From assembly GCF_019308285.1 (NCBI RefSeq), contig NZ_WWEM01000031.1, positions 496,001-560,000 of the forward strand: 64,000 bases of DNA, in the 5' to 3' direction. Positions within the stretch are counted from its first letter, which is position 1. Each line of letters starts with the position of its first letter. The stretch is from Flavobacterium quisquiliarum. Its GTDB lineage: Bacteria; Bacteroidota; Bacteroidia; Flavobacteriales; Flavobacteriaceae. Of this stretch, positions 1-64,000 are shown in pieces. The position numbers were made by a program, and so were the translations under genes. A model generated the notes under the pieces. It was not told where the DNA came from. It searched no databases and saw only the letters and a program-made list of their open reading frames with translations.

Positions 1-387
1 AGCTGGCAATCCATAAAAAAAATTATCTTTTATATAATAGGTTATTTCTCTGGTTTCTTCAAAATAATTATGCTCTCCAGTAATTTTGAACATAATTATT
101 TCCTGCAAAAAATATCTCACACCTGCAAAAATCAGCAAAGAAACTGGAATACTTAAAAAGTAAAAATGGATTTTCTTTTTATTCAGAAACCAATCACAAA
201 CGGTATAAAAGTTCAATATATAAACTACAAAAACAGATAGCATAAAGGTAGATATAACCCATAAATAAAGCTCAGTCTGCTGTACCATTGCCATTCGGTT
301 ATTTATTCCGTAATCCCAAAGACAGTAGGTTAAAAACAATCCGAGGAAAAGAATAATATGATAGTAAAAAGGTATTTTAAGTTTCAT
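1..387 (-). CDS. Membrane protein N-terminus, probable LytS/YehU-type sensor kinase (partial)
   Basis: An open frame of 129 codons starts at an ATG (complement of 385-387) and runs off the left edge of the window without a stop. Three hydrophobic helices are visible at about residues 8-22, 43-63 and 77-95, joined by short loops containing Trp, Tyr and Asn. This matches the N-terminal membrane region of Bacteroidota LytS/YehU-family sensor histidine kinases, whose His-kinase and ATPase domains would lie outside the window. No kinase motif can be seen, so the family is inferred from architecture alone; any small polytopic membrane protein would fit. Confidence 0.5.
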   Translation of the reverse strand, partial: MKLKIPFYYHIILFLGLFLTYCLWDYGINNRMAMVQQTELYLWVISTFMLSVFVVYILNFYTVCDWFLNKKKIHFYFLSIPVSLLIFAGVRYFLQEIIMFKITGEHNYFEETREITYYIKDNFFYGLPA

Positions 388-576
388 ATAAATCAATTGT
401 AGGATCAAAAATACGATTATGACTTTAAAAGAAAATGATATTTATATGAAACCTCCTTTTTTTAATGATGAACATCTCAAAACGTTACACAAACATTTTA
501 AAAGTGAAATTTGGATAGTTGGTCAAATGAAATTCAGTATTCATCAAAAATGAAAATACAGCTATAAATCTGCTGA

Positions 577-584
577 TACATTTG
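577..584 (+). promoter_or_regulatory. Candidate -7 box (TACATTTG) for the DUF5694 gene
   Basis: TACATTTG fits the Flavobacterium -7 consensus TAnnTTTG and lies 25 bp before the ATG at 610. No TTG is seen at the expected -33 distance, so it is only a candidate. Confidence 0.4.
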
Positions 585-609
585 CAATGAATTTAAAAAC
601 AAAATCATC

Positions 610-1407
610 ATGCAAAAAATCATTTTATTACTAGCAATTATTACGCTAAACTTAACTTCTGCTCAAACCAAGAAAAAACAAATTCTATTAATTGGGACGT
701 TTCATTATGCTAATCCTGGTCTTGATGTTGCTCAGGTAAAAAGTTTCGATATTTTATCTGAAAAGAGCCAAAAAGAACTTGAAATAATGACTGACAAAAT
801 CAAGAAATTTGGTCCTGATAAAATATTTGTAGAATGGGAATTTAGCAAACAAGCCGACTTAAACAAGTTTTACAATAAGAACACTGACAGTCTTTTTAAA
901 ACTAATAAAAGCGAAATTACACAACTAGCACTTCGTACCGCTAAAAAACTGAATCACAAAAAATTATACGGAATGAATCTTTATACTTCTTTTCCATATG
1001 ACAGTTTAATGATGGCAATGGAAAAAGCAAACCAGAAGGATTTAATGAAAAGAAACAATGAGTCAACAAAAAAGTTTGAAAAAGATCATAATGAAAAAAT
1101 AGCAAAAAGTTCATTACAAGAAATGATGCTGTATTACAATACAAAACAAGCCGAAAATGAAAATCTGCAATGGTATCTGGAAATAGCAAACAGAGCAGGA
1201 AATCCAGATGATTTCTCAGGACCGTCTTTAGTTTCAAATTGGTACAAAAGAAATTTATATATGTATTCTTTAATTCAGAAATTGACGGAAAGCACAGATA
1301 ATAAAATAATGATTTTAGTTGGCGCTGGTCATGCTGCGATTATTAGAGGCTTTATAGAACATGATCCTACATTCCAAATTGTAGATTTGGCAACTGTTTT
1401 GAAATAA
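610..1407 (+). CDS. Secreted DUF5694 (TraB/GumN-like) protein
   Basis: This 265-residue protein has a typical Sec signal peptide (hydrophobic residues 4-16, cleavage near Ala18). A GTFH motif at about 29-32, acidic VEWE at about 74-77 and a C-terminal VGAGH motif at about 237-241 match the DUF5694 branch of the TraB/GumN/EreA superfamily, in which His and Glu residues form a putative metal-hydrolase site. No substrate is known for DUF5694. It is probably periplasmic. It stands alone, followed by repeat-rich DNA and the convergent sucC gene. The family call rests on motif recognition. Confidence 0.75.
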   Translation: MQKIILLLAIITLNLTSAQTKKKQILLIGTFHYANPGLDVAQVKSFDILSEKSQKELEIMTDKIKKFGPDKIFVEWEFSKQADLNKFYNKNTDSLFKTNKSEITQLALRTAKKLNHKKLYGMNLYTSFPYDSLMMAMEKANQKDLMKRNNESTKKFEKDHNEKIAKSSLQEMMLYYNTKQAENENLQWYLEIANRAGNPDDFSGPSLVSNWYKRNLYMYSLIQKLTESTDNKIMILVGAGHAAIIRGFIEHDPTFQIVDLATVLK

Positions 1408-1414
1408 TTTTTTT

Positions 1415-1606
1415 TTAACCGCAAAGCACGCAAAGGATTACGCAAAGTTCACAAAGTTTTTTTGCCACGAATTCACAAATTTTATTTTCAAAGATTATCA
1501 AAAATAAAATTTGTGAATTCGTGGCTATTTTCAACATATAGCTTTGCGAACTTTGCATTTATACTCACAATACTTGGTAAAAATCCTCGCGTGCTTTGCG
1601 GTTAAA
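1415..1606. repeat. Intergenic palindromic repeat cluster
   Basis: Two nested inverted repeats lie between the convergent DUF5694 and sucC genes. The outer pair is an AACCGCAAAGCACGC-type arm at about 1418 and its complement (GCGTGCTTTGCGGTT) ending near 1604. The inner pair is GCCACGAATTCACAAATTTT at about 1472 and its complement ending near 1524. Both arm types recur elsewhere in this window (about 7838, 9511, 9870, 53830, 63775, 63830, 63980), so this is a dispersed intergenic repeat family rather than a gene-specific terminator. Confidence 0.8.
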
Positions 1607-1611
1607 CAAAA

Positions 1612-1639
1612 AAAATCCATTCCTCTCGGAATGGATTTT
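1612..1639 (-). terminator. Rho-independent terminator of sucC
   Basis: A perfect 12-bp stem (AAAATCCATTCC paired with GGAATGGATTTT, 4-base loop) lies 28 bp past the sucC stop and is followed on the minus strand by a run of T. Confidence 0.9.
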
Positions 1640-1667
1640 CTAATATAAATTGATTTCTTATTTCTAA

Positions 1668-2861
1668 TTAAGAAAGAGCAGCTTTAACTTGGTCAGCAGC
1701 TTCTTGAAATTGAACTGCAGATAAGATTGGCATACCAGAATTGTCAATTAATTCTTTTGCAATTTCAGCATTTGTTCCTTGCAAACGAACAATAATTGGC
1801 ACTTTAATAGCGTCACCCATGTTTTTGTAAGCGTCAACAACACCTTGAGCAACACGGTCACAACGAACGATACCTCCGAAGATGTTAATCAAAATAGCTT
1901 TTACGTTTGGATCTTTCAAGATAATTCTGAAAGCTGTTTCAACACGTTTTGCGTCAGCAGTTCCTCCTACGTCAAGGAAGTTAGCAGGCTCAAAACCAGC
2001 ATATTTAATTAAGTCCATAGTTGCCATTGCAAGTCCAGCTCCGTTTACCATACATCCTACAGTACCGTCAAGGTCAACATAGTTTAGACCAACTTCTTTA
2101 GCTTCAACTTCGATTGGATTCTCCTCACGGATATCTCTCATTTCAGCATATTTAGGTTGTCTGTATAAAGCGTTATCGTCGATGTTAACTTTAGCATCAA
2201 CAGCTAAGATTTTGTTATCAGATGTTTTTAAAACTGGGTTGATTTCAAACATAGAAGCATCAGAACCAATGTAAGCATTGTATAATGCATCGATGAATTT
2301 CACCATTTCTTTGAAAGCATTTCCAGAAAGACCTAAATTGAAAGCAATTCTTCTTGCTTGGAAACCTTGTAATCCTACAGAAGGATCAACTTCTTCAGTA
2401 AAGATTAAGTGTGGAGTGTGCTCAGCAACTTCTTCGATATCCATTCCACCTTCAGTAGAATACATGATCATGTTGCGTCCTGTACCTCTATTCAATAAAA
2501 CAGAAACATAAAATTCAGAAGTTTCGCTTTCTCCAGGATAGTAAACATCTTCAGCTACTAAAATTTTGTTTACTTTTTTACCTTCTGGCGGAGTCTGAGG
2601 CGTAATCAATTGCATTCCGATGATTTGTTCTGCTAACTCTTCAACTTGTTGTAAGTTTTTTGCCAGCTTAACTCCACCACCTTTTCCACGACCACCTGCG
2701 TGAATTTGTGCTTTTATTACATGCCATCCTGTACCAGTTTCGGCAGTTAATTGTTTTGCAGCAGCTACAGCTTCAACCGCATTGTTAGCCACAATTCCGC
2801 GTTGTACGCGTACTCCGTAACTCGCTAAAATTTCTTTTCCTTGATATTCGTGTATGTTCAT
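1668..2861 (-). CDS. sucC: Succinyl-CoA synthetase (ADP-forming) subunit beta
   Basis: This 397-residue protein is the beta subunit of succinyl-CoA ligase, which couples succinyl-CoA to succinate conversion with nucleotide triphosphate formation in the TCA cycle. It begins [12 protein letters not shown], the standard N-terminus, followed by an ATP-grasp domain with the Gly-rich [14 protein letters not shown] segment near residues 50-65. The C-terminal ligase domain contains the GGIVRCD loop. The frame stays open further upstream to 2951, but a TACTTTTG -7 box at 2910-2917 lies inside that extension, so the ATG at 2861 is chosen; it also gives the usual family length. The alpha subunit gene is not adjacent. 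Confidence 0.97.
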
Positions 2862-2909
2862 AATATAGAATTTGTCTGGTTCTGAATTTATTTCAGAATA
2901 AAAGTGCGA

Positions 2910-2917
2910 CAAAAGTA
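2910..2917 (-). promoter_or_regulatory. Candidate -7 box of sucC
   Basis: TACTTTTG on the minus strand matches TAnnTTTG and implies a 5' leader of about 40 nt before the ATG at 2861. No good TTG was found at the -33 spacing. Confidence 0.55.
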
Positions 2918-2997
2918 ACAAATAACAACTTAATAGGAAAATCTTTTTCAATTAAATAAATGTTATATGTAGGTATTGAGCGTTGATAATTTGTCAA

Positions 2998-3260
2998 AGC
3001 AAACAAATCGTTAACGGAATAATTTGTTAATGTTAACACAAACTGCACAAAACGTTTGATATTTAACAAAAAATTCACTGGATTCAAGACCTAACCGACG
3101 ATTTTTCTTAATATATTTTATCCTTAATTATGATTTTGATAATTCGCAATGCTTTCTTTAATAATATTATTATTTAAGAACCCTTTTTCTAATATTACTA
3201 TAAAAATGAAAGCGAATATATAATTTCACTACATTATGTTTAACGAAATCTTTATTTTTG
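2998..3260 (+). promoter_or_regulatory. sucC-gltB divergent intergenic region with gltB -7 box and palindromes
   Basis: The 416 bp between the sucC and gltB starts hold no gene. TATTTTTG at 3253-3260 fits the TAnnTTTG -7 box and lies 17 bp before the gltB ATG at 3278. A GTTAAC palindrome sits at 3010-3015 and GTTAA-TG-TTAAC at 3026-3037, both possible operator half-sites for an unknown regulator. The promoter call is moderate and the operator role is conjecture. Confidence 0.5.
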
Positions 3261-3277
3261 TAGAAAAAATATCAAGA

Positions 3278-6200
3278 ATGAGAGTTAAAGAACAAGGGCT
3301 TTATCTGCCTGAATTTGAACACGACAATTGTGGTGCAGGATTTATTTGTAATTTGAATGGTATTAAGTCAAATGATATTATTCACAAAGCATTAGACATC
3401 TTAATTAAATTGGAACATCGTGGTGCCGTTAGTTCTGATGGAAGAACTGGTGACGGGGCCGGAATTTTATTCGACATTCCTCATGATTTTTTTAAGAAAG
3501 TTTGTGACTTTGAAATCCCAGAAGCGCGTGAGTATGCAGTAGGAATGGTTTTTTTACCAAAAAGCAAAAACCAGGTTTCTTTTTGTATTAATGCATTTGA
3601 GGCAACTATTAAAGACCAAAACTTAAAAGTTTTAGGTTGGAGAGATGTGCCAGTTGACGTTGAAAATTTAGGTGAAATCGCCGCAGAAAAAGAACCAACA
3701 ATTAAACAAGTTTTCGTTTCTAAAGACGGACAAGATTTAACTGAACAAGAATTTAATGCAAAACTTTTTGCAGCTAGAAAAATTGCTGAACATGCCGTAA
3801 GAGGATCTAAAACCTCTGAAAGCCACATGTTTTATTTTACTAGTTTATCGACAACTACTATAATATATAAAGGTCTATTGATGCCGGAAGACATCAGCCG
3901 TTATTATATAGATTTGAAAGATCCAGACTTGGTGACGCGTTTAGCGCTTGTACACCAACGTTTCTCTACCAATACATTCCCATCTTGGGACTTAGCTCAG
4001 CCGTTTAGATACATGTGTCATAATGGTGAGATCAATACACTTCGTGGAAACGTAAGCCGTATGCGTGCTCGTGAAGAGCTTATGCAAAGCAAAGTTTTTG
4101 GCGAAGACATTAAAAAATTATTCCCAATTATCTTAGAAGGAAAATCAGATTCTGCTTCTATGGATATGGTGGTTGAACTTTTATTAATGACTGGCCGTTC
4201 GCTTCCAGAGGCAATGATGATGGTAGTTCCTGAAGCTTGGGAAAAACACCAAACTATGTCTCCTGAGAAAAGGGCTTTCTATGAGTACAATGCTTGTATC
4301 ATGGAACCTTGGGATGGCCCTGCTTCTATTCCGTTTACAGATGGAAACGTAATTGGTGCTTTACTAGACAGAAACGGATTGCGTCCTTCTCGTTATACTT
4401 TAACAAAGAGTGGTTTCGTAATTATGTCATCTGAAATTGGTGTATTAGATATCGATCCAGAAGATGTAATTCAGCATGGTCGTTTGGAGCCAGGAAAGAT
4501 GTTCTTGGTTGATATGAACGAAGGTCGTATCATCGAAGACGAAGAAGTTAAAAAAGCGATAGTTACAAAACGTCCTTACCAGCAATGGGTTGACGAAAAC
4601 TTATTGCCATTAGCTAGTGTTCCTTACACAAACAACCCTACTCCTGTTGAAAAATTAGATTTCTTAACAAGACAGCGTTTGTTTGGTTACACAATTGAAG
4701 ATTTAAAAACGATCATCAACCCAATGGGTAGCGACGGAGCTGAAGCAATCAGTTCTATGGGTAATGACACGCCTTTAGCTGTTTTATCTGATCAGCCTCA
4801 GTTGTTGTACAATTACTTCAAACAATTGTTTGCTCAGGTTACTAACCCGCCGTTGGATGGTATTCGTGAAGAAATTATTACTGATATCAGTTTAGCGATT
4901 GGCGGAGATTTCAATATTTTCGAAATTGAATCGAAACAATGTAAAAAATTAAAAATCCAAAATCCGGTTGTTTCTAACGAAGATTTGGATAAAATCAGAA
5001 ATATCGATCACCCAGATTTCAAATCGGCTACTATTTCTACTTTATATAAAATAGAAAAAGGAGTTAACGGTTTAGAAAGAGCACTTGAAAAATGTGTTCA
5101 GGCCACTTTCAAAGCGGTTGAAGAAGGATGTAACATCATTATCTTATCTGATAGAGGTGTGAGCGAAGAATTAGCTCCAATCCCAATGTTGTTGGCTTGT
5201 TCTTATATTCACCACTCTTTGAACATTTTACAAGTTCGTTCTAAATTCGGAATCATCATCGAATCTGCTGAACCTAGAGAACCTCATCATTTTGCTTTAT
5301 TGTTTGGATACGGTGCAAGTGCCATCAACCCTTACATGGTAAACGAAATCATTCACGATCAAGTTGAAAAAGGTTTCATTACAAAAGTAAAAGCGGATTA
5401 TGCAGTTGTTAACTACAACAAAGCGATTGCAAAAGGAATCGTGAAAATCATGAACAAAATTGGTATCTCTACTTTACATTCATATAGAGCTGCCCAGATT
5501 TTCGAGATTTTAGGTTTAAACAAAACATTTACATCTAAATACTTCCCTTACACTCCATCAAGAATTGAAGGTATTGGTTTAATGGAAGTGGAGAAAGAAG
5601 TAAAAAAACGTTTCCAAAAAGCTTTCCCAAATTCAAAAGTAGCAAGTTTGCTTTCTCTTGAAATTGGAGGTATTTACAGATGGAGACGTGGTGGAGAAAA
5701 ACACATGTTTAATCCAACTACAATTTCTAAATTACAGCAAGCGGTTCGTTTAAACAGCCCAGAAAGCTATAAAGAATACTCAAATGCCGTTAATGAGCAA
5801 AGCTCAAACTTAATGACCATTAGAGGTTTATTTGAATTCAACAATTTGGATCCAATTTCTATTGATGAAGTAGAACCTTGGACAGAAATTGTGAAGAAAT
5901 TCAAAACGGGTGCAATGTCTTACGGATCTATTTCTAGAGAAGCACACGAGAATTTAGCGATTGCAATGAACAGAATTGGCGGAAAAAGTAACTCTGGAGA
6001 AGGTGGAGAAGATCCAAAACGTTTCCAGAAAGAAATTAATGGAGATTCTAGAAACTCTGCAATTAAGCAAGTTGCGTCAGGACGTTTTGGTGTTTCGATC
6101 AACTATTTGACAAACGCTAAAGAAATCCAGATTAAAATGGCTCAAGGAGCAAAACCTGGTGAAGGTGGACAGTTACCTGGAGAAAAAGTAGTGCCTTGGA

Positions 6201-7795
6201 TCGCTGAAACGAGAAACTCTACACCTTATGTAGGTTTGATTTCGCCTCCTCCTCACCACGATATTTACTCAATTGAGGATTTATCTCAGTTGATTTACGA
6301 TTTGAAAAATGCAAACCGTGAAGCTCGTATCAACGTAAAATTAGTTTCTGAAGTTGGAGTTGGAACCATCGCTGCCGGTGTTGCCAAAGCAAAAGCTGAC
6401 GTTATCTTAATTTCTGGTTACGACGGAGGAACGGGAGCTGCACCATTGACATCGTTACAACACACAGGTATTCCATGGGAACTTGGTTTAGCCGAAGCAC
6501 AGCAAACTTTAATTCTTAACGACTTAAGAAGCCGTGTAGTTTTAGAATGCGACGGACAGTTAAAAACAGGTCGTGACGTTGCGATTGCAGCTTTATTAGG
6601 AGCTGAAGAATTCGGATTTGCAACTGCTCCGCTTGTAGCTTCTGGATGTATAATGATGAGAGCTTGTCACTTAAATACTTGCCCAGTTGGTATTGCAACT
6701 CAGGATCCAGAATTGAGAAAGAATTTCAAAGGAACTCCAGAGCACGTAATCAACTTCATGTATTTCATTGCCGAAGAGTTAAGAGAAATCATGGCGCAGT
6801 TAGGTTTCAGAACTTTAAAAGAAATGGTAGGTCAGTCACAAAAATTAAATGTGAACAAAGCCATCAAACATTATAAAGCAAATGGTTTAGACTTGTCATC
6901 AATTCTATACAAACCGGAAAAAGCGAAAACAGAACCAAATCATAATACAACTACTCAAGATCACCAACTTGAAAATGTATTGGATTTTGACATCATTAAA
7001 GAAGCGATTCCGTCTATCTATAGAAAAGAAAAAACAAGAGTAACTTTTAAAATTAAAAATACTGACCGTTCTGTAGGTGCTATTTTGAGTAACGAAATCT
7101 CAAAAATCTACGGCGCACAAGGATTACCTGATGACACTATTTTAGTTGATTTTGAAGGTTCTGCCGGACAAAGTTTTGGTGCTTTTGCAACAAACGGATT
7201 GTCATTTAAAATTCACGGAAACTGTAATGATTATTTAGGAAAAGGGCTTTCTGGAGGAAAATTAATTGTAAAAGTACCTCCTACTGCAACTTTCAAACCT
7301 GAAGACAATATCATTATTGGAAACGTTGCCCTTTACGGAGCTATTACCGGAGAGGCTTATATTAATGGAATGGCCGGAGAGCGTTTCTGTGTGAGAAATT
7401 CTGGAGCAACAGCAGTTGTTGAAGGAATTGGAGATCACGGATGCGAGTACATGACCGGTGGTACAGTAGTAGTTTTAGGAAAAACAGGAAGAAACTTCGC
7501 TGCGGGTATGAGCGGTGGTGTAGCTTATGTTTACGATCCAAACAAGAAATTCGATTCTACAGTTTGTAACATGGAAATGGTTGCATTCGATCCAATGGAA
7601 GAAGAAGATCTTACGAAACTAAGAAAACTGATCAAAAATCATTCGTTGTACACCAGCAGTCCATTAGCAAAAAGAATTTTAGCAGACTGGGAAAACCAAC
7701 AACAGCACTTCGTAAAAGTAATGCCAACGGATTACAAAAAAGCATTACAAAGAATTGCAGAAGAGAAAAAAATAGAAGAATTAATAGCGGGATAA
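3278..7795 (+). CDS. gltB: Glutamate synthase large subunit
   Basis: This 1505-residue enzyme transfers the amide of glutamine to 2-oxoglutarate, yielding glutamate for ammonium assimilation with GltD and Amt. In order: an Ntn-type glutaminase domain whose nucleophile is Cys18 (in NCGAGF, so a 17-residue propeptide is expected), a central domain, an FMN/2-oxoglutarate TIM barrel with the GGTGAAP motif, a 3Fe-4S motif C-x5-C-x4-C ([12 protein letters not shown]), and the C-terminal GXGXG beta-helix. The open frame reaches back to 3236, but the -7 box at 3253-3260 falls inside that extension, so ATG 3278 is preferred; it also puts the catalytic Cys at the usual distance. gltD follows 169 bp downstream. 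Confidence 0.97.
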
Positions 7796-7829
7796 ATGAT
7801 TTTAGATTTTAGAGTTCAGATTTTAGATT

Positions 7830-7918
7830 AAAACTTAACCGCAAAGCTTTGCGAACTTAAAACACTCAAAAAAGCAAAAAAGACCTTGCTCCCGATAGCT
7901 ATCGGGATTGCGGTTAAA
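7830..7918. repeat. Intergenic repeat between gltB and gltD
   Basis: An AACCGCAAAG/CTTTGCG palindromic unit is followed by GCTCCCGATAGCTATCGGGA, which contains the 14-bp perfect palindrome CCGATAGCTATCGG, and then by GCGGTTAA. The same palindrome with the same flanks recurs at 63942-63970, so this is a dispersed element. It sits inside what is probably one gltBD transcription unit. Confidence 0.75.
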
Positions 7919-7964
7919 AAAATTAGAACTTTAGAATTGATCATTTACATTTAATTAAAATGTC

Positions 7965-9419
7965 ATGGGTAAAATAGGCGGATTTAAAGAATATAACAGA
8001 GCCGACGAAAGTAATTTAGCAGTAGCAGAACGTGTTTCGAACTACAACGAATTTACTATTCCGGTACCAAAAGATAAATTAAAAGAACAAGGATCAAGAT
8101 GTATGGACTGTGGAATTCCTTTTTGCCACAGTGGTTGTCCATTAGGAAATTTAATTCCTGACTTCAACGACATGGTTCATCAGGAAGAATGGCAGAGTGC
8201 GTTAGAGATTTTACAATCTACTAACAACTTCCCTGAATTTACAGGTCGTTTATGCCCTGCTCCATGTGAGAAATCATGTGTATTAGGAATCATCAAAGAT
8301 CCGGTTTCTATCGAAAACATCGAGAAAAGCATTGTCGAAAGAGGTTTTGCTGAAGGATGGATTAAACCACAAGCGCCAAAAACTAGAACTGGTAAAACTG
8401 TTGCTGTTATTGGTTCAGGACCTGCAGGTCTTGCGGCTGCTCAACAATTAAACAGAGCGGGTCACACCGTTACTGTTTTTGAAAGAGACAACGCAATTGG
8501 AGGTTTATTACGTTACGGAATTCCAAATTTCAAATTAGAAAAAGGAATTATTGATCGTCGTGTAGCTATTCTTGAAGCAGAAGGAATCACTTTCAAAACC
8601 AACGTAAATGTTGGTGTTAATTTCAGTGTTGAAGAATTAAACCAATTCGATTCTATCGTTTTATGCGGAGGAGCAACGGAAAGAAGAAGCTTGCCAACTA
8701 AAGGAATCGAAAGCAAAGGCGTTGTTCAGGCAATGGATTTCTTGACACAGCAAACTAAAGTTTTATTTGGAGAATCAATTCCAGATCAAGTTAAAGCAAC
8801 TGGTAAAGATGTAATCGTTATTGGTGGTGGAGATACTGGTTCTGACTGTATAGGAACTTCAAACAGACACGGAGCAAAATCGGTTACTAACTTTGAGATT
8901 TTACCAAAACCTCCAGTTGGAAGAAGCGAGTCAACTCCTTGGCCTTTCTGGCCGTTGCAGTTAAAAACATCATCTTCTCATGAAGAAGGTTGCGACAGAA
9001 ACTGGTTGATCAACACTAAAGAATTCATTTCTAACGATAAAGGCGAATTAACTGGATTAAAAACAGTTGAAGTACAATGGAAAATGACTCCTGGTCAGCG
9101 TCCTGAATTAATCGAAAAAGAAGGTTCTGAAAAAATCTGGCCTTGCGATTTAGCTTTATTGGCGCTTGGATTTACAGGTCCTGAAAAAACGTTAAGCGAG
9201 CAATTAGGAATCGAAACTGATATGAGAAGCAACTACAAAGCGCATAACTATCAAACAAACGTACCTCACATTTTCACTGCTGGTGATATGAGAAGAGGAC
9301 AATCATTAATCGTGTGGGCTATTTCAGAAGGTCGCGAAGCAGCAAGAGAGGTAGATTTGTTCCTTATGGGCTCTACAAACTTGCCTACTAAAGGAAAAGG
9401 AGATCTTCCTAGCCTATAA
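7965..9419 (+). CDS. gltD: Glutamate synthase small subunit
   Basis: This 484-residue NADPH-dependent flavoprotein supplies electrons to GltB. The N-terminal ferredoxin-like region carries clustered cysteines (CMDCGIPFCHSGC near residues 47-59, then CPAPCEKSC near 95-105) for 4Fe-4S clusters. An FAD-binding Rossmann motif, GSGPAGLAAA, lies near residue 150 and an NADPH motif, GGGDTGSDC, near 290. The C-terminal GD motif (FTAGDMRRGQS) closes the FAD fold. It follows gltB in the same direction and is presumably cotranscribed. Confidence 0.97.
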   Translation: MGKIGGFKEYNRADESNLAVAERVSNYNEFTIPVPKDKLKEQGSRCMDCGIPFCHSGCPLGNLIPDFNDMVHQEEWQSALEILQSTNNFPEFTGRLCPAPCEKSCVLGIIKDPVSIENIEKSIVERGFAEGWIKPQAPKTRTGKTVAVIGSGPAGLAAAQQLNRAGHTVTVFERDNAIGGLLRYGIPNFKLEKGIIDRRVAILEAEGITFKTNVNVGVNFSVEELNQFDSIVLCGGATERRSLPTKGIESKGVVQAMDFLTQQTKVLFGESIPDQVKATGKDVIVIGGGDTGSDCIGTSNRHGAKSVTNFEILPKPPVGRSESTPWPFWPLQLKTSSSHEEGCDRNWLINTKEFISNDKGELTGLKTVEVQWKMTPGQRPELIEKEGSEKIWPCDLALLALGFTGPEKTLSEQLGIETDMRSNYKAHNYQTNVPHIFTAGDMRRGQSLIVWAISEGREAAREVDLFLMGSTNLPTKGKGDLPSL

Positions 9420-9449
9420 AAACTAAACAAAAATACAACACATACTACC

Positions 9450-9489
9450 AACAAACCCTTGAATTACTATTCAGGGGTTTTGTTTTTTT
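9450..9489 (+). terminator. Terminator after gltD
   Basis: AACAAACCCTTGAA pairs with TTCAGGGGTTTTGTT across a 6-base loop and is followed by a run of T, 31 bp after the gltD stop. Confidence 0.85.
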
Positions 9490-9508
9490 AGTCACAGATT
9501 ATTTTTTT

Positions 9509-9900
9509 CGCCACGAATTCACGAATTACTCTAATTTATATATGCTGTTTAAAACTATTCTTTTCTTTAAATTTCACGAATTATATTCTAAACATGCCAA
9601 TAGTCATTCAGAATAAAAATTAAAATAATTCGTGAATTCGTGGCGGAAAAATTTTCTCATTTTAAAGCATCACAATTGGCATCTTAATAAACATAAGTTC
9701 CCGCTTTCGGCTATATCTCTCCGTTTCACTGCGAGGATACCGCCTCAATCGGGGCTAAATTCAAACATTTGGCTTCTTTTAAAAATTAGGATAAAAAGAA
9801 ATACATTTAATTAGTGTAATTCATAAAAAAACAATTTCAACAGCATTTAAGAATAAGTTAAATTCGTGAATTCGTGGCAAAAAACCTTTGTATCTTTGTA
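9509..9900. repeat. Repeat-filled intergenic region between gltD and lysA
   Basis: No real gene is seen in the 635 bp between gltD and lysA. It holds copies of the GCCACGAATTCACGAATT element in both orientations (about 9511, 9628 and 9862). It also holds, at about 9697-9759 on the minus strand, a degenerate copy of the TTTAGCCCCGAT...GCGGGA element also found at 21802 and 58877. Short open frames here consist of repeat sequence and are not credible genes. Confidence 0.7.
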
Positions 9901-10006
9901 CCTATGTCCCTTTGAACCTACTAATACGTTACAAAATTCGAAAACAAGCAACTTTTTGTTTAAAAACAAACAATTTGTTATAATTTGTTATTTTTCTACA
10001 TTTTAT

Positions 10007-10036
10007 TTGCTGGTAATCAAAAGTGTAATAACTTTG
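10007..10036 (+). promoter_or_regulatory. lysA promoter (TTG / TAACTTTG)
   Basis: TTG at 10007-10009 and TAACTTTG at 10029-10036 are 19 bp apart, a full match to the Bacteroidota TTG-N17-23-TAnnTTTG promoter. They lie 19 bp before the ATG at 10055. Confidence 0.75.
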
Positions 10037-10054
10037 CCCAAAATAAGTTTAAAA

Positions 10055-11278
10055 ATGCAAGCAAAAGATTTACTGCAGTTAGCAGACCAATTTGGAAGTC
10101 CATTGTATGTTTACGATGCCGAAAAAATCCAATCTCAGTACAACAGGTTAACTAAAGCTTTCTCTAAGGTAGAAAACTTAAGAGTTAATTACGCCATGAA
10201 GGCATTGTCTAACGTTGCGATTCTTCAGTTATTAAAGAACATGGGGTCTGGTTTAGATACTGTATCAATTCAGGAAGTTCAGTTAGGACTTCATGCTGGC
10301 TATGAACCCGAAAGAATTTTCTTTACACCAAACGGCGTTTCTCTTGAAGAAATCGAAGAAGTTGCCGCAATGGGCGTACAAATCAATATCGACAATTTAT
10401 CTATTTTAGAGCAATTCGGAACAAAACATCCACATATTCCGGTATGTATTCGTATCAATCCACACGTAATGGCGGGTGGAAATGCAAATATTTCTGTTGG
10501 ACATATCGATAGTAAATTCGGAATTTCTGTTCACCAGATTCCGCATATCTTGCGAATTGTCGAAAATACAAAAATGAGCATTGTTGGAATTCACATGCAC
10601 ACAGGATCAGATATCTTAGATATCGAAGTATTCTTGTATGCTGCTGAAATCTTGTTCGATACCGCTAAACATTTCAAAGATTTACAATTCTTAGATTTCG
10701 GAAGCGGCTTCAAAGTTCCTTACAAAAAAGACGATATCGAAACAGACATCGAAGAATTAGGTAAAAAATTATCTAAAAGATTCAATGCTTTCTGTGCTGA
10801 ATACGGAAGAGATTTAACGTTGATTTTCGAACCAGGAAAATTCTTGGTAAGTGAAGCAGGTCATTTCTTAGTAAAAGTAAACGTAGTAAAACAAACGACT
10901 TCAACAGTTTTCGCTGGAATCGATAGTGGTTTCAATCACTTAATTCGTCCAATGTTTTACGGATCTTCACACCATATCGAAAACATCTCGAACCCGAAAG
11001 GAAAAGAGCGTTTTTACTCTGTTGTAGGATACATTTGCGAGACTGATACTTTTGCCAACAACCGCAGAATCGCAGAAATCACTGAAGGTGACATTTTAGA
11101 GTTCAGAAACGCAGGAGCATATTGTTTCTCAATGTCTTCAAACTACAACTCAAGATACAAACCAGCTGAGGTTTTATGGATGAACGGTCAGGGAATCTTA
11201 ATTCGCCAAGCCGAAACATTCGAAGATTTACTTAAAAATCAAATTCCGTTACCAGAAGAAGTTGCTGCTACGGTTTAA
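10055..11278 (+). CDS. lysA: Diaminopimelate decarboxylase
   Basis: This 407-residue PLP enzyme of the alanine-racemase-fold class decarboxylates meso-diaminopimelate to L-lysine, the last step of lysine biosynthesis. The PLP lysine is in NYAMKALSN (about residue 49). Other family signatures are HMHTGSD near residue 185, EPGKFLVSEAG near 263 and CETDTF near 329, where Cys and Glu contribute to substrate binding. The open frame runs back to 9866, but that part is repeat DNA and contains the promoter, so ATG 10055 is used; it gives a family-typical N-terminus (probable MQAKDLLQLADQFG). Confidence 0.96.
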   Translation: MQAKDLLQLADQFGSPLYVYDAEKIQSQYNRLTKAFSKVENLRVNYAMKALSNVAILQLLKNMGSGLDTVSIQEVQLGLHAGYEPERIFFTPNGVSLEEIEEVAAMGVQINIDNLSILEQFGTKHPHIPVCIRINPHVMAGGNANISVGHIDSKFGISVHQIPHILRIVENTKMSIVGIHMHTGSDILDIEVFLYAAEILFDTAKHFKDLQFLDFGSGFKVPYKKDDIETDIEELGKKLSKRFNAFCAEYGRDLTLIFEPGKFLVSEAGHFLVKVNVVKQTTSTVFAGIDSGFNHLIRPMFYGSSHHIENISNPKGKERFYSVVGYICETDTFANNRRIAEITEGDILEFRNAGAYCFSMSSNYNSRYKPAEVLWMNGQGILIRQAETFEDLLKNQIPLPEEVAATV

Positions 11279-11308
11279 CAATAGAAAAAAAAGGAATATC
11301 ACCGAAGT

Positions 11309-11338
11309 CCCGTTTCTTAATTGAGACGGGATTTTTTT
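11309..11338 (+). terminator. Terminator after lysA
   Basis: CCCGTTTC pairs with GAGACGGG across a 6-base loop, followed by a T7 run, 31 bp after the lysA stop. Confidence 0.9.
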
Positions 11339-11470
11339 ATTGTAGATTTTTGAGTTTGGATTTTAAATTTATGCTTTCTGGCGAAGGAGAAATCTTCGCA
11401 AATAACTCCATAAAGTCTCGAATTAAAATTTATTTAATACCTTTCCTTATCCTATTACAAAACCTCTTAA

Positions 11471-12004
11471 ATGAACTTTGAAGTACTTAATATACGTAAA
11501 ATAGAAGCTGTGACTGGGAATTTCAAATTACATGAAGACTATATTCTTTCATACGATCATTTTGATGGATGGACTCAAAGATTATTAAACTTAGGAATTT
11601 ATATTGATATCATTTTTGAATGTAAAGTTAAATTACATTTTCGCGATAGAAATATGGAAAAGTTCGAAAAACAATTTGAATGCGAAATACCTTTTGAAAT
11701 TAAGAACATAATTTTAAAAGTCCTAAATCTCGACCACGTATTATTAAAGCATTATTATGCTGATATGGCTATGGAAGACATGGGTCATGAAGATATTGTT
11801 ATAAATCATAATGGTGTATCTCATAATATTGGAATAGGTATTTTATTGAAAAAGCCACGAGCAGAAAATCCATCAGAAAATTTATTTTTTGATTTAATTC
11901 AACTTTTGGAAAAGTGGCAGGAAGAAATCTATAATGAATGTTTAACGGAATTAACGCCATCCAGTCAAATTCCCATTGATCAAAAGCGTAAACGAAGAAA
12001 ATAA
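11471..12004 (+). CDS. Hypothetical protein, 177 aa
   Basis: I do not recognise this protein. It has no signal peptide or membrane segment and is rich in charged residues. The middle contains an HxxDM/MGHED-type acidic-His stretch (about residues 95-110), and the C-terminus ends in a basic tail, KRKRRK. It lies alone between the lysA terminator and an RDD gene, with 190-200 bp gaps on both sides. It is probably cytosolic. The reading frame has no overlapping alternative and its base usage resembles its neighbours, so it is likely real. Confidence 0.65.
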   Translation: MNFEVLNIRKIEAVTGNFKLHEDYILSYDHFDGWTQRLLNLGIYIDIIFECKVKLHFRDRNMEKFEKQFECEIPFEIKNIILKVLNLDHVLLKHYYADMAMEDMGHEDIVINHNGVSHNIGIGILLKKPRAENPSENLFFDLIQLLEKWQEEIYNECLTELTPSSQIPIDQKRKRRK

Positions 12005-12201
12005 AATCTTTTAATTTCTATCAGAAAAAACACGACTTTATTAGATATAAAAGTATTTAACAAAAAATCCCATTTTCTCCCAATTACTATTTTGTAAAAA
12101 AAATAAATACCTTTGGAATTATTCAAAAAAAATCTCAATAATATAAACTTACAAAAGCACAAATAACATTTTATTTTGTGCTTTTTTTAAATCAACCCCA
12201 A

Positions 12202-12663
12202 ATGATCCCAGAAAAAATAGCCACTAAACCAAATCTTACAAAACGAATTCTTGCAGGATTAATTGATTATACATTATTGATTGGGGTCACTATCGTCATG
12301 TTTATTTATTTTGGAGAAAAAGTCCAAAACAACTATGAACTTCATGATTTTCCAGCATTAGCAAACGCATTAATATGGTTTGGATATCTAATAGGTTTTG
12401 AAGTAAAATTTGGAGGAACTCTTGGAAATCTTGTGTTTGATTTACAAGTTGTTTCTATAAAAGACAACAATTCCACAAGTTTAACTTTAGGACAATCCTT
12501 TATAAGACATTTATTCGATTTTTTTGATCTCTGGTTTTTTGGATTATTGGCAATATTGCTAATCAAAAACACTAAATATAACCAAAGACTTGGAGATTTA
12601 TGCGCTCAAACAATTGTAATTGACACAAAAGACGACCAACAATTTTATAAACGCTTTATTTAG
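12202..12663 (+). CDS. RDD family membrane protein
   Basis: This 153-residue inner-membrane protein has the RDD-family features: an Arg in the first helix region (TKRILAGLIDY), the following Asp, hydrophobic segments at about 20-36, 50-65 and 105-125, and the terminal RLGDLCAQTIVI signature. The family is of mixed or unknown function (some members are Na+/H+ antiporter-like). A TTG start at 12178 would add eight residues, but the ATG at 12202 gives the normal N-terminus. It is probably a stand-alone gene. Confidence 0.8.
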   Translation: MIPEKIATKPNLTKRILAGLIDYTLLIGVTIVMFIYFGEKVQNNYELHDFPALANALIWFGYLIGFEVKFGGTLGNLVFDLQVVSIKDNNSTSLTLGQSFIRHLFDFFDLWFFGLLAILLIKNTKYNQRLGDLCAQTIVIDTKDDQQFYKRFI

Positions 12664-12729
12664 AAATAAAAATATTTTCACATCCAAAAATCAACAATTC
12701 AATTGTAATTACGCTTCTATCAGTTAACT

Positions 12730-13026
12730 ATGAAAATCATACTACGAATATTATTTTTTATTGGACTTTTTCTTTTTATAGGCAGTTATTTCATTAGCCC
12801 TTATATTATCAATGATGGCCCGTACATCGTAGTTGATGCGGACAGTGTCGGATTTTTAAAAATGTTATATATCATCACTAGCACTATTTTCGGATATTTA
12901 TCTTTTTCATTCCTTAAAGTTTTTAAAAATAAAATCTATTTGACTTTTTGCTTTATTTTCCTTGCCTTGAGTTTACTATTTTTGGCCAAAATGTTTTTTT
13001 ATTTTGACACTTTTTTAGACTCATAA
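12730..13026 (+). CDS. Small membrane protein, 98 aa
   Basis: No family is recognised. Three hydrophobic segments (about residues 4-24, 38-58 and 70-90) with Lys/Asn-rich turns predict a small polytopic inner-membrane protein. It lies 66 bp downstream of the RDD gene on the same strand and may be cotranscribed with it. Confidence 0.6.
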   Translation: MKIILRILFFIGLFLFIGSYFISPYIINDGPYIVVDADSVGFLKMLYIITSTIFGYLSFSFLKVFKNKIYLTFCFIFLALSLLFLAKMFFYFDTFLDS

Positions 13027-13101
13027 TCTGATTTTCAAAATGAAAAGAAAACTCAATTAAAAATCCTATTTTTAACATCCCAAATCAAATCCAAAAAATA
13101 A

Positions 13102-13554
13102 ATGAAACCTACAATTCTTCTATTAACATTGTTTTTTCTATCTGCAACAAACTCATTCAGTCAAACTTTAGCCGATTTAAAACTAAAACCAAAAGAAATT
13201 CCAAAAGGCGGTTATATGGTTAGCGACGGTAATGTTTGCATTACACCACAAGCCTGCTCTTTTTATAATGATATTGAAACGTATAGCAACATTGTTGGAA
13301 CTATAAAAAGTAAAGCGATTCAAAGTTTTAAAAGCAAAGCAGATCGTGGTTCTATTATGTATTTTGAGTTTGATCATGTTTTTAAGGGTGATCGTTTCCT
13401 GCAAGGTTTACTTTGGGGAAAAGCAGGCGAACCAACGGATGAGCATCCGGAAGAATATATTGCGAAAGGTAAATTTTTAGTAATTTGGAGCTTGAAGGCA
13501 GATAGTCCGTTAAAGGAAAAATCTGAAACTAAAGTGGAAGCTATTTTAGAGTAA
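13102..13554 (+). CDS. Secreted hypothetical protein, 150 aa
   Basis: A clear Sec signal peptide (residues 1-20, ending NSFSQ) precedes a small soluble domain with two cysteines (near residues 50 and 55, in CITPQAC). It is expected in the periplasm or outside the cell. No family is recognised. It is part of a same-strand run of small envelope genes. Confidence 0.6.
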   Translation: MKPTILLLTLFFLSATNSFSQTLADLKLKPKEIPKGGYMVSDGNVCITPQACSFYNDIETYSNIVGTIKSKAIQSFKSKADRGSIMYFEFDHVFKGDRFLQGLLWGKAGEPTDEHPEEYIAKGKFLVIWSLKADSPLKEKSETKVEAILE

Positions 13555-13611
13555 ATCCTAATCTTCGCTTCATTTTAAATGCTTAATTTTGCTTCATAAA
13601 AACATTACAAA

Positions 13612-13974
13612 ATGAAACCACAAATACGAATTCTAATTTATTCTATACTTTTCTTTTTATATCTTACTTCTACGCACCTACTACTTGAATTAAACGAAAA
13701 AATCAAAGGAGATCCGTTTGTAACTTTAGGAGTTGGTTTCGGCATTTTGAATCTTATTTATGCTTTTACAGCACTAAAATGGAAACCTTTACTTAATGTG
13801 CTTTGTGCTGTAGCAATTGCCGCTTTAGCAATGTTTCTCGCTTTACAGTTTACCAATTTACATCTGTTTGTCAATTACGATCCTTATCAAGTTAAAACTG
13901 CCATTTTTGCCAATGCTGTTTTCTCCATTATTTTTTGGGAGATTGTGTATCAGGTGAAGATTAGGAAGTCATAA
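13612..13974 (+). CDS. Small membrane protein, 120 aa
   Basis: Four hydrophobic helices (about residues 7-24, 38-55, 60-80 and 98-114) make this a likely four-helix inner-membrane protein. No motif links it to a named family. It lies 57 bp after the secreted 150-residue protein and is followed by a nested palindromic element. Confidence 0.6.
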   Translation: MKPQIRILIYSILFFLYLTSTHLLLELNEKIKGDPFVTLGVGFGILNLIYAFTALKWKPLLNVLCAVAIAALAMFLALQFTNLHLFVNYDPYQVKTAIFANAVFSIIFWEIVYQVKIRKS

Positions 13975-13986
13975 AAAATCAATATC

Positions 13987-14112
13987 AATTGCCTCCAGCT
14001 TTTGGAGGTAAATAAAAGTCTTTCAAATAGGGCTTTAGTCAAACTTATATTTTTTTGGCTAAAGCCCTATTTTTTTTCCTACACATCCCTCCAGCTAAAG
14101 CTGGAAGCAATT
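13987..14112. repeat. Nested double-hairpin intergenic element
   Basis: Outer arms AATTGCCTCCAGCT (13987-14000) and AGCTGGAAGCAATT (14099-14112) are complementary at 13 of 14 positions. Inside them lies a perfect 13-bp pair, AATAGGGCTTTAG (14026-14038) and CTAAAGCCCTATT (14059-14071). Each outer arm also folds locally (CTCCAGCTTTTGGAG; TCCAGCTAAAGCTGGA). The 126-bp unit looks like a MITE-like or REP-like element rather than a simple terminator, though the inner stem, followed by T8, could stop transcription. Confidence 0.75.
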
Positions 14113-14214
14113 CATTTTAAAACTCTTTCTTTAAAGCTTAATGAATTTCATGAGCATAAAAACATTTAAAAATAATTCACTAGATTTACTCATAAGCAGT
14201 TAAAAATCAAACTT

Positions 14215-15369
14215 ATGAAACGACAACCATCCATAGACATTGTTCGAGGAATTGTAATGATTATTATGGCTCTGGATCATGTTCGAGATTTGATGCATGT
14301 TGATTCGATTACGCAAAGTCCAACCGATTTAACAACTACTTCTCCTTTGTTATTTTTTACGCGTTTTGTTACTCATTTGTGTGCACCAACATTTGTTTTT
14401 CTGGCAGGAACTTCGGTTTATCTTTCACTTCAAAATAAAAATAACCTATCCAAAACGAGAACCTTTTTATTGAAAAGAGGACTTTGGCTGCTTGTACTAG
14501 AATTTACAATTGTTAATTTTGGATTGTTCTTCGATATTGGTTTTCATTCCATTTTATTTGAAGTGATAGCCACGATAGGTTTTGGTTTTATCATTTTAAG
14601 TTTACTGCTCAAAATCCGCTCTCAAACATTGGGCTTTATCGGACTGTTTATACTCTTTTTCCACAATCTCTTACCGCTTATTCCTTTTTCCGAAAATTCA
14701 ATTATAAAAACGGTTTCAAAACCGTTTCTTAGTCCAACTGTATTTCCCTTTTCAGGAAGAGCATTTATTATGGGATATCCGCCAATTCCGTGGCTTGGAA
14801 TTATGCTGGTTGGTTTTGCAACAGGACAATTCTTTGAATTGGCTGAAGAAAAAAGAAAAATACTATTCACCAAAATTGGTTTGAGTGCTTTAGCATTGTT
14901 TACCATAATTCGGTTTGTTAATATTTACGGAGATCCTGCTTTATGGACAACACAAAAAAATGCCGCTTTTAGCTTTTTGTCATTTATGAATGTAACTAAA
15001 TATCCTCCTTCACTCCTATTCTGTTTAGTTACTTTGGGCATTATGTTTTTGCTTCTTGCTTTTGCGGAAAAACTCCCAATCAGAATCCAAAAAGTGGCTT
15101 TAGTTTACGGAAAAGTGCCTTTGTTTTATTTTGTCGTTCATTTTTATGTCATTCATATCCTAACACTTCTTATGCTTTTTACGCAAGGTTTCAGCTTTTC
15201 GCAATTTGAAACAGGAACTTTTGGAAGACCAAAAGGAATGAAAAGCGGTTTCCCTCTGTGGACAATTTATCTCATTTGGATTTTCGTTGTGGCTCTTCTA
15301 TACAAACCTTGTCAATGGTATGGAAAATATAAAGCTGAAAATCAGCATTGGTGGTTGAAGTACATTTAG
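14215..15369 (+). CDS. HGSNAT-like/DUF1624 multi-pass membrane protein
   Basis: This 384-residue protein opens with RQPSIDIVRGIVMIIMALDH, the signature of the heparan-alpha-glucosaminide N-acetyltransferase catalytic family (formerly DUF1624), with the conserved Asp-His pair in the first helix. About ten hydrophobic helices follow. Members are thought to move acyl groups across the inner membrane; the bacterial substrate is unknown. It stands alone in its strand run, and a repeat element lies just upstream. Confidence 0.8.
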   Translation: MKRQPSIDIVRGIVMIIMALDHVRDLMHVDSITQSPTDLTTTSPLLFFTRFVTHLCAPTFVFLAGTSVYLSLQNKNNLSKTRTFLLKRGLWLLVLEFTIVNFGLFFDIGFHSILFEVIATIGFGFIILSLLLKIRSQTLGFIGLFILFFHNLLPLIPFSENSIIKTVSKPFLSPTVFPFSGRAFIMGYPPIPWLGIMLVGFATGQFFELAEEKRKILFTKIGLSALALFTIIRFVNIYGDPALWTTQKNAAFSFLSFMNVTKYPPSLLFCLVTLGIMFLLLAFAEKLPIRIQKVALVYGKVPLFYFVVHFYVIHILTLLMLFTQGFSFSQFETGTFGRPKGMKSGFPLWTIYLIWIFVVALLYKPCQWYGKYKAENQHWWLKYI

Positions 15370-15493
15370 AATCAATTCAAAAATTAAGAATTGCAAGCTT
15401 TACTTTTTTATTAAAAGAGTAAAAAAATAATTATGTTTTGTACGTATTTTTTTATATTAGCATTTTGAATTTTCTAAGCCAAAATCACTTACA

Positions 15494-16261
15494 ATGAAAA
15501 AACTACAATTAATTGTTCTGACAGTTTTTCTTTCTGCTTTAAACGCTTCTTTTTCTCAGTCAAAACCAAAACAAACTGTACCTTCAAGAGAAGTTGTTGA
15601 AGAATTTTATGATGCCATTTTTGCCAATAATACACAAAAGGCATTAAAAATGATTGGCACTAAATTTCCAGCAAACTATGAGCCAAGCAATAAAATAGCA
15701 CCAATGCAGGCGGCGATCTGGCAAAATAATCTCACACTGGTTAAAGCTCTTGTAGAAGGCGGAGCAGTTATCAATAAGCCAAAAAGTGATGAATCTTATA
15801 TTGAAACTGCAGCTGAAAAAGGCACCTTAGAAATAGTTAAGTATTTAATCCAAAAAGGAGGTAATATAACCAATTCAAAAGCTTTTAATACGGCAGGTTT
15901 CAGTCATTTTTATGACTGTGCAAAACTATTGCTCTTAAAAGGCGCAAATCAGGAAAAAGGAGATATCAGAGGTAAACTCTGGGTATTTGAACAAGCTGTA
16001 CGAAAATCGGATTATGAGATTTTGAATGCCTTAAAGTTAGATAAAGCCGAACTAGACTCTAATAATTATGATGGAGAAACTGCCCTAATAATTGCTGTAA
16101 AAAAGAATAATATCGAAATGGTAAAATACCTCTTAAAAAAAGGTGTTGATAAAAACAAACCGGAGACATTTGATGCTGGAGACGATATCTCGTATGGAAA
16201 AAAACCTGTTCAAATTGCTGTAAAAATGAAATTTACAGAAATTGCAAAACTGCTGAAATAA
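15494..16261 (+). CDS. Secreted ankyrin-repeat protein
   Basis: The protein has 255 residues and a signal peptide (residues 1-21, ending SFSQ). Ankyrin-like repeats follow: helix pairs of the form AIWQNNLTLVKALVEGGAVIN, IETAAEKGTLEIVKYLIQKG, and near the C-terminus ALIIAVKKNNIEMVKYLLKKG. Ankyrin repeats bind proteins, and in the periplasm of Bacteroidota such proteins are often solitary with unknown partners. It starts a long same-strand run of exported proteins. Confidence 0.8.
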   Translation: MKKLQLIVLTVFLSALNASFSQSKPKQTVPSREVVEEFYDAIFANNTQKALKMIGTKFPANYEPSNKIAPMQAAIWQNNLTLVKALVEGGAVINKPKSDESYIETAAEKGTLEIVKYLIQKGGNITNSKAFNTAGFSHFYDCAKLLLLKGANQEKGDIRGKLWVFEQAVRKSDYEILNALKLDKAELDSNNYDGETALIIAVKKNNIEMVKYLLKKGVDKNKPETFDAGDDISYGKKPVQIAVKMKFTEIAKLLK

Positions 16262-16331
16262 TTTTTTTTGAATAAAAAACCAGTTCTAATCATCGCTTAT
16301 CACAATACGCGTTTAAAATGATAATCAAAAA

Positions 16332-16898
16332 TTGAACAAAAAAACAATAATTGCACTTACAGCTATATTCATTATTATTATAATTTTTAATAATGTTTAC
16401 ACAAAAAACCCAGATAAAGAAGGTTATGAAGGAGATCTGGTTCCAATTCAAAAAGAAATTAAAAACATTGCTGGGTATGAAAGAGCTACACACTTAATTC
16501 TGAAAAACTGGAGCAAGATTTATCACGAAATAAATCATCCGAACAAAAAGAACAGAGGTTCTCTTATGATAAAATATAGTATTATTGATAGTCTCCGGCA
16601 AATACAAAAAGAAAGGCTAAAACTGCGATTTATTTCTGGCGAAAGCCTTTATAACATGTTAATTGAAGGCAAGGACACCACTATTATATTTGAACCATAC
16701 AGCGCAGCTGATTATTACATGAGAAGCAACACGAAGGACGAAGAGGCTGGATACACACTTTTTAAACATAATATTATTTATACGACCAAACCTCTTCAGA
16801 CATTTAAAATTGAGGACAACGATGATGATACACCCAGCGCCGTTATTAAAATTAAAGACCGCTATTATTATCGTATAAACTCTTATCTTGAATACTGA
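16332..16898 (+). CDS. Membrane-anchored hypothetical protein, 188 aa
   Basis: The frame opens with TTG at 16332; no in-frame ATG lies before the hydrophobic segment, so a TTG start is inferred. Residues 5-20 form one hydrophobic anchor, rich in Ile, and the rest is a soluble charged domain with an Asp-rich stretch (EDNDDDTP). It is probably anchored in the inner membrane and faces the periplasm. No family is recognised. Confidence 0.55.
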   Translation: MNKKTIIALTAIFIIIIIFNNVYTKNPDKEGYEGDLVPIQKEIKNIAGYERATHLILKNWSKIYHEINHPNKKNRGSLMIKYSIIDSLRQIQKERLKLRFISGESLYNMLIEGKDTTIIFEPYSAADYYMRSNTKDEEAGYTLFKHNIIYTTKPLQTFKIEDNDDDTPSAVIKIKDRYYYRINSYLEY

Positions 16899-16913
16899 AA
16901 AAAATCTTAAATT

Positions 16914-17465
16914 ATGAAAATTAGCATTCTGTTTCTATCTGCCTTAATTCTTATTTCTTGTAAAAAGGAAACCCAAACCGAAAAGCCACAAATTACTCAA
17001 AAAGATACCAGACAAATTGCTCCAAAACCTGAAACTAAAGTAGAGGAAACGGATACTATTATAATTTCTAAAAAACATAAAATCAATCAAATCGTTTGCG
17101 ATTTGGATGGTGACGGGAAAAACGAGATTGTAGAAATCGTTAGAAGTACAAATACCTACAAAAGTGGTTTGAAAATAACGTATGGAAACGGAAAAAAAAC
17201 GGATTATCTTGGATTAGGAAAAAATGTTTTAAATCAGGGATTTGACGAAATCGACTGGGCCGGAATATTTGAAAAAGCGCCAAAAGGAGAAATTGTTTGG
17301 AACAATGTAAATGATGATGGTGAAATTATGGGAGATGAAGAAATAAAAGAAGAGGACAAAATAAGACTCCCAAATGATGGAATCTTTATTCATGCCGAAG
17401 AAAGCTGCGGAGGCGGTATTATTTACCTAAAGAATGGAAAATACGACTGGATTCAGCAAGAATAA
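16914..17465 (+). CDS. Lipoprotein with EF-hand-like acidic loop, 183 aa
   Basis: A type II signal peptide with lipobox LISC (Cys16) is followed by Lys-Lys-Glu, so a mature lipoprotein is expected. After a low-complexity linker, DLDGDGKNE near residue 62 resembles a calcium-binding EF-hand-like loop (FG-GAP/dockerin style). Function is unknown. It is 15 bp downstream of the previous gene, probably in the same operon. Confidence 0.65.
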   Translation: MKISILFLSALILISCKKETQTEKPQITQKDTRQIAPKPETKVEETDTIIISKKHKINQIVCDLDGDGKNEIVEIVRSTNTYKSGLKITYGNGKKTDYLGLGKNVLNQGFDEIDWAGIFEKAPKGEIVWNNVNDDGEIMGDEEIKEEDKIRLPNDGIFIHAEESCGGGIIYLKNGKYDWIQQE

Positions 17466-17512
17466 ATTTTTCTAATTCTATAAAATTGTATAAAATTCTA
17501 AAATATTGAAAA

Positions 17513-17983
17513 ATGAAAAATGCATTAGAAATTGCCAATCGTTTTAGAGAAACTATTTTAAACGGAACCTGGATTGCCAATACCAATTACAAAGACCAAC
17601 TCGAAAATCTAGATTGGAAAATTGCTGTTACTCCTGTTCAGAATTTAAATACCATTGCGCTTCTGGCACAACATATTCATTATTATATTGAAGGAATAAA
17701 CAATGTTTTTAAAGGCGGAACACTTGACATAAAAGACAAATTCAGTTTTAACTTTCCTCCTATCTCTTCACAAGAAAACTGGGAAATGTTTTTGATACGA
17801 TTTTGGAATGCAACCGAAGAGTTTGCTTCTTTTGTTGAACAAATGTCTGACGAGAAACTAAATCAGTTTTTTGTGGACGAAAAGTATGGAAGCTACCAAA
17901 GAAATATCGACGCTATGATTGAGCACAGTTATTATCATTTAGGACAAATTGTTTTGATAAAAAAATTACTGACTAATCAATAA
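17513..17983 (+). CDS. DinB-like (DUF1572) protein
   Basis: This 156-residue all-alpha cytosolic protein has a His in AQHIHYYIEG near residue 52 and the closing EHSYYHLGQIVLIKK motif, giving the His triad typical of DinB/YfiT-like metal-binding four-helix bundles. Many DinB-like proteins are stress-induced or thiol transferases of unknown substrate. It lies inside a lipoprotein gene cluster but has no signal peptide itself. Confidence 0.75.
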   Translation: MKNALEIANRFRETILNGTWIANTNYKDQLENLDWKIAVTPVQNLNTIALLAQHIHYYIEGINNVFKGGTLDIKDKFSFNFPPISSQENWEMFLIRFWNATEEFASFVEQMSDEKLNQFFVDEKYGSYQRNIDAMIEHSYYHLGQIVLIKKLLTNQ

Positions 17984-18040
17984 CAGTTCTTCAAAACACA
18001 AACGAACTATTAATTTTTATAAGACCTCCCAGTTAAAAAA

Positions 18041-19024
18041 ATGAAGAACCTAATTTTACTTTTATCCTTATTACTAGTATTTATAAGCTGTAAGAAAGAC
18101 AAACAATCTCAGAAAAAAGAAAATAATGCTGCTGAAGACACAACCAATATTGTAGATTCTAAAAATGACAGTATCGCTTTATTAGCATTAACTAAGAAAC
18201 TTTACGAATGGGAAGAGAAAAAAAGTACCGGCAGTGATTTTAGCCCTATTGAAGATAAAAATGTCGACAGCATTTACAGCGGAATTGATATGAAGCTTCA
18301 TAAAGCTAGACTTAAAGAACTCGAAAACACTCATTTATTTTCAAAGGATTTTATTGATAACTATAATAAAATTGCATTAAAAATTGACAGTGAATTTAAA
18401 AGTGGTACTTTAAAATGGAATGTTGGCGAACTTCCTCCGTTTGGTTCTGGAGCGAGTCCGTGGTGTAATTGTCAAGATAAGCCCGATCGTTTTCTAGATA
18501 AAATCTGGATTATGCACCTTTCAATAGAAAACAACAAAGCATTCTACAATTGGAGCTGGGGCGATGGAACTGTATATAATGTTAAAGCTGTAAAAGAAAA
18601 CAACGAATGGAAAATATCATATCTGGAAGGTTTTGATTATGATAGCTTTGTCGAAAGTTTTCAGAAAACAAATGATTTTACTGGGAGATGGAAAAATGAT
18701 ATGGTTGCGCTAAATATTGGAAATAAATCGTTGGCTTTTGAATATCATGGACAGTGCGTTTACTTTTATCCGGTTCGTAAAATAAGCGATACCGAATTTG
18801 AAATGATCTGGGCCAAAGAAATGGATTGTAAATTTGATAATGGCACAGATGAAACTTTTGGGTTAAAAGAGATTCCACAGATCGGAAAGCCCTTTTCAAA
18901 ACTTACCCTTAAAAATAATATTCTACATGTTCAGTATTATTACAAAAAATGGGTAGAAAAATACAGCGAACAAGTAAGCGGTGTCTTTACTTCACAATAT
19001 GAAAAAGAACGTGAAGAATATTAA
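18041..19024 (+). CDS. Lipoprotein, 327 aa
   Basis: Lipobox FISC (about Cys17) follows a short hydrophobic segment, and the mature protein starts CKKDKQSQ with a charged, disordered linker to about residue 45. The middle holds SPWCNCQDKPDRF, and the C-terminal domain is Trp-rich and probably beta-structured. No family is recognised. It ends 25 bp before the ATG of the next lipoprotein. Confidence 0.65.
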   Translation: MKNLILLLSLLLVFISCKKDKQSQKKENNAAEDTTNIVDSKNDSIALLALTKKLYEWEEKKSTGSDFSPIEDKNVDSIYSGIDMKLHKARLKELENTHLFSKDFIDNYNKIALKIDSEFKSGTLKWNVGELPPFGSGASPWCNCQDKPDRFLDKIWIMHLSIENNKAFYNWSWGDGTVYNVKAVKENNEWKISYLEGFDYDSFVESFQKTNDFTGRWKNDMVALNIGNKSLAFEYHGQCVYFYPVRKISDTEFEMIWAKEMDCKFDNGTDETFGLKEIPQIGKPFSKLTLKNNILHVQYYYKKWVEKYSEQVSGVFTSQYEKEREEY

Positions 19025-19049
19025 TAAAAAAAAACAAAGAGAAAATCTA

Positions 19050-19787
19050 ATGAAACCATCAGCATTATTACTATTGATTCTGTTTTTATTCTCCTGCAAA
19101 AAGAATGAAGAAAAAAATGACCCAAAAATTACAAATCAAAAAGCACAAGACACCTTAAAAGTACAAACAGAAAATGATGATATCGAAAAGCTTGATACTT
19201 TAAAAATAAATTATCTCGAGCATAAAAACCTCTTAAATATTCTTACTATTCTTCCAGACAGTTGTATGAGAAGCTGGGAATGGAAAAAAACAGATAGAAT
19301 CGAATATGTCCAAAAAATAAAACAAAACAACTATACACTCCCATCAAAGGGCCATTTTTCCAGTATCGAACTTATACAACCAAATACAATACATATAGGA
19401 GTTGTTGACGGAAGCTGGATTTTGTCTATCTACAAAATAAAGCCCAATAATTACATTGTCCTAACAGATGATAAAGTAGGTGATGGAAATGAGTTTATGG
19501 CTTTCGAGTATCTAAATGGAGAATTAATTTATATACCATTCAAAGATGTATTTGATCAGTTTTTTACAACATTACTTATTAATGAAAACGATAAAAAATG
19601 CCTTGAATACTTTAAAGACAATTACATCGGTTTTGAGTATGATTTTATTGGAACCAAAAAAATACATATCACTAATTCTTTATTAGAAGAAGCCAAAAGT
19701 TGTTTTAAAGGAAACACTTTAAATTATGAATTTAACCCAGAAATGAAAAGATTCGAATTAATAAATATAGAAAATACAAAATCATGA
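19050..19787 (+). CDS. Lipoprotein, 245 aa
   Basis: The ATG at 19050 begins a type II signal peptide ending FSC with mature CKKNEEKND, and the frame upstream of it overlaps the previous gene, so this start is preferred. After a charged linker there is one soluble domain without a known motif. The stop overlaps the next ATG by four bases (ATGA), which indicates translational coupling. Confidence 0.65.
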   Translation: MKPSALLLLILFLFSCKKNEEKNDPKITNQKAQDTLKVQTENDDIEKLDTLKINYLEHKNLLNILTILPDSCMRSWEWKKTDRIEYVQKIKQNNYTLPSKGHFSSIELIQPNTIHIGVVDGSWILSIYKIKPNNYIVLTDDKVGDGNEFMAFEYLNGELIYIPFKDVFDQFFTTLLINENDKKCLEYFKDNYIGFEYDFIGTKKIHITNSLLEEAKSCFKGNTLNYEFNPEMKRFELINIENTKS

Positions 19788-20491
19788 CAAGATATCTCTT
19801 TACTTTATTGCTTTGTGTACAGTTTTCATTTTCTCAAAGTGCAGATCATCTCAATACTATTCTGAAACAGCTTAAACTGAACGAAAGCCAAATAAGAATT
19901 GAGCTTTTTACTGAAAAAATATTACCCTATGATAAAAACAAAAGTGTTTTAGTAATTCCAAAATATGCTTCTGATATAGAAGAAGGTTCTTTCGTATTGG
20001 ACGCTTATATATTGGTAATTGATAATGTGACAGGAAAAATAATCTACAAATTTATTGAACCCAATGCTTGGACATCTGATGCTCTAATTTTAACCGACAT
20101 TACTATTGATACCGGTTTGTATTATCTAAACAAAACGACAAGAGCATTTGGAATCAGGGCAGATTACCGTACCCAGAGCCAGCCCAACCCCTTCAGCGAA
20201 ACCAACTTATCGCTGTATATTGTCGAAAAAAACACTTTAAAACCTGTGCTTCATAATTATAGGGTTTATAAATATGGCGGTGAATGGGACATGAAATGTG
20301 ATGGCGAATTTGAGGACATTGATTCTACTATTGATATTGATAAATTACAAAACAATAATTTTAATAATCTTATTATAAAAACAAAGATTACTAAAACAGA
20401 AAACACCTTTAAAAATGACGATTGTGATTCTAAAGAAACAATTAAAAAAGAGACAACCAAATTGATTTTTGATGGCAAACAATACAAATAG
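19784..20491 (+). CDS. Secreted hypothetical protein, 235 aa
   Basis: Residues 1-17 form a Sec signal peptide ending SFSQS. The soluble domain is probably mostly beta-structure and is expected in the periplasm or outer membrane. It overlaps the previous lipoprotein gene by four bases, so the two proteins may act together. The family is not recognised. Confidence 0.65.
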   Translation: MTRYLFTLLLCVQFSFSQSADHLNTILKQLKLNESQIRIELFTEKILPYDKNKSVLVIPKYASDIEEGSFVLDAYILVIDNVTGKIIYKFIEPNAWTSDALILTDITIDTGLYYLNKTTRAFGIRADYRTQSQPNPFSETNLSLYIVEKNTLKPVLHNYRVYKYGGEWDMKCDGEFEDIDSTIDIDKLQNNNFNNLIIKTKITKTENTFKNDDCDSKETIKKETTKLIFDGKQYK

Positions 20492-20535
20492 AGAAAACAA
20501 TCATCATTTAAACCCAACGAAATACCACTAAATAA

Positions 20536-21024
20536 ATGAAAACAAAAATTATAATCTTACTAAGCATACTTTGTCTTACGAGCTGTAAAGAATCTAATAA
20601 AATTGAGAGAGAAAACGAACCGCCAATTTACAGCGTAGAAAGTCAAGATGAAGAAATGAATGCGGCCATATTAAAAGCAAATGAAACCTTAGATGATTTT
20701 AATTCGGGATTAATAAATCCTAAAGCTGAAAGTCACGCCTTGAAAGTTAAGTTTACCAATTCAAGTGGAACAGAACATATGTGGGTTGGCAATATTGTTT
20801 TTAAAGATGGGAAATACTCTGGAATTTTAAATAATGAGCCTGAATACGTTAAAGAGTATAGATCTGGTGATCAAATAGAGGTTGATCCTTCAAAAATTAG
20901 TGACTGGATGTATATCGAAAATGGAAAATTATTTGGAGGTTACACAATAAAAGTACTGCGAAACAGAATGAGCGAAGAAGAACGTAAACAATTTGACGAA
21001 GAAAGCGACATGCAGATCGATTAA
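20536..21024 (+). CDS. DUF2314-like lipoprotein, 162 aa
   Basis: A type II signal peptide ends LTSC with mature CKESNKIE. The mature domain (EEMNAAILKANETLDDF, then a segment around EHMWVG and a C-terminal ISDWMYIENGKLFGGYTIKVLR) matches the DUF2314 fold as I remember it. DUF2314 has no assigned function, and neighbours give no substrate. It is part of the lipoprotein run. Confidence 0.65.
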   Translation: MKTKIIILLSILCLTSCKESNKIERENEPPIYSVESQDEEMNAAILKANETLDDFNSGLINPKAESHALKVKFTNSSGTEHMWVGNIVFKDGKYSGILNNEPEYVKEYRSGDQIEVDPSKISDWMYIENGKLFGGYTIKVLRNRMSEEERKQFDEESDMQID

Positions 21025-21049
21025 TTAATTGAATTTTTTAAAATTACTC

Positions 21050-21751
21050 ATGAAAAATATATCATTCTTACTTTTGTTTCTTTTTTTCTTTTCAAACTGT
21101 AAATCAGACAAAAAAGAAGAAAGTACAGTTAGCTTAAAAAATCCCTCAATAAAAGAGATTCCTTTTGTTTTAAATGTTGAAAAGATCGATTCTACACAAT
21201 TTCCAGCTTCAATTAAATACGAAGGTTTTATCAAAAATGCTGTTCGATGGAAAGACAAACTAGGCGATAATATTGTAATTACAACTGAAACTGGTTATCA
21301 CTTCAATAAAAAATTCAACCATGAATTTGATAACAGTTCAGATGCCGAATTATTTGCCTATCATTTTATAGTTTCAGAAAATAAAGTAAAACAAACTTGG
21401 CGTGTTTATGATTTTATTTCGGATTGTCCCGTAGATATTGTGGCATCGTTTGTCAAAAATACTTTTCAAGTTACAGATTTAAATAACAATGGAATTGCTG
21501 AAATATGGGTAATGTACAAAACGGCTTGTCAAGGTGGTGTCGATCCTTCCGATATGAAAATTATCATGTACGAAGGAAATCAGAAATATGCCATGCGCGG
21601 AGAAAGTAAAGTTCAGGTTGGTCTTTTGGATAACGGCGAAAAACAATTTGTTGGAGGTCAATATAAATTGGATGACAATTTCAAAAAAGGACCAAAAGTT
21701 TTTAAAGAATTTGCCCAAAAATTATGGAAAGAAAATTTGATTGAGAATTAG
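21050..21751 (+). CDS. Lipoprotein, 233 aa
   Basis: The ATG at 21050 begins MKNISFLLLFLFFFSNC, a type II signal peptide; an upstream in-frame start at 21029 would add seven residues without improving it. Mature CKSDKKEE carries acidic residues soon after Cys, which is compatible with a surface-export signal in Bacteroidota. The domain resembles FG-GAP/VCBS-like single-unit proteins (VTDLNNNGIAEIWVMYK). It is the last gene of the lipoprotein run. Confidence 0.65.
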   Translation: MKNISFLLLFLFFFSNCKSDKKEESTVSLKNPSIKEIPFVLNVEKIDSTQFPASIKYEGFIKNAVRWKDKLGDNIVITTETGYHFNKKFNHEFDNSSDAELFAYHFIVSENKVKQTWRVYDFISDCPVDIVASFVKNTFQVTDLNNNGIAEIWVMYKTACQGGVDPSDMKIIMYEGNQKYAMRGESKVQVGLLDNGEKQFVGGQYKLDDNFKKGPKVFKEFAQKLWKENLIEN

Positions 21752-21801
21752 AAGATTAAAAAAACAAATTCTTAATTTCTTTTGAAAAACTAAACGTTCT
21801 A

Positions 21802-21887
21802 TTTTAGCCCCGATGGAAGCGATATCCTTTTTCTTGCTTCTTTAGCAAGGAAAAGATTTAGCGGACAGCGGGACTGAACGTTCTTAT
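21802..21887 (+). repeat. TTTAGCCCCGAT...GCGGGA intergenic element, copy 2
   Basis: This unit starts TTTAGCCCCGATGGAAGCG, has a central inverted pair (CTTGCT...AGCAAG), then GATTTAGCGGACAGCGGGA. Degenerate copies occur at 9697-9759 (minus) and 58877-58957 (plus). From memory, similar units occur in many Flavobacterium intergenic regions. Confidence 0.7.
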
Positions 21888-21981
21888 GAAAATGATCGTT
21901 TGTGCTCCTTAAAAAAATCTAAAAAAAGGCATAGTTGTTGAAAGTTAAAAGAAATATATTTACACCTTCAAAAGAAACACT

Positions 21982-23169
21982 ATGCAAAAAATTACTTTAC
22001 TCTTTTTTATATTCTTTTTAGCTCTTTCTTCTTGTGGCGTAAAAACGACTCAAGCCTTAATAAGTGACGGAAATTATGATGGAGCTATTGATCGCGCGGT
22101 CGAAGCTTTAAGATCCAACAAAGATTCTAAGGGAAAACAAGATTATGTTTATTTATTGGAAGAAGCTTTTGCTAAAGCGAAAGAAAGAGATTTACGCGAT
22201 TTGGAAATACTTTCTAAAGACTCTAATCCTGCTAATGCTGAACGTATTTATAATACTTATTTACAACTGCATAATCGTCAGGAAAAAATCAGACCTATTT
22301 TACCTCTGAAGTTAATCAAGCAAGGCAAAAATGCCTATTTCCCTTTTGACAACTATTCGGACCAGATTGTAAACAGTAAAAATGTGCTGTCGAAATATTT
22401 GTATGAAAACGCTTCGGCTCTTTTGAAATCGAACAATAAAATGGATTTTAGAAAAGCTTATGATGATTTTGCTTATTTGGAAAGCATCAATCCTGGCTAT
22501 AAAAACACCAAGAAATTAATGGATGATGCTCTTTTTAAAGGGACAGATTTTGTAGATGTTTATGCGAAAAACGAAACCAATATGGTGATTCCGAAAATAC
22601 TTCAGGAGGATTTATTGGATTTTAAAACCTATGGTTTAAATGATAAATGGACAGTTTATCATAGCACAAGACAAAAAAATACAACTTACGATTATAGTCT
22701 GATTATTAATTTTAGAGATATTTTGATTTCGCCAGAACAGATTAAAGAGAAAGAATTCATTAAAGAAAGACAGGTAAAAGATGGCGTAAAAACACTTTTG
22801 GACAGTCGTGGAAGACCTGTGAAAGATAGTCTAGGTAAGGAAATTAAAGTAGATAATATTAAAATTCTTCGTGCTACGGTTTATGAATTCAGACAATTTA
22901 AATCTTGTCAGGTAACGGCAAAAGTTGATTTTGTGGATTTGAAAACGAATCAACTTGTTCAAACATTTCCTATCAGCAGTGAATTTGTTTTCGAGAATAT
23001 TTATTCGAATTATAAAGGGGATCGTAATGCCTGCGAAGACAATTATCAAAACTATTTTTCTAAACGCGCTGTTCCGTTTCCAAACAACGAACAAATGGTT
23101 TTTGATACAGGCGAAGATTTGAAAGCTAAACTTAAGGATATCATTGTCAAAAATAAATTTAGACGATAA
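21982..23169 (+). CDS. Lipoprotein with TPR-like helices, 395 aa
   Basis: A type II signal peptide ends LSSCG (Cys18). The N-terminal half is helical, with a GNYDGAIDRAVEAL segment resembling a tetratricopeptide unit and a long charged helix (AEERIYNTYLQLH-like) near residues 80-110; the C-terminal half is beta-rich. Bacteroidota carry conserved lipoproteins of this general layout, but I cannot name a function. It is monocistronic and ends before a strong terminator. Confidence 0.65.
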   Translation: MQKITLLFFIFFLALSSCGVKTTQALISDGNYDGAIDRAVEALRSNKDSKGKQDYVYLLEEAFAKAKERDLRDLEILSKDSNPANAERIYNTYLQLHNRQEKIRPILPLKLIKQGKNAYFPFDNYSDQIVNSKNVLSKYLYENASALLKSNNKMDFRKAYDDFAYLESINPGYKNTKKLMDDALFKGTDFVDVYAKNETNMVIPKILQEDLLDFKTYGLNDKWTVYHSTRQKNTTYDYSLIINFRDILISPEQIKEKEFIKERQVKDGVKTLLDSRGRPVKDSLGKEIKVDNIKILRATVYEFRQFKSCQVTAKVDFVDLKTNQLVQTFPISSEFVFENIYSNYKGDRNACEDNYQNYFSKRAVPFPNNEQMVFDTGEDLKAKLKDIIVKNKFRR

Positions 23170-23190
23170 TTATGTAACGTATAATTCTAG

Positions 23191-23221
23191 AAAAAGGCGC
23201 AATTTTAATGCGCCTTTTTTT
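23191..23221 (+). terminator. Terminator after the TPR-like lipoprotein gene
   Basis: GGCGCA pairs with TGCGCC across a 7-base AT loop, flanked by A5 and T7. Confidence 0.9.
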
Positions 23222-23262
23222 GTTTACGTTCTTTTTGTGAAAAAAACATCTTTTTTTTATCG

Positions 23263-23304
23263 CGCAACCAAAAAGTTGCATATATTTGCAACTGATTAGT
23301 TGCG
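23263..23304 (+). promoter_or_regulatory. Overlapping promoter and ArsR-type operator
   Basis: Four alternating GCAAC/GTTGC half-sites occur in 42 bp: GCAAC at 23264, GTTGC at 23275, TGCAAC at 23287 and AGTTGC at 23298. GCAACTGATTAGTTGC is a perfect 6-bp inverted repeat. The -7 box TATATTTG (23281-23288) lies between half-sites, 33 bp before the regulator's ATG. A bound ArsR dimer would cover the promoter, so autorepression is likely. Confidence 0.7.
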
Positions 23305-23320
23305 TAATAATTTTACAACA

Positions 23321-23647
23321 ATGAAACGAGATATTTTTCAGGCAATTGCCGATCCGACCCGCAGAGCGATTCTAGTTTTGATTTCTTCGACTGCATTAAC
23401 ACCTAATGCAATTGCCGAACAATTTCAAACCACAAGACAAGCAGTTTCTAAACACATTAAAATATTAAATGAATGTGATTTATTGGAAGAAAAAAAATTG
23501 GGCAGAGAAATTTATTATCAGCTCAAAATTGATAAAATGAAAGAAATAGATCATTGGCTAGAACAATTCAAGAAAATTTGGGAACAGCGTTTTGACCAAC
23601 TGGATCAAGTATTACTTAATTTAAAATCTAAAGAAAATGAAATCTGA
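23321..23647 (+). CDS. ArsR-family transcriptional regulator
   Basis: This 108-residue winged-helix regulator begins MKRDIFQAIADPTRRAIL, the standard start of the ArsR subfamily paired with SRPBCC/AHSA1 genes. The recognition helix lies near TTRQAVSKHIKIL (residues 45-57), with the wing following. It lacks the metal-binding Cys motif of ArsR/SmtB, so it probably senses something other than metal. It overlaps the next gene by 11 bp. An in-frame earlier start at 23300 lies inside the operator and is not favoured. Confidence 0.9.
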   Translation: MKRDIFQAIADPTRRAILVLISSTALTPNAIAEQFQTTRQAVSKHIKILNECDLLEEKKLGREIYYQLKIDKMKEIDHWLEQFKKIWEQRFDQLDQVLLNLKSKENEI

Positions 23648-24134
23648 TCTTTTAATGCATTTTTCTGTAGACAAGGAAAATAAAACTGTGAACATCAAAC
23701 GTGAATTCAACGCGTCATTATCAAACGTTTGGTCTGCTTGGACAGAAGCTTCAATTCTGGATAAATGGTGGGCACCTGCCCCATTTGAGTCCAAAACAAA
23801 GTTTATGGATTTTAGAGAAGGCGGCAAAAGGCTCTACGCTATGGTAAGTCCAGAAGGAGAAGAACGTTGGGCTGTTTTTGAATATACTTCGATTTCCCCA
23901 AAAACAAATTTTAAACACTCTTCTACTTTTTGTGATGCAGAAGGAAATCCGAATTCAGAAATTGGAAGTTCATATTGGGATTTAACATTTTCTGAAAATG
24001 GAAATTTAACGACCGTTGATGTCGCCATAAAACGAGATAGTTTAGCCGAATTGGAAAAAGTAATCGAGATGGGATTCAAGGAAGGCTTTACCATGACGCT
24101 GCAAACTCTCGATAAAATTCTGGAGACAAAATAA
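23637..24134 (+). CDS. SRPBCC (AHSA1-like) protein, copy 1
   Basis: This 165-residue protein has the SRPBCC hydrophobic-ligand-binding fold: VNIKREFNASLSNVWSAWTE, then DKWWAP, a FREGGKRLYAMVSPEGEERW stretch and a C-terminal long helix. Function in this branch is not established. It overlaps the ArsR gene, so the regulator probably controls it. It is a close paralogue of the gene at 24183. Confidence 0.88.
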   Translation: MKSDLLMHFSVDKENKTVNIKREFNASLSNVWSAWTEASILDKWWAPAPFESKTKFMDFREGGKRLYAMVSPEGEERWAVFEYTSISPKTNFKHSSTFCDAEGNPNSEIGSSYWDLTFSENGNLTTVDVAIKRDSLAELEKVIEMGFKEGFTMTLQTLDKILETK

Positions 24135-24182
24135 GACGATTCAGTAAGCTAATTTTTTAAATGAATTTAAAATTAAAAGAAA

Positions 24183-24683
24183 ATGAAATCAAATCTATTA
24201 ATGAATTTTACTGTAGATAAAGAGAATAATACTGTAAATGTAAAACGTGAATTCACTGCATCTTTGCCAAATGTTTGGTCTGCATGGACTGAAGCTGCAA
24301 TTTTAGATCAATGGTGGGCTCCTGCTCCATGGAAATCACGAACAAAGAGTATGGAATTTAAAGAAGGCGGTAGAAGATTATATGCAATGGTTGGTCCTGA
24401 AGGCGAAGAACATTGGGCTCTTGCTGATTATACTTCTATCAATCCGAAAACAAATGTAAAATGGCTGGATGCTTTTTGTGACAGCGAAGGAAATTTAAAC
24501 AAAGAATTTCCTCGTTCCGACTGGGATGTAACCTTTTCTGAAGAAGGAAATTCAACTTTTGTTGATGTTGCAATCAAACATGAAAAACTTTCTGACCTAG
24601 AAATGATTATTCAAATGGGCTTTAAAGAAGGCTTTACTATTGCTCTTGAAGGTTTAGATGCTATTTTTGCTGGAAAAGCATAG
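24183..24683 (+). CDS. SRPBCC (AHSA1-like) protein, copy 2
   Basis: This 166-residue protein lines up with the preceding gene product along its whole length (MKSNLLMNFTVDKENNTVNV against MKSDLLMHFSVDKENKTVNI; WWAPAPWKSRTKSMEFKEGG). The two therefore arose by tandem duplication and have since diverged. They lie 48 bp apart in one operon. No ligand is known. Confidence 0.88.
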   Translation: MKSNLLMNFTVDKENNTVNVKREFTASLPNVWSAWTEAAILDQWWAPAPWKSRTKSMEFKEGGRRLYAMVGPEGEEHWALADYTSINPKTNVKWLDAFCDSEGNLNKEFPRSDWDVTFSEEGNSTFVDVAIKHEKLSDLEMIIQMGFKEGFTIALEGLDAIFAGKA

Positions 24684-24705
24684 TAAAACTGTTAATAAAT
24701 TATAC

Positions 24706-24737
24706 AAATCCTGTCTCAACTGAGCAGGATTTTTTTA
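24706..24737 (+). terminator. Terminator of the ArsR-SRPBCC operon
   Basis: AAATCCTG and CTCA pair with TGAG and CAGGATTT around a 2-base loop and one bulge, followed by a T-run, 23 bp after the second SRPBCC stop. Confidence 0.8.
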
Positions 24738-24887
24738 TTTTTACAAAATATTGAAAGCGAACCCCATACGCAAATTTCAACAAAAGTAATCTAAGCATGT
24801 ATTTTTACTAGATTACTCATTTCTAACCTACTAAAAAACATTATATCGGGATAAATCGTAATCAATAAATTTTCTTTCATCATTGTT

Positions 24888-27800
24888 ATGAAAAAAGTAT
24901 TTTTAATTTCTTTCATTTTAATATCTTTTTTGAGCTTTGGTCAAGAAAATTGCAATAATGGCATTGATGATGATGGCGATGGAAAAATTGACCTGAATGA
25001 CGAAGATTGTTTATGCGTAGCTTCTCCTATAACAAGTTTGATTCATAATCATGATTTTGAACTTAAAAATGCCTGTCCAAGCACTTTTGCTCAATTTTCA
25101 ACAGTTGAAAACTGGTTTTTACCCAGCACTGCAACTTCAGATTATATCAATTCTTGCGGTTTTATACCCGCTTCTGCGACTGATGCAGGAGTTTATCCTT
25201 TTCCTGCCCGAAACGGAAATGGTGTAGCAGGAATATTAATTTCTCAAGATTATAAAGAGTTTATCGCCGCCTGTACAAATGCTACTTTAAAAGCTGGAAC
25301 AAAATACCAAGTAAACTTTGATATAGCGGCTTCTACATCGGGAAGAGATGCTTTCAATAATCTTCCATTAGGGCAAGTCTGTAATTTAGGCAAGTTAAAC
25401 GGCGGAATAGTAGATATAACTATTTATGGAAAAGCCAATTGCAATAAAACAATTCCTCCTAACAGTAATAAACTTCCGCCAGATTGGTTTCTATTGGGTC
25501 ATGCAACTTATTTACCTTCAAAAAAATGGGGGCAGTTAACAATAGAATTCACTCCTCCTTTCGATATGAATTCGATTATGCTGGGAGCTCCAAAGGAATT
25601 GTCTGACAGTTATGTTAATGAATATGATTATCAGTTGTGTTTTCCCTATTTTTATATTGATAATGTCATTTTAAACAAATCTTCCGATTTAGGTCTCAGC
25701 ATAACTTCTACAGGCAGTTTTTGTGAAAACAATCTAGTTTTAAATGCGAAAATAGATCCTAGTATAGGTACAGGTTATACGCATCAATGGTACAAAGACG
25801 GTATTGCAATTGTTGGAGAAACCAACTGCACATTATCTATTTCTTTTGGTTCTGCAAATACTGGCAATTATCAAGTAAAAATTACTAATCCAAGTTTGTG
25901 TAAAATCAGTCCTCTTTATAATGTCAGCGAAATTATTGATGTTCCTGAATATTCAATTGATCAAAGTCCTTGTTTTCCTGGAATTACAACATTAACCATT
26001 AGTACACCAGCAGATGAATATAGCTTTGATGGTGGAATTACCTACTCAACAAATCCCTCTAAAAGTGGTTTAACTGCTTCATTTAATCCTATCTATATAT
26101 CGATCAAGAAAAATGGCTGTTATTCGAATCTTCGAAATGTTATTTTAACCTTTCCTCCTTTAGAAACTATTTCATCACCTCCTAAAGTAACTATAAATCA
26201 ACCTTCCTGCGGAGAAAATAATGGTTCTTTGACCGTGACAACACCTGCCTTAGAATATAGTTTTGATGATGGAGTTACCTGGAGTACAAATCCTGTGTTA
26301 GACAACTTATCACCAGATCCCTACCATGATTATAAAATCAGGATAAAAACAAAATTGGGCTGTATTTCAAATGCCTATTATGCTGTAATCTATCCTTTTT
26401 TACTACCAATGCCAACTGTTGTCCAAACCAATGCAAGTTGCGGAATAGGCGGTACAATATCAATAACTCCTTCTCCTTCTTATGAATACAGTATTGATAA
26501 TGGAGGAACTTGGTCAGCAATTCCAGTCTTCAAAAATTTAAAAGCGGATTCCTATGCCGTTATAATTAAAAATGAAAAAGGCTGTATATCACAACAAAGA
26601 GTAGTTTATATAGGAACAGATTATACAAAAAAACCTCAGCTTATTGCTACACAACCTACCTGCGGTACACTTGGAAGCATTACTGTTACAACAACTGCTT
26701 CACAATATAGCTTTGATGACGGAATGTCTTGGACAAGCAACAATACCATTAACGATTTAAAATCAGGTTGGTACATTATTAAAGTCAAAGATGATGCGGG
26801 CTGTATTTCATTGAGAGAATCAGTCTATATTCAAAGTTATATTTTTGAAACTGAACTAAACTACACCTTTGAAAATGCAAACTGTTACAAAAACGGAAGC
26901 ATTAAAATCACAACTAACGCTAAAGAATTTAGCATTGATAACGGGAATACTTGGTGCTCCAATCCTTTGTTTTCAAATCTTTCTGCCGGAGATTATTTCA
27001 TAAAAGTGCGAGATAGGGCTAATTGTGAATCTATCGCAAAATATGTTCCTATAAGAGATCTTTCGACCAGTACACCAAGTTATACCATAAAAAATGCAGG
27101 CTGTAATTCTTTTGGAAGCATTACGATAACAACACCAGCTGATTATTATAGTTTTGATAATGGATTAACATGGTCAGAGAACAATATCATTTCGAATTTA
27201 AGCGGTATTTTAAATTTTACTCTACTGGCAAGAAATGGAACAAGTTGTTTTTCTCAGCCAGCAGGCATTACTTTTAATTCTACAATACTATCAGATCCAG
27301 TCGTTAATCATCATCAAGTTTCCATTTGCGATGAATTAAATGACAATGTCGAAAAGGTAAATTTAAAATCGTACGCAAGTCATCTCGTTAACAACTATTC
27401 AAATTATACTTTTCATTATTTTTCATCGCAAACGGATGCTGAAAATTTAGTTTTAGCAAATGAAATTAAAAATCTCATCAACTACGAAGTTTCAAATAAC
27501 GCTACAATTTTTGCCGCTGTTGTATCTCCTGAGTACTGTCATAGTATAGCCAAAATTACTTTTTCCTTACAAGAACCTCCAACATTTAATTTGATTCCAG
27601 ATACTATTGTATTATGTGAAAATGAAACCGTTTTGGTTGATGCAGGAAATGGATTTGACAGCTATTTATGGTCTAATGGAGCAACTACAAGCTCCATTGT
27701 AATTAATCAACCTGGCAATTATTCCATAAATGCAACATCCAAATATGGTGACCAGTTTTGTAGTTCTATTAAAAATTTTAACGTCATTTTATCCAATCGC

Positions 27801-28265
27801 GCCACCATCTTAAAAATTACTACACAAGATTTCAATGAAAACGATAATGTCATCGAAATAAATGTTTCAGGAAAAGGTGTTTATGAATATTCTCTGGATG
27901 GTACTTCTTTTCAGGATGATTCTATTTTTAGGAATCTATCAAGCGGTATTTACGCTGTTTATGTGCGTGACAAAAACAACTGTGGTATTACAACCGACGA
28001 AGTTTTTTTATTAATGTATCAAAAGTTTTTCACTCCCAACGGAGATGGCTTTAATGATACATGGAACATAGAATTTGCTTCTGCAGAACCGGGAATTGAT
28101 GTAAGTATATTTGATCGTTATGGGCAGCTCATAAAAAAATTAAATCATGCCAATTCTTGGGATGGAACATTTAATGGCCAAAATCTACCTGCCGATGATT
28201 ACTGGTTTATTGTAAAAAGACAAAATGGAAAAGAATTTAAAAGCCATTTTAGTTTAAAAAGATAA
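24888..28265 (+). CDS. T9SS type B secreted protein with SprB-like repeats
   Basis: This 1125-residue protein has a signal peptide (1-18), then a calcium-loop-like CNNGIDDDGDGKIDLNDEDC near residues 22-43 and a putative carbohydrate-binding-like domain to about 260. An Ig-like domain follows, with repeats resembling SprB units (YSFDDG-TWS-NP...NL...Y-I-VK...GCIS) near residues 377, 454, 532, 606, 680, 752 and 998. The end, from FFTPNGDGFNDTW (about 1046), is a type B T9SS C-terminal domain of the gliding-motility-associated kind, so the protein is exported through the outer membrane to the surface or outside. Its partner (often a PorP/SprF-like protein) is not adjacent. Confidence 0.9.
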   Translation: MKKVFLISFILISFLSFGQENCNNGIDDDGDGKIDLNDEDCLCVASPITSLIHNHDFELKNACPSTFAQFSTVENWFLPSTATSDYINSCGFIPASATDAGVYPFPARNGNGVAGILISQDYKEFIAACTNATLKAGTKYQVNFDIAASTSGRDAFNNLPLGQVCNLGKLNGGIVDITIYGKANCNKTIPPNSNKLPPDWFLLGHATYLPSKKWGQLTIEFTPPFDMNSIMLGAPKELSDSYVNEYDYQLCFPYFYIDNVILNKSSDLGLSITSTGSFCENNLVLNAKIDPSIGTGYTHQWYKDGIAIVGETNCTLSISFGSANTGNYQVKITNPSLCKISPLYNVSEIIDVPEYSIDQSPCFPGITTLTISTPADEYSFDGGITYSTNPSKSGLTASFNPIYISIKKNGCYSNLRNVILTFPPLETISSPPKVTINQPSCGENNGSLTVTTPALEYSFDDGVTWSTNPVLDNLSPDPYHDYKIRIKTKLGCISNAYYAVIYPFLLPMPTVVQTNASCGIGGTISITPSPSYEYSIDNGGTWSAIPVFKNLKADSYAVIIKNEKGCISQQRVVYIGTDYTKKPQLIATQPTCGTLGSITVTTTASQYSFDDGMSWTSNNTINDLKSGWYIIKVKDDAGCISLRESVYIQSYIFETELNYTFENANCYKNGSIKITTNAKEFSIDNGNTWCSNPLFSNLSAGDYFIKVRDRANCESIAKYVPIRDLSTSTPSYTIKNAGCNSFGSITITTPADYYSFDNGLTWSENNIISNLSGILNFTLLARNGTSCFSQPAGITFNSTILSDPVVNHHQVSICDELNDNVEKVNLKSYASHLVNNYSNYTFHYFSSQTDAENLVLANEIKNLINYEVSNNATIFAAVVSPEYCHSIAKITFSLQEPPTFNLIPDTIVLCENETVLVDAGNGFDSYLWSNGATTSSIVINQPGNYSINATSKYGDQFCSSIKNFNVILSNRATILKITTQDFNENDNVIEINVSGKGVYEYSLDGTSFQDDSIFRNLSSGIYAVYVRDKNNCGITTDEVFLLMYQKFFTPNGDGFNDTWNIEFASAEPGIDVSIFDRYGQLIKKLNHANSWDGTFNGQNLPADDYWFIVKRQNGKEFKSHFSLKR

Positions 28266-28339
28266 GGATGAAGGCTTAGTCAAAACCCAGGATTTTTTTG
28301 TATTTTCGGCTTAAATACCGAATAATTACAGCCAAATTA

Positions 28340-29209
28340 ATGAACAAATTTATTACCCTAGCTTTTCTCCTTTTATCTTCCTCTTCAGCATTCAGTCAAA
28401 AAAGCAAAATCAAAACTACAGAAACTGCTAAACCATTTGTTTTAGGGGTTATTGACGAAATTCAATCAAAGGAATTAAATGAAAAAAGAGTTCTAAACAT
28501 TTATCTTCCTGAAGGATACAATCCTTCTGAAGATACAAAATATCCAGTTATATATTTGTTGGACGGCTCTGCGGATGAAGATTTTATTCATATCACTGGT
28601 TTGGTTCAATTTAATAGTTTTGAATGGATCAATCAGGTTCCGAAATCAATTGTAGTCGGAATTGCAACAGTCGACAGAAGAAGAGATTTTACATTTCCAA
28701 CAACAATTGAAAATGATAAAACTCGTTTTCCGACTACAGGTCATTCAAATCAGTTTATTGCTTTTATAGAAAAAGAATTACAGCCTTTTATTGATAAAAA
28801 ATATAAGACCAACGAATCTAAAACCATAATCGGGCAATCTTTGGGCGGACTATTGGAAACAGAAATTCTACTTAAAAAACCGTATCTCTTTAACAAATAC
28901 GTGATTGTAAGTCCGAGTTTATGGTGGAATAATGGTTCTATACTGGATTTAGATTCTGAAATACTGCAAGAGAATTTTAAACAGCAAACAGACATTTATA
29001 TTGCCGTTGGTAAAGAAGGATTAACGCCAACAGAAATTCCAAGAGTGATGGAAGTTGATGCTAATGTACTGGCTGAAAAAATAAAAGCCTCTAAAAGCAA
29101 AAACATTAAAGTCTATTTCGATTATTTTCCGGAAGAAAACCATGGAACTATTCTGCATCCGGCGGTTGCGAATTCTTTTAAATTCTTTTATTCGACAAGT
29201 AAAGAATAA
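28340..29209 (+). CDS. Secreted alpha/beta-hydrolase, esterase D/Fes-like
   Basis: This 289-residue protein has a signal peptide (1-20, ending AFSQ) and the putative-esterase fold of the Fes/IroE group: KYPVIYLLDGS near 60-70, nucleophile Ser in GQSLGG (about residue 171) and the catalytic His in ENHGTI near 265. It hydrolyses an ester of unknown identity in the periplasm. The upstream frame to 28298 contains no good signal, so ATG 28340 is chosen. Confidence 0.85.
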   Translation: MNKFITLAFLLLSSSSAFSQKSKIKTTETAKPFVLGVIDEIQSKELNEKRVLNIYLPEGYNPSEDTKYPVIYLLDGSADEDFIHITGLVQFNSFEWINQVPKSIVVGIATVDRRRDFTFPTTIENDKTRFPTTGHSNQFIAFIEKELQPFIDKKYKTNESKTIIGQSLGGLLETEILLKKPYLFNKYVIVSPSLWWNNGSILDLDSEILQENFKQQTDIYIAVGKEGLTPTEIPRVMEVDANVLAEKIKASKSKNIKVYFDYFPEENHGTILHPAVANSFKFFYSTSKE

Positions 29210-29241
29210 AACTAATAAACTACTCTCGAAATAAAATAAAT

Positions 29242-29790
29242 ATGATTATTAGTTATCAACTTAACGCAAATGATTTTTTACAATATCAGCTATATACAGC
29301 TTCAAAATCCGATAGAATCAAAAAGAAAAGACGTAGAAACAAAATAATAATTCCTCTAATTTACATTGCCGTCGCAGCTTTTTATCTTTATTCAAATGAT
29401 ACACAAGGAGCTATTATTTTTTTTTCATTAGGATTCTTATGTTTTTTTCTCTATTCATTTTGGGAAAGAAGACATTACATAAAACATTACGAAAGCTTTA
29501 TAAAAGAAAATTATAAAAATCGATTTCACAAAACTATTGTTCTTGAAATTGACCAAGATTTTATCTCATCAAAAGACATTAGCGGAAGCGAAATTAAAAT
29601 AGCTACAAGTGAAATTGAAGAAATAAACGAAATAAGTTCCTCACTTTTTATACAGCTGAATATTGGTAATTCACTAATCTTACCAAAAGACAAAATACAG
29701 AATATTAATGAAATGATACCATTTCTAAGACAACTTGCTAACAGCTTAAATGTAAAATACAATATTGAAAATTATTGGAAGTGGAAATAA
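29242..29790 (+). CDS. YcxB-like membrane protein
   Basis: This 182-residue protein has a short N-terminal domain, two hydrophobic helices (about 34-50 and 55-74) and a C-terminal domain with ATSEIEEINEISSSLFIQL and LPKD, matching the YcxB-like family. Function is unknown. It lies 32 bp after the esterase gene, possibly in one transcript. Its stop is about 60 bp from the end of the convergent comM fragment. Confidence 0.75.
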   Translation: MIISYQLNANDFLQYQLYTASKSDRIKKKRRRNKIIIPLIYIAVAAFYLYSNDTQGAIIFFSLGFLCFFLYSFWERRHYIKHYESFIKENYKNRFHKTIVLEIDQDFISSKDISGSEIKIATSEIEEINEISSSLFIQLNIGNSLILPKDKIQNINEMIPFLRQLANSLNVKYNIENYWKWK

Positions 29791-29848
29791 TTTACAGAAA
29801 AATATGAAATGTAAATTATTATTATTTACATTTCATATTCTAGTAATA

Positions 29849-30736
29849 TTACCCCAACCACCCTTCTCTATCCAAACTTCTATATTGAATTGCTTCTGAA
29901 ATATGATGGGAAATGATATTTTCTGAATTATCTAAATCAGCAATAGTTCTGGAAACTTTCAAAATCCTATCGTATGCTCGTGCTGAAAGATTTAACCTTT
30001 CCATGGCCGTTTTGAGTAATTCCTTTGAAGCTTCATCTAAAACGCAGTATTCTCTAATAAGTTTACTGCTCATTTGAGCATTATAGTTTACATTTTCTAT
30101 TGTTTCAAATCGTTTGGTTTGAATCTCTCGCGCTGCAGTCACACGTTTACGAATTTCGACACTGCTTTCTGCTTTTTTATCATCAGCCAATTTTTCAAAT
30201 GGGACAGGCGTGACTTCAATATGAATATCTATTCGATCTAAAAGTGGACCCGATATTTTACTCATATAACGCTGCATATCATGAGGAGAAGTTGTATTGG
30301 GTGAACTGGGATCGTTAAAAAAACCGCTTGGACTCGGGTTCATGCTAGCCACCAACATAAAAGAAGACGGATACGTAATTGTAAACTTAGCACGCGAAAT
30401 AGTCACTTCACGATCTTCTAACGGCTGGCGCATTACTTCCAAAACATCCCGTTTAAATTCTGGGAGTTCATCTAAAAACAAAACGCCATTATGCGCCATT
30501 GAAATTTCTCCCGGTTGCGGGTAACTTCCGCCTCCAACTAATGCCACATTAGAAATAGTATGATGCGGACTTCTAAACGGCCGTTGATTCATCAAACCAA
30601 CTTCTTTTAATTTTCCTGCTACGCTATGAATTTTGGTTGTTTCTAAAGCTTCACGCAAAGTCATTGGTGGTAAAATACTAGGAACTCGTTTCGCCAGCAT
30701 TGTTTTTCCTGCGCCGGGCGGACCAATTAAAATGAT
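29849..30736 (-). pseudogene. comM: comM/yifB, 3' part (interrupted by an integrated element)
   Basis: This is the C-terminal part of a Mg-chelatase-like AAA+ protein: Walker A GPPGAGKT, Walker B-region [11 protein letters not shown], sensor segment and the C-terminal domain ending REGWLG. It is about 294 codons; the 5' part lies at 45856-46508. Rejoining the two through the shared ATGAT gives 512 codons. An ATG at 30757 inside the element could still start a 302-residue product retaining both Walker motifs. ComM is a hexameric helicase that promotes branch migration during natural transformation, so this allele should be nonfunctional as integrated. Confidence 0.9.
30732..30736 (+). other. 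Left attachment junction (attL core ATGAT)
   Basis: ATGAT is the last sequence shared by the comM fragment and the right junction at 45856-45860. To its right, AAATACCA (30749-30756) forms the inner arm of an imperfect inverted repeat whose partner TGGTATTT is at 45833-45840 near the right end. Such arms around the crossover are expected of a large serine recombinase attP. The core assignment comes from alignment of the two ends with a comM reading frame. Confidence 0.85.
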
Positions 30737-30765
30737 AATATAGTAAACAAATACCATTTTTGGTT

Positions 30766-30773
30766 TATCTTTG
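30766..30773 (+). promoter_or_regulatory. Candidate -7 box of the serine integrase gene
   Basis: TATCTTTG fits TAnnTTTG but lies only 4 bp before the ATG at 30778, so any transcript from it would be almost leaderless. No TTG is seen at -33 in the integrated form; in the excised circle the upstream sequence would be the right end of the element. Confidence 0.35.
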
Positions 30774-30777
30774 CAAA

Positions 30778-32550
30778 ATGAAGAAGGCAATTATATTAGT
30801 GAGAGTGAGTACATCTGAACAAGATTTTCAAGCTCAAATACAAGACCTCAAATATTATGGACACTCTTTAGGTTATAAAGAATTTCATATAATTGAAACT
30901 AAAGAAACTGCATTCGCTGATTTGAACCAAAAAATTGGGACCACCGAAATGTTCAATTACATTGAACGGAATCCTGAATACAATACTGTCCTGACAACTG
31001 AGATTTCTAGGCTTGCAAGAAGACAAAGCATTTTACATTCTATCAAAGAATGGTGTCTAAATCAACAGATTCAAATTTATATAAAAGATTTAGATTTCAA
31101 ATTGCTTGATGAATCAGGAAAGATAACACAGCAGGCTGAAATGATTTTCACATTGTTTGGTTTGTTTGCTGAATCCGAGGTAAAACAAAAACTTGAAAGG
31201 TTTCAACGAAAAAGAAAGGAGTTGATGCAATTAGGTTTGTCAATCAGTGGCAAACTTTTGTTTGGATATAATAGAATGATGACCGAAAGCGAAAAGAATA
31301 CGCTTGTAATAAATGAAAGTCAAGCTACCATAGTGAGAACAATCTTCAATTGGTATCTTAATGGCTTGGAAAATGTAAAAAATCCGTCAATAAAAACAAT
31401 ATCACTTGAATGCATTAAGCGTGGTTTCCATTCTTATACTCATAGTAAAAGAAATGTTAACAAGTTACTCAAAGAACAAGCATATACAGGTGAGAAAACA
31501 ACCAACAATAAGCGCAAAAATCCAAAATTTGGTATTGTTTTAAACGAATCTGAATATCTTACATCAGCTAATAAGATTAGATATCCTGTTATTATTGAAA
31601 AGGAAATATTCAACAAAGTACAAGACAAACTAAAATCAAATATTACACAAGGTGATAAACAAACTAAACATATTACCTTGTTATCAAAGTTGATAAATTG
31701 CCCGTCCTGTGGTCGAAAGTTGCAAGGCAACTACAGAATTAATAAGGGAGAACAAAAAAACAGCTATCGTTGTACTAGCCGAGGTGATTCAAAACCTTGT
31801 TCAAGTACTAAATCATTAAGCATGAATCTTATTGACAGTGCTGTTTGGTCATTGATAAAAGCAGATTTGCCTGCTTTATCAAAAGTTATAAATGAAATCA
31901 ATCCTGATAAATACTTATCTCAGCTTGAAAATCATTTACAAAACTTTATTGCTAGAGAAAATGATATAAAAAATGGTATAAATGAAAATATTGAAATTCT
32001 TAAATCAGTTAGAAAGCTCAGAAGTTCCAACATACTTGAACTTATAGATGCTACAGCTAAAAAAATTGAAAATCTTGAATCTGAACTGAATAAAATCCAA
32101 CAAGAAAAATCTAAAATAGAATCCAATAAGTTATTGATATATGACAAGCAATCAAATGTTGAATCAGTAATCACTGATAATCTTCAAACAATAGAAGGTT
32201 CAAAAGAACTATTAAAAAAGTATATAAATAGTTTTATATACTCAATAAACATAATCGAGCACAATGTTAAGCATACTGTTCTTGAAATTGTCTTAAGAGA
32301 TTACAGCTATTCAAGCGATATTCTCAAAATTTTTCCTATACTTAAAGATGCAGAATATATCATACTCGACAAAACAGTGACCAGACAAATCAAAGGTGCT
32401 TATTACAGGTCTAATTTAAGTTCTTCGATATACACAAATCATTCCTCATTGAGTTTAGGTGAAGTAGCTTCGATTATAAAAAATGAACTGAGAGAAAATA
32501 AGCTTGAAATAGGAACTGATTTGAAGTTTAATAAATTACAAAATTTATAG
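30778..32550 (+). CDS. Large serine recombinase (integrase)
   Basis: This 590-residue protein has three parts. The N-terminal resolvase domain contains the nucleophile Ser in [10 protein letters not shown] (Ser11) and the EISRLARR segment. A central recombinase domain follows, and then a Cys-rich zinc ribbon (CPSCGRKL... C... C near residues 310-345) with coiled coil to about 480. It catalyses integration and excision at att sites through a Ser-DNA link. ATG 30778 is chosen over the upstream ATG at 30760 because the catalytic domain begins at once. It lies 41 bp inside the left end, the usual position for such integrases. Confidence 0.93.
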
Positions 32551-32776
32551 AAATATTAAAGATAATTGTGGTCCCAACTCTTAAATATTGTATGATGCAT
32601 TATAATAGACTAATGAAATGCATTAATTGCTCTTTAGTTATATCACTAGATGAATATCATTTACACCAAAAAATTGAGGTAAGTAAAAGAAATATCTTTT
32701 TTCAATAGGTTTCTATTCAATAAGAAAAGCCACTTGAATAGAGTGGCTTTTGTTTAATGTTTTTTTTAGAAGAATC
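32551..32776. other. Intergenic gap after the integrase
   Basis: No gene is seen. An imperfect ATGCATTA...TAATGcATT-type inverted pair lies near 32592-32627. A terminator is described separately at 32725. Confidence 0.4.
32725..32751. terminator. Bidirectional terminator between integrase and lipoprotein
   Basis: AAAAGCCACT pairs with AGTGGCTTTT across a 7-base loop, serving the convergent integrase (+) and lipoprotein (-) genes. Confidence 0.85.
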
Positions 32777-33391
32777 TTATTTTTTTGGAATAGCTGTAAA
32801 TGTGCCTTTACTGATGTTGAAAAATTTTTCTTTTATCTGAGTACCATTGCAGAATCCAATATTAGAATATCCATTGCTATTGCTTAAGTTACTAATTGTA
32901 AATTCTCCTTTTAGAGTTTCGCCATCAAAGCTGGTTATTTTAACTTTTCCGACTGTTTCATCACGAACAAATAAGCTGGCAGTTGTATAACATACAGTTG
33001 GGTCTTTTGCCAAAGGTAAACCCAAAACTAAAGCTACTTCAATATCAATATCAATATCGTATGTCTTATTTACCTGCAATGTCTTATCAGAAGTTATAAT
33101 GTTAAAATCAGTATAGTGATAGTATTCGTCTGCTTCTCCTTTTATTGAAACGCTTGAGCTAATAGTGTATTTGCTGTCAGCAGTGTTTGTAACCTGTTTC
33201 TTTTCCCAAGTAGTTGGAAAAATATCATAATCATTTATTTTTTCATCATGAATTGATGTGTATTCCGTTTTATTATCTAATGTAAAACTGAATGAAGATT
33301 TAGTGGAGCTTTCAGAGTTCTCTTGTGATTCATCAGAAGAGCAGTTAACAGTTAAAATTCCGATTAATATTAAAAGTATATTTTTTTTCAT
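32777..33391 (-). CDS. Lipoprotein of the integrated element, 204 aa
   Basis: A type II signal peptide ends VNC (lipobox, Cys17) and is followed by SSDESQENSES, an acidic-Ser linker. The remainder is Lys/Thr-rich with probable beta-sheet. No family is recognised. It is the first cargo gene inside the left end, on the minus strand, 54 bp from the next minus-strand gene upstream of it. Confidence 0.7.
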   Translation of the reverse strand: MKKNILLILIGILTVNCSSDESQENSESSTKSSFSFTLDNKTEYTSIHDEKINDYDIFPTTWEKKQVTNTADSKYTISSSVSIKGEADEYYHYTDFNIITSDKTLQVNKTYDIDIDIEVALVLGLPLAKDPTVCYTTASLFVRDETVGKVKITSFDGETLKGEFTISNLSNSNGYSNIGFCNGTQIKEKFFNISKGTFTAIPKK

Positions 33392-33444
33392 TGTTTATAG
33401 TATGATTAAGATTAAATTTATTGGTGTTTTATAGAATTGAATTA

Positions 33445-33942
33445 TTAATATTCCCAACCCTTGTCCAGTTTGCCAGTATGAAATCCTTCGCTAGCATTGA
33501 TTTCTTTAAAAATTAGAGCATTCCCTAACTTTTCGTTATGCTCAAACGTATATGTTCCGTAACTGCAATTTCCAAGTGACCTGATTTTTTTCGCATAAGA
33601 ACTTGAACTTTCCGCTTCTTCCTGAACACTGCCAATAGATAAAGTAACAGGAGGCTGTTCAGTCCAATCACTGGTTATGTTATCTGATGAACGCCCTGTA
33701 TTTGATAATATCATATTTGATTTCCAGCATCTTATTTGAGTATCTGTTATTTCGAATCTGTAATATGTTATCAGACCGCCTCTGCTGACAATTTCATCGT
33801 GCCATTTTCCCTTGATAAAATTTTCAACACTTTCGATAGAATCAATGTTGCCTCCTTTCTTATAGCTTTTCAGTCCAAAAGCAAAAACTAGGAAAACTAT
33901 AGAAAAAATAAAGAATGTTGTTGGGGTAAAGATTTTTTTCAT
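33445..33942 (-). CDS. Membrane-anchored hypothetical protein, 165 aa
   Basis: One hydrophobic segment near residues 8-23 anchors a soluble domain containing GKWHDEI, ITYYRFEI and SLGNCSYGTYTFEH, with a lipocalin-like or secretin-like pattern of alternating beta residues. No family can be assigned. It is upstream of the lipoprotein at 32777 on the same strand and likely shares a promoter in the region facing the XRE gene. Confidence 0.6.
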   Translation of the reverse strand: MKKIFTPTTFFIFSIVFLVFAFGLKSYKKGGNIDSIESVENFIKGKWHDEIVSRGGLITYYRFEITDTQIRCWKSNMILSNTGRSSDNITSDWTEQPPVTLSIGSVQEEAESSSSYAKKIRSLGNCSYGTYTFEHNEKLGNALIFKEINASEGFHTGKLDKGWEY

Positions 33943-33998
33943 TTTTTTTTAGTTTTAGATTATAGGCACAAACATAATCAAAAATTCTAATATATAGT

Positions 33999-34017
33999 GT
34001 ACTTTATTATAGAGTAC
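33999..34017. promoter_or_regulatory. Palindromic operator between divergent genes
   Basis: GTACTTTA (33999-34006) and TAGAGTAC (34010-34017) form a 7-of-8 inverted repeat with a 3-bp centre, 32 bp before the XRE gene and 56 bp before the divergent membrane-protein gene. It is a plausible binding site for the XRE protein. Confidence 0.5.
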
Positions 34018-34049
34018 CTCAAAACAGACAAAATATTGAGATTTGGAGT

Positions 34050-34310
34050 ATGAAAGATTCAACTCCAAAAGACAGCATAAAAGAATTGCAAGCTATCGCA
34101 TTGCGTTTAAAAGAGCTAAGAAAAGCTAAAGGATACTCTAACTACGAACACATCGCATTCGCATTAGAAATGAGTCGTTCCGCATATTGGAGACTTGAAA
34201 CTGGAGCCAACTTCGAGTTGAAAACTCTAATAAAAGTTTGTAGATTATTAGATGTAAGCTTGGAAGAGTTCTTTAAAGGCATTAACATTCCCAATTCCAA
34301 AACAAAGTGA
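34050..34310 (+). CDS. XRE-family transcriptional regulator, 86 aa
   Basis: The helix-turn-helix domain spans about residues 20-76 (LKELRKAKGYSNYEHIAFALEMSRSAYWRLETG), with the recognition helix in SRSAYWRLE. No other domain is present. It is typical of small repressors in mobile elements. The gene is divergent from two exported proteins and has a palindromic operator beside it, so it probably controls itself and its neighbours. Confidence 0.85.
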   Translation: MKDSTPKDSIKELQAIALRLKELRKAKGYSNYEHIAFALEMSRSAYWRLETGANFELKTLIKVCRLLDVSLEEFFKGINIPNSKTK

Positions 34311-34409
34311 TTTGAACGCTAGCCATTTTTTATAAAGCTCTCTGATACAAAATATGTTTCTGGATTCTGCTTATCATGTATTTTCAGCACCTTATAAATC
34401 TGTTCATTC

Positions 34410-35312
34410 TTAGTCATTATATTTTTGGTCAATTACTCGACCTGCTGTTTTACTATTGTGATGTGTTGTAAAGGTTTTGGCTTCAATTTCATCATGGGTT
34501 TTGTTGTGTTGTGCATCAATAAACCATTGCAATACCTTCTTATGAGTGTCTTTACGTTGGTTAACAGTTCCCCCTGTCATTTTGTTTTCAATTATCTTAA
34601 CACATTCCGCTTCAGTTATTCTTGATGGTGCAACTTGTACGGGTTCATTGATGATGAACTTTTTTATTATCAGATTTATATTTTCAATGTTTAGCTGGTC
34701 GGCACTTTTAAGCGTACCATTAGCAATTGCAGTTTTAAAATACTCGATGCAATTTTCAATATCGACGTACTTGTCTTGCCTAATTGATTTGTCAATCTCG
34801 TCAAAAATTATATTAGCATAGTCTTTTAAAACTAACGGTTTAACATCAGATTCAACTGCTAAGATTGAACCATCTAGTGGGAGACTTATGTGTTCCGTTG
34901 ATGGTATTTGCTCGGATGGGTCGTATGTATTTTCCACCTCTGGTGCTTCCAATTCGGTAGTTTCCACGGATTCTTTGTTTAGGTTTCCGTATTCACTTAT
35001 TTTATATGTCCACATATTAAAGCGTTTATCTACTTTGGTTTGTATGATATACCCAGCCTTTTTAAGTCTTTTGATTGATTTACCTATTGTATCATCGCTA
35101 CACCCAAATCGATTTGCATACGTCATAACATTAAATATGTAACTATCGTCATCGCTTAGGATGCTAATAATGAGCAACTTATCGAAATGAGTTAGTTTTT
35201 TATTATATAGGATTGTGTTTGATACTAGGCTGAAAGTTCCTGCTTGTCTTTCTTTCACGTGAAATGTTATTCTATTGTACTTTTTTGGTTGGGTCAGTTT
35301 TTTCTTTTCCAT
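34410..35312 (-). CDS. HTH protein resembling plasmid replication initiators, 300 aa
   Basis: The N-terminal half contains a winged helix (DKLLIISILSDDDSYIFNVMTYANRFGCSDDTIGKSIKRLKKAGYI, about 42-88 in pieces), similar to HTH_36-type replication-initiator domains. The C-terminal half is Lys/Asp-rich and helical, with no recognised motif. Replication or copy-control is inferred from this domain and from the long structured intergenic region upstream of the gene. It may instead be a regulator of the element. Confidence 0.55.
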   Translation of the reverse strand: MEKKKLTQPKKYNRITFHVKERQAGTFSLVSNTILYNKKLTHFDKLLIISILSDDDSYIFNVMTYANRFGCSDDTIGKSIKRLKKAGYIIQTKVDKRFNMWTYKISEYGNLNKESVETTELEAPEVENTYDPSEQIPSTEHISLPLDGSILAVESDVKPLVLKDYANIIFDEIDKSIRQDKYVDIENCIEYFKTAIANGTLKSADQLNIENINLIIKKFIINEPVQVAPSRITEAECVKIIENKMTGGTVNQRKDTHKKVLQWFIDAQHNKTHDEIEAKTFTTHHNSKTAGRVIDQKYND

Positions 35313-36462
35313 CTTGTGAGGCTTTATCTTAGCGTTATAATTTTGTCCTTAACCTAGACTAAGAGCTGGGCAGGTGTCGACTCCTGTTTATCCCAGCACT
35401 AGGGATTTTTAGTTAAAGCGGTTTACTCCGCTAGTTATATTCAAGTATACTCATACTCATTGAAAAGGTCAATACTTATTAAAATAAATTGGTAGGTACA
35501 GGTTGGGTCGTTGAAGTGTTGTTTATTATAAGGCACTGACCCATCATAACAAACTATTATACCGTAAAGTGGCGGTATTGCAACAACCCCAGTAAAATCA
35601 TCAATACTACAAAATATGATACCGTAATTTTGCGGTTCTTAACTATATAAGTTATTGCTGGCGGAAGTAGACAGCGGATAACTGTGAGATAAAAGAAAGA
35701 TATGTCTTATGTGGTCTTGATGACCACAAAGACAAGTATAAAGGATAAGACAATACTTCAACACAAACAGATTAATTCAACTCAAAGATTATCAAATAAA
35801 CTCCAACGTAAGGGAAAGGGCGAGCGCAAAGGTTATCTACTAGAGGAAACTCCCACCCCCAGTTAAACACAAGGATAGACTAGCAAGGCAGACGCAGTTG
35901 CGCAGTAAGCTTAGGTACAAAGATTGTCAATACTATTCCAACAAAAGGAAAGACTAAAGACAATACGCTTCAACGTAAAGAGAATCCTGCTCTATCACAA
36001 GTAATATAATAGGAAGAGATAGAGAAAACCCTCTCAACAGGGTCGATGGCGCAAACTGCCCCTAAATGTTATGGTCAAAATACGTCTGTAGCCTTTGCTA
36101 TTACTGGTGTTGCAACGTATCTGTAATAAATAGCTATGATAGAGAGATAAATTAAACCTTATCAGCCGTTTCCTGTACCACTAAGTGGAGTATTGTGTTC
36201 CTATAGAACTAAAGATGCTCCTGTAAAAGCTGGAGGGGGCTGAAAATGAAGTAATCAACCTCAACAGACAATTCAATCCCCCCTGAGTCCTTCCTATCCC
36301 CTGCAAACACTGAGTTTTCAGAGTCAAGTTACCTCCCCCTGTAATGCCCAAAATGTACACATTGCTTCTCCGTAGCTCTGATATGTCCGTAAACTACGCT
36401 GAAAAATTTCTGAGAAAAAAATCCAAATAAATTTTTAACGATATTTATAAGTAAAAGAGACC
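35313..36462. other. 1.15-kb noncoding structured region of the element
   Basis: No credible gene is seen. The region holds an asymmetric hairpin at 35365-35397 (GCTGGG, CAGG, CCTG, CCCAGC) and a second stem at 35417-35432 (AGCGG...CCGCT). Two near-identical 22-bp blocks exactly 60 bp apart (35555-35576 and 35615-35636, each with ATACCGTAA and GCGGT) lie next, followed by the GTGGTC-TTGAT-GACCAC stem (35711-35727). Several CAACGTAAAG-like direct repeats lie near 35760, 35810, 35938 and 35971. Base composition is richer in G and C than the flanking genes. It could be an origin, a transfer site or a noncoding RNA. Confidence 0.55.
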
Positions 36463-36609
36463 ATGAAAATAGTAATAAGCTTTTCTCAACTAAAACAAGT
36501 ACTGAAGACTCAAAAAGTCAGATACCCGCTATCGTTCAAAGCGATGAACTTCACCGATAAGGAAATTGAAGAGTTTTCCCGATTGCTACAATCCAAAGAA
36601 CGAGGCTAA
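36463..36609 (+). CDS. Small hypothetical protein, 48 aa
   Basis: An ATG-started 48-codon frame (MKIVISFSQLK...) is preceded by AT-rich DNA and ends directly in a terminator-like hairpin. It has an amphipathic, basic N-half and an acidic C-helix (DKEIEEFSRLLQ). No family is known. The exact fit to the hairpin is the main support. Confidence 0.4.
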   Translation: MKIVISFSQLKQVLKTQKVRYPLSFKAMNFTDKEIEEFSRLLQSKERG

Positions 36610-36623
36610 GACCTCGCCTTTTT
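36601..36623 (+). terminator. Terminator at the end of the 48-codon frame
   Basis: CGAGG pairs with CCTCG across CTAAGA and is followed by CCTTTTT. The stem starts inside the last codons of the small frame. Confidence 0.6.
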
Positions 36624-36651
36624 GTGCTCAGAAACGACCCAAAAATCCGTG

Positions 36652-36748
36652 AGTCCAGGAAATCCAGGATTTTTCTAGGATAGTTTAAAAAAAACCTGGA
36701 CTATTGCAGTGTAATAATTCATAAACGGTCGTCTAAGGATTATTACAC
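36652..36748. promoter_or_regulatory. Nested inverted repeats before the resolvase gene (possible res/operator)
   Basis: AGTCCAGG (36652-36659) pairs with CCTGGACT (36695-36702), and GTGTAATAAT (36709-36718) pairs perfectly with ATTATTACAC (36739-36748), ending 14 bp before the resolvase ATG at 36763. Small serine recombinases act at such paired sites close to their own gene, and the same sites often repress it. Confidence 0.6.
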
Positions 36749-36762
36749 CTTAAATTTTGACT

Positions 36763-37440
36763 ATGAAAAAATTTGTATCTTATTATCGTGTTAGCCGAAA
36801 AGAACAGGGAGTTAGTGGTTTAGGACTGTCTGCTCAGAAAAGCTCGGTCGTAAAATATGTAGAATCACAAAATGGTGTCATTATTAATGAGTTTACTGAA
36901 ATTGAAACAGGAACCAATAAGCGTGAACGTATAGAAATCCATAAAGCAATTCAATTAGCTAAAAATGAAAATGCGGTTCTGATTATAGCCAAATTAGACC
37001 GTTTAGCTCGAAATGTAAATTTTGTGAGCTCACTAATGGATGCTGGCATTGAGTTTCTAGCTGTTGACATGCCATCAGCAAATAATTTTACTATCCATAT
37101 TTTTTCGGCACTGGCAGAACAGGAAGCAAAACTTATTAGTTCAAGAACTAAACTTGCATTAGCAGAGTTAAAGAATAAAGGTGCATTGCTAGGAACACCA
37201 AAGAATCTTAATAATGAGGCAAGAGCCAAAGGTCTTAAGAAAATAAAAGAAAATGCCATTAATAACGATAGGAATAGACAAGCTCAGTTTGTTATTTTAA
37301 GCTGTAAAGAAAAAGGAATGAGTTACCGTGAAATAGCTACCTATTTAAACAAATTAAATTTCAAGACTAGATATGGCAATCAATTCTTTGCTACAACTGT
37401 TCTTCAATTATACAATAGAATACATACACAATTAGTTTAA
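36763..37440 (+). CDS. Small serine recombinase (resolvase/invertase family), 225 aa
   Basis: The N-terminal resolvase domain starts MKKFVSYYRVSRKEQ, with the catalytic Ser in YRVS (Ser11), and includes the AKLDRLARN segment with its conserved Arg residues. The C-terminal HTH lies near GMSYREIATYLNKL. ATG 36763 is preferred to the in-frame TTG at 36757. It ends four bases past the end of the convergent gene at 37437, so their 3' ends overlap. A role in resolving element multimers or in inversion is inferred. Confidence 0.85.
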   Translation: MKKFVSYYRVSRKEQGVSGLGLSAQKSSVVKYVESQNGVIINEFTEIETGTNKRERIEIHKAIQLAKNENAVLIIAKLDRLARNVNFVSSLMDAGIEFLAVDMPSANNFTIHIFSALAEQEAKLISSRTKLALAELKNKGALLGTPKNLNNEARAKGLKKIKENAINNDRNRQAQFVILSCKEKGMSYREIATYLNKLNFKTRYGNQFFATTVLQLYNRIHTQLV

Positions 37441-38108
37441 TTTTTTTTTAAATTGTTTTTTTTAATAATCTCATCAATATAATTAAGTGTCCTTTGTACT
37501 GTTTTACTACCATGACAATTTTCATATAAAATTGATGAACCACAAATACAGTTACGTATACCTGATATAATGTACTCTCTATAATCGGCAATTAATGAGT
37601 ACAAAGTTTTTACTCCGTCATTAAGTTCATGGGGAAAAATAACTAAATCTTTAATTTCTTTACTATCTCTCCCGTAATGTATAATCAACACATTTAAAAT
37701 TTCAAAAATCATAAAATAATCATCGATAGCTTGCTGTTTTCTATAATTGCAACGGATATTAGGAACATAAATTCCATCATCAACATCATCCATAATAAAC
37801 AATAACTGATTAATATTTTCTGAATTTGGACAAGATATATCAATATATTCTCCATCTGGGCTTTCCCAAATAGCATGTTTTTCGGCTTCAATGAAATAAT
37901 CATTATCATAAACTGACCAACCATATCGAATTTTGCCTTTGGATAATTGTATCTTTTTATTAACATTATTATAGCAATCACTTGGAACTGAAAATGATTC
38001 AGTTTTGATTGGAATAGTAATCAATTCATATTGCCTACCTTCAAACCTTTTTAATAATTGCAGTACAGGTTCTGTTATTTCTGTTGGGCTATAATAATTA
38101 AAAAACAT
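37437..38108 (-). CDS. SEC-C motif protein, 223 aa
   Basis: The C-terminus carries CICGSSILYENCHG (about residues 188-201), a degenerate SEC-C zinc-binding motif (CxCx8CH). The rest is an unfamiliar acidic domain with many Asp and Tyr. ATG 38108 is chosen; the frame extends to 38132 only through a TTG. SEC-C motifs bind zinc in SecA and in many uncharacterised proteins, so a specific role cannot be assigned. It is unlike its neighbours and possibly cargo. Confidence 0.6.
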   Translation of the reverse strand: MFFNYYSPTEITEPVLQLLKRFEGRQYELITIPIKTESFSVPSDCYNNVNKKIQLSKGKIRYGWSVYDNDYFIEAEKHAIWESPDGEYIDISCPNSENINQLLFIMDDVDDGIYVPNIRCNYRKQQAIDDYFMIFEILNVLIIHYGRDSKEIKDLVIFPHELNDGVKTLYSLIADYREYIISGIRNCICGSSILYENCHGSKTVQRTLNYIDEIIKKNNLKKN

Positions 38109-38272
38109 AGTAATAATATAAAATTTCGACAAAACAAATCTAATAATTCCAACAAATTAAATATTAGATACTTATAAACATTTTGAACTATAAATAAGTT
38201 AGTAAAAGTTACAATTACAAATACAGCAAGCTTTTTTTATTCATAAATTAGTAAAAGATAAAAGATAAAAAA

Positions 38273-38557
38273 ATGGATAAAGAAGCAATTAAAAATGAGT
38301 TAGTCCGAGAAGGGGAATTGATAATAAATTCTACAAGAAACCCTGTAAAATCTAGCGTAGGAATTAGTAAACTAAAAGCTCTAGCAAATCATCTTGGCAC
38401 TATAGAAGATTTTACAAAAAAAATAAATTCTAAGTTGAATGAAATTCTGAAAGAGCATAACATAACAGAATTTGAAAGTGAAGAAGAAAAAAATGAGCTT
38501 ATTCAATACTTAAAACCAACAGTTACCGAGTTGATTAGAAAATATACTTTGGGTTAA
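38273..38557 (+). CDS. Small acidic hypothetical protein, 94 aa
   Basis: The protein is predicted to be wholly helical (MDKEAIKNELVREGEL... EEEKNELIQYLKPTV), with no known motif and no cysteine. It is 99 bp upstream of the next gene on the same strand and may be the first gene of that set. Confidence 0.5.
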   Translation: MDKEAIKNELVREGELIINSTRNPVKSSVGISKLKALANHLGTIEDFTKKINSKLNEILKEHNITEFESEEEKNELIQYLKPTVTELIRKYTLG

Positions 38558-38656
38558 AAACAAATTACTGTTAATAATTCCTTTAAAAATACTTAGTAAG
38601 GATAATCTTATTTGAAGATTTTTATTACTATTATTGTGAAAAAATATTAACAAAAT

Positions 38657-39526
38657 ATGAGTACACCAAACATTAATAGTAATATCGAAGTTTATAAAAG
38701 ATTACTAAAAGCATTTTCTGTAGAATCTTTAAAAACAATTTTTAATCTTAGTGATTCAAAAGAGAGGCAAGCTGGATTATTAATCAATATTACTAATACA
38801 CATAATGTTGCAACACTTAATAAAATTATTTTTGATAATTTTTCTTTATTAAAACAATATGTTTATGTTTACGAATTTAAAGGAGTTCTAACAGACACTT
38901 GGCTAGACAAGCATCCAGCTTTTATAAATAGCCAAAAAATAACAAATAGCCACTCTATTTTTAATTTGTTGGTTCCTATTGTATACGAGGGCTATAATAA
39001 AGCTAAGGGAACTATCGACAAATTTAATTTCTTAGTTCCTGTTCAAATACACAAGAGAAAAACTGTTCTTACCATTCATATCAATATTCTTGAAAGAGAT
39101 ATTTCTACCATTACAACAGATAAAATTATTGGTGCAACTCGTGATTTAAATGACGAAGCTATCTTAAAGACTATAGTTCCTTTCGCAAACCCTATAAATT
39201 TATTTAAGTATGATTTAAACAAAGGAATTAAATATCTATGGGATATTGATGAAATAGATGCATTAAAAGTCAAATTTAAAAAAAATGATTCAACATCTCA
39301 CGAAGTAATGGATGCAGGTAAATTGATAAAAAAACAGATGCCACTCCTTTATGCTGAATTAATTAAAACACCTATAAGACACACAATATTTCGTATATTG
39401 CAAAGGCAAAATCTTGTAAACCATTTTGCTATTGACCCATCACTTGGAATAATAAATTTTTCCGTATACCCTCCATTTTTAAACGGAACCAATGATTTAA
39501 TTGATTTGATTTTAGTAAACAATTAA
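38657..39526 (+). CDS. Hypothetical protein of a coupled gene set, 289 aa
   Basis: The protein has no signal peptide and no recognised family. Mixed alpha/beta character is suggested by repeated Ile/Phe-rich segments. Its stop is one base before the ATG of the next gene (TAA-T-ATG), so translation is probably coupled. Its place in a compact three-gene set inside an integrated element suggests an accessory module. Confidence 0.55.
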   Translation: MSTPNINSNIEVYKRLLKAFSVESLKTIFNLSDSKERQAGLLINITNTHNVATLNKIIFDNFSLLKQYVYVYEFKGVLTDTWLDKHPAFINSQKITNSHSIFNLLVPIVYEGYNKAKGTIDKFNFLVPVQIHKRKTVLTIHINILERDISTITTDKIIGATRDLNDEAILKTIVPFANPINLFKYDLNKGIKYLWDIDEIDALKVKFKKNDSTSHEVMDAGKLIKKQMPLLYAELIKTPIRHTIFRILQRQNLVNHFAIDPSLGIINFSVYPPFLNGTNDLIDLILVNN

Positions 39527-39527
39527 T

Positions 39528-39878
39528 ATGTTTAAAAAATTTTTTGATAAAAAAGCTTCTATTATTGAAGAAACTAATCCCGACAACATTTCTGTTGAAA
39601 ATGTGAGAAGTTTTTTTAATATTTCTACCAGATTAGCTAGACTAATCTGCAAATTAGCTGTGCGTCAAGGAATATTTAAGAGAAAATTTGCCGTCGAATG
39701 TAAAAATGAATCTTGTGGTGTAATTAATGTTTATGACACCATAGAAGAAATTCCTGAGCATATAAATTGCTTAACTTGTGAAATAGAAGGTTTAAATGAC
39801 TTTTCATTTAAAACTAGCGAGCTAAATATAGTTGAATATTATCAATACATTGAAGATGGCGACAAAAAGTCAAGTTAA
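39528..39878 (+). CDS. Zinc-ribbon and winged-helix-like protein, 116 aa
   Basis: Residues 22-50 resemble a small HTH (VENVRSFFNISTRLARLICKLAV). A likely zinc site follows with Cys58, Cys63, Cys81 and Cys84 (CKNESC, CLTC). It overlaps the next gene by 23 bp and starts one base after the previous stop. It may act as an adaptor or regulator between them. Confidence 0.6.
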   Translation: MFKKFFDKKASIIEETNPDNISVENVRSFFNISTRLARLICKLAVRQGIFKRKFAVECKNESCGVINVYDTIEEIPEHINCLTCEIEGLNDFSFKTSELNIVEYYQYIEDGDKKSS

Positions 39879-40101
39879 TATATATCAAGCATTAACCGAC
39901 TTAGTTCTCAAGGCGGTCATCGTTATGGCAATTGTAATATGCTTTTTAATTGGTTTTGGTTTTTTAATATACCTGAACTACATAAACCGTCCTTGGCAAA
40001 ATATGGCATTACTCGGTGCAGTTGATGCTATGCTTGCTTGGTCCTTCCCTTATATTTTAAAACATTATTTTCCCAATAAAAATTCAAATAATAATCCATA
40101 A
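39856..40101 (+). CDS. Two-helix membrane protein, 81 aa
   Basis: Two hydrophobic helices (about residues 14-36 and 45-62) and a Lys/Asn-rich tail are seen. ATG 39856 is chosen, although the frame extends upstream to 39832 through a TTG. It overlaps the zinc-ribbon gene by 23 bp. Small two-helix membrane proteins at the end of a coupled set are common effectors in toxin-like systems, but this is an inference. Confidence 0.6.
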   Translation: MATKSQVNIYQALTDLVLKAVIVMAIVICFLIGFGFLIYLNYINRPWQNMALLGAVDAMLAWSFPYILKHYFPNKNSNNNP

Positions 40102-40174
40102 CTTTATTAAACTCTTACCTTATAATAAATTATAAAAAAGTGTGATAGACTAATTCTAAAATTGAGTTTTATAA

Positions 40175-40381
40175 TTAAAATTCATGGATATCAGGTATTA
40201 AGTCAACCAACCATTTTTTAAACTCTTCACCATTAAAATCATCTTCAAAATCAATCGTGTATGCTGTGCCGTCTTTTGTTTGGGTCGCAATATAATCTCC
40301 TTTCAAAGCATTAATTTTTCCATTGATTTGTGATTTTTTTACTAGATATTTATCAGGTAAAGTAAATGAATTTGTAGTCAT
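40175..40381 (-). CDS. Small hypothetical protein, 68 aa
   Basis: The frame has a clear ATG and no known motif; the C-terminus is acidic (DFEDDFNGEEFKKWLVDLIPDIHEF). It is upstream-adjacent to a second small minus-strand gene and may be cotranscribed with it. Confidence is limited by size. Confidence 0.5.
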   Translation of the reverse strand: MTTNSFTLPDKYLVKKSQINGKINALKGDYIATQTKDGTAYTIDFEDDFNGEEFKKWLVDLIPDIHEF

Positions 40382-40429
40382 ATCTATTTAGTTAAAAGTT
40401 TTAAATTCTGATTTTATTATAGAATTATT

Positions 40430-40660
40430 TCACCCAAGAGGAATCCAATCTATAATTGTTCCGTCACACTCAGGAGCACTAGGGCAATAAATATATTCAA
40501 TACCATCTTCTTTAAAAACTTTGTAATCACCTACTTTATATATTTTATTGCAGTGATAACATACTATTTCGCTTGTTAGTTCTGGTATACTTGGAGTACC
40601 TCCAAAAGGATAGTTTTCCTTGAGATATTTTTCTTTGTCGTTAATAAAAATTTCTTCCAT
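40430..40660 (-). CDS. Small zinc-ribbon protein, 76 aa
   Basis: A paired motif CYHC (near residue 34) and CPSAPEC (near 60) suggests a zinc-ribbon fold. ATG 40660 gives MEEIFINDKEKYL; a longer frame to 40684 exists. It lies just before the transposase pair. Function is unknown. Confidence 0.55.
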   Translation of the reverse strand: MEEIFINDKEKYLKENYPFGGTPSIPELTSEIVCYHCNKIYKVGDYKVFKEDGIEYIYCPSAPECDGTIIDWIPLG

Positions 40661-40812
40661 TTTAACAATAATAATGTTTATCAAAACATCAAATTTAATT
40701 AATATAAGTTAAAAATAGGAAGTTAAATATCAATATTTCAACCTTTTAAGCTTTGTTCTTTTTATTATTTCTATTTTTAAATTCACGCAATATAGAACAT
40801 AAAATAATACAA

Positions 40813-41910
40813 ATGGGAGAACGCAGACTTTACGACCGTAACTTTAAAGAGAAAGCAGTCCAATTAGGGTATAAAATTGGTCTTACAAAAGGCGCACGAG
40901 AGCTTGGTATTAAACCTCCGCTTATGACTCGATGGAGACAAGAATTTCTTGAATTTGGAACAGCAAGTTTCTGTGGACGTGGCAACTGGAGATTAAATAA
41001 AGAACAAGCAGAATTTTCCAAACTAAAAAGGAAACTAAAAAACGAGCTAAAAGAATCAGAACTTAAGCTTGAAATTTTTAAAAGTGCTAGTAAATACATT
41101 TCTGAATCCAACCTTACCATCTATGACTTTATAAAAAAACATTCAGACAAATACACAATTACAAAAATGTGTAAAGTTTTGGGTACAGATAAAACTACAT
41201 TTGACAAATGGAAAAGTCAGACAATTTCGCAAAGACAGCATAGGGTAAATTTGTTGCAAAAAGAGATAACTTCCATATTTTATGAATTCAGAGAGTTGTA
41301 TGGAGGTGCAAAAATTACAGCAGAGTTGCAAAGTAGAGGGTTTAAAATAAAAACAGGTCAAGTGTGTATTCATATGAGAAAACTAGGTCTTGTTAGTAAG
41401 ATTAGAAGAAATTACCGACTTAAGACAAATTCACTTAACAGTCCCTATAAATTTCCAAATATTTTAAATCAGCAATTCACATTCGAAGAACCATGCAAGG
41501 CATGGATATCTGACATAGCCCGAATCCAAACATCCAACGGATTTTTGTTTGTAACAATTATTATGGATTTATATGACAGAAAAGTTATTGGATGGAATCT
41601 TAGTACTGGATTAACTATAAATGAAACAACAATGCCAGCATGGGAAATGGCTGTCAATAAAAGAAAACCAGAGAACGGACTTATATTTCATTCCAATAGA
41701 GGTATTCAATATGCTAACAAAATCTTCAGCCATAAATTAGACTCCTATAAGTTTATTAGAAGAAGTATGAGTCGAATAGGAAATCATTCTGACAATGCTG
41801 TGTCAGAAAGTTTTTTCAAATCTTTTAAATCTGAATTGGTTAATTTAAATATGCTTTTTACCAGAAAACAAATGCAAGAAAAAATATCTGAATATTTTGA
41901 AAACCTTTGA
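40813..41910 (+). pseudogene. IS3-type transposase, inactivated copy
   Basis: This 365-residue product has OrfA-like (HTH plus coiled coil) and OrfB-like (HTH_21, rve integrase core) parts in one frame, not separated by a frameshift. The second catalytic Asp is replaced by Asn: HSNRG where the neighbouring copy has HSDRG. The C-terminal tail of about 27 residues found in the neighbouring copy is missing. The first Asp (ISDIA) and Glu (SESFF) remain. It should be unable to transpose. It lies immediately upstream of the second copy in the same direction. Confidence 0.8.
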
Positions 41911-41926
41911 CGATAAACTTCAGCCT

Positions 41927-43090
41927 ATGAAAACATACGAACGTACTTTCAAAGTGAATGCAGTTAAATTAAGTTATGAGCGAGGTAAGGGACAACTTGC
42001 ATGTCTTGCAAGAGAGTTGGGAATATCTCCAGATAATTTGTACAAATGGCGAAAAGACTTTGAAAAATTTGGAACAAGAAGTTTTCCAGGCCCTGGTCAC
42101 CCAAATTTAACTGCGGAACAAGCTGTAATTACAGACCTTGAAAGAAAAATTAAAGATTCGAAAATTTCTCTTCAAATTTTAAAAAGAGGAACTAAATACG
42201 TTTCGCAAGGAAAAATACCGACTAAAAATTTCATTGAAAACAACAAATCTGAATTTACAATTGCTAAAATGTTAGCTGTTCTGGAAGTATCAGAAACAAC
42301 ATATTATAGAAGAAAAAAGCAAGAAGTTACAGATACAGAATCTCGAGTAATTTTATTGAAACAAGAAATTATATCTATATACTATGAATTTAGGCGAAGA
42401 TATGGATGCTTCAAAATTACAAGAGAGCTTCAAAATAGAGGATTTAAAATAAAAAATTCTTCAGTAAAAAAGTACATGAGAATGTTGGGCCTGCGTCGAA
42501 AAATTAAAAGAAAGTTTAAGGTCACTACTGATTCATTTCATAATCACTATATAGTTCCAAATGTTTTAAATAAAGAATTTACAGTAAGTGAGCCTTCAAA
42601 AGTTTGGGTTTCAGATATAACATATATACAAACAACCAAAGGCTTTTTGTATCTTACTATTGTAATGGATTTATTTGATAGGAAAATCATAGGATGGAAT
42701 TTAAGTACGACAATGAGCACTAAAGCAACAACTTTACCCGCTTGGGAAATGGCTGTTAATAACAGAAAAATCAATAAAGAATTGATTTTCCATTCTGATA
42801 GAGGAGTTCAATATGCTAATAAACTTTTCACAAATAAATTGGATTCTTATAATCGTGTTATCCGAAGTATGAGCCGTAGAGAAAACCATACTGATAATGC
42901 TGTCTGTGAAAGTTTTTTTACTTTTTTTAAAGCGGAATTACTTACTGGAAATAAGTTACTTTCAAGAAAGCAAACCAGAGTCGAAGTATACGAATATATT
43001 GAAAATTGGTATAATAAAAAAAGAAGGCATTCGTTCCTAGGTTATAAAACAATTGAAGAGTTTAATAAATTAAAAACTGAAAATAAGTGA
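41927..43090 (+). CDS. IS3-type transposase, apparently intact copy
   Basis: This 387-residue protein has the DDE triad in place: Asp in VSDIT, Asp in HSDRG and Glu in CESFF, with the usual C-terminal RRHSFLGYKT tail. OrfA- and OrfB-like parts are fused in one frame. ATG 41927 is 16 bp past the stop of the first copy. It aligns with the first copy end to end but with many differences. No terminal inverted repeats or target duplication were found, so it may no longer move as a unit. Confidence 0.8.
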   Translation: MKTYERTFKVNAVKLSYERGKGQLACLARELGISPDNLYKWRKDFEKFGTRSFPGPGHPNLTAEQAVITDLERKIKDSKISLQILKRGTKYVSQGKIPTKNFIENNKSEFTIAKMLAVLEVSETTYYRRKKQEVTDTESRVILLKQEIISIYYEFRRRYGCFKITRELQNRGFKIKNSSVKKYMRMLGLRRKIKRKFKVTTDSFHNHYIVPNVLNKEFTVSEPSKVWVSDITYIQTTKGFLYLTIVMDLFDRKIIGWNLSTTMSTKATTLPAWEMAVNNRKINKELIFHSDRGVQYANKLFTNKLDSYNRVIRSMSRRENHTDNAVCESFFTFFKAELLTGNKLLSRKQTRVEVYEYIENWYNKKRRHSFLGYKTIEEFNKLKTENK

Positions 43091-43102
43091 TTAATCAGCA
43101 TA

Positions 43103-43396
43103 TTAATCTTTAGTTTCCTTCGGCAAATAAATTGTAGGTGTATTTTTTTCTTCATCAGATAAATTCACATAATAGTCCGTTATAAAAATTGAGATGCTTT
43201 TATCAAGGTCCATTTTATTCATACCCACAAATTCAATACATCTATATATTTCAAAATCGTGGTCGAACAAGACATATAAATCATTATTGAAATTGGATTG
43301 AAATATTTGATAGCCTTCAAATATATTATATTTCGTTAATTGTGGTGGTTCTTCAGTGCGGATGCTTTTTAATTCAAAATTATGTATTGGTCTCAT
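43103..43396 (-). CDS. Small hypothetical protein, 97 aa
   Basis: The frame has an ATG and an acidic, Tyr-rich sequence with no known motif. It starts beside the transposase 3' end in opposite orientation. The function and family are unknown. Confidence 0.45.
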   Translation of the reverse strand: MRPIHNFELKSIRTEEPPQLTKYNIFEGYQIFQSNFNNDLYVLFDHDFEIYRCIEFVGMNKMDLDKSISIFITDYYVNLSDEEKNTPTIYLPKETKD

Positions 43397-43595
43397 TTAG
43401 GCAAGAATTATTTGTTTATAGCTTTGTAAAGTTAAAAAGAATAGTCTCATGCTAACTGAATGTCGCTAACTTAATTTATCAACTTATTTATGTCCATAAC
43501 TCACAGCTTTCTAATAATTTACTTTGAAAATAAATCTTAAATTAGCGAAAACATTTCATCGATTTCAAAGTCGAGAGTAGAAAATAAATTAAATT

Positions 43596-44777
43596 ATGAA
43601 TTGGAAATCGCCAGACCACATTGAGGACAATAAGTATGATTTGCCAGGAAATTGGTTAAAAATAGAATATTTTGAAGCACTAAATATTCTTTTCAGATTT
43701 GAAAATTCACTTCGAGTTTTTGTTTATATAATTCTAAAAAATGAATTAAAGGAAAAATGGTGTGACCTCTCGATTACCAGTGATGATGAAGAGAAGTCTA
43801 CTATCAATGCCATCGCAAAAAAAAGAATTTCGCAAGATAAAAATTACGCTTACTTAGGTTATGTACTCAATAGCCAATTGTTACACCTTACTAGTGGTGA
43901 ACTTATTAGAATAATTACATCTGACAGCTATTGGAAACTCTTTAAAAATTATTTTCTAGGAACAAAAGAAATAATTAAAAACAAGCTGGATGAAATAGGT
44001 AACGTTCGAAATTCGTTGGCACATTTCAGACCAATAAAAAAAGGAGATATTGAATTAATTAAGCAGAATTCCAATCACACACTTTCAGAAATAGAAAAAA
44101 CCATTAAGGATTTTATAAGTTGTCCAGACATCGTCCCAACTAATACAACGGACAATTGGTATAAAGAATTAAATAGTATTGGAAGTTTAGAATGTGACAT
44201 AAGCTTTAAACAGAGTAAGAACGAAGAATGGGTGAAACTAATTTTAACATTTCGTCCCCCAATTTTATCTAGAACAGAATTTTATTCGGGATATGGTTTA
44301 AAAACTCTTAATATAAAAGTAACGCAATTACTGACTACTTATAAAGCACTGACTAACCAAACAATTTGTGTAAACGAATATGTTCCAAGATTACATACTA
44401 AAAGTGATGTATCCATTAACCCTTACAAAGAAATAAGATTTACATTTGGTCGTAAAAATTTAGAAAAAAATTACCCAGAAATAAAATCTCAACTTGAAGA
44501 AATCGTCGAACAAATATCTAATGAAGTTGACCTTATTACTAATGATAATTTAGCAAGAGGGGTTCTTATTGAAGCAACTAACACGCAGATTATTAAGTCA
44601 TCCAGTAAGCTTTACACTTGGGAAGGTTCAAAATTTGAAACGGAATTTGGCGAAAATTCGCCAGTTGAATATTGGGGTCGCTTAAATTATCCGACCTCTG
44701 ATTTTGTTACAGATACTGAACAATACCCTTGGATGCCAGTAACGATTGCTGATGATAAAGAGGATTTACCTTTTTAA
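43596..44777 (+). CDS. Swt1-like HEPN-domain protein, 393 aa
   Basis: Residues about 20-160 match the Swt1-type HEPN pattern: FENSLRVFVYIIL at the start, YLGYVL and a C-terminal GNVRNSLAHFRP. Arg138 and His143 (RX4H) would form the ribonuclease site of HEPN enzymes. The C-terminal half (about 180-393) is not recognised. HEPN RNases are frequent toxins and antiphage effectors. The gene is followed after 58 bp by a membrane-protein gene, and the pair lies against the right end of the element. The RNase activity is inferred. Confidence 0.65.
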   Translation: MNWKSPDHIEDNKYDLPGNWLKIEYFEALNILFRFENSLRVFVYIILKNELKEKWCDLSITSDDEEKSTINAIAKKRISQDKNYAYLGYVLNSQLLHLTSGELIRIITSDSYWKLFKNYFLGTKEIIKNKLDEIGNVRNSLAHFRPIKKGDIELIKQNSNHTLSEIEKTIKDFISCPDIVPTNTTDNWYKELNSIGSLECDISFKQSKNEEWVKLILTFRPPILSRTEFYSGYGLKTLNIKVTQLLTTYKALTNQTICVNEYVPRLHTKSDVSINPYKEIRFTFGRKNLEKNYPEIKSQLEEIVEQISNEVDLITNDNLARGVLIEATNTQIIKSSSKLYTWEGSKFETEFGENSPVEYWGRLNYPTSDFVTDTEQYPWMPVTIADDKEDLPF

Positions 44778-44835
44778 CAGTCACTTGTTCATGCATTAAA
44801 TTACTCAAACGATATTAAAAAGTAAAAGAATATAA

Positions 44836-45720
44836 ATGATACCATCAAAAATACAAGCATTATTTACATTCATTGATTATTTAAATGATAACAAAAATGA
44901 GTATATCGAAAAATATATCCCGTTGACCAATGAATTATTAGAATTAGATAAAAAAAGACGGGTATTAAATCCTAATGAAAACTATAGAAGCAAACAACTG
45001 TATGATGAAGTTCAAAAAGAAATCGACATAAAATTTCCACCACTTATTAATTACGTTTATGAACCAATAACTAACAAACTTAAACAGTTAGAAATTTGGA
45101 CAGGAGACGAAATGTTTCTAAGTATATGGAATAATAATATTGGTGATATATGCGATTTTAAAAGAGAATTTTCAATTGAAGATGTTCCTTTAATTATGGA
45201 GAGTAAACTAAAATATAAAAGTTTTAGAGAAGAAACCAACTCAAATTTTATGTGTTTATCCTTTGTTTTCACCTCATTAGATGAGATACTAAAAGAACTT
45301 TTTGATTTTTTTAAAGATACTGAAGAAAACGAATTTGAAAAATTTGAAAATAAGATATTAGCAGTCAACAACCTTGAAGAGGTTATTAAGAGTTTTGCCA
45401 ATGACAGGGATTCAAATACAAGTTTTTCTTTTCCTATAGAAACCTTATTACCACAAAAACAACAGAACAAAACTCAAAAGAATTATAAAACTAAAATCAA
45501 AAATAAAATAGTTATGGGGGATAACATCAAAACAGGAGACATTTCAAATAAAAGCGGCCAAATTAACGTTGGAAAAGGAAACGTAAATGAATTTAATGAT
45601 AACGATAATGAACTTGCAAAAAAATCCTTTAATTGGCAAAAATGGGGAATAATCGTATCATCTATTTTAGCTGTAATTGCTATTTTAGTGACTCTCAACT
45701 GGGATAGAATTGTAGGATAG
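44836..45720 (+). CDS. Membrane-tethered protein with Gly/Asn-rich motif, 294 aa
   Basis: The N-terminal 220 residues are soluble, helical and charged. Residues about 226-255 hold the repetitive sequence GDNIKTGDISN, then GQINVGKGNVN, a pattern like an amyloid-forming or RHIM-like signalling motif. A single hydrophobic helix spans about 270-290. It lies 58 bp after the HEPN gene and is the last gene before the right end. It may sense or relay a signal to the HEPN partner. The motif reading is speculative. Confidence 0.55.
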   Translation: MIPSKIQALFTFIDYLNDNKNEYIEKYIPLTNELLELDKKRRVLNPNENYRSKQLYDEVQKEIDIKFPPLINYVYEPITNKLKQLEIWTGDEMFLSIWNNNIGDICDFKREFSIEDVPLIMESKLKYKSFREETNSNFMCLSFVFTSLDEILKELFDFFKDTEENEFEKFENKILAVNNLEEVIKSFANDRDSNTSFSFPIETLLPQKQQNKTQKNYKTKIKNKIVMGDNIKTGDISNKSGQINVGKGNVNEFNDNDNELAKKSFNWQKWGIIVSSILAVIAILVTLNWDRIVG

Positions 45721-45855
45721 ATTTCTTCGCATTTTGATAAATATTATAGCAAAATCAATCTTCGTATTTTAATATTTAGCCTTAATTAGAGCCCGATTTT
45801 ATATAAAATACTGAATATCATTAATTTAAAAGTGGTATTTCTGTGCCATATTTTC

Positions 45856-45860
45856 ATGAT
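45856..45860 (+). other. Right attachment junction (attR core ATGAT)
   Basis: ATGAT repeats the left core, and the comM frame is recovered on its right. TGGTATTT at 45833-45840 is the second arm of the imperfect inverted repeat described for the left junction. The arms' inner ends are about 15 and 18 bp from the core centre. Confidence 0.85.
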
Positions 45861-46508
45861 GTTATGACCTCCTGCTGCCGCAATTTCCATACAACGTTTG
45901 ATGCTCTCCTGACCACGAACATCAGAAAAATCATGTTCTGGAAAATCTAAGGTTTTATAAAATTCTGCTCTGGTATCTATAATTGTGGGCTCAAGAGTTC
46001 CTTTTCCTGAAAAGAAATCGATTATTTCTTTAAGATTGGTAACGCCATAAACATCAAGTCCCGCCACAATTGCTGCTTCTTTTACATTTTGAATAGGAAG
46101 AAAAAATCCTTTATACCCTTCTTCTTTTGCTTTTATAGCGATTGGTAAAGCACCGCGAATAGGCTGTAAACTGCCGTCAAGAGAAAGTTCGCCCATTATT
46201 ATATAGCGTTCAATTTCAGGTGCTTTAATTTGATCTGAGCCAACGAGAATTCCCATTGCTAAAGTCAAATCATACGAAGAGCCTTCTTTTCTAAGATCAG
46301 CAGGAGCCATATTGATCGTAATTCTTTTCCCTGGCAGACCATAACCGTTGTTTTTAAGTGCTGCCGCAATTCTAAAACTGCTTTCTTTTATGGCATTATC
46401 TGGCAACCCTACTAAATGATAACCAATTCCTTTGTCCATGTGAACCTCGATGGTAATGGTTGTCGCTTCTACTCCAAAAACGGCACTTCCGTAAACTTTT
46501 ACTAACAT
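45856..46508 (-). pseudogene. comM: comM/yifB, 5' part (interrupted by an integrated element)
   Basis: The N-terminal 217 residues of ComM are seen: MLVKVYGSAVFGVEA, the lon-like ATPase-associated domain, DVRGQ, and AAAGGHNI, which normally precedes Walker A. The frame continues 23 foreign codons to a stop at 45786. Rejoined with 29849-30736 it gives 512 codons. The lack of any other change in the two halves suggests recent insertion. Confidence 0.9.
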
Positions 46509-46663
46509 AAATAAATTCTTATAAAAAGTAAAAATATTTAATTAAAAGCAAAAAAATGTCATTTTTGTAAATATTTTATTACTTTATTTTTTGATACTAA
46601 CTTTTTTACTTTTCATAGTTTAATTCTAAATTTAGCTTCCATTAAAAAAATCAAATAATTGCA

Positions 46664-47362
46664 ATGAATGAAATTCAAAATATTAGAGAACTTTTAGCTA
46701 AAAAAGCAACAGCGTTTATTGCTGGAGGATTTAAGCCAACAAATTCTGTAAACGAAAGTTGGATTGGCAGAGTTTATTTATATAATGAAGATGAGGAAAT
46801 TCCTAAAGACAATAATGGAAAACTAATGATTCCTCTATTTCAACTTTGTTTTGAAAATCTTCCTTATGTTCCAGAAATTTTAAAAGAAACAAAAATCATA
46901 ACCGTTTTCATTTCTGAAGACTATCCAATGGATTTAAATAAAAATGGGAATAACTGGGTTTTACGAGAGTACAAAAGTAGAGATCGAATTGTCTTTAAAG
47001 ACTTAAAAAATGAATCATCATTTATTAACCCTTTTCCTTTATCAAATAAACTTATCGATGAAGATTTTCCTGTTTGGGAAGATCTAAATATACCAGATGA
47101 TATTATAGATAAAATTAATGAACTTGAAGATTCAGGAGAGCTTGATTCTTATCATTATTCTTTTGAGAATAGTCATGGTCATAAAATTGGCGGCTATGCA
47201 AGTTATTGCCAATCTGGAATTTATTATGGAGAAGATTATGAATTTGTGTTTCAAATTTCTTCTGATCAAAAAGCACATTTAAATATTATTGATAGTGGAA
47301 ACTTCTACTTCGCCAAAAATAGTAAAACTGGTGAGTGGCTTTACTATTGTGATTTTTATTAA
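46664..47362 (+). CDS. DUF1963 protein (YwqG-like), 232 aa
   Basis: The C-terminal half contains KIGGYASYCQSG and the terminal NIIDSGNFYFAKN stretch typical of the DUF1963/YwqG family, which has no known function. It is cytosolic, with no signal peptide. It lies directly upstream of the convergent oxidoreductase and stands alone. Confidence 0.75.
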   Translation: MNEIQNIRELLAKKATAFIAGGFKPTNSVNESWIGRVYLYNEDEEIPKDNNGKLMIPLFQLCFENLPYVPEILKETKIITVFISEDYPMDLNKNGNNWVLREYKSRDRIVFKDLKNESSFINPFPLSNKLIDEDFPVWEDLNIPDDIIDKINELEDSGELDSYHYSFENSHGHKIGGYASYCQSGIYYGEDYEFVFQISSDQKAHLNIIDSGNFYFAKNSKTGEWLYYCDFY

Positions 47363-47390
47363 TTTATAATACTTACTTTAAGTGTAACTT

Positions 47391-47418
47391 GATCGGATTA
47401 AGTAAAACTTAATCCGAT
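47391..47418. terminator. Terminator between DUF1963 gene and oxidoreductase gene
   Basis: ATCGGATTAAG pairs with CTTAATCCGAT across TAAAA; it overlaps the last codons of the oxidoreductase gene. No long T-run is present, so efficiency is uncertain. Confidence 0.5.
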
Positions 47419-48375
47419 TTGCGTCTTAATTTCTTCAACTATCTTACTCAAATCCAAACTATTTTGATGTGACCAAAGTTCGCTTTCTATTTGATTATTT
47501 AAAATACAATTATGACATTCAATCGCTTCATGAACATATCCTTTTCCTAACGCTGGCAGGCTAAAAACAGCTTCTTTCCCATTTTCATACAAAGAATATC
47601 CGTCAGCAATAAACCAAGGAGAGTTCAATTCTATTCTTCCTTCGGTTCCGTTTAGAGAGGCTTTCATATCTGAATCTGAAACTATAGAAGCATGTAAAAC
47701 CGATTGCGCTTTTTCATATTGTAAAATAATTGAAGTCTGTAAATCAACTTGATTTTTATGCATCACAGCTTTTGCCAAAACCTCCTTCGGATTCCCTAAT
47801 AGTACATAGGAAAGAAACAAAGGATAAACTCCAATATCAAATAAAGCCCCGCCTCCAACTTCTTTATCAAAAAGCCTTTTGTTCTCAGTTTCACTTCCGT
47901 AAAAAGCAAAATCGGCGTTTATGTAATTGACATTGCCTATTATTCCATTATTCACTTTTTGTAAAACATCTTGAATAGACGGAATAAAACGTGTCCAAAA
48001 TGCTTCCATAAAAAACCTATTGCATTTTTTAGAAGCTTCAACCATTCTCACTGCATCTTGATAAGACAAAGCCATTGGTTTTTCGCATAAAACATGTTTG
48101 CCATTTTCTAAAGCTTTAATCGATAATTCGGAATGTGAGTTATGAGGCGTTGCGATATAAATAATTTCAACATCTTGATCTTCAAAAATCAAATCATAAG
48201 AATCATATACTTTCAAAGCACTAAACTTTTCTGCAAATTGCTGTCCTTTTGAAAAATCTCGAGAAGCAACAGCTGTTAGTTCTGCATCTTCTAGTAATAG
48301 TAAGTCAGAAGCAAACTGGCTCGCAATATTTCCCAAACCAATAATTCCCCATTTAATTTTTCGATTCTTCATCAT
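47398..48375 (-). CDS. Gfo/Idh/MocA-family oxidoreductase
   Basis: This 325-residue NAD(P)-dependent dehydrogenase opens KWGIIGLGNIASQFASDL, the Rossmann motif, and has VLCEKPMALS (the EKP motif) near residue 95 and a downstream substrate domain. The substrate is unknown; sugar or inositol derivatives are common for the family. It is monocistronic. Either of two ATGs (48375 or 48372) may be the start. Confidence 0.9.
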   Translation of the reverse strand: MMKNRKIKWGIIGLGNIASQFASDLLLLEDAELTAVASRDFSKGQQFAEKFSALKVYDSYDLIFEDQDVEIIYIATPHNSHSELSIKALENGKHVLCEKPMALSYQDAVRMVEASKKCNRFFMEAFWTRFIPSIQDVLQKVNNGIIGNVNYINADFAFYGSETENKRLFDKEVGGGALFDIGVYPLFLSYVLLGNPKEVLAKAVMHKNQVDLQTSIILQYEKAQSVLHASIVSDSDMKASLNGTEGRIELNSPWFIADGYSLYENGKEAVFSLPALGKGYVHEAIECHNCILNNQIESELWSHQNSLDLSKIVEEIKTQIGLSFT

Positions 48376-48688
48376 TATATATTAATCATTAAAATAGTTA
48401 AAAAGATTAAAAAAATTCTGTTGTTAAAAAACATCAGCCATTTTTAATCAACAAATATCCAATATATCGTAAAAAGTAACAATCAATTAACCCAAAAATT
48501 ATTAAAAGTCCTATTAAGAAAAAAAAAACGTTGTCAAATTATAAATTTTAAGTCCATTTTAACAAAGTCATGCAAAATTTACAGGGGTCAAATTTTAAAT
48601 TTAACAAAAATTAAACATTGAACCCTATTTTTTTATGGGGTATCAAATCATTTTATACTTTTATCAAAAATTTTAAAACTAAATAACT
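48376..48688. other. Intergenic region before amt
   Basis: No gene is seen in 313 bp. The sequence is AT-rich, with a GGGTC / GACCC-like unclear inverted pair (near 48580 and 48620) and a TATACTTTT tract resembling a weak -7 box near 48654. Nitrogen regulation of amt is expected but no known operator could be recognised. Confidence 0.35.
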
Positions 48689-50005
48689 ATGCGAAAAATT
48701 ATTTTAAGTGTGATTCTTATCACGATTTTGGTACTAACCTTTATATCAAACTTTATCATTGCAGACAATCCAATTCCTGCTGAAGCTGTTAAATTTGATA
48801 CAGGAGATACTGCCTGGATGATCGTTGCAACTGCATTTGTATTGTTAATGACTCCTGGATTAGGATTTTTCTACGGAGGAATGGTAGGTAAGAAAAACGT
48901 AATTAGTACTATGCTTCAAAGTTTCATGGCAATGGTAATTGTTACTATTCTATGGACAGTTGTTGCTTTTGGATTAGCATTTGGACCGACTATTGGAGGA
49001 ATTATAGGAAATCCATCTTATAATTTATTCTTCGAAGGAGTGGGAACCAACACAGCATGGAGCTTAGCACCAACTATTCCTTTTATATTATTCGCATTAT
49101 TTCAGGCAAAATTCGCTATCATTACTCCTGCATTAATTACAGGTGCTTTTGCAGAACGTGTACGTTTCTGGGCTTATTTACTGTTTATGGTTTTATTTAT
49201 CTTATTCATATACACTCCACTTGCTCATATGACTTGGCATCCTGATGGAGTTTTCTTCAAAATGGGAGTTCTTGATTTCGCTGGAGGAACTGTAGTACAT
49301 ATGAGTGCTGGATGGGCAGCTTTAGCTGGAGCAATCTTCTTAGGAAAAAGAAAAATTCAAAAAGTTAACCCTGCTAGAATCACTTACGTATTATTAGGAA
49401 CTGGTTTACTTTGGTTCGGATGGTTTGGTTTCAACGCTGGATCTGCATTAGGAGCTAATGGTCTTGCTGCTCAAGCTTTAGGAACAACTACTGTTGCTGC
49501 TGCTGCAGCTGCAATGGCTTGGGTATTCCTTGATAAAATTTTAGGTCACAAATTATCTGCTCTTGGAGCTTGTATTGGAGCTGTTGTAGGTCTTGTTGCT
49601 ATTACTCCTGCTGCTGGTTTCGTAAGTATCTCTCACGCTATATTCATTGGTTTATTCTCTGCAATTGTAAGTAACCTTGTAGTAAGCAAATTCCCTAAAG
49701 GAAAAATTGACGATGCTTTAGATGTATTCGCTTGTCATGGTGTTGGTGGTATGGTAGGTATGTTATTAACTGGAGTTTTCGCTTCAAAAGCTATTAACCC
49801 AGCTGTTGGCGACAACCAAGGTTTAATCTTCGGAACTCCAACTTTATTCCTTAACCAATTAACTGCTCTTGTTGTAGTATCAATCTTTGCTTTTGTTGGT
49901 TCTTATATTTTATTCTTTGTTGTAAATAAAATTACACCTCTAAGAGTTACTGAAGAAAAAGAAGAATTAGGATTAGACATCTCTCAACACGGAGAATTCT
50001 TGTAA
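48689..50005 (+). CDS. amt: Ammonium transporter
   Basis: This 438-residue membrane protein has an N-terminal signal-like segment and about eleven transmembrane helices with Amt signatures GLGFFYGGMVGKKN and FVGGTVVHMSAGWAALAG-type DFAGGTVVHMSAGWAAL near residue 198. It imports ammonium, which GltB-GltD and glutamine synthetase then assimilate. The usual GlnK partner gene is not adjacent. A strong terminator follows 31 bp after the stop. Confidence 0.95.
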   Translation: MRKIILSVILITILVLTFISNFIIADNPIPAEAVKFDTGDTAWMIVATAFVLLMTPGLGFFYGGMVGKKNVISTMLQSFMAMVIVTILWTVVAFGLAFGPTIGGIIGNPSYNLFFEGVGTNTAWSLAPTIPFILFALFQAKFAIITPALITGAFAERVRFWAYLLFMVLFILFIYTPLAHMTWHPDGVFFKMGVLDFAGGTVVHMSAGWAALAGAIFLGKRKIQKVNPARITYVLLGTGLLWFGWFGFNAGSALGANGLAAQALGTTTVAAAAAAMAWVFLDKILGHKLSALGACIGAVVGLVAITPAAGFVSISHAIFIGLFSAIVSNLVVSKFPKGKIDDALDVFACHGVGGMVGMLLTGVFASKAINPAVGDNQGLIFGTPTLFLNQLTALVVVSIFAFVGSYILFFVVNKITPLRVTEEKEELGLDISQHGEFL

Positions 50006-50035
50006 GATATTAATTTTCACTTTCGCTTGATAAAT

Positions 50036-50070
50036 AAAAAAGCGTCCTAAGCAATTAGGGCGCTTTTTTT
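50036..50070 (+). terminator. Terminator after amt
   Basis: AAAAAAGCGTCCTAA pairs with TTAGGGCGCTTTTTT across GCAA, with a T7 run. Confidence 0.9.
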
Positions 50071-50231
50071 GATGCAATCTAACGAAACTCCACCTATAAA
50101 AAATTTCATAAACAAAACATTTTGCAAATAAAATATCCCACCGCTGAAACATTTCTACCGATGAAACATTCCTACGGAATGGTAAATCGGTGTAAATAGT
50201 TTTTACCTAAAAGCAAACAAAATAATTATGC

Positions 50232-50266
50232 AAAAAGGCTGTCTCAAAAATCGAAACAGCCTTTTT
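50232..50266 (-). terminator. Terminator downstream of dsbD
   Basis: AAAAAGGCTGT pairs with ACAGCCTTTTT across a 13-base loop; T-runs occur on both strands. It is about 106 bp past the dsbD stop. Confidence 0.75.
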
Positions 50267-50330
50267 ATTTGAATTAATTTTAACCCCCAAAGAAAAATTA
50301 ATTTGTGAGAATCCGCTTTTAAAGCTCAAA

Positions 50331-50363
50331 ATTCTTAATTCTTAATTCTTAATTCTTAATTCT
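50331..50363. repeat. Tandem heptanucleotide ATTCTTA, nearly five copies
   Basis: ATTCTTA is repeated four times plus a partial copy, just past the dsbD stop codon. Such repeats vary in number between strains through slippage. Confidence 0.85.
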
Positions 50364-50371
50364 AAAAACAA

Positions 50372-52459
50372 TTATTTAAAATTCGAAATTCCTTCTTTCA
50401 GCCATTGCAAATATTCTTCTGTACTAACGTAGCTGATTGTTGGTTTAGTATTATTTAAATTATTTCCTTCTAAATCTGTAATTACATACAAAGGTTGTGT
50501 ATTCGTTTTATATTTAGAAATCATGAAATCTGTCCATTTATCTCCTGCTGTAATGATTTTATCTCCTGCAGCTGTAGTAAATTGTTCTTCTTTTGGAAGC
50601 TCACGTTTATCATCAACATAAAGCGAAATTAAAACAACATCATTTTTAAGAATTGGCAAAACCTCTGGTTCCGACCAAACATTGTTTTCCATCTTTCTGC
50701 AATTCACACAAGCATATCCTGTAAAATCTAACATGATTGGTTTTTTAATTTCTTTTGCATAAGCCAAACCATCTTCGTAATCATGGAAAACCATAATTCC
50801 GTGTGGCCCTAATTCTGCTCCTGCCGGTAAACCTTTTGGATCTGCATTTACCGTAGCATGACCTGATCCTCCAACCCCAAAAGGACTTTCGCTATATTGC
50901 GGTGGCGGCGGGAAAGCGCTGATTAATTTCAAAGGTGCTCCCCAAAGTCCCGGAATTAAATACATTGTAAATACTAAAGTTAGCAATCCTAAATACAATC
51001 TTCCTACTGAAATATGATTTGTTGGACTATCATGAGGCAATGTAATTTTTCCGAATAAATATAAAGTCAGTGCTCCAAAAATAGCAATCCAGATTGCAAT
51101 GAAAACTTCTCTTTCTAAAAAGTGTAACTGTAAAACCAAATCGGCATTTGATAAAAATTTAAAAGCTAAAGCCAATTCTAAAAATCCTAAAACTACTTTT
51201 ACAGTATTTAACCAACCTCCTGATTTTGGTAATGAATTCAACCAGCCTGGGAACATTGCAAACAACATAAATGGAAGTGCTAATGCAGATGAAAATCCTA
51301 GCATTCCAACAACTGGTGCAATCCCTCCGTTTGAAGCTGCTTCAACTAATAATGTTCCAACAATTGGTCCTGTACAAGAAAAGGATACAATTGCCAAAGC
51401 TAAAGCCATAAACAATATTCCAATTATTCCGCCTTTATCAGCTTGTTGATCCGCTTTATTTGCCCAAGAATTCGGAAGCATAATTTCGAAAGCCCCCAAG
51501 AATGAAGTCGCAAAAATGATTAGAATTACAAAGAAAATCAAATTAAACCAAACATCTGTAGACAAAGCATTTAAAGCATCTGCACCGAATATTTTGGTTA
51601 CAATCAAACCTAAAATTACATAGATAGCAATAATTGAAAGTCCATAAAAAATAGCATTTCTAATTCCTTTTGCTCTGCTTTTACTTTGTTTAGTAAAGAA
51701 ACTTACCGTCATAGGAATCATTGGGAAAACACATGGTGTTAACAATGCTGCGAATCCTGATAAAAATGCTATAAAGAATATTGACCATAAACTTCTTGCA
51801 GGAGCCTGTTCAGGAGCTTCTTTAGCCGCAACATCACTCTTCACTTCTTTTACATCGCTTTTTGCAATCTCTTCTGCAACTGGTTTTACAGTATCTACTG
51901 CAATTCCAACCGTTTTGGTTTCGTCTAGTTTATCCTCTTTTACAACTGGAATATCTTCCACTTTAAAAGTCGATGGAATCGCAATAGAGAATTTCTTGCT
52001 TGAATTGATACAAACTTCTTTACAAACCTGAAAATCAAAATCTACATCAACTGTTTTTAAGTTTGGATTAATGATTTTTATTTCCTGCTCTACATGGGCT
52101 TTTCCTTCAAAATAAGTTTCATCTACACCAAACACATCGTTAAAAGAGGTTTTTGTTTTTCCTTCCTTCGCTTTTCCCACTAACTCGTAATTTCCTTTTT
52201 GATTTTTAAAAGTAATTTCCAAAGCAAGAGGCCCGCCTTCTGGAGTAAATTGTGAATACATATGCCAGTCTTTTTCGATAACTGCATCAAAAATTAATAT
52301 GGCATTATTCCCTTTCTTTTCAATTTTAGATGTCCATTTTACCGGTTCTAATATTTGAGCGTTAGTATTTGCAAAAGCAAAGAAAAACAAGAAAAGTAAA
52401 ATAGTTTTAGTCCAAACGTTTTTAAACTGATTGTCCCTTAGAGTTTGAGTAAAGTTCAT
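50372..52459 (-). CDS. dsbD: Protein-disulfide reductase DsbD
   Basis: This 695-residue inner-membrane protein passes electrons from cytoplasmic thioredoxin to periplasmic disulfide partners. It has a signal peptide, an N-terminal DsbD-alpha-like domain with a Cys pair (CKEVC near residue 146), a transmembrane DsbD-beta domain of about eight helices (FLSGFAALLTPCVFP; CTGPIVGT) and a thioredoxin-like C-terminus with CVNC near 590. Its ATG overlaps the tilS stop by one base (TAATG), so the two are translationally coupled. Confidence 0.93.
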   Translation of the reverse strand: MNFTQTLRDNQFKNVWTKTILLFLFFFAFANTNAQILEPVKWTSKIEKKGNNAILIFDAVIEKDWHMYSQFTPEGGPLALEITFKNQKGNYELVGKAKEGKTKTSFNDVFGVDETYFEGKAHVEQEIKIINPNLKTVDVDFDFQVCKEVCINSSKKFSIAIPSTFKVEDIPVVKEDKLDETKTVGIAVDTVKPVAEEIAKSDVKEVKSDVAAKEAPEQAPARSLWSIFFIAFLSGFAALLTPCVFPMIPMTVSFFTKQSKSRAKGIRNAIFYGLSIIAIYVILGLIVTKIFGADALNALSTDVWFNLIFFVILIIFATSFLGAFEIMLPNSWANKADQQADKGGIIGILFMALALAIVSFSCTGPIVGTLLVEAASNGGIAPVVGMLGFSSALALPFMLFAMFPGWLNSLPKSGGWLNTVKVVLGFLELALAFKFLSNADLVLQLHFLEREVFIAIWIAIFGALTLYLFGKITLPHDSPTNHISVGRLYLGLLTLVFTMYLIPGLWGAPLKLISAFPPPPQYSESPFGVGGSGHATVNADPKGLPAGAELGPHGIMVFHDYEDGLAYAKEIKKPIMLDFTGYACVNCRKMENNVWSEPEVLPILKNDVVLISLYVDDKRELPKEEQFTTAAGDKIITAGDKWTDFMISKYKTNTQPLYVITDLEGNNLNNTKPTISYVSTEEYLQWLKEGISNFK

Positions 52460-53769
52460 TATTGCAATTCTATTTTTAGTATATTATTTGTGGTTTTCTT
52501 TATTTTAAAACGTTCATCTTGTCTCATTCCAACAACCCAAATTATTTGATCATCAGAACATAAAATCCATGTTTTTTCCTTTTCAATCCTTGAAAGTTTT
52601 TCATCCTTAAAAAACTTACTTATTTTTTTAGATTTCCCATTCATTCCAAAGGGCTGAAAAACATCGCCTTCTTTCCATTTACGCAATATTAAAGGATACT
52701 GGATTTTATCGGCATCGACAAATATAACCTTATTTGAATCTAATGTTATGTGACTAACGTTACAAAGAGACATTTTTAAGGGAAAATTAACTTCTGTATC
52801 GTTTTCATTAATTTGATATTCAGCTTTTTCTGATGTTTCAGAAAACGGACTTAAAATTAATGCTTCTCTATTTTTCAACAACCTGAATTCTCCCGAAAAG
52901 ATTTGTTTTCCCGACTGTCCTTCGACTAAATCATAAATGTCTTTCCAAGCAGAAAAACCAAATTCATTTAACCATTGATACAAATAAGATTTATAATTGG
53001 GAAGCTTTTTTAATTGATTTAAGTCAAAATGAATATCCTCTTCTGCTTCTTTTGCCACCTGCTGATAAATCATAATTGAAGCATCTTCCACCATTTCTTT
53101 TGACTCTTGAAGAAACGATTGTGTTTTTTGAAAAGCATCTAAAAAGTTAGGATTGATTTCTTTCAAAACGGGAATCAAATTATGACGAATCTTATTTCTT
53201 AAATATTTTGTTGAAGCATTACTGCTATCTTCACGCCATTCGATTTCATTTTCTTCTGCATATTTCAAGATTTCATCTCTAGAAAACGGCAGAATCGGCC
53301 GAATGATTTTATCGTTTTGTTCTGGAATTCCAGTTAAACCTTCAAGACCCGTTCCGCGTGTCAGATTGATTATAAAAGTTTCAAGATTATCATCGGCATG
53401 ATGAGCGGTTAAAATATAATCGAAGTTTTTTTCTTCTAACATTTCATAAAACCAGCTATAACGAAGTTCTCTTGCTGCAACCTGTGTTGAAAGTTTATAA
53501 TCTTTAGCAAAAGCTTCTGTATCGAAATGTGTGGTAAAAATTGGAATATTATTTTGTTCGCAATAGTTTTGAATGAATTCCTTATCTCCAAAACTTTCCA
53601 ATCCGCGAAGCTGAAAATTACAATGCAAAACCGCAATTTCATAAGGCAGTTGATGCAACAAATGCAGTAAAACCATACTATCTAATCCACCGCTGACCGC
53701 CAGAAAAAGCTTCTTTTCTGCTAGAAAAGGAAATTTAGAGACTATATGATTCTGAAATTTTGAAAACAT
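52459..53769 (-). CDS. tilS: tRNA(Ile)-lysidine synthase
   Basis: This 436-residue enzyme attaches lysine to C34 of tRNA(Ile) with ATP, which changes codon reading from AUG to AUA. The PP-loop SGGLDSMVLLHLL lies near the N-terminus (about residue 23). N-terminal ATPase and C-terminal domains are both present. The frame runs upstream to 53844, but ATG 53769 gives the standard N-terminus MFSKFQNH. It overlaps the dsbD start. Confidence 0.93.
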   Translation of the reverse strand: MFSKFQNHIVSKFPFLAEKKLFLAVSGGLDSMVLLHLLHQLPYEIAVLHCNFQLRGLESFGDKEFIQNYCEQNNIPIFTTHFDTEAFAKDYKLSTQVAARELRYSWFYEMLEEKNFDYILTAHHADDNLETFIINLTRGTGLEGLTGIPEQNDKIIRPILPFSRDEILKYAEENEIEWREDSSNASTKYLRNKIRHNLIPVLKEINPNFLDAFQKTQSFLQESKEMVEDASIMIYQQVAKEAEEDIHFDLNQLKKLPNYKSYLYQWLNEFGFSAWKDIYDLVEGQSGKQIFSGEFRLLKNREALILSPFSETSEKAEYQINENDTEVNFPLKMSLCNVSHITLDSNKVIFVDADKIQYPLILRKWKEGDVFQPFGMNGKSKKISKFFKDEKLSRIEKEKTWILCSDDQIIWVVGMRQDERFKIKKTTNNILKIELQ

Positions 53770-53827
53770 TCGATAAAAGTAAAAAATTAAATTCGATCTA
53801 TTTTTAAATGAAATGTTAAGCGTTTTT

Positions 53828-53925
53828 TTTCGCCACAAATTCACGAATTATTTTGATAATCTTTGAGAATAAAAATTCGTGGCTTCAGCGATAGCGAACA
53901 GGCGAAGCTAATTCGTGGCGGAAAA
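53828..53925. repeat. GCCACGAATTC-type repeats before tilS
   Basis: A GCCACAAATTCACGAATTATT unit and two AATTCGTGGC arms, with CAGCGATAGCGAACAGGCGAAGC between them, lie between pabB and tilS. They match the dispersed intergenic family seen elsewhere in the window. Confidence 0.65.
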
Positions 53926-53927
53926 AA

Positions 53928-55214
53928 TTACTGTAAAACCTCGTGCATTGCTTTAGCTTTCAGTAGACATTCTTCATATTCCTTTTCAGGAACTGATTGT
54001 GCTGTTATGGCACTTCCAACCGAAAAGGAAACATACTTATTTTCTTGATTGTATAAAATACTTCTGATTACTACATTGAAATCAAAATCTCCTTCTGGTG
54101 TAAAATATCCAACTGCACCGCTGTATAAGCCTCTTTTAGTTTCTTCTAAATTTTCTACAATCTGCATTACTGAGATTTTAGGCGCTCCGGTCATGCTTCC
54201 CATAGGAAAAGTTGTTCTTAAAGCGTCTACTGCCGAATATTGAAAATCTAATTTTGAAGTCACAGTAGAAATCATTTGATGCACCTGCAGAAACGAATAA
54301 ATACCGCAAAGCTCTTCTACTTCTACTGAACCTTTTTGAGCTGTATGTGACAAATCATTTCGAACTAAATCGGTTATCATGATATTTTCGGCACGTTCTT
54401 TTTCGTCTGAAACTAAAATTGATTTTGATTTTTCATCTTCAATTGGATCTTCAAAACGCTTTGAAGTTCCTTTGATTGGCTGAGAAATAATTTTATCTCC
54501 TAATTTCTTCAAATAACGTTCAGGGGAAGCTGAAAGTAAATACTGTTTGTAATTTTTAAAGAAAGCCGAAAAAGGTGCTTTTGAAATTTCATTCAGTTTT
54601 TGGAATTTCTCCAGCGGATTTATAATGGCATTTTCAGCATAAAATTCCATGCAGAAATTAGCTTCGTACATATCTCCCATATGAATATGTTCCAGCATTT
54701 TATTTACTTTCTCAATATATAAATCTTTAGAAATACGCTGTTGCACTTCGACTCCGCTCAGTGTGACAAATGTTTCATCTTGAATTTTTATAATTTCTTC
54801 AAAATCTTCTTCAAGTTCATCATCACAAAGCATTAAATATAGAACTTCAAGCTGATTTCCCTTTAGAATAAAAATCTTTTTAGGCTGGAAGAAAAACAAA
54901 TCAGGAAAATGTAATCCGTCAAGATTATTAGATTGAAGATTTTCGATATCGTTTTTAAGATCATAAGAAAGATATCCAAAAAGCCAGTCTTTTGTGTTTT
55001 GCTGATATTGCTTTAAATCTTCAAAAGCATTATAATAGTCTGTTTTTAAAGACGTAAAAGCATCAACTGCCAATAAACAATCAAAACTAGAATATTGCTG
55101 TGGATAGGAATTACTATCTAAAAAAACGACTTCTCGAAACTGCTGTGCCCAATTTAAAAGCTGTTCTTTAAACAGTTCGGGATTGGTAATATTTTTATGG
55201 ATGGATACTCTCAA
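53928..55214 (-). CDS. pabB: Aminodeoxychorismate synthase component I (PabB-like)
   Basis: This 428-residue chorismate-utilising enzyme converts chorismate with ammonia to 4-amino-4-deoxychorismate in folate synthesis. ASPERYLKK, QPIKGTSKR, then MITDLVRNDL and FPMGSMTGAPK are conserved in the PabB/TrpE family. The start is a TTG at 55214 (MRVSIHKN); the frame continues to another TTG at 55238, but a TAATTTTG -7 box at 55236-55243 overlaps that codon. The glutaminase partner (PabA) is elsewhere. PabB and TrpE can be hard to tell apart; the length and lack of a linked trp operon favour PabB. Confidence 0.85.
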   Translation of the reverse strand: MRVSIHKNITNPELFKEQLLNWAQQFREVVFLDSNSYPQQYSSFDCLLAVDAFTSLKTDYYNAFEDLKQYQQNTKDWLFGYLSYDLKNDIENLQSNNLDGLHFPDLFFFQPKKIFILKGNQLEVLYLMLCDDELEEDFEEIIKIQDETFVTLSGVEVQQRISKDLYIEKVNKMLEHIHMGDMYEANFCMEFYAENAIINPLEKFQKLNEISKAPFSAFFKNYKQYLLSASPERYLKKLGDKIISQPIKGTSKRFEDPIEDEKSKSILVSDEKERAENIMITDLVRNDLSHTAQKGSVEVEELCGIYSFLQVHQMISTVTSKLDFQYSAVDALRTTFPMGSMTGAPKISVMQIVENLEETKRGLYSGAVGYFTPEGDFDFNVVIRSILYNQENKYVSFSVGSAITAQSVPEKEYEECLLKAKAMHEVLQ

Positions 55215-55235
55215 AAACGAATAAATTTTAAACTT

Positions 55236-55243
55236 CAAAATTA
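55236..55243 (-). promoter_or_regulatory. Candidate -7 box of pabB
   Basis: TAATTTTG on the minus strand fits TAnnTTTG and lies about 21 bp before the TTG start at 55214, which supports that start. Confidence 0.55.
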
Positions 55244-55515
55244 CGACAAAAATCTGTTATTAGAAGTCGACACAAAAAATATTGAAAGAACCAAAACAAC
55301 ACAACAAAACTGTTAAAAAGAGCACTCTTTAATAAGAAAAAATTCGTTATATTTGATATACAATTAGATTAATACCAAAATTAACTTAATTTGATTGTAA
55401 AATTCTTAAAAACAGACCGCAAAAAGTATAATTTGTGATTCTAATTTGAGATTTTAATTTGCATCTTTTCCAATAACTTAATTATATTTTTTAACCTTAA
55501 AAAATCCTAAGTAAT

Positions 55516-55890
55516 ATGAAAATTGCCACCATTATTGTCCGTGTTTTAATTGGTCTTTTGTTGCTTTTTGCATCGATCAGTTATTTTTTCCATCTTATGC
55601 CCGAACCGGAAACCACCGGAAATTTCAAAGCCTTTAATGTTGGTTTAATGGCTGCGACATATTTAATGCCTCTAGCAAAATCAGTAGAATTACTTTGCGG
55701 ACTTGCCTTCGTCAGCGGTCGTTTTGTAACTCTTGCCAATATTCTGATTTTACCTATCACAATCAATATCCTTTTTATCAATTATTTTTTAGCCCCAGAA
55801 GGTCTTCCTATTGCGGTTCTGCTCTTCATAGGCAATATATTTTTGATATATAGATATTGGGATAATTATAAAAGTGTTTTTACACCTTGA
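55516..55890 (+). CDS. DoxX-family membrane protein, 124 aa
   Basis: Four hydrophobic helices and the opening ARIVRVLIGLLLLFASISYFF-like segment with EP near residue 34 identify a DoxX/DoxD-like protein. Members take part in redox or carotenoid-related functions or are uncharacterised. It stands alone and shares a terminator with the convergent lipocalin gene. Confidence 0.8.
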   Translation: MKIATIIVRVLIGLLLLFASISYFFHLMPEPETTGNFKAFNVGLMAATYLMPLAKSVELLCGLAFVSGRFVTLANILILPITINILFINYFLAPEGLPIAVLLFIGNIFLIYRYWDNYKSVFTP

Positions 55891-55910
55891 TTTAAATCAT
55901 TTCAAAAAAA

Positions 55911-55948
55911 CAATAAACCCGACAGTTAAAGAGCTGTCGGGTTTATTG
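55911..55948. terminator. Shared bidirectional terminator (DoxX gene and lipocalin gene)
   Basis: A perfect 15-bp stem (CAATAAACCCGACAG with CTGTCGGGTTTATTG) with an 8-base loop lies between convergent genes. Confidence 0.92.
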
Positions 55949-55949
55949 T

Positions 55950-56495
55950 TTAATGTGCTTTATCGTGTTTTACCCAGACCAAATTAGATACATTGTATCC
56001 TATTTCCTGAGCTTTAATTAAAAAATCAGCTTTTATGCTTTCTGGCATTGTAGTTTCTCTGGAGAGTATCCACATGTAATCTAAACTTTTTCCAGCAACA
56101 AGAGCATATTTGTAATCATCGTCTACTGCGATTACATTGTATCCAGAATAAAAAGGACCAAAAAATGAGACCTTAAGCATACCAATATTGTCTTTTTTGA
56201 CAAATCTAGCTTTCCCGATGCTTTGTTCCCATTTGTCTTTTTTGACATTATAGCCCTTATTATCGACTTTTATGGTTCCATTCTCGTTAAGAGAATATTC
56301 GGCAGTAACATTATCTAAATCTCTTTCCCATTTGTAATCTAACCTTGCTATTTCGTACCATCTGCCTAAATATTTGGCTTTGTCAAAATCAACAACTGCT
56401 GTTGCATTTTTAGGAATAGTCGCACCACTGCAGGAATACAATATGAAAGCGATTGTTGCTCCAAGTAAAACAGGAGCTATATATTTATTTTTCAT
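55950..56495 (-). CDS. blc: Outer-membrane lipocalin (Blc-like)
   Basis: This 181-residue lipoprotein has a type II signal peptide with Cys22 (LYSCSG), then the lipocalin start YLGRWYEIARLDYKWERDL (GxW motif) and a barrel with YNVKKDKWE and YALVAGKSLDYMWILSR. Blc-like lipocalins bind lipids at the outer membrane under stress. The last codons touch the shared terminator. It is not in an operon. Confidence 0.9.
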   Translation of the reverse strand: MKNKYIAPVLLGATIAFILYSCSGATIPKNATAVVDFDKAKYLGRWYEIARLDYKWERDLDNVTAEYSLNENGTIKVDNKGYNVKKDKWEQSIGKARFVKKDNIGMLKVSFFGPFYSGYNVIAVDDDYKYALVAGKSLDYMWILSRETTMPESIKADFLIKAQEIGYNVSNLVWVKHDKAH

Positions 56496-56603
56496 GATGT
56501 AATCTTTTTATTATCATAAAGATAACATCAGAATGTTACATCTAATTTACAAAATTTTTATTCAAGTTTATATTTTTCAAGCATTAAATTTAGTTCAAAA
56601 TAA

Positions 56604-56634
56604 AAACCCCGTTAGATATTAATTAACGGGGTTT
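56604..56634 (-). terminator. Terminator of lpdA
   Basis: AAACCCCGTTA pairs with TAACGGGGTTT across a 9-base loop, followed on the minus strand by a T-run, 22 bp beyond the lpdA stop. Confidence 0.88.
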
Positions 56635-56655
56635 AAAAATATTATTAAACGTAAA

Positions 56656-58059
56656 TTATACGTGTAAAGCTCTATTTTCAGTTGCTGCCAATGCTGCTTC
56701 TTTTACCGCTTCCGCGAAAGTTGGGTGTGCGTGGCTCATTCTTGAAATATCTTCAGCAGAAGCTTTGAATTCCATAGCCGTAACTGCTTCAGCAATTAAA
56801 TCTGCTGTACGAGCACCAATCATGTGAACTCCTAAAACCTCATCTGTTTTTTCGTCAGCCAAGATTTTTACGAATCCATCTAAATCAGCACTTGCTCTTG
56901 CACGTCCTAACGCTTTGAAAGGGAAACTTCCAGATTTGTATTTGACTCCAGCCGCTTTTAATTGCTCCTCCGTTTGTCCAACTGCAGCAACTTCTGGCCA
57001 AGTATAAACTACACCCGGAATCAAGTTATAATCGATATGTGGTTTTTGACCTGCTAAAATTTCAGCAACCATTACTCCTTCTTCTTCCGCTTTGTGCGCT
57101 AACATTGCTCCACGAACAACATCACCAATTGCATAGATATTTGGAACGTTAGTTTGTAAATGATCGTTTACTTCAACTTGTCCTCTATCAGAGATTTTTA
57201 CTCCTGCTTTATCAGCGTTTAATCCGTCTGTGTAAGGACGACGACCAACAGAAACTAATGAATAATCTCCTTCAAGAGTGATTATTTCTCCTTTTGCATT
57301 TTCAGCTTGAACAGTAACTGCGTCACCGTTTCTTTCAACTGATTTTACTTTGTGAGAAACGTAGAATTTCATTCCTTGTTTTTTCAATACTTTAGTTAAT
57401 TCTTTAGAAAGAGAACCGTCCATTCCTGGAATGATTCTATCCATGAATTCTACTACAGAAACCTGAGCACCTAAACGAAGGTAAACTTGTCCAAGCTCGA
57501 TTCCGATAACTCCACCACCGATAATAACCAAATGTTTTGGAACTTCTTTTAATGCCAAAGCTTCAGTAGAAGTGATGATTCTTTCTTTATCAATTTTGAT
57601 GAATGGTAAAGAAGAAGGTTTTGAACCTGTAGCAATTACAGTATATTTTGCTTCGATAGTTTCAGATGTTCCGTCAGCTTTTGCAACAGCAATGTGAGTT
57701 GCATCAACGAATGAACCTAAACCATTGAAAACAGTGATTTTATTTTTATCCATTAAATAATTGATTCCGCCTACAGTTTGATCAACAACAGCTTGTTTGC
57801 GGGCAATCATTTTCTCTAAATTGATTTTTACATCGCCAGAAACTTCGATTCCGTGATCTGCGAAATGAGCAATTTCAGCATAATGATGAGAAGATGATAA
57901 TAATGCTTTTGAAGGGATACAACCTACGTTAAGGCAAGTTCCGCCTAATGAATTATATTTTTCTACAATTGCAGTTTTGAAACCTAATTGTGCGCAACGA
58001 ATTGCTGATACATATCCTCCAGGACCTGAACCTATAATGACTACGTCAAATGAACTCAT
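56656..58059 (-). CDS. lpdA: Dihydrolipoyl dehydrogenase (E3)
   Basis: This 467-residue FAD enzyme reoxidises lipoamide in 2-oxoacid dehydrogenase complexes. FAD motif GSGPGGYVSA lies near residue 11, the redox-active CLNVGC (Cys42, Cys47) near 42, NAD motif GGGVIGIELG near 180 and the terminal HAHPTFAE with its catalytic His. A TAATTTTG -7 box lies at 58087-58094 before the gene. Its E1/E2 genes are not in this window. Confidence 0.97.
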   Translation of the reverse strand: MSSFDVVIIGSGPGGYVSAIRCAQLGFKTAIVEKYNSLGGTCLNVGCIPSKALLSSSHHYAEIAHFADHGIEVSGDVKINLEKMIARKQAVVDQTVGGINYLMDKNKITVFNGLGSFVDATHIAVAKADGTSETIEAKYTVIATGSKPSSLPFIKIDKERIITSTEALALKEVPKHLVIIGGGVIGIELGQVYLRLGAQVSVVEFMDRIIPGMDGSLSKELTKVLKKQGMKFYVSHKVKSVERNGDAVTVQAENAKGEIITLEGDYSLVSVGRRPYTDGLNADKAGVKISDRGQVEVNDHLQTNVPNIYAIGDVVRGAMLAHKAEEEGVMVAEILAGQKPHIDYNLIPGVVYTWPEVAAVGQTEEQLKAAGVKYKSGSFPFKALGRARASADLDGFVKILADEKTDEVLGVHMIGARTADLIAEAVTAMEFKASAEDISRMSHAHPTFAEAVKEAALAATENRALHV

Positions 58060-58086
58060 AGTATTTTGTTTTTATTTTAGCGGTTA

Positions 58087-58094
58087 CAAAATTA
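58087..58094 (-). promoter_or_regulatory. Candidate -7 box of lpdA
   Basis: TAATTTTG on the minus strand fits TAnnTTTG, 28 bp before the lpdA ATG. Confidence 0.5.
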
Positions 58095-58208
58095 AGCAAT
58101 AAAGTTCTGTTTAAAGTTTAATTTTCAATGTTTTTTGTGTGAAATTTTGGAGGAAGGCTTTCTGCCACGAAGGCTCGAAGACGCGAAGTTTTTTTGTTTT
58201 TTTGAATC

Positions 58209-58667
58209 TTAGAAAGAAATTACAGTCGTATTCTTCACTTCACTAATCATAAACATACTTTGTGTACTGCCGATATGTTGCAATGAAGTCAGTTTGGTTA
58301 CTAAGAACTCTCTATACGCTTCCATATCTTTTACTAGAACTTTTAGAATATAATCATAATCACCGCTTACATGATGGCATTCTAAAACCTCGTTTAGTTT
58401 GATGACTTCGCTTTCAAATTTGGTCAAGAATTCTTTGGTGTGTTGAATGAGTTTTAAATGGCAAAAAACCACAAATCCTTTTTCGATTTTGGATTTATCA
58501 ACTAAGGCAACGTAGTTTTTTATGATGCCTTCTCGTTCTAGTTTTTTAATTCGTTCGTATACCGCTGTAACCGAAAGATCCAGTTTTAAGGATAATTCTT
58601 TAGTTGTTTTTTTACTATCAGTTTGTAATAAAACTAAGAGCTTTTTATCTGTGGCGTCTAAAGTCAT
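58209..58667 (-). CDS. Lrp/AsnC-family transcriptional regulator
   Basis: This 152-residue protein has the AsnC-type N-terminal HTH (LDATDKKLLVLLQTDSKK, then LSLKLDLSVTAVYERIKKL) and a C-terminal RAM ligand-binding domain (GDYDYILKVLV). Such regulators usually sense amino acids. It is divergent from the methionine gamma-lyase-like gene across a 340-bp gap, so regulation of that gene is a reasonable inference. Confidence 0.9.
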   Translation of the reverse strand: MTLDATDKKLLVLLQTDSKKTTKELSLKLDLSVTAVYERIKKLEREGIIKNYVALVDKSKIEKGFVVFCHLKLIQHTKEFLTKFESEVIKLNEVLECHHVSGDYDYILKVLVKDMEAYREFLVTKLTSLQHIGSTQSMFMISEVKNTTVISF

Positions 58668-58876
58668 GGTTTCTGTTTATAGTTTATAGTTTGTTGTTTT
58701 TGGTTTGTTGCTAAGATGAAAGAAAATCTACTAAACTATATTCCTTATATCAAATTTAGATTAAAAATCATAAAAAATAAATTTTTATAGTTTTAAAATC
58801 TAATTATTCATTTTATAGTTGATTAATTTTCTAATTAGATCTTATTTTGAATAGAATTTCTTTTGAAAATGAGTGC

Positions 58877-58957
58877 CCTAGCCCTGATAGAAGTGGAAAG
58901 CCTTTTTTACCGGGGTCTGCTCAAAAGATTGAAGCGGATAGCAGGAAATAGCTCCTT
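58877..58957 (+). repeat. TTTAGCCCCGAT...GCGGGA intergenic element, copy 3
   Basis: A degenerate copy starting CTAGCCCTGATAGAAGTGG and ending GAAGCGGATAGCAGGAAATA sits between the Lrp gene and the lyase gene. The rest of this 340-bp gap is AT-rich with no recognisable operator. Confidence 0.65.
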
Positions 58958-59007
58958 ATCAATAACAATTTCAAAAATCAATTTCAATAACAAAAAACTA
59001 ACTATAA

Positions 59008-60252
59008 ATGAAAAACTTCAACCCAGCAGATAAAATTCAGGATCTGCAATACTTTGGCGAATTTGGCGGTGTAAATCCGTCGATTTCTGACTCTTCGACT
59101 TATACTTTTCTTTCTGCAAAAACTATGTTTGATACTTTTGAGGGCAATATGGAAGGCTGTTATTTGTATTCACGTCATTCGTCGCCTAGTAATTTGTATT
59201 TAGATCAAGCTTTGGCAGCGATGGAAGGAACAGAAACAGCAAATGTTTCGGCTTCGGGAATGGGAGCGATTACACCTACTCTATTACAGCTTTGCGGTGC
59301 AGGCGATCATATTGTTTCAAGCCGTACGATTTATGGCGGGACGTATGCTTTCCTGAAAAACTTTACGCCGAGATTCGGAATTGAAACGAGCTTTGTTGAC
59401 ATTACTAAACTTGACGTTGTAGAAGCTTCAATTACAACAAAAACGAAAGTTTTGTATTGCGAAACGGTAAGTAATCCACTTTTGGAAGTGGCTGATATTG
59501 CTGGTTTGGCTAAAATTGCCCAAAAGCACAATTTAAAATTGGTTGTCGATAATACGTTTTCTCCTTTATCAGTTTCTCCAGCAAAATTAGGTGCTGATAT
59601 TGTAATCCACAGTTTGACCAAATACATTAATGGAAGTAGTGATACGGTTGGCGGTGTTACTTGCGCTTCGAAAGAATTTATTAATTCGTTGAAAAATGTA
59701 AATTCTGGTGCGAGCATGCTTTTAGGGCCTACGATGGACAGTTTGCGTTCTGCAAGTGTGATGAAAAACCTTAGAACACTTCATATCCGAATTAAACAAC
59801 ACAGTCATAATGCACATTTTCTGGCTGATCAATTTGAAAAAGACGGTTTAAAAACGGTTTATCCAGGATTAAAAAGCCATCCGAGTCATGAATTGTATAA
59901 AACGATGATTAATCCTGAATATGGTTTTGGGGGAATGTTGACGATTGATGTTGGAACTTTGGAAAAAGCCAATGAATTAATGGAATTAATGCAGGAACGA
60001 AATCTTGGATATCTGGCGGTAAGTTTAGGTTTTTATAAAACATTATTCAGCGCGCCTGGGACTTCAACTTCTAGCGAGATTCCGTTGGAAGAACAGAAAG
60101 AAATGGGATTGACAGATGGCTTGATTCGTTTTTCTATTGGTTTGGATAATGATATTCAGCGTACTTACGAAATGATGAGGGCTTGCATGGTTGAACTTGG
60201 AGTTTTGAATTCCGTAGCCATTCGCCAAGAAGTTTACACAGAGATTCACTAA
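59008..60252 (+). CDS. Methionine gamma-lyase-like PLP enzyme
   Basis: This 414-residue Cys/Met-metabolism PLP enzyme has Lys205 in SLTKYINGSSD as the PLP lysine and Asp181 in VVDNTF. The family includes methionine gamma-lyase, cystathionine gamma-lyase and gamma-synthase. Divergent Lrp control suggests sulfur amino-acid degradation. The exact reaction cannot be read from sequence. Confidence 0.85.
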   Translation: MKNFNPADKIQDLQYFGEFGGVNPSISDSSTYTFLSAKTMFDTFEGNMEGCYLYSRHSSPSNLYLDQALAAMEGTETANVSASGMGAITPTLLQLCGAGDHIVSSRTIYGGTYAFLKNFTPRFGIETSFVDITKLDVVEASITTKTKVLYCETVSNPLLEVADIAGLAKIAQKHNLKLVVDNTFSPLSVSPAKLGADIVIHSLTKYINGSSDTVGGVTCASKEFINSLKNVNSGASMLLGPTMDSLRSASVMKNLRTLHIRIKQHSHNAHFLADQFEKDGLKTVYPGLKSHPSHELYKTMINPEYGFGGMLTIDVGTLEKANELMELMQERNLGYLAVSLGFYKTLFSAPGTSTSSEIPLEEQKEMGLTDGLIRFSIGLDNDIQRTYEMMRACMVELGVLNSVAIRQEVYTEIH

Positions 60253-60255
60253 AAC

Positions 60256-60345
60256 TTTTCTCTCGCAGATTTGGCTGATTATGCCGATTTATATAGAAAC
60301 TATAAAAAAAATCTGCTAGATCTGTGGAATCTGCGCGAGAAAAAT
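60256..60345. repeat. CTCGCAGATTT-type inverted repeat
   Basis: TTTTCTCTCGCAGATT and AATCTGCGCGAGAAAA form the outer arms around an AAATCTGC core, immediately after the lyase stop. Confidence 0.65.
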
Positions 60346-60408
60346 TATTCAAAATAAAAACAAACTTTCCTCTATAAATAAATTTGCACATTTTTATTAG
60401 ATTGCTTG

Positions 60409-60443
60409 AATCTGCTTTAGACTTTCTCTAAGCGGATTTTTTT
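60409..60443 (+). terminator. Terminator after the lyase gene
   Basis: AATCTGCTTTAGA pairs imperfectly with TCTAAGCGGATT, followed by a T7 run on the plus strand. Confidence 0.6.
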
Positions 60444-60450
60444 GTAAAAA

Positions 60451-60483
60451 AAAGCCGTTTTGAAGGTTATCAAAAACGGCTTT
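60451..60483 (-). terminator. Terminator of the DUF695 gene
   Basis: AAAGCCGTTTT pairs with AAAACGGCTTT across an 11-base loop, with a T-run on the minus strand, 8 bp beyond the DUF695 stop. Confidence 0.85.
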
Positions 60484-60490
60484 CTGTGCT

Positions 60491-61585
60491 TTATCTTGGC
60501 TCGTAATGTCTAAACGTTTGCCAGTATTTGTCTTTGTAGATTTCATAGCTTATATCAAATGAACCAGCATATTTTTTGATTAATTGATCTGCAGTTTTTG
60601 ATGGTTTTCTGAAGTCTTTACAAGTGAAAAAGATTTCTCTTTTATTGTTTACTGTTTCTCTCCCAAGATTTAAATAACCATCTGAATCTGGTAAGACGGA
60701 CATTATTTCCTCTTCAATTTCATCTAACAATTTGTACATTCTTTCATCAGGTAATCCTCCATTATTACAATCTTCAAAAGGAATTGAAATGATAAAAACC
60801 CAAGGATGCGAAGCTTTTTTATCCCACTCTAAAAGTGTAGTATTCATTAAAGACAAAACAATAAGTCCTTCTTTAGTTTTTCCTTCATAATTTGCATAAC
60901 CATCATTTTCTGTATTATGTCTCGTTCCTTCGTATTTTTCAACGAACTCCTTTTCTCTCCAAATTAAATAATCTTTTAATTTTTCGATAGGAATCAATTC
61001 TTCAGAAATGTCATTTGGACCTACCACTTTCATATTATCTATTAAAGTAACTGAATGCAATTCGCCTAAATAATTATCTAAGAAAATATAAACCGCATTG
61101 GTTATTTGCGATTTATTTTCTTCAACATAATTATCATATACAATAGTAAGGTCTATTTCATCAGGATAATTTTTATGAAGGGTTGGATAAAATTTTAAAT
61201 TATTTGTAGAAAATTTTTCTCCTTCATAATTAATACTAAAATCATCTTTATCTGTCCCATATTTAAGAGCTGTAAATTTCCAGCCTTCAATTTGAGGAGC
61301 ACTATGAACTAGTTCTTCAATTGCATAAATATTTTTAATAATTCCGTCTGGAGTAAAAACTAGTTCAGCTGTTTTATCATCAAACATTCCAGTTAAAAAA
61401 TAAATACCATCGTGAACTTCATCTAATTTTGGCACTAGTTTATCAAAAAACTCTTTATTTATATTTTCTCCGTTTTGAACTGTTTTAAAAAACTCTTTTT
61501 TATGTTTTAAAAACCAATTCCAAAAATCACTATTAGATTGTATTGGAGCTTCTTTTTTGCCCAATATTTTATCAAGAAAACCCAT
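60491..61585 (-). CDS. DUF695-containing protein, 364 aa
   Basis: Residues about 220-350 match DUF695 (KEFVEKYEGTRHNTENDGYAN... NTTLLEWDKKASHPWVFIISIPFED), and the N-terminal part resembles a companion domain (DUF6630-like is possible but not sure). It has no signal peptide. Function is unknown. It is monocistronic, between its own terminator and the permease gene. Confidence 0.8.
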   Translation of the reverse strand: MGFLDKILGKKEAPIQSNSDFWNWFLKHKKEFFKTVQNGENINKEFFDKLVPKLDEVHDGIYFLTGMFDDKTAELVFTPDGIIKNIYAIEELVHSAPQIEGWKFTALKYGTDKDDFSINYEGEKFSTNNLKFYPTLHKNYPDEIDLTIVYDNYVEENKSQITNAVYIFLDNYLGELHSVTLIDNMKVVGPNDISEELIPIEKLKDYLIWREKEFVEKYEGTRHNTENDGYANYEGKTKEGLIVLSLMNTTLLEWDKKASHPWVFIISIPFEDCNNGGLPDERMYKLLDEIEEEIMSVLPDSDGYLNLGRETVNNKREIFFTCKDFRKPSKTADQLIKKYAGSFDISYEIYKDKYWQTFRHYEPR

Positions 61586-61680
61586 GTATTACTTATTAAT
61601 TTTAATTTTTTACTAAAAACAAACTTAAGGAAAAGTGCTTTTAAAACATAAGAATATTTCTATAAAAAATCCTGAAAAAC

Positions 61681-61714
61681 AAAAAGCCGTTCTGAAGTAC
61701 TCAGAACGGCTTTT
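61681..61714 (-). terminator. Terminator of the permease gene
   Basis: AAAAGCCGTTCTGA pairs with TCAGAACGGCTTTT across a 5-base loop, with T-runs, 19 bp past the permease stop. Confidence 0.9.
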
Positions 61715-61732
61715 CTATAAAAATTTCACTTT

Positions 61733-63667
61733 TTAAACTATATTTTCAGTATTCAGTTTACTGTTTTTTCGGCTGTAGCCAAAATAAATCAGCAATCCGA
61801 TTATTAACCAAACTGTAAAATAAATCCAGTTCCATACACTTAATTCAGCCATCATGTACAAACAGCATATTAAGCCCAAAAGCGGAATCAAAGACAGATT
61901 TTTTCTGAATGCCCAAACCGCTAATCCAACCAAAACAAATAAGAAAATCCACATTGGAATCTTGTGTTTGAATAAGCTAAAACCTGATTCATACTTTGCA
62001 GAATCAGCAATAGGTAATCCTTTTACCACTTCAGCATATTTGGCTTCATTATCTTGATATTGTCCTAATAAATGCTCTAAATCTGATGTCTCGGCCGTTT
62101 TATTATTTACTTCGATGCTTTCTAAATATTTGAAAACTTTTTCAGATTCTGATTTATCTAAAGAGGTTACAATCGAAGTCGCATCATAAATCTGTGGTTC
62201 ATTATTGATAAACGCCATTGTTGCTTTGTTGTTGAAAGCAAAAGCATAATACAAGCCTGCAATCATTAAAACTGGCAAAATGAATTTTGAATTGACATAA
62301 GGCGTTTTGAATTTCCCTCTCGGAATTTCAGGTTTGTTTTGTAAAACCAAAACTCCTGCACAAACTAATACAAAGGCAAATAAAGTTCCGATACTGCATA
62401 AATCCGTTACCATTGTTAAGTTTAAGAATAATGCTGGAACTGCCACTACAAAACCTGTAACAATTGTAGCAAAAGATGGCGTTTTGAATTTTGGATGAAC
62501 GGTAGAGAATTTCTTCGGCAGTAAACCATCACGGCTCATACTCATCCAAATACGAGGCTGCCCCATTTGGAAAACCAATAAAACGCTCGCCATTGCCACT
62601 ACTGCACTTACCGCAATAATCCCCGACATCCATTTTAAGTCTAATTTATCAAATACAAATGCCAAAGGATCTCCAACATTTAATTCGTGATATTTTACCA
62701 TTCCTGTTAAAACTAAGGCGATGGCAATATAAAGTATTGTACAAATGATAATCGCCCACATCATTCCGCGTGGTAAATCACGCTGTGGATTTTTACATTC
62801 TTCGGCAGTGGTTGAAATCGCGTCAAAACCAATATAAGCAAAGAAAACGGCAGAAACTCCTTTTAAAACTCCTCCAACTCCATTTGGCGCAAACGGATCC
62901 CAATTTGCTGTATCTACATAAAATATTCCCACTGCGATTACCAAAAGTACCACACAAAGTTTTACCACGACCATTAAGTTACTGGCGTTACGAGATTCTT
63001 TCATTCCTCTATACACCAAAGCTGTAATCAAGATAATGATAAACAAAGCTGGCAAATCGGTTACAAAATGGAAAGATCCAATTGTTGGTGCTGTTGTCCA
63101 AGCTGTGTGTGCCTGCTGTAAAGCGACACTTAAATTTCCGAATGATTTTCCGCCTCGCATTAAAGCTTCGGCATCATTAAATCCGTTTGAAGCCGTTAGG
63201 TAGTCCATCTGAATCCATTGCGGTAAATGAATACCACCACTTTGGAGTAATCCTGTAAAATAGTCACTCCACGATATGGCGACAGTTATATTTCCGACGG
63301 CATATTCCATAATTAATGCCCAACCAATGATCCAGGCAATTAATTCTCCAAAAGCTACATACGAATAGGTATAAGCACTTCCTGAAACGGGTACCATTGA
63401 AGCGAATTCCGCGTAAGCGAAGGCGGCAAAACTACATGCTAAAGCCGTAAATAAGAATAAAAAGATTACCGCTGGCCCACCATCTGCACTGGCTTTTCCA
63501 ATTGTACTAAAAATTCCTGCTCCAACAATAGCCGCTATTCCGAAAGCCGTTAAATCCCTTGTAGTCAAATGTTTTCCTAATGCATTATGACCGTCTGTTT
63601 CGTTCTGTGCAACCTGCTTCAGAATATCTTGCACTGTTTTCTTTCGGAATAAACTTGAAAATGCCAT
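61733..63667 (-). CDS. APC-family amino-acid permease
   Basis: This 644-residue protein has at least twelve hydrophobic helices. The first contains TAFGIAAIVGAGIFSTIGKA (APC glycine motif), and later come EYAVGNITVAISWSDYF and FFAYIGFDAISTTAEE, as in cationic amino-acid transporters. A periplasmic or cytosolic insert of about 100 residues lies near the C-terminal third. Substrate is not assigned. TAAATTTG at 63748-63755 may be its -7 box. Confidence 0.88.
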   Translation of the reverse strand: MAFSSLFRKKTVQDILKQVAQNETDGHNALGKHLTTRDLTAFGIAAIVGAGIFSTIGKASADGGPAVIFLFLFTALACSFAAFAYAEFASMVPVSGSAYTYSYVAFGELIAWIIGWALIMEYAVGNITVAISWSDYFTGLLQSGGIHLPQWIQMDYLTASNGFNDAEALMRGGKSFGNLSVALQQAHTAWTTAPTIGSFHFVTDLPALFIIILITALVYRGMKESRNASNLMVVVKLCVVLLVIAVGIFYVDTANWDPFAPNGVGGVLKGVSAVFFAYIGFDAISTTAEECKNPQRDLPRGMMWAIIICTILYIAIALVLTGMVKYHELNVGDPLAFVFDKLDLKWMSGIIAVSAVVAMASVLLVFQMGQPRIWMSMSRDGLLPKKFSTVHPKFKTPSFATIVTGFVVAVPALFLNLTMVTDLCSIGTLFAFVLVCAGVLVLQNKPEIPRGKFKTPYVNSKFILPVLMIAGLYYAFAFNNKATMAFINNEPQIYDATSIVTSLDKSESEKVFKYLESIEVNNKTAETSDLEHLLGQYQDNEAKYAEVVKGLPIADSAKYESGFSLFKHKIPMWIFLFVLVGLAVWAFRKNLSLIPLLGLICCLYMMAELSVWNWIYFTVWLIIGLLIYFGYSRKNSKLNTENIV

Positions 63668-64000
63668 ATATATTTTGCTGTTATAAATTAATTTAATTCA
63701 GTCGTTTTTGTTTTATTTTGCAAATAATGCAAATTTTATCGGTAAATCAAATTTATCAAACGTGATTTTTTTCTGCCACGAATTCACGAATTATTTTTTC
63801 TGCCACAAAGACGATAAGCGAAAAGGGTTTTTGCCACGAATTCACGAATTTTCTCTAATTAATTATTGCCTCTGATTTCACAAATTAATACCGATTTTTT
63901 TAACCTATTTAACCCATAAATTCTGTGGCTAAAAAATTCTTTGCTCCCGATAGCTATCGGGATTGCGTAATTCTTAGCGCCTTTGCGGTTAAATTAATCA
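63668..64000. repeat. Repeat-rich right edge
   Basis: No gene is seen in the last 333 bp. Two GCCACGAATTCACGAATT elements (near 63776 and 63835) are followed by the CCGATAGCTATCGG palindrome (63948-63961) and GCGGTTAA, as in the gltB-gltD gap. The candidate permease -7 box is at 63748-63755. Confidence 0.7.

Follow-up and report, generated by a model that had tools for sequence, protein, structure and literature searches.

Why does a 64-kb segment of a Flavobacterium quisquiliarum genome (hereafter the window; genome G000, with 43 contigs totalling 6.17 Mb) contain more than a kilobase of DNA without a gene, and what might this DNA do? When ORFs of at least 60 aa starting with ATG, GTG or TTG were considered, the longest ORF-free gap in the window spanned positions 35313-36756 (1444 bp), the second longest being 366 bp, and was shortened to ~1150 bp solely by a 48-aa ORF at 36463-36609. 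A preceding sequence-only reading had described 35313-36462 as the largest gene-free stretch, a description borne out within this larger gap, and had proposed an origin of replication, an oriT or a noncoding RNA as its function. In our analysis the stretch is made up of two modules, both upstream of the HTH gene 34410-35312: a leader RNA near the gene and, farther from it, a group of repeats, palindromes and hairpins.

The stretch is located inside a ~15-kb element that interrupts a gene which we take to be yifB/comM-like. A short shared sequence, ATGAT, was read at both element ends (~30732-30736 and 45856-45860). Besides the HTH gene and the 48-aa ORF, the element encodes two serine enzymes, a large recombinase and a small resolvase, and has a candidate res site:

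29849-30790 and 45786-46508: ORFs representing the two parts of the presumed yifB/comM-like gene, interrupted by the element
30760-32550, plus strand: large serine recombinase at the element's left end (matches to Pfam Resolvase, Recombinase and Zn_ribbon_recom)
34410-35312, minus strand: initiator-like gene of the HTH (winged-helix) type, encoding 300 aa and read from the leader
36463-36609, plus strand: 48-aa ORF with relatives in other elements
36652-36747, unstranded: candidate res site with inverted repeats AGTCCAGG..CCTGGACT and TGTAATAAT..ATTATTACA, identified by eye
36763-37440, plus strand: small serine resolvase, 225 aa (Pfam Resolvase, E = 1.1e-20)

An integrative element, with the stretch as its replication-control region, is the best explanation of this setting. 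Profile searches agreed with the earlier placement of the stretch between a replication-initiator-like gene and a resolvase: besides the Resolvase match listed above, the 34410-35312 protein was similar to Pfam HTH_36 (E = 7.9e-6) and, in PHROGs, to the families of replication initiation proteins (E = 4.2e-7) and of DnaD-like helicase loaders (E = 9.8e-7).

Several neighbouring features were recorded as well. The 48-aa ORF, candidate res site and small serine resolvase (36463-37440) constitute a module of many Flavobacterium elements. The 48-aa ORF family occurred in 9 of 15 leader loci compared, and was not found at E 0.1 in the other six, which are phage-type or contig-end loci; it was also present in elements where no leader was seen (L041, L042, L045 and L047), and a search of the plasmid collection returned no relative. 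Two adjacent transposase ORFs at 40753-43090, presumably of IS3 type, have an identical domain order (HTH_Tnp_1, HTH_21, rve). A 393-aa protein (43596-44777), possibly element cargo, resembles Swt1-like HEPN with a score slightly under the family cut-off (26.6 versus 27.5 bits). By eye, an ORF of 47-59 aa with a common ELRK(Y/F) motif was seen directly 5' of the large serine recombinase in L041, L043, L048, L062 and L063, and a leader-bearing, prophage-like region of genome G047 (L036, 6440-11330) seems to end at the yifB-like gene that the window element interrupts.

A DNA search of 199 genomes, including the window's own, found the stretch in one other genome, G108 (77% identity), assigned to the same genus. 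Gene order there is as in the window (initiator-like gene, noncoding stretch, 48-aa ORF, resolvase), and the HTH protein has an 88% identical relative with the same upstream region. The two copies are most similar in the part adjoining the HTH gene and at 35640-35830, and least similar at 36027-36200; around the candidate res site (36663-36762), 90 of 100 aligned columns are identical. A block at 36333-36400, between the repeats and the 48-aa ORF, is also closely alike in both and was not seen in L066, a 37-kb IMG/VR contig which retains much of the window region past the leader, namely the palindrome region, two hairpins and the direct repeats. A protein-coding reading of the stretch was rejected, its 54- and 59-aa ORFs being broken by stop codons in G108 and the former also changing frame. 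Five further genomes produced DNA matches of 24-39 bp only (E = 2.5e-4 to 7.8e-4); the one of these that was opened, in G052, falls within a long ORF and was set aside. Searches of phage and plasmid collections with the stretch DNA returned two records of one cyanophage (E = 0.3) and no plasmid. No protein relatives were found in these collections for the window initiator, the L066 initiator or the polymerase-like protein of L048, nor in the plasmid collection for the L038 initiator, nor in scans of viral contigs with the window initiator and with the L074 protein.

The gene-near module was recognised by reading the 5' sides of relatives of the HTH gene. Because the leader belongs to the mRNA of the 34410-35312 gene, it has to be read on the minus strand, which corrects the sequence-only reading. 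Its features in the window are as follows:

35313-35435, minus strand: leader RNA composed of the P0 hairpin and an H-type pseudoknot (matches to covariance models R1 and R2, of which it is a training sequence; covariation; swap test)
35417-35432, minus strand: P0 hairpin with loop AGUAAA (helix 1 of the four-sequence pairing count)
35399-35403 with 35353-35357, minus strand: P1, enclosing P2/P3 (changes on both sides in 5/5 pairs)
35365-35397, minus strand: P2/P3 hairpin (helices 3 and 4 of the 16-leader count)
35358-35364, minus strand: pseudoknot strand S2a, UCUUAGU, abutting P1 (pairing and swap tests)
35327-35333, minus strand: pseudoknot strand S2b, GCUAAGA, ending 14 nt 5' of the start codon
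35442-35472, minus strand: promoter-like site TTG-N20-TATACTTG, 9 nt before P0, with one consensus mismatch

Read 5' to 3', the fold consists of P0, a short A-rich linker, P1 enclosing P2 (P3), S2a, a linker, and S2b at the start codon. S2a, the boundaries of which were set by hand, is a segment of 6-8 nt abutting the 3' strand of P1, and the complementary S2b is positioned immediately 5' of the start codon; since S2a lies inside P1 and S2b outside it, P1 and S2 form an H-type pseudoknot. Three hairpins had been pointed out previously, and all can be placed: 35365-35397 and 35417-35432 are P2/P3 and P0, while 35711-35727 is the core of a hairpin at 35703-35734 in the farther module. Collectively, 19 leaders were found in Flavobacterium elements and viral contigs. 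The loop AGUAAA, or one nearly identical to it, caps P0 in most of them, G-U pairs are present in P1, P2 and S2, and in 19/19 the S2b nearest the gene (or the sole S2b) ends 1-16 nt before the start codon. The S2a/S2b sequences include UCUUAGU/GCUAAGA in the window, UCUGAGU/ACUCAGA in L066, UUCUACU/AGUAGAA in L036, UGCUCUU/AAGAGCA in L052, UUUCCUC/GAGGAAA in L055 and UUUCCUAA/UUAGGAAA in L074; the pseudoknots of L083 (5 bp) and L037 (6 bp) are weak.

The Bacteroidota-type promoter consensus is TTG, a spacer of 17-23 nt and TAnnTTTG. With one mismatch allowed, sites of this pattern were found within the 75 nt preceding P0 in 13 of the 19 leaders, compared to 1.6 expected from mononucleotide shuffles, and the site of the window leader recurs at the same place in G108. 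Being situated just upstream of P0, such a site would make the leader the start of the mRNA.

The leaders were collected with two covariance models. R1 contained nested stems only. Among 27 sources it matched the fold before unrelated genes in L048, L043 and L051 (E = 0.004-0.05), and among the 199 genomes five matched at E ≤ 0.1, including the window's own, G108 and G038, with G032 (locus L074) at E = 0.02. R2 was built from eight matches; the S2 pairs are absent from both models, the S2 columns being modelled as unpaired sequence. Outside its training set R2 matched L052 (E = 2.5e-5), L036 (0.002), L037 (0.055) and L055 (1.5), the last two being weak matches accepted on position and pairing. 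In 111 genomes it gave eight matches at E ≤ 0.0034, located in seven genomes; all eight directly precede a replication-type gene, and four are outside the training set. One more match, in G003 (E = 0.41), has a monooxygenase-like gene behind it and was regarded as a chance hit. No second copy of the leader was found by R2 in the window's own genome. The G047 leader was missed by the R2 genome search. R2 also missed the leaders of the viral contigs L079, L083 and L084, which were found by eye after a protein search. Repeat loci of leaders already included (L067, L068, L078, L080, L081 and L075-L077) were not counted, nor were L082, which comes without upstream sequence, and L089, where the upstream sequence is that of L088. 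No leader was seen before the HTH relatives L061-L065 or the polymerase-like relatives L085-L088, indicating that the leader is not obligatory, although their leaderless status is provisional because R2 missed three true leaders.

Rfam contained no family reaching the gathering score at the leader in the window or at ten other leader loci, where the only families detected, elsewhere in the sequences, were tRNA and Flavo-1; at E up to 5, the region 35200-36800 produced two chance-level matches (E = 1.6 and 4.3). The window itself carries three Flavo-1 RNAs (RF01705) in its 64 kb, at 9693-9760, 21802-21879 and 58876-58952. Literature titles and the openings of abstracts, a sample in which subscription papers are thinly covered, contained no description of this leader, and neither did the examined passages of a 2010 RNA survey (PMC2864571).

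Base pairing in the leaders was compared with that in shuffles. In four sequences (window, G108, L066 and L038), pseudoknot included, 97.2% of cells were paired and 9 of 27 pairs had changed on both sides, neither value being reached in 500 shuffles; sliding the partners by 1-3 columns reduced pairing to 33-54%, and further pair types were not striking (reached by 246/500 shuffles). The 16 leaders that R2 could align showed 95.2% paired cells versus 69.3% when shuffled, both-side changes in 16/20 pairs and 73 cells, and a covariation score of 0.573 versus 0.165 (0/500 shuffles in each case), with further pair types reached by 6/500 shuffles, all of these being counts that lean towards the model structure, to which the alignment was fitted.

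The pseudoknot was additionally evaluated by exchanging partners between 15 non-redundant leaders, with the near-copies G108, L043, L090 and L091 excluded from the swap tests of both partners (G108 and L043 from a further count). The summed score of own partners was 103.0, against 66.5 after swapping (sd 4.28, maximum 87.5), and was reached in 0 of 200,000 swaps; scores of at least 6 were obtained for the own partner in 14/15 leaders and in 27/210 swapped combinations. For the nine leaders outside the training sets the corresponding sums were 60.5 and 41.6 (sd 3.67; 0/200,000). Shuffling of single leaders gave modest values (p = 0.02 to 0.36 for 13 leaders; combined p = 2.7e-6, related leaders being counted apart). 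Conservation of the stems in homologous elements, the check suggested along with the sequence-only reading, has thus been observed, as stems and pseudoknot covary. Of the functions proposed there, RNA is strongly supported by the covariation, as a cis-acting mRNA leader rather than a free noncoding RNA.

In several leaders, for example L036, L051, L052, L055 and L090, another S2b-like segment follows P1 at a distance of 3-12 nt. In a swap test conceived after this pattern was noticed, the own sum across the 15 leaders was 76.0 versus 60.8 (sd 3.91), a value reached by 24 of 200,000 swaps, and scores of at least 5.5 were seen for 7/15 own and 28/210 swapped partners. The presence of a second partner in many relatives suggests a switch. 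Among the 15 leaders, a usable proximal partner is absent in the window, L066 and L038; as read here, a two-pseudoknot switch consequently does not apply to the window copy.

By appearance, 18 of the 19 genes behind the leaders are of replication type: seven are HTH-initiator-like, nine polymerase-like and two otherwise initiator-like, leaving one uncertain. The seven HTH proteins form one BLAST-linked group; the predicted structure of the window member had a mean pLDDT of 45 and was left out of the fold search. The nine polymerase-like genes form one family, in which L048 and L051 match phrog_4756, a group carrying no functional annotation, and the other seven are 51-77% identical to L048. 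A structural model of the L080 protein (the same protein as L079; mean pLDDT 81) retrieved family A DNA polymerases from the PDB with Foldseek (best E = 1.6e-4, TM ~0.3) and viral PolA-type models (E = 8.8e-13), and aligned to single-subunit polymerases with VIA-align Z of 11-13 and rmsd of 3.8-5.8. The phrog_4756-type family (L079, L083, L084, L048, L051 and L090-L092) is accordingly predicted to have a single-subunit polymerase fold and, judging by these models, may serve Flavobacterium elements and phages as a replication polymerase. PHROGs matches mark the L074 and L094 proteins as initiator-like (E = 3.7e-4 and 3.8e-7), and the uncertain L052 protein (470 aa) combines a weak polymerase-family-like stretch with a weak virion-protein match (E = 0.0016). 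Genome G011 holds two leaders, at C12 231871-231974 before a polymerase-like gene and at C34 103334-103440 before an initiator-like gene. The leader search started from an HTH initiator and arrived at a family of polymerase-like proteins lacking an assigned function, and the covariance model may serve as a marker for replication genes missed by sequence families.

The gene-far module contains the following candidate features:

35560-35577, unstranded: imperfect palindrome TACCG-N8-CGGTA, operator/iteron candidate, with similar G108 sites in a longer stretch
35620-35637, unstranded: second palindrome, 60 bp from the first, read from the sequence
35651-35682, unstranded: hairpin GTTAT..ATAAC; L066 has a hairpin with a changed, still pairing stem (by eye)
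35703-35734, unstranded: hairpin TGTGGTC..GACCACA, z ~-6, retained in L066 (by eye)
35757-35974, minus strand: iteron-like array of five direct GTTGRA repeats

The two blocks 60 bp apart that had caught attention earlier extend over 35549-35576 and 35609-35636 and agree at 23/28 positions, and in 40 mononucleotide shuffles no pair of 28-mers agreed at more than 21; each block contains the imperfect palindrome TACCG-N8-CGGT(A/T). Local folding gave z < -2 in 10 of 110 windows of 50 nt (60 mononucleotide shuffles per window), and no local fold in the region was more stable than the 35703-35734 hairpin. The previously described CAACGTAAAG-like units hold up as the five direct GTTGRA cores, a motif picked after inspection, compared to 0.31 expected from dinucleotide shuffles; G108 has four (0.37 expected). 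The shorter core GTTGA occurred seven times in L066 (0.66 expected), six times in L038 (0.74) and five times in L062 (0.75), mostly 460-690 nt 5' of the gene start in L066 and L038. Two or three copies were present in L061, L063 and L036, and the core was not enriched in L037 or G108.

Taken together, the repeats, palindromes and hairpins constitute circumstantial evidence for an origin with operator sites, a candidate of the iteron type. The origin proposed by the sequence-only reading is favoured to that extent, relatives having retained such features; its oriT is not, as no relaxase was detected among 19 element proteins scanned with Pfam (small ORFs were scanned in part). Nothing supports an oriT in the stretch, and mobilisation could occur in trans.

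We consider it reasonably probable that the stretch combines an origin/operator region with a leader whose pseudoknot gates the translation of the adjacent replication gene. The gene-far direct repeats, palindromes and hairpins would be the origin/operator region for the element's initiator, the mRNA of which would start near P0 and fold into P0 and the H-type pseudoknot, with P1 as stem 1, the P2/P3 hairpin in loop 1 and S2a abutting P1. When closed, the pseudoknot would keep the sequence before the start codon in a helix; its opening would admit the ribosome and allow the replication protein to be made, so that the leader acts as a gate. We infer that the closed state is the repressive one because S2b lies against the start codon. 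In many relatives the second S2b-like segment may compete for S2a, giving two mutually exclusive pseudoknots. As to the putative signal, a trans-acting protein encoded by all elements was rejected: no protein family was common to the 15 leader loci (fetched lengths differ and some reach a contig end), which makes one element-encoded regulator less likely than a small molecule, the ribosome or some host factor. More tentatively, and with greater doubt than belief, the leaders could represent a new class of RNA switch of Bacteroidota mobile DNA, in which two exclusive pseudoknots decide translation of a phage or element replication gene according to a host signal (metabolite or ribosome state), and which has been passed as a module between unrelated replication genes. 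Bacteroidia ribosomes do not recognise Shine-Dalgarno sequences (PMC9976891), which raises the question of how leaders gate translation in these bacteria. A conserved pseudoknot that abuts the start codons of replication genes unrelated to one another offers a concrete test object for it, and the leader hints at how Flavobacterium phages and integrative elements may time replication.

Other explanations could account for part of these observations. The structure could act as DNA, either as hairpins extruded from the duplex or as the single-strand initiation site of an origin. It does adjoin origin-like direct repeats, palindromes and hairpins, and covariation of pairs alone cannot tell DNA from RNA; nevertheless, S2b ends 1-16 nt before the start codon whichever gene follows, polymerase-like and other genes carry the leader at the same place, P1, P2 and S2 include G-U pairs, and promoter-like sites precede P0 in 13/19 leaders, which makes a purely DNA-level role quite improbable. 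Harder still to credit is an origin/operator region with the leader as a passive remnant of common descent, already disfavoured by covariation: the window, G108 and L066 are clearly related across much of the region, but changes that preserve pairing affect most pairs and the pseudoknot, across several gene families, and we give this reading hardly any weight.

H-type pseudoknots of riboswitches can hide the ribosome-binding region, and a metabolite bound by P0 and the pseudoknot could close the structure over the start region, as in SAM/SAH. An H-type pseudoknot with an additional hairpin, a P0 loop that recurs among the leaders, alternative partners in many relatives, unrelated downstream genes and the lack of a protein family common to the 15 loci are consistent with such a small-molecule riboswitch. 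It is nonetheless rather unlikely, given that no ligand is known, no set of invariant unpaired nucleotides has been established and, to our knowledge, riboswitches rarely serve mobile-element replication genes only. An antisense-controlled leader of the ColIb-P9/IncL/M type, where translation is switched on by the pseudoknot and shut off by a countertranscript that thereby sets copy number, would fit the gene type and the place of the pseudoknot, and the opposite strand of the window has a perfect TTG-N21-TAATTTTG site. Antisense promoter-like sites were however found in 7/19 leaders versus 7.9 expected by shuffling, with none in G108, and no leader ORF ends near the start codon in the window, G108, L066, L038 or L036. 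Antisense control was dropped as the best reading on the count of sites, and we regard it as unlikely.

The preferred reading, a gated leader next to a candidate origin, has partial counterparts among known systems. Direct repeats upstream of an initiator-type gene are shared with the iteron origins of plasmids and phages, although the repeats here are short and degenerate and their replication role is that of a candidate. The SAM/SAH and SAM-II riboswitches likewise have an H-type pseudoknot, but the leader has no known ligand, no Rfam match at gathering score and mobile-DNA replication genes downstream. The translational operator of T4/RB69 gene 32 is a pseudoknot. As in our leaders, a structured mRNA lies where translation of a DNA-replication gene begins, in this case on a phage transcript, and it controls translation (PMC535899). 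The gene 32 product represses its own mRNA, whereas the products here belong to several unrelated families, making autogenous control by one binding mode unlikely.

Closest in working is the repZ pseudoknot of ColIb-P9, the upstream strand of which lies in a hairpin loop. S2a, in contrast, is an internal 3' bulge abutting P1; moreover, the leader lacks a conserved antisense promoter or leader-peptide ORF, is common to unrelated genes and viral contigs, and has hosts in Bacteroidota. The repZ leader pseudoknot, with relatives in IncL/M repA and IncB, is located like ours in the leader before a replication initiator gene, and titles cited in PMC10724649 present it as a molecular switch for translation. 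Two features of the ColIb-P9/IncL/M family are present here: the initiator gene directly downstream (initiator-like as predicted by PHROGs) and a pseudoknot reaching from a stem-loop to the sequence before the start codon, albeit from an internal bulge. The window leader has no ORF of at least 5 codons ending within 25 nt of the start codon, and at least one such ORF occurs in 9/19 leaders, with no shared peptide except among near-copies. With the leader-peptide feature lacking and the antisense feature unproven, the leader is not placed in that family, although it resembles known rep-leader pseudoknots.
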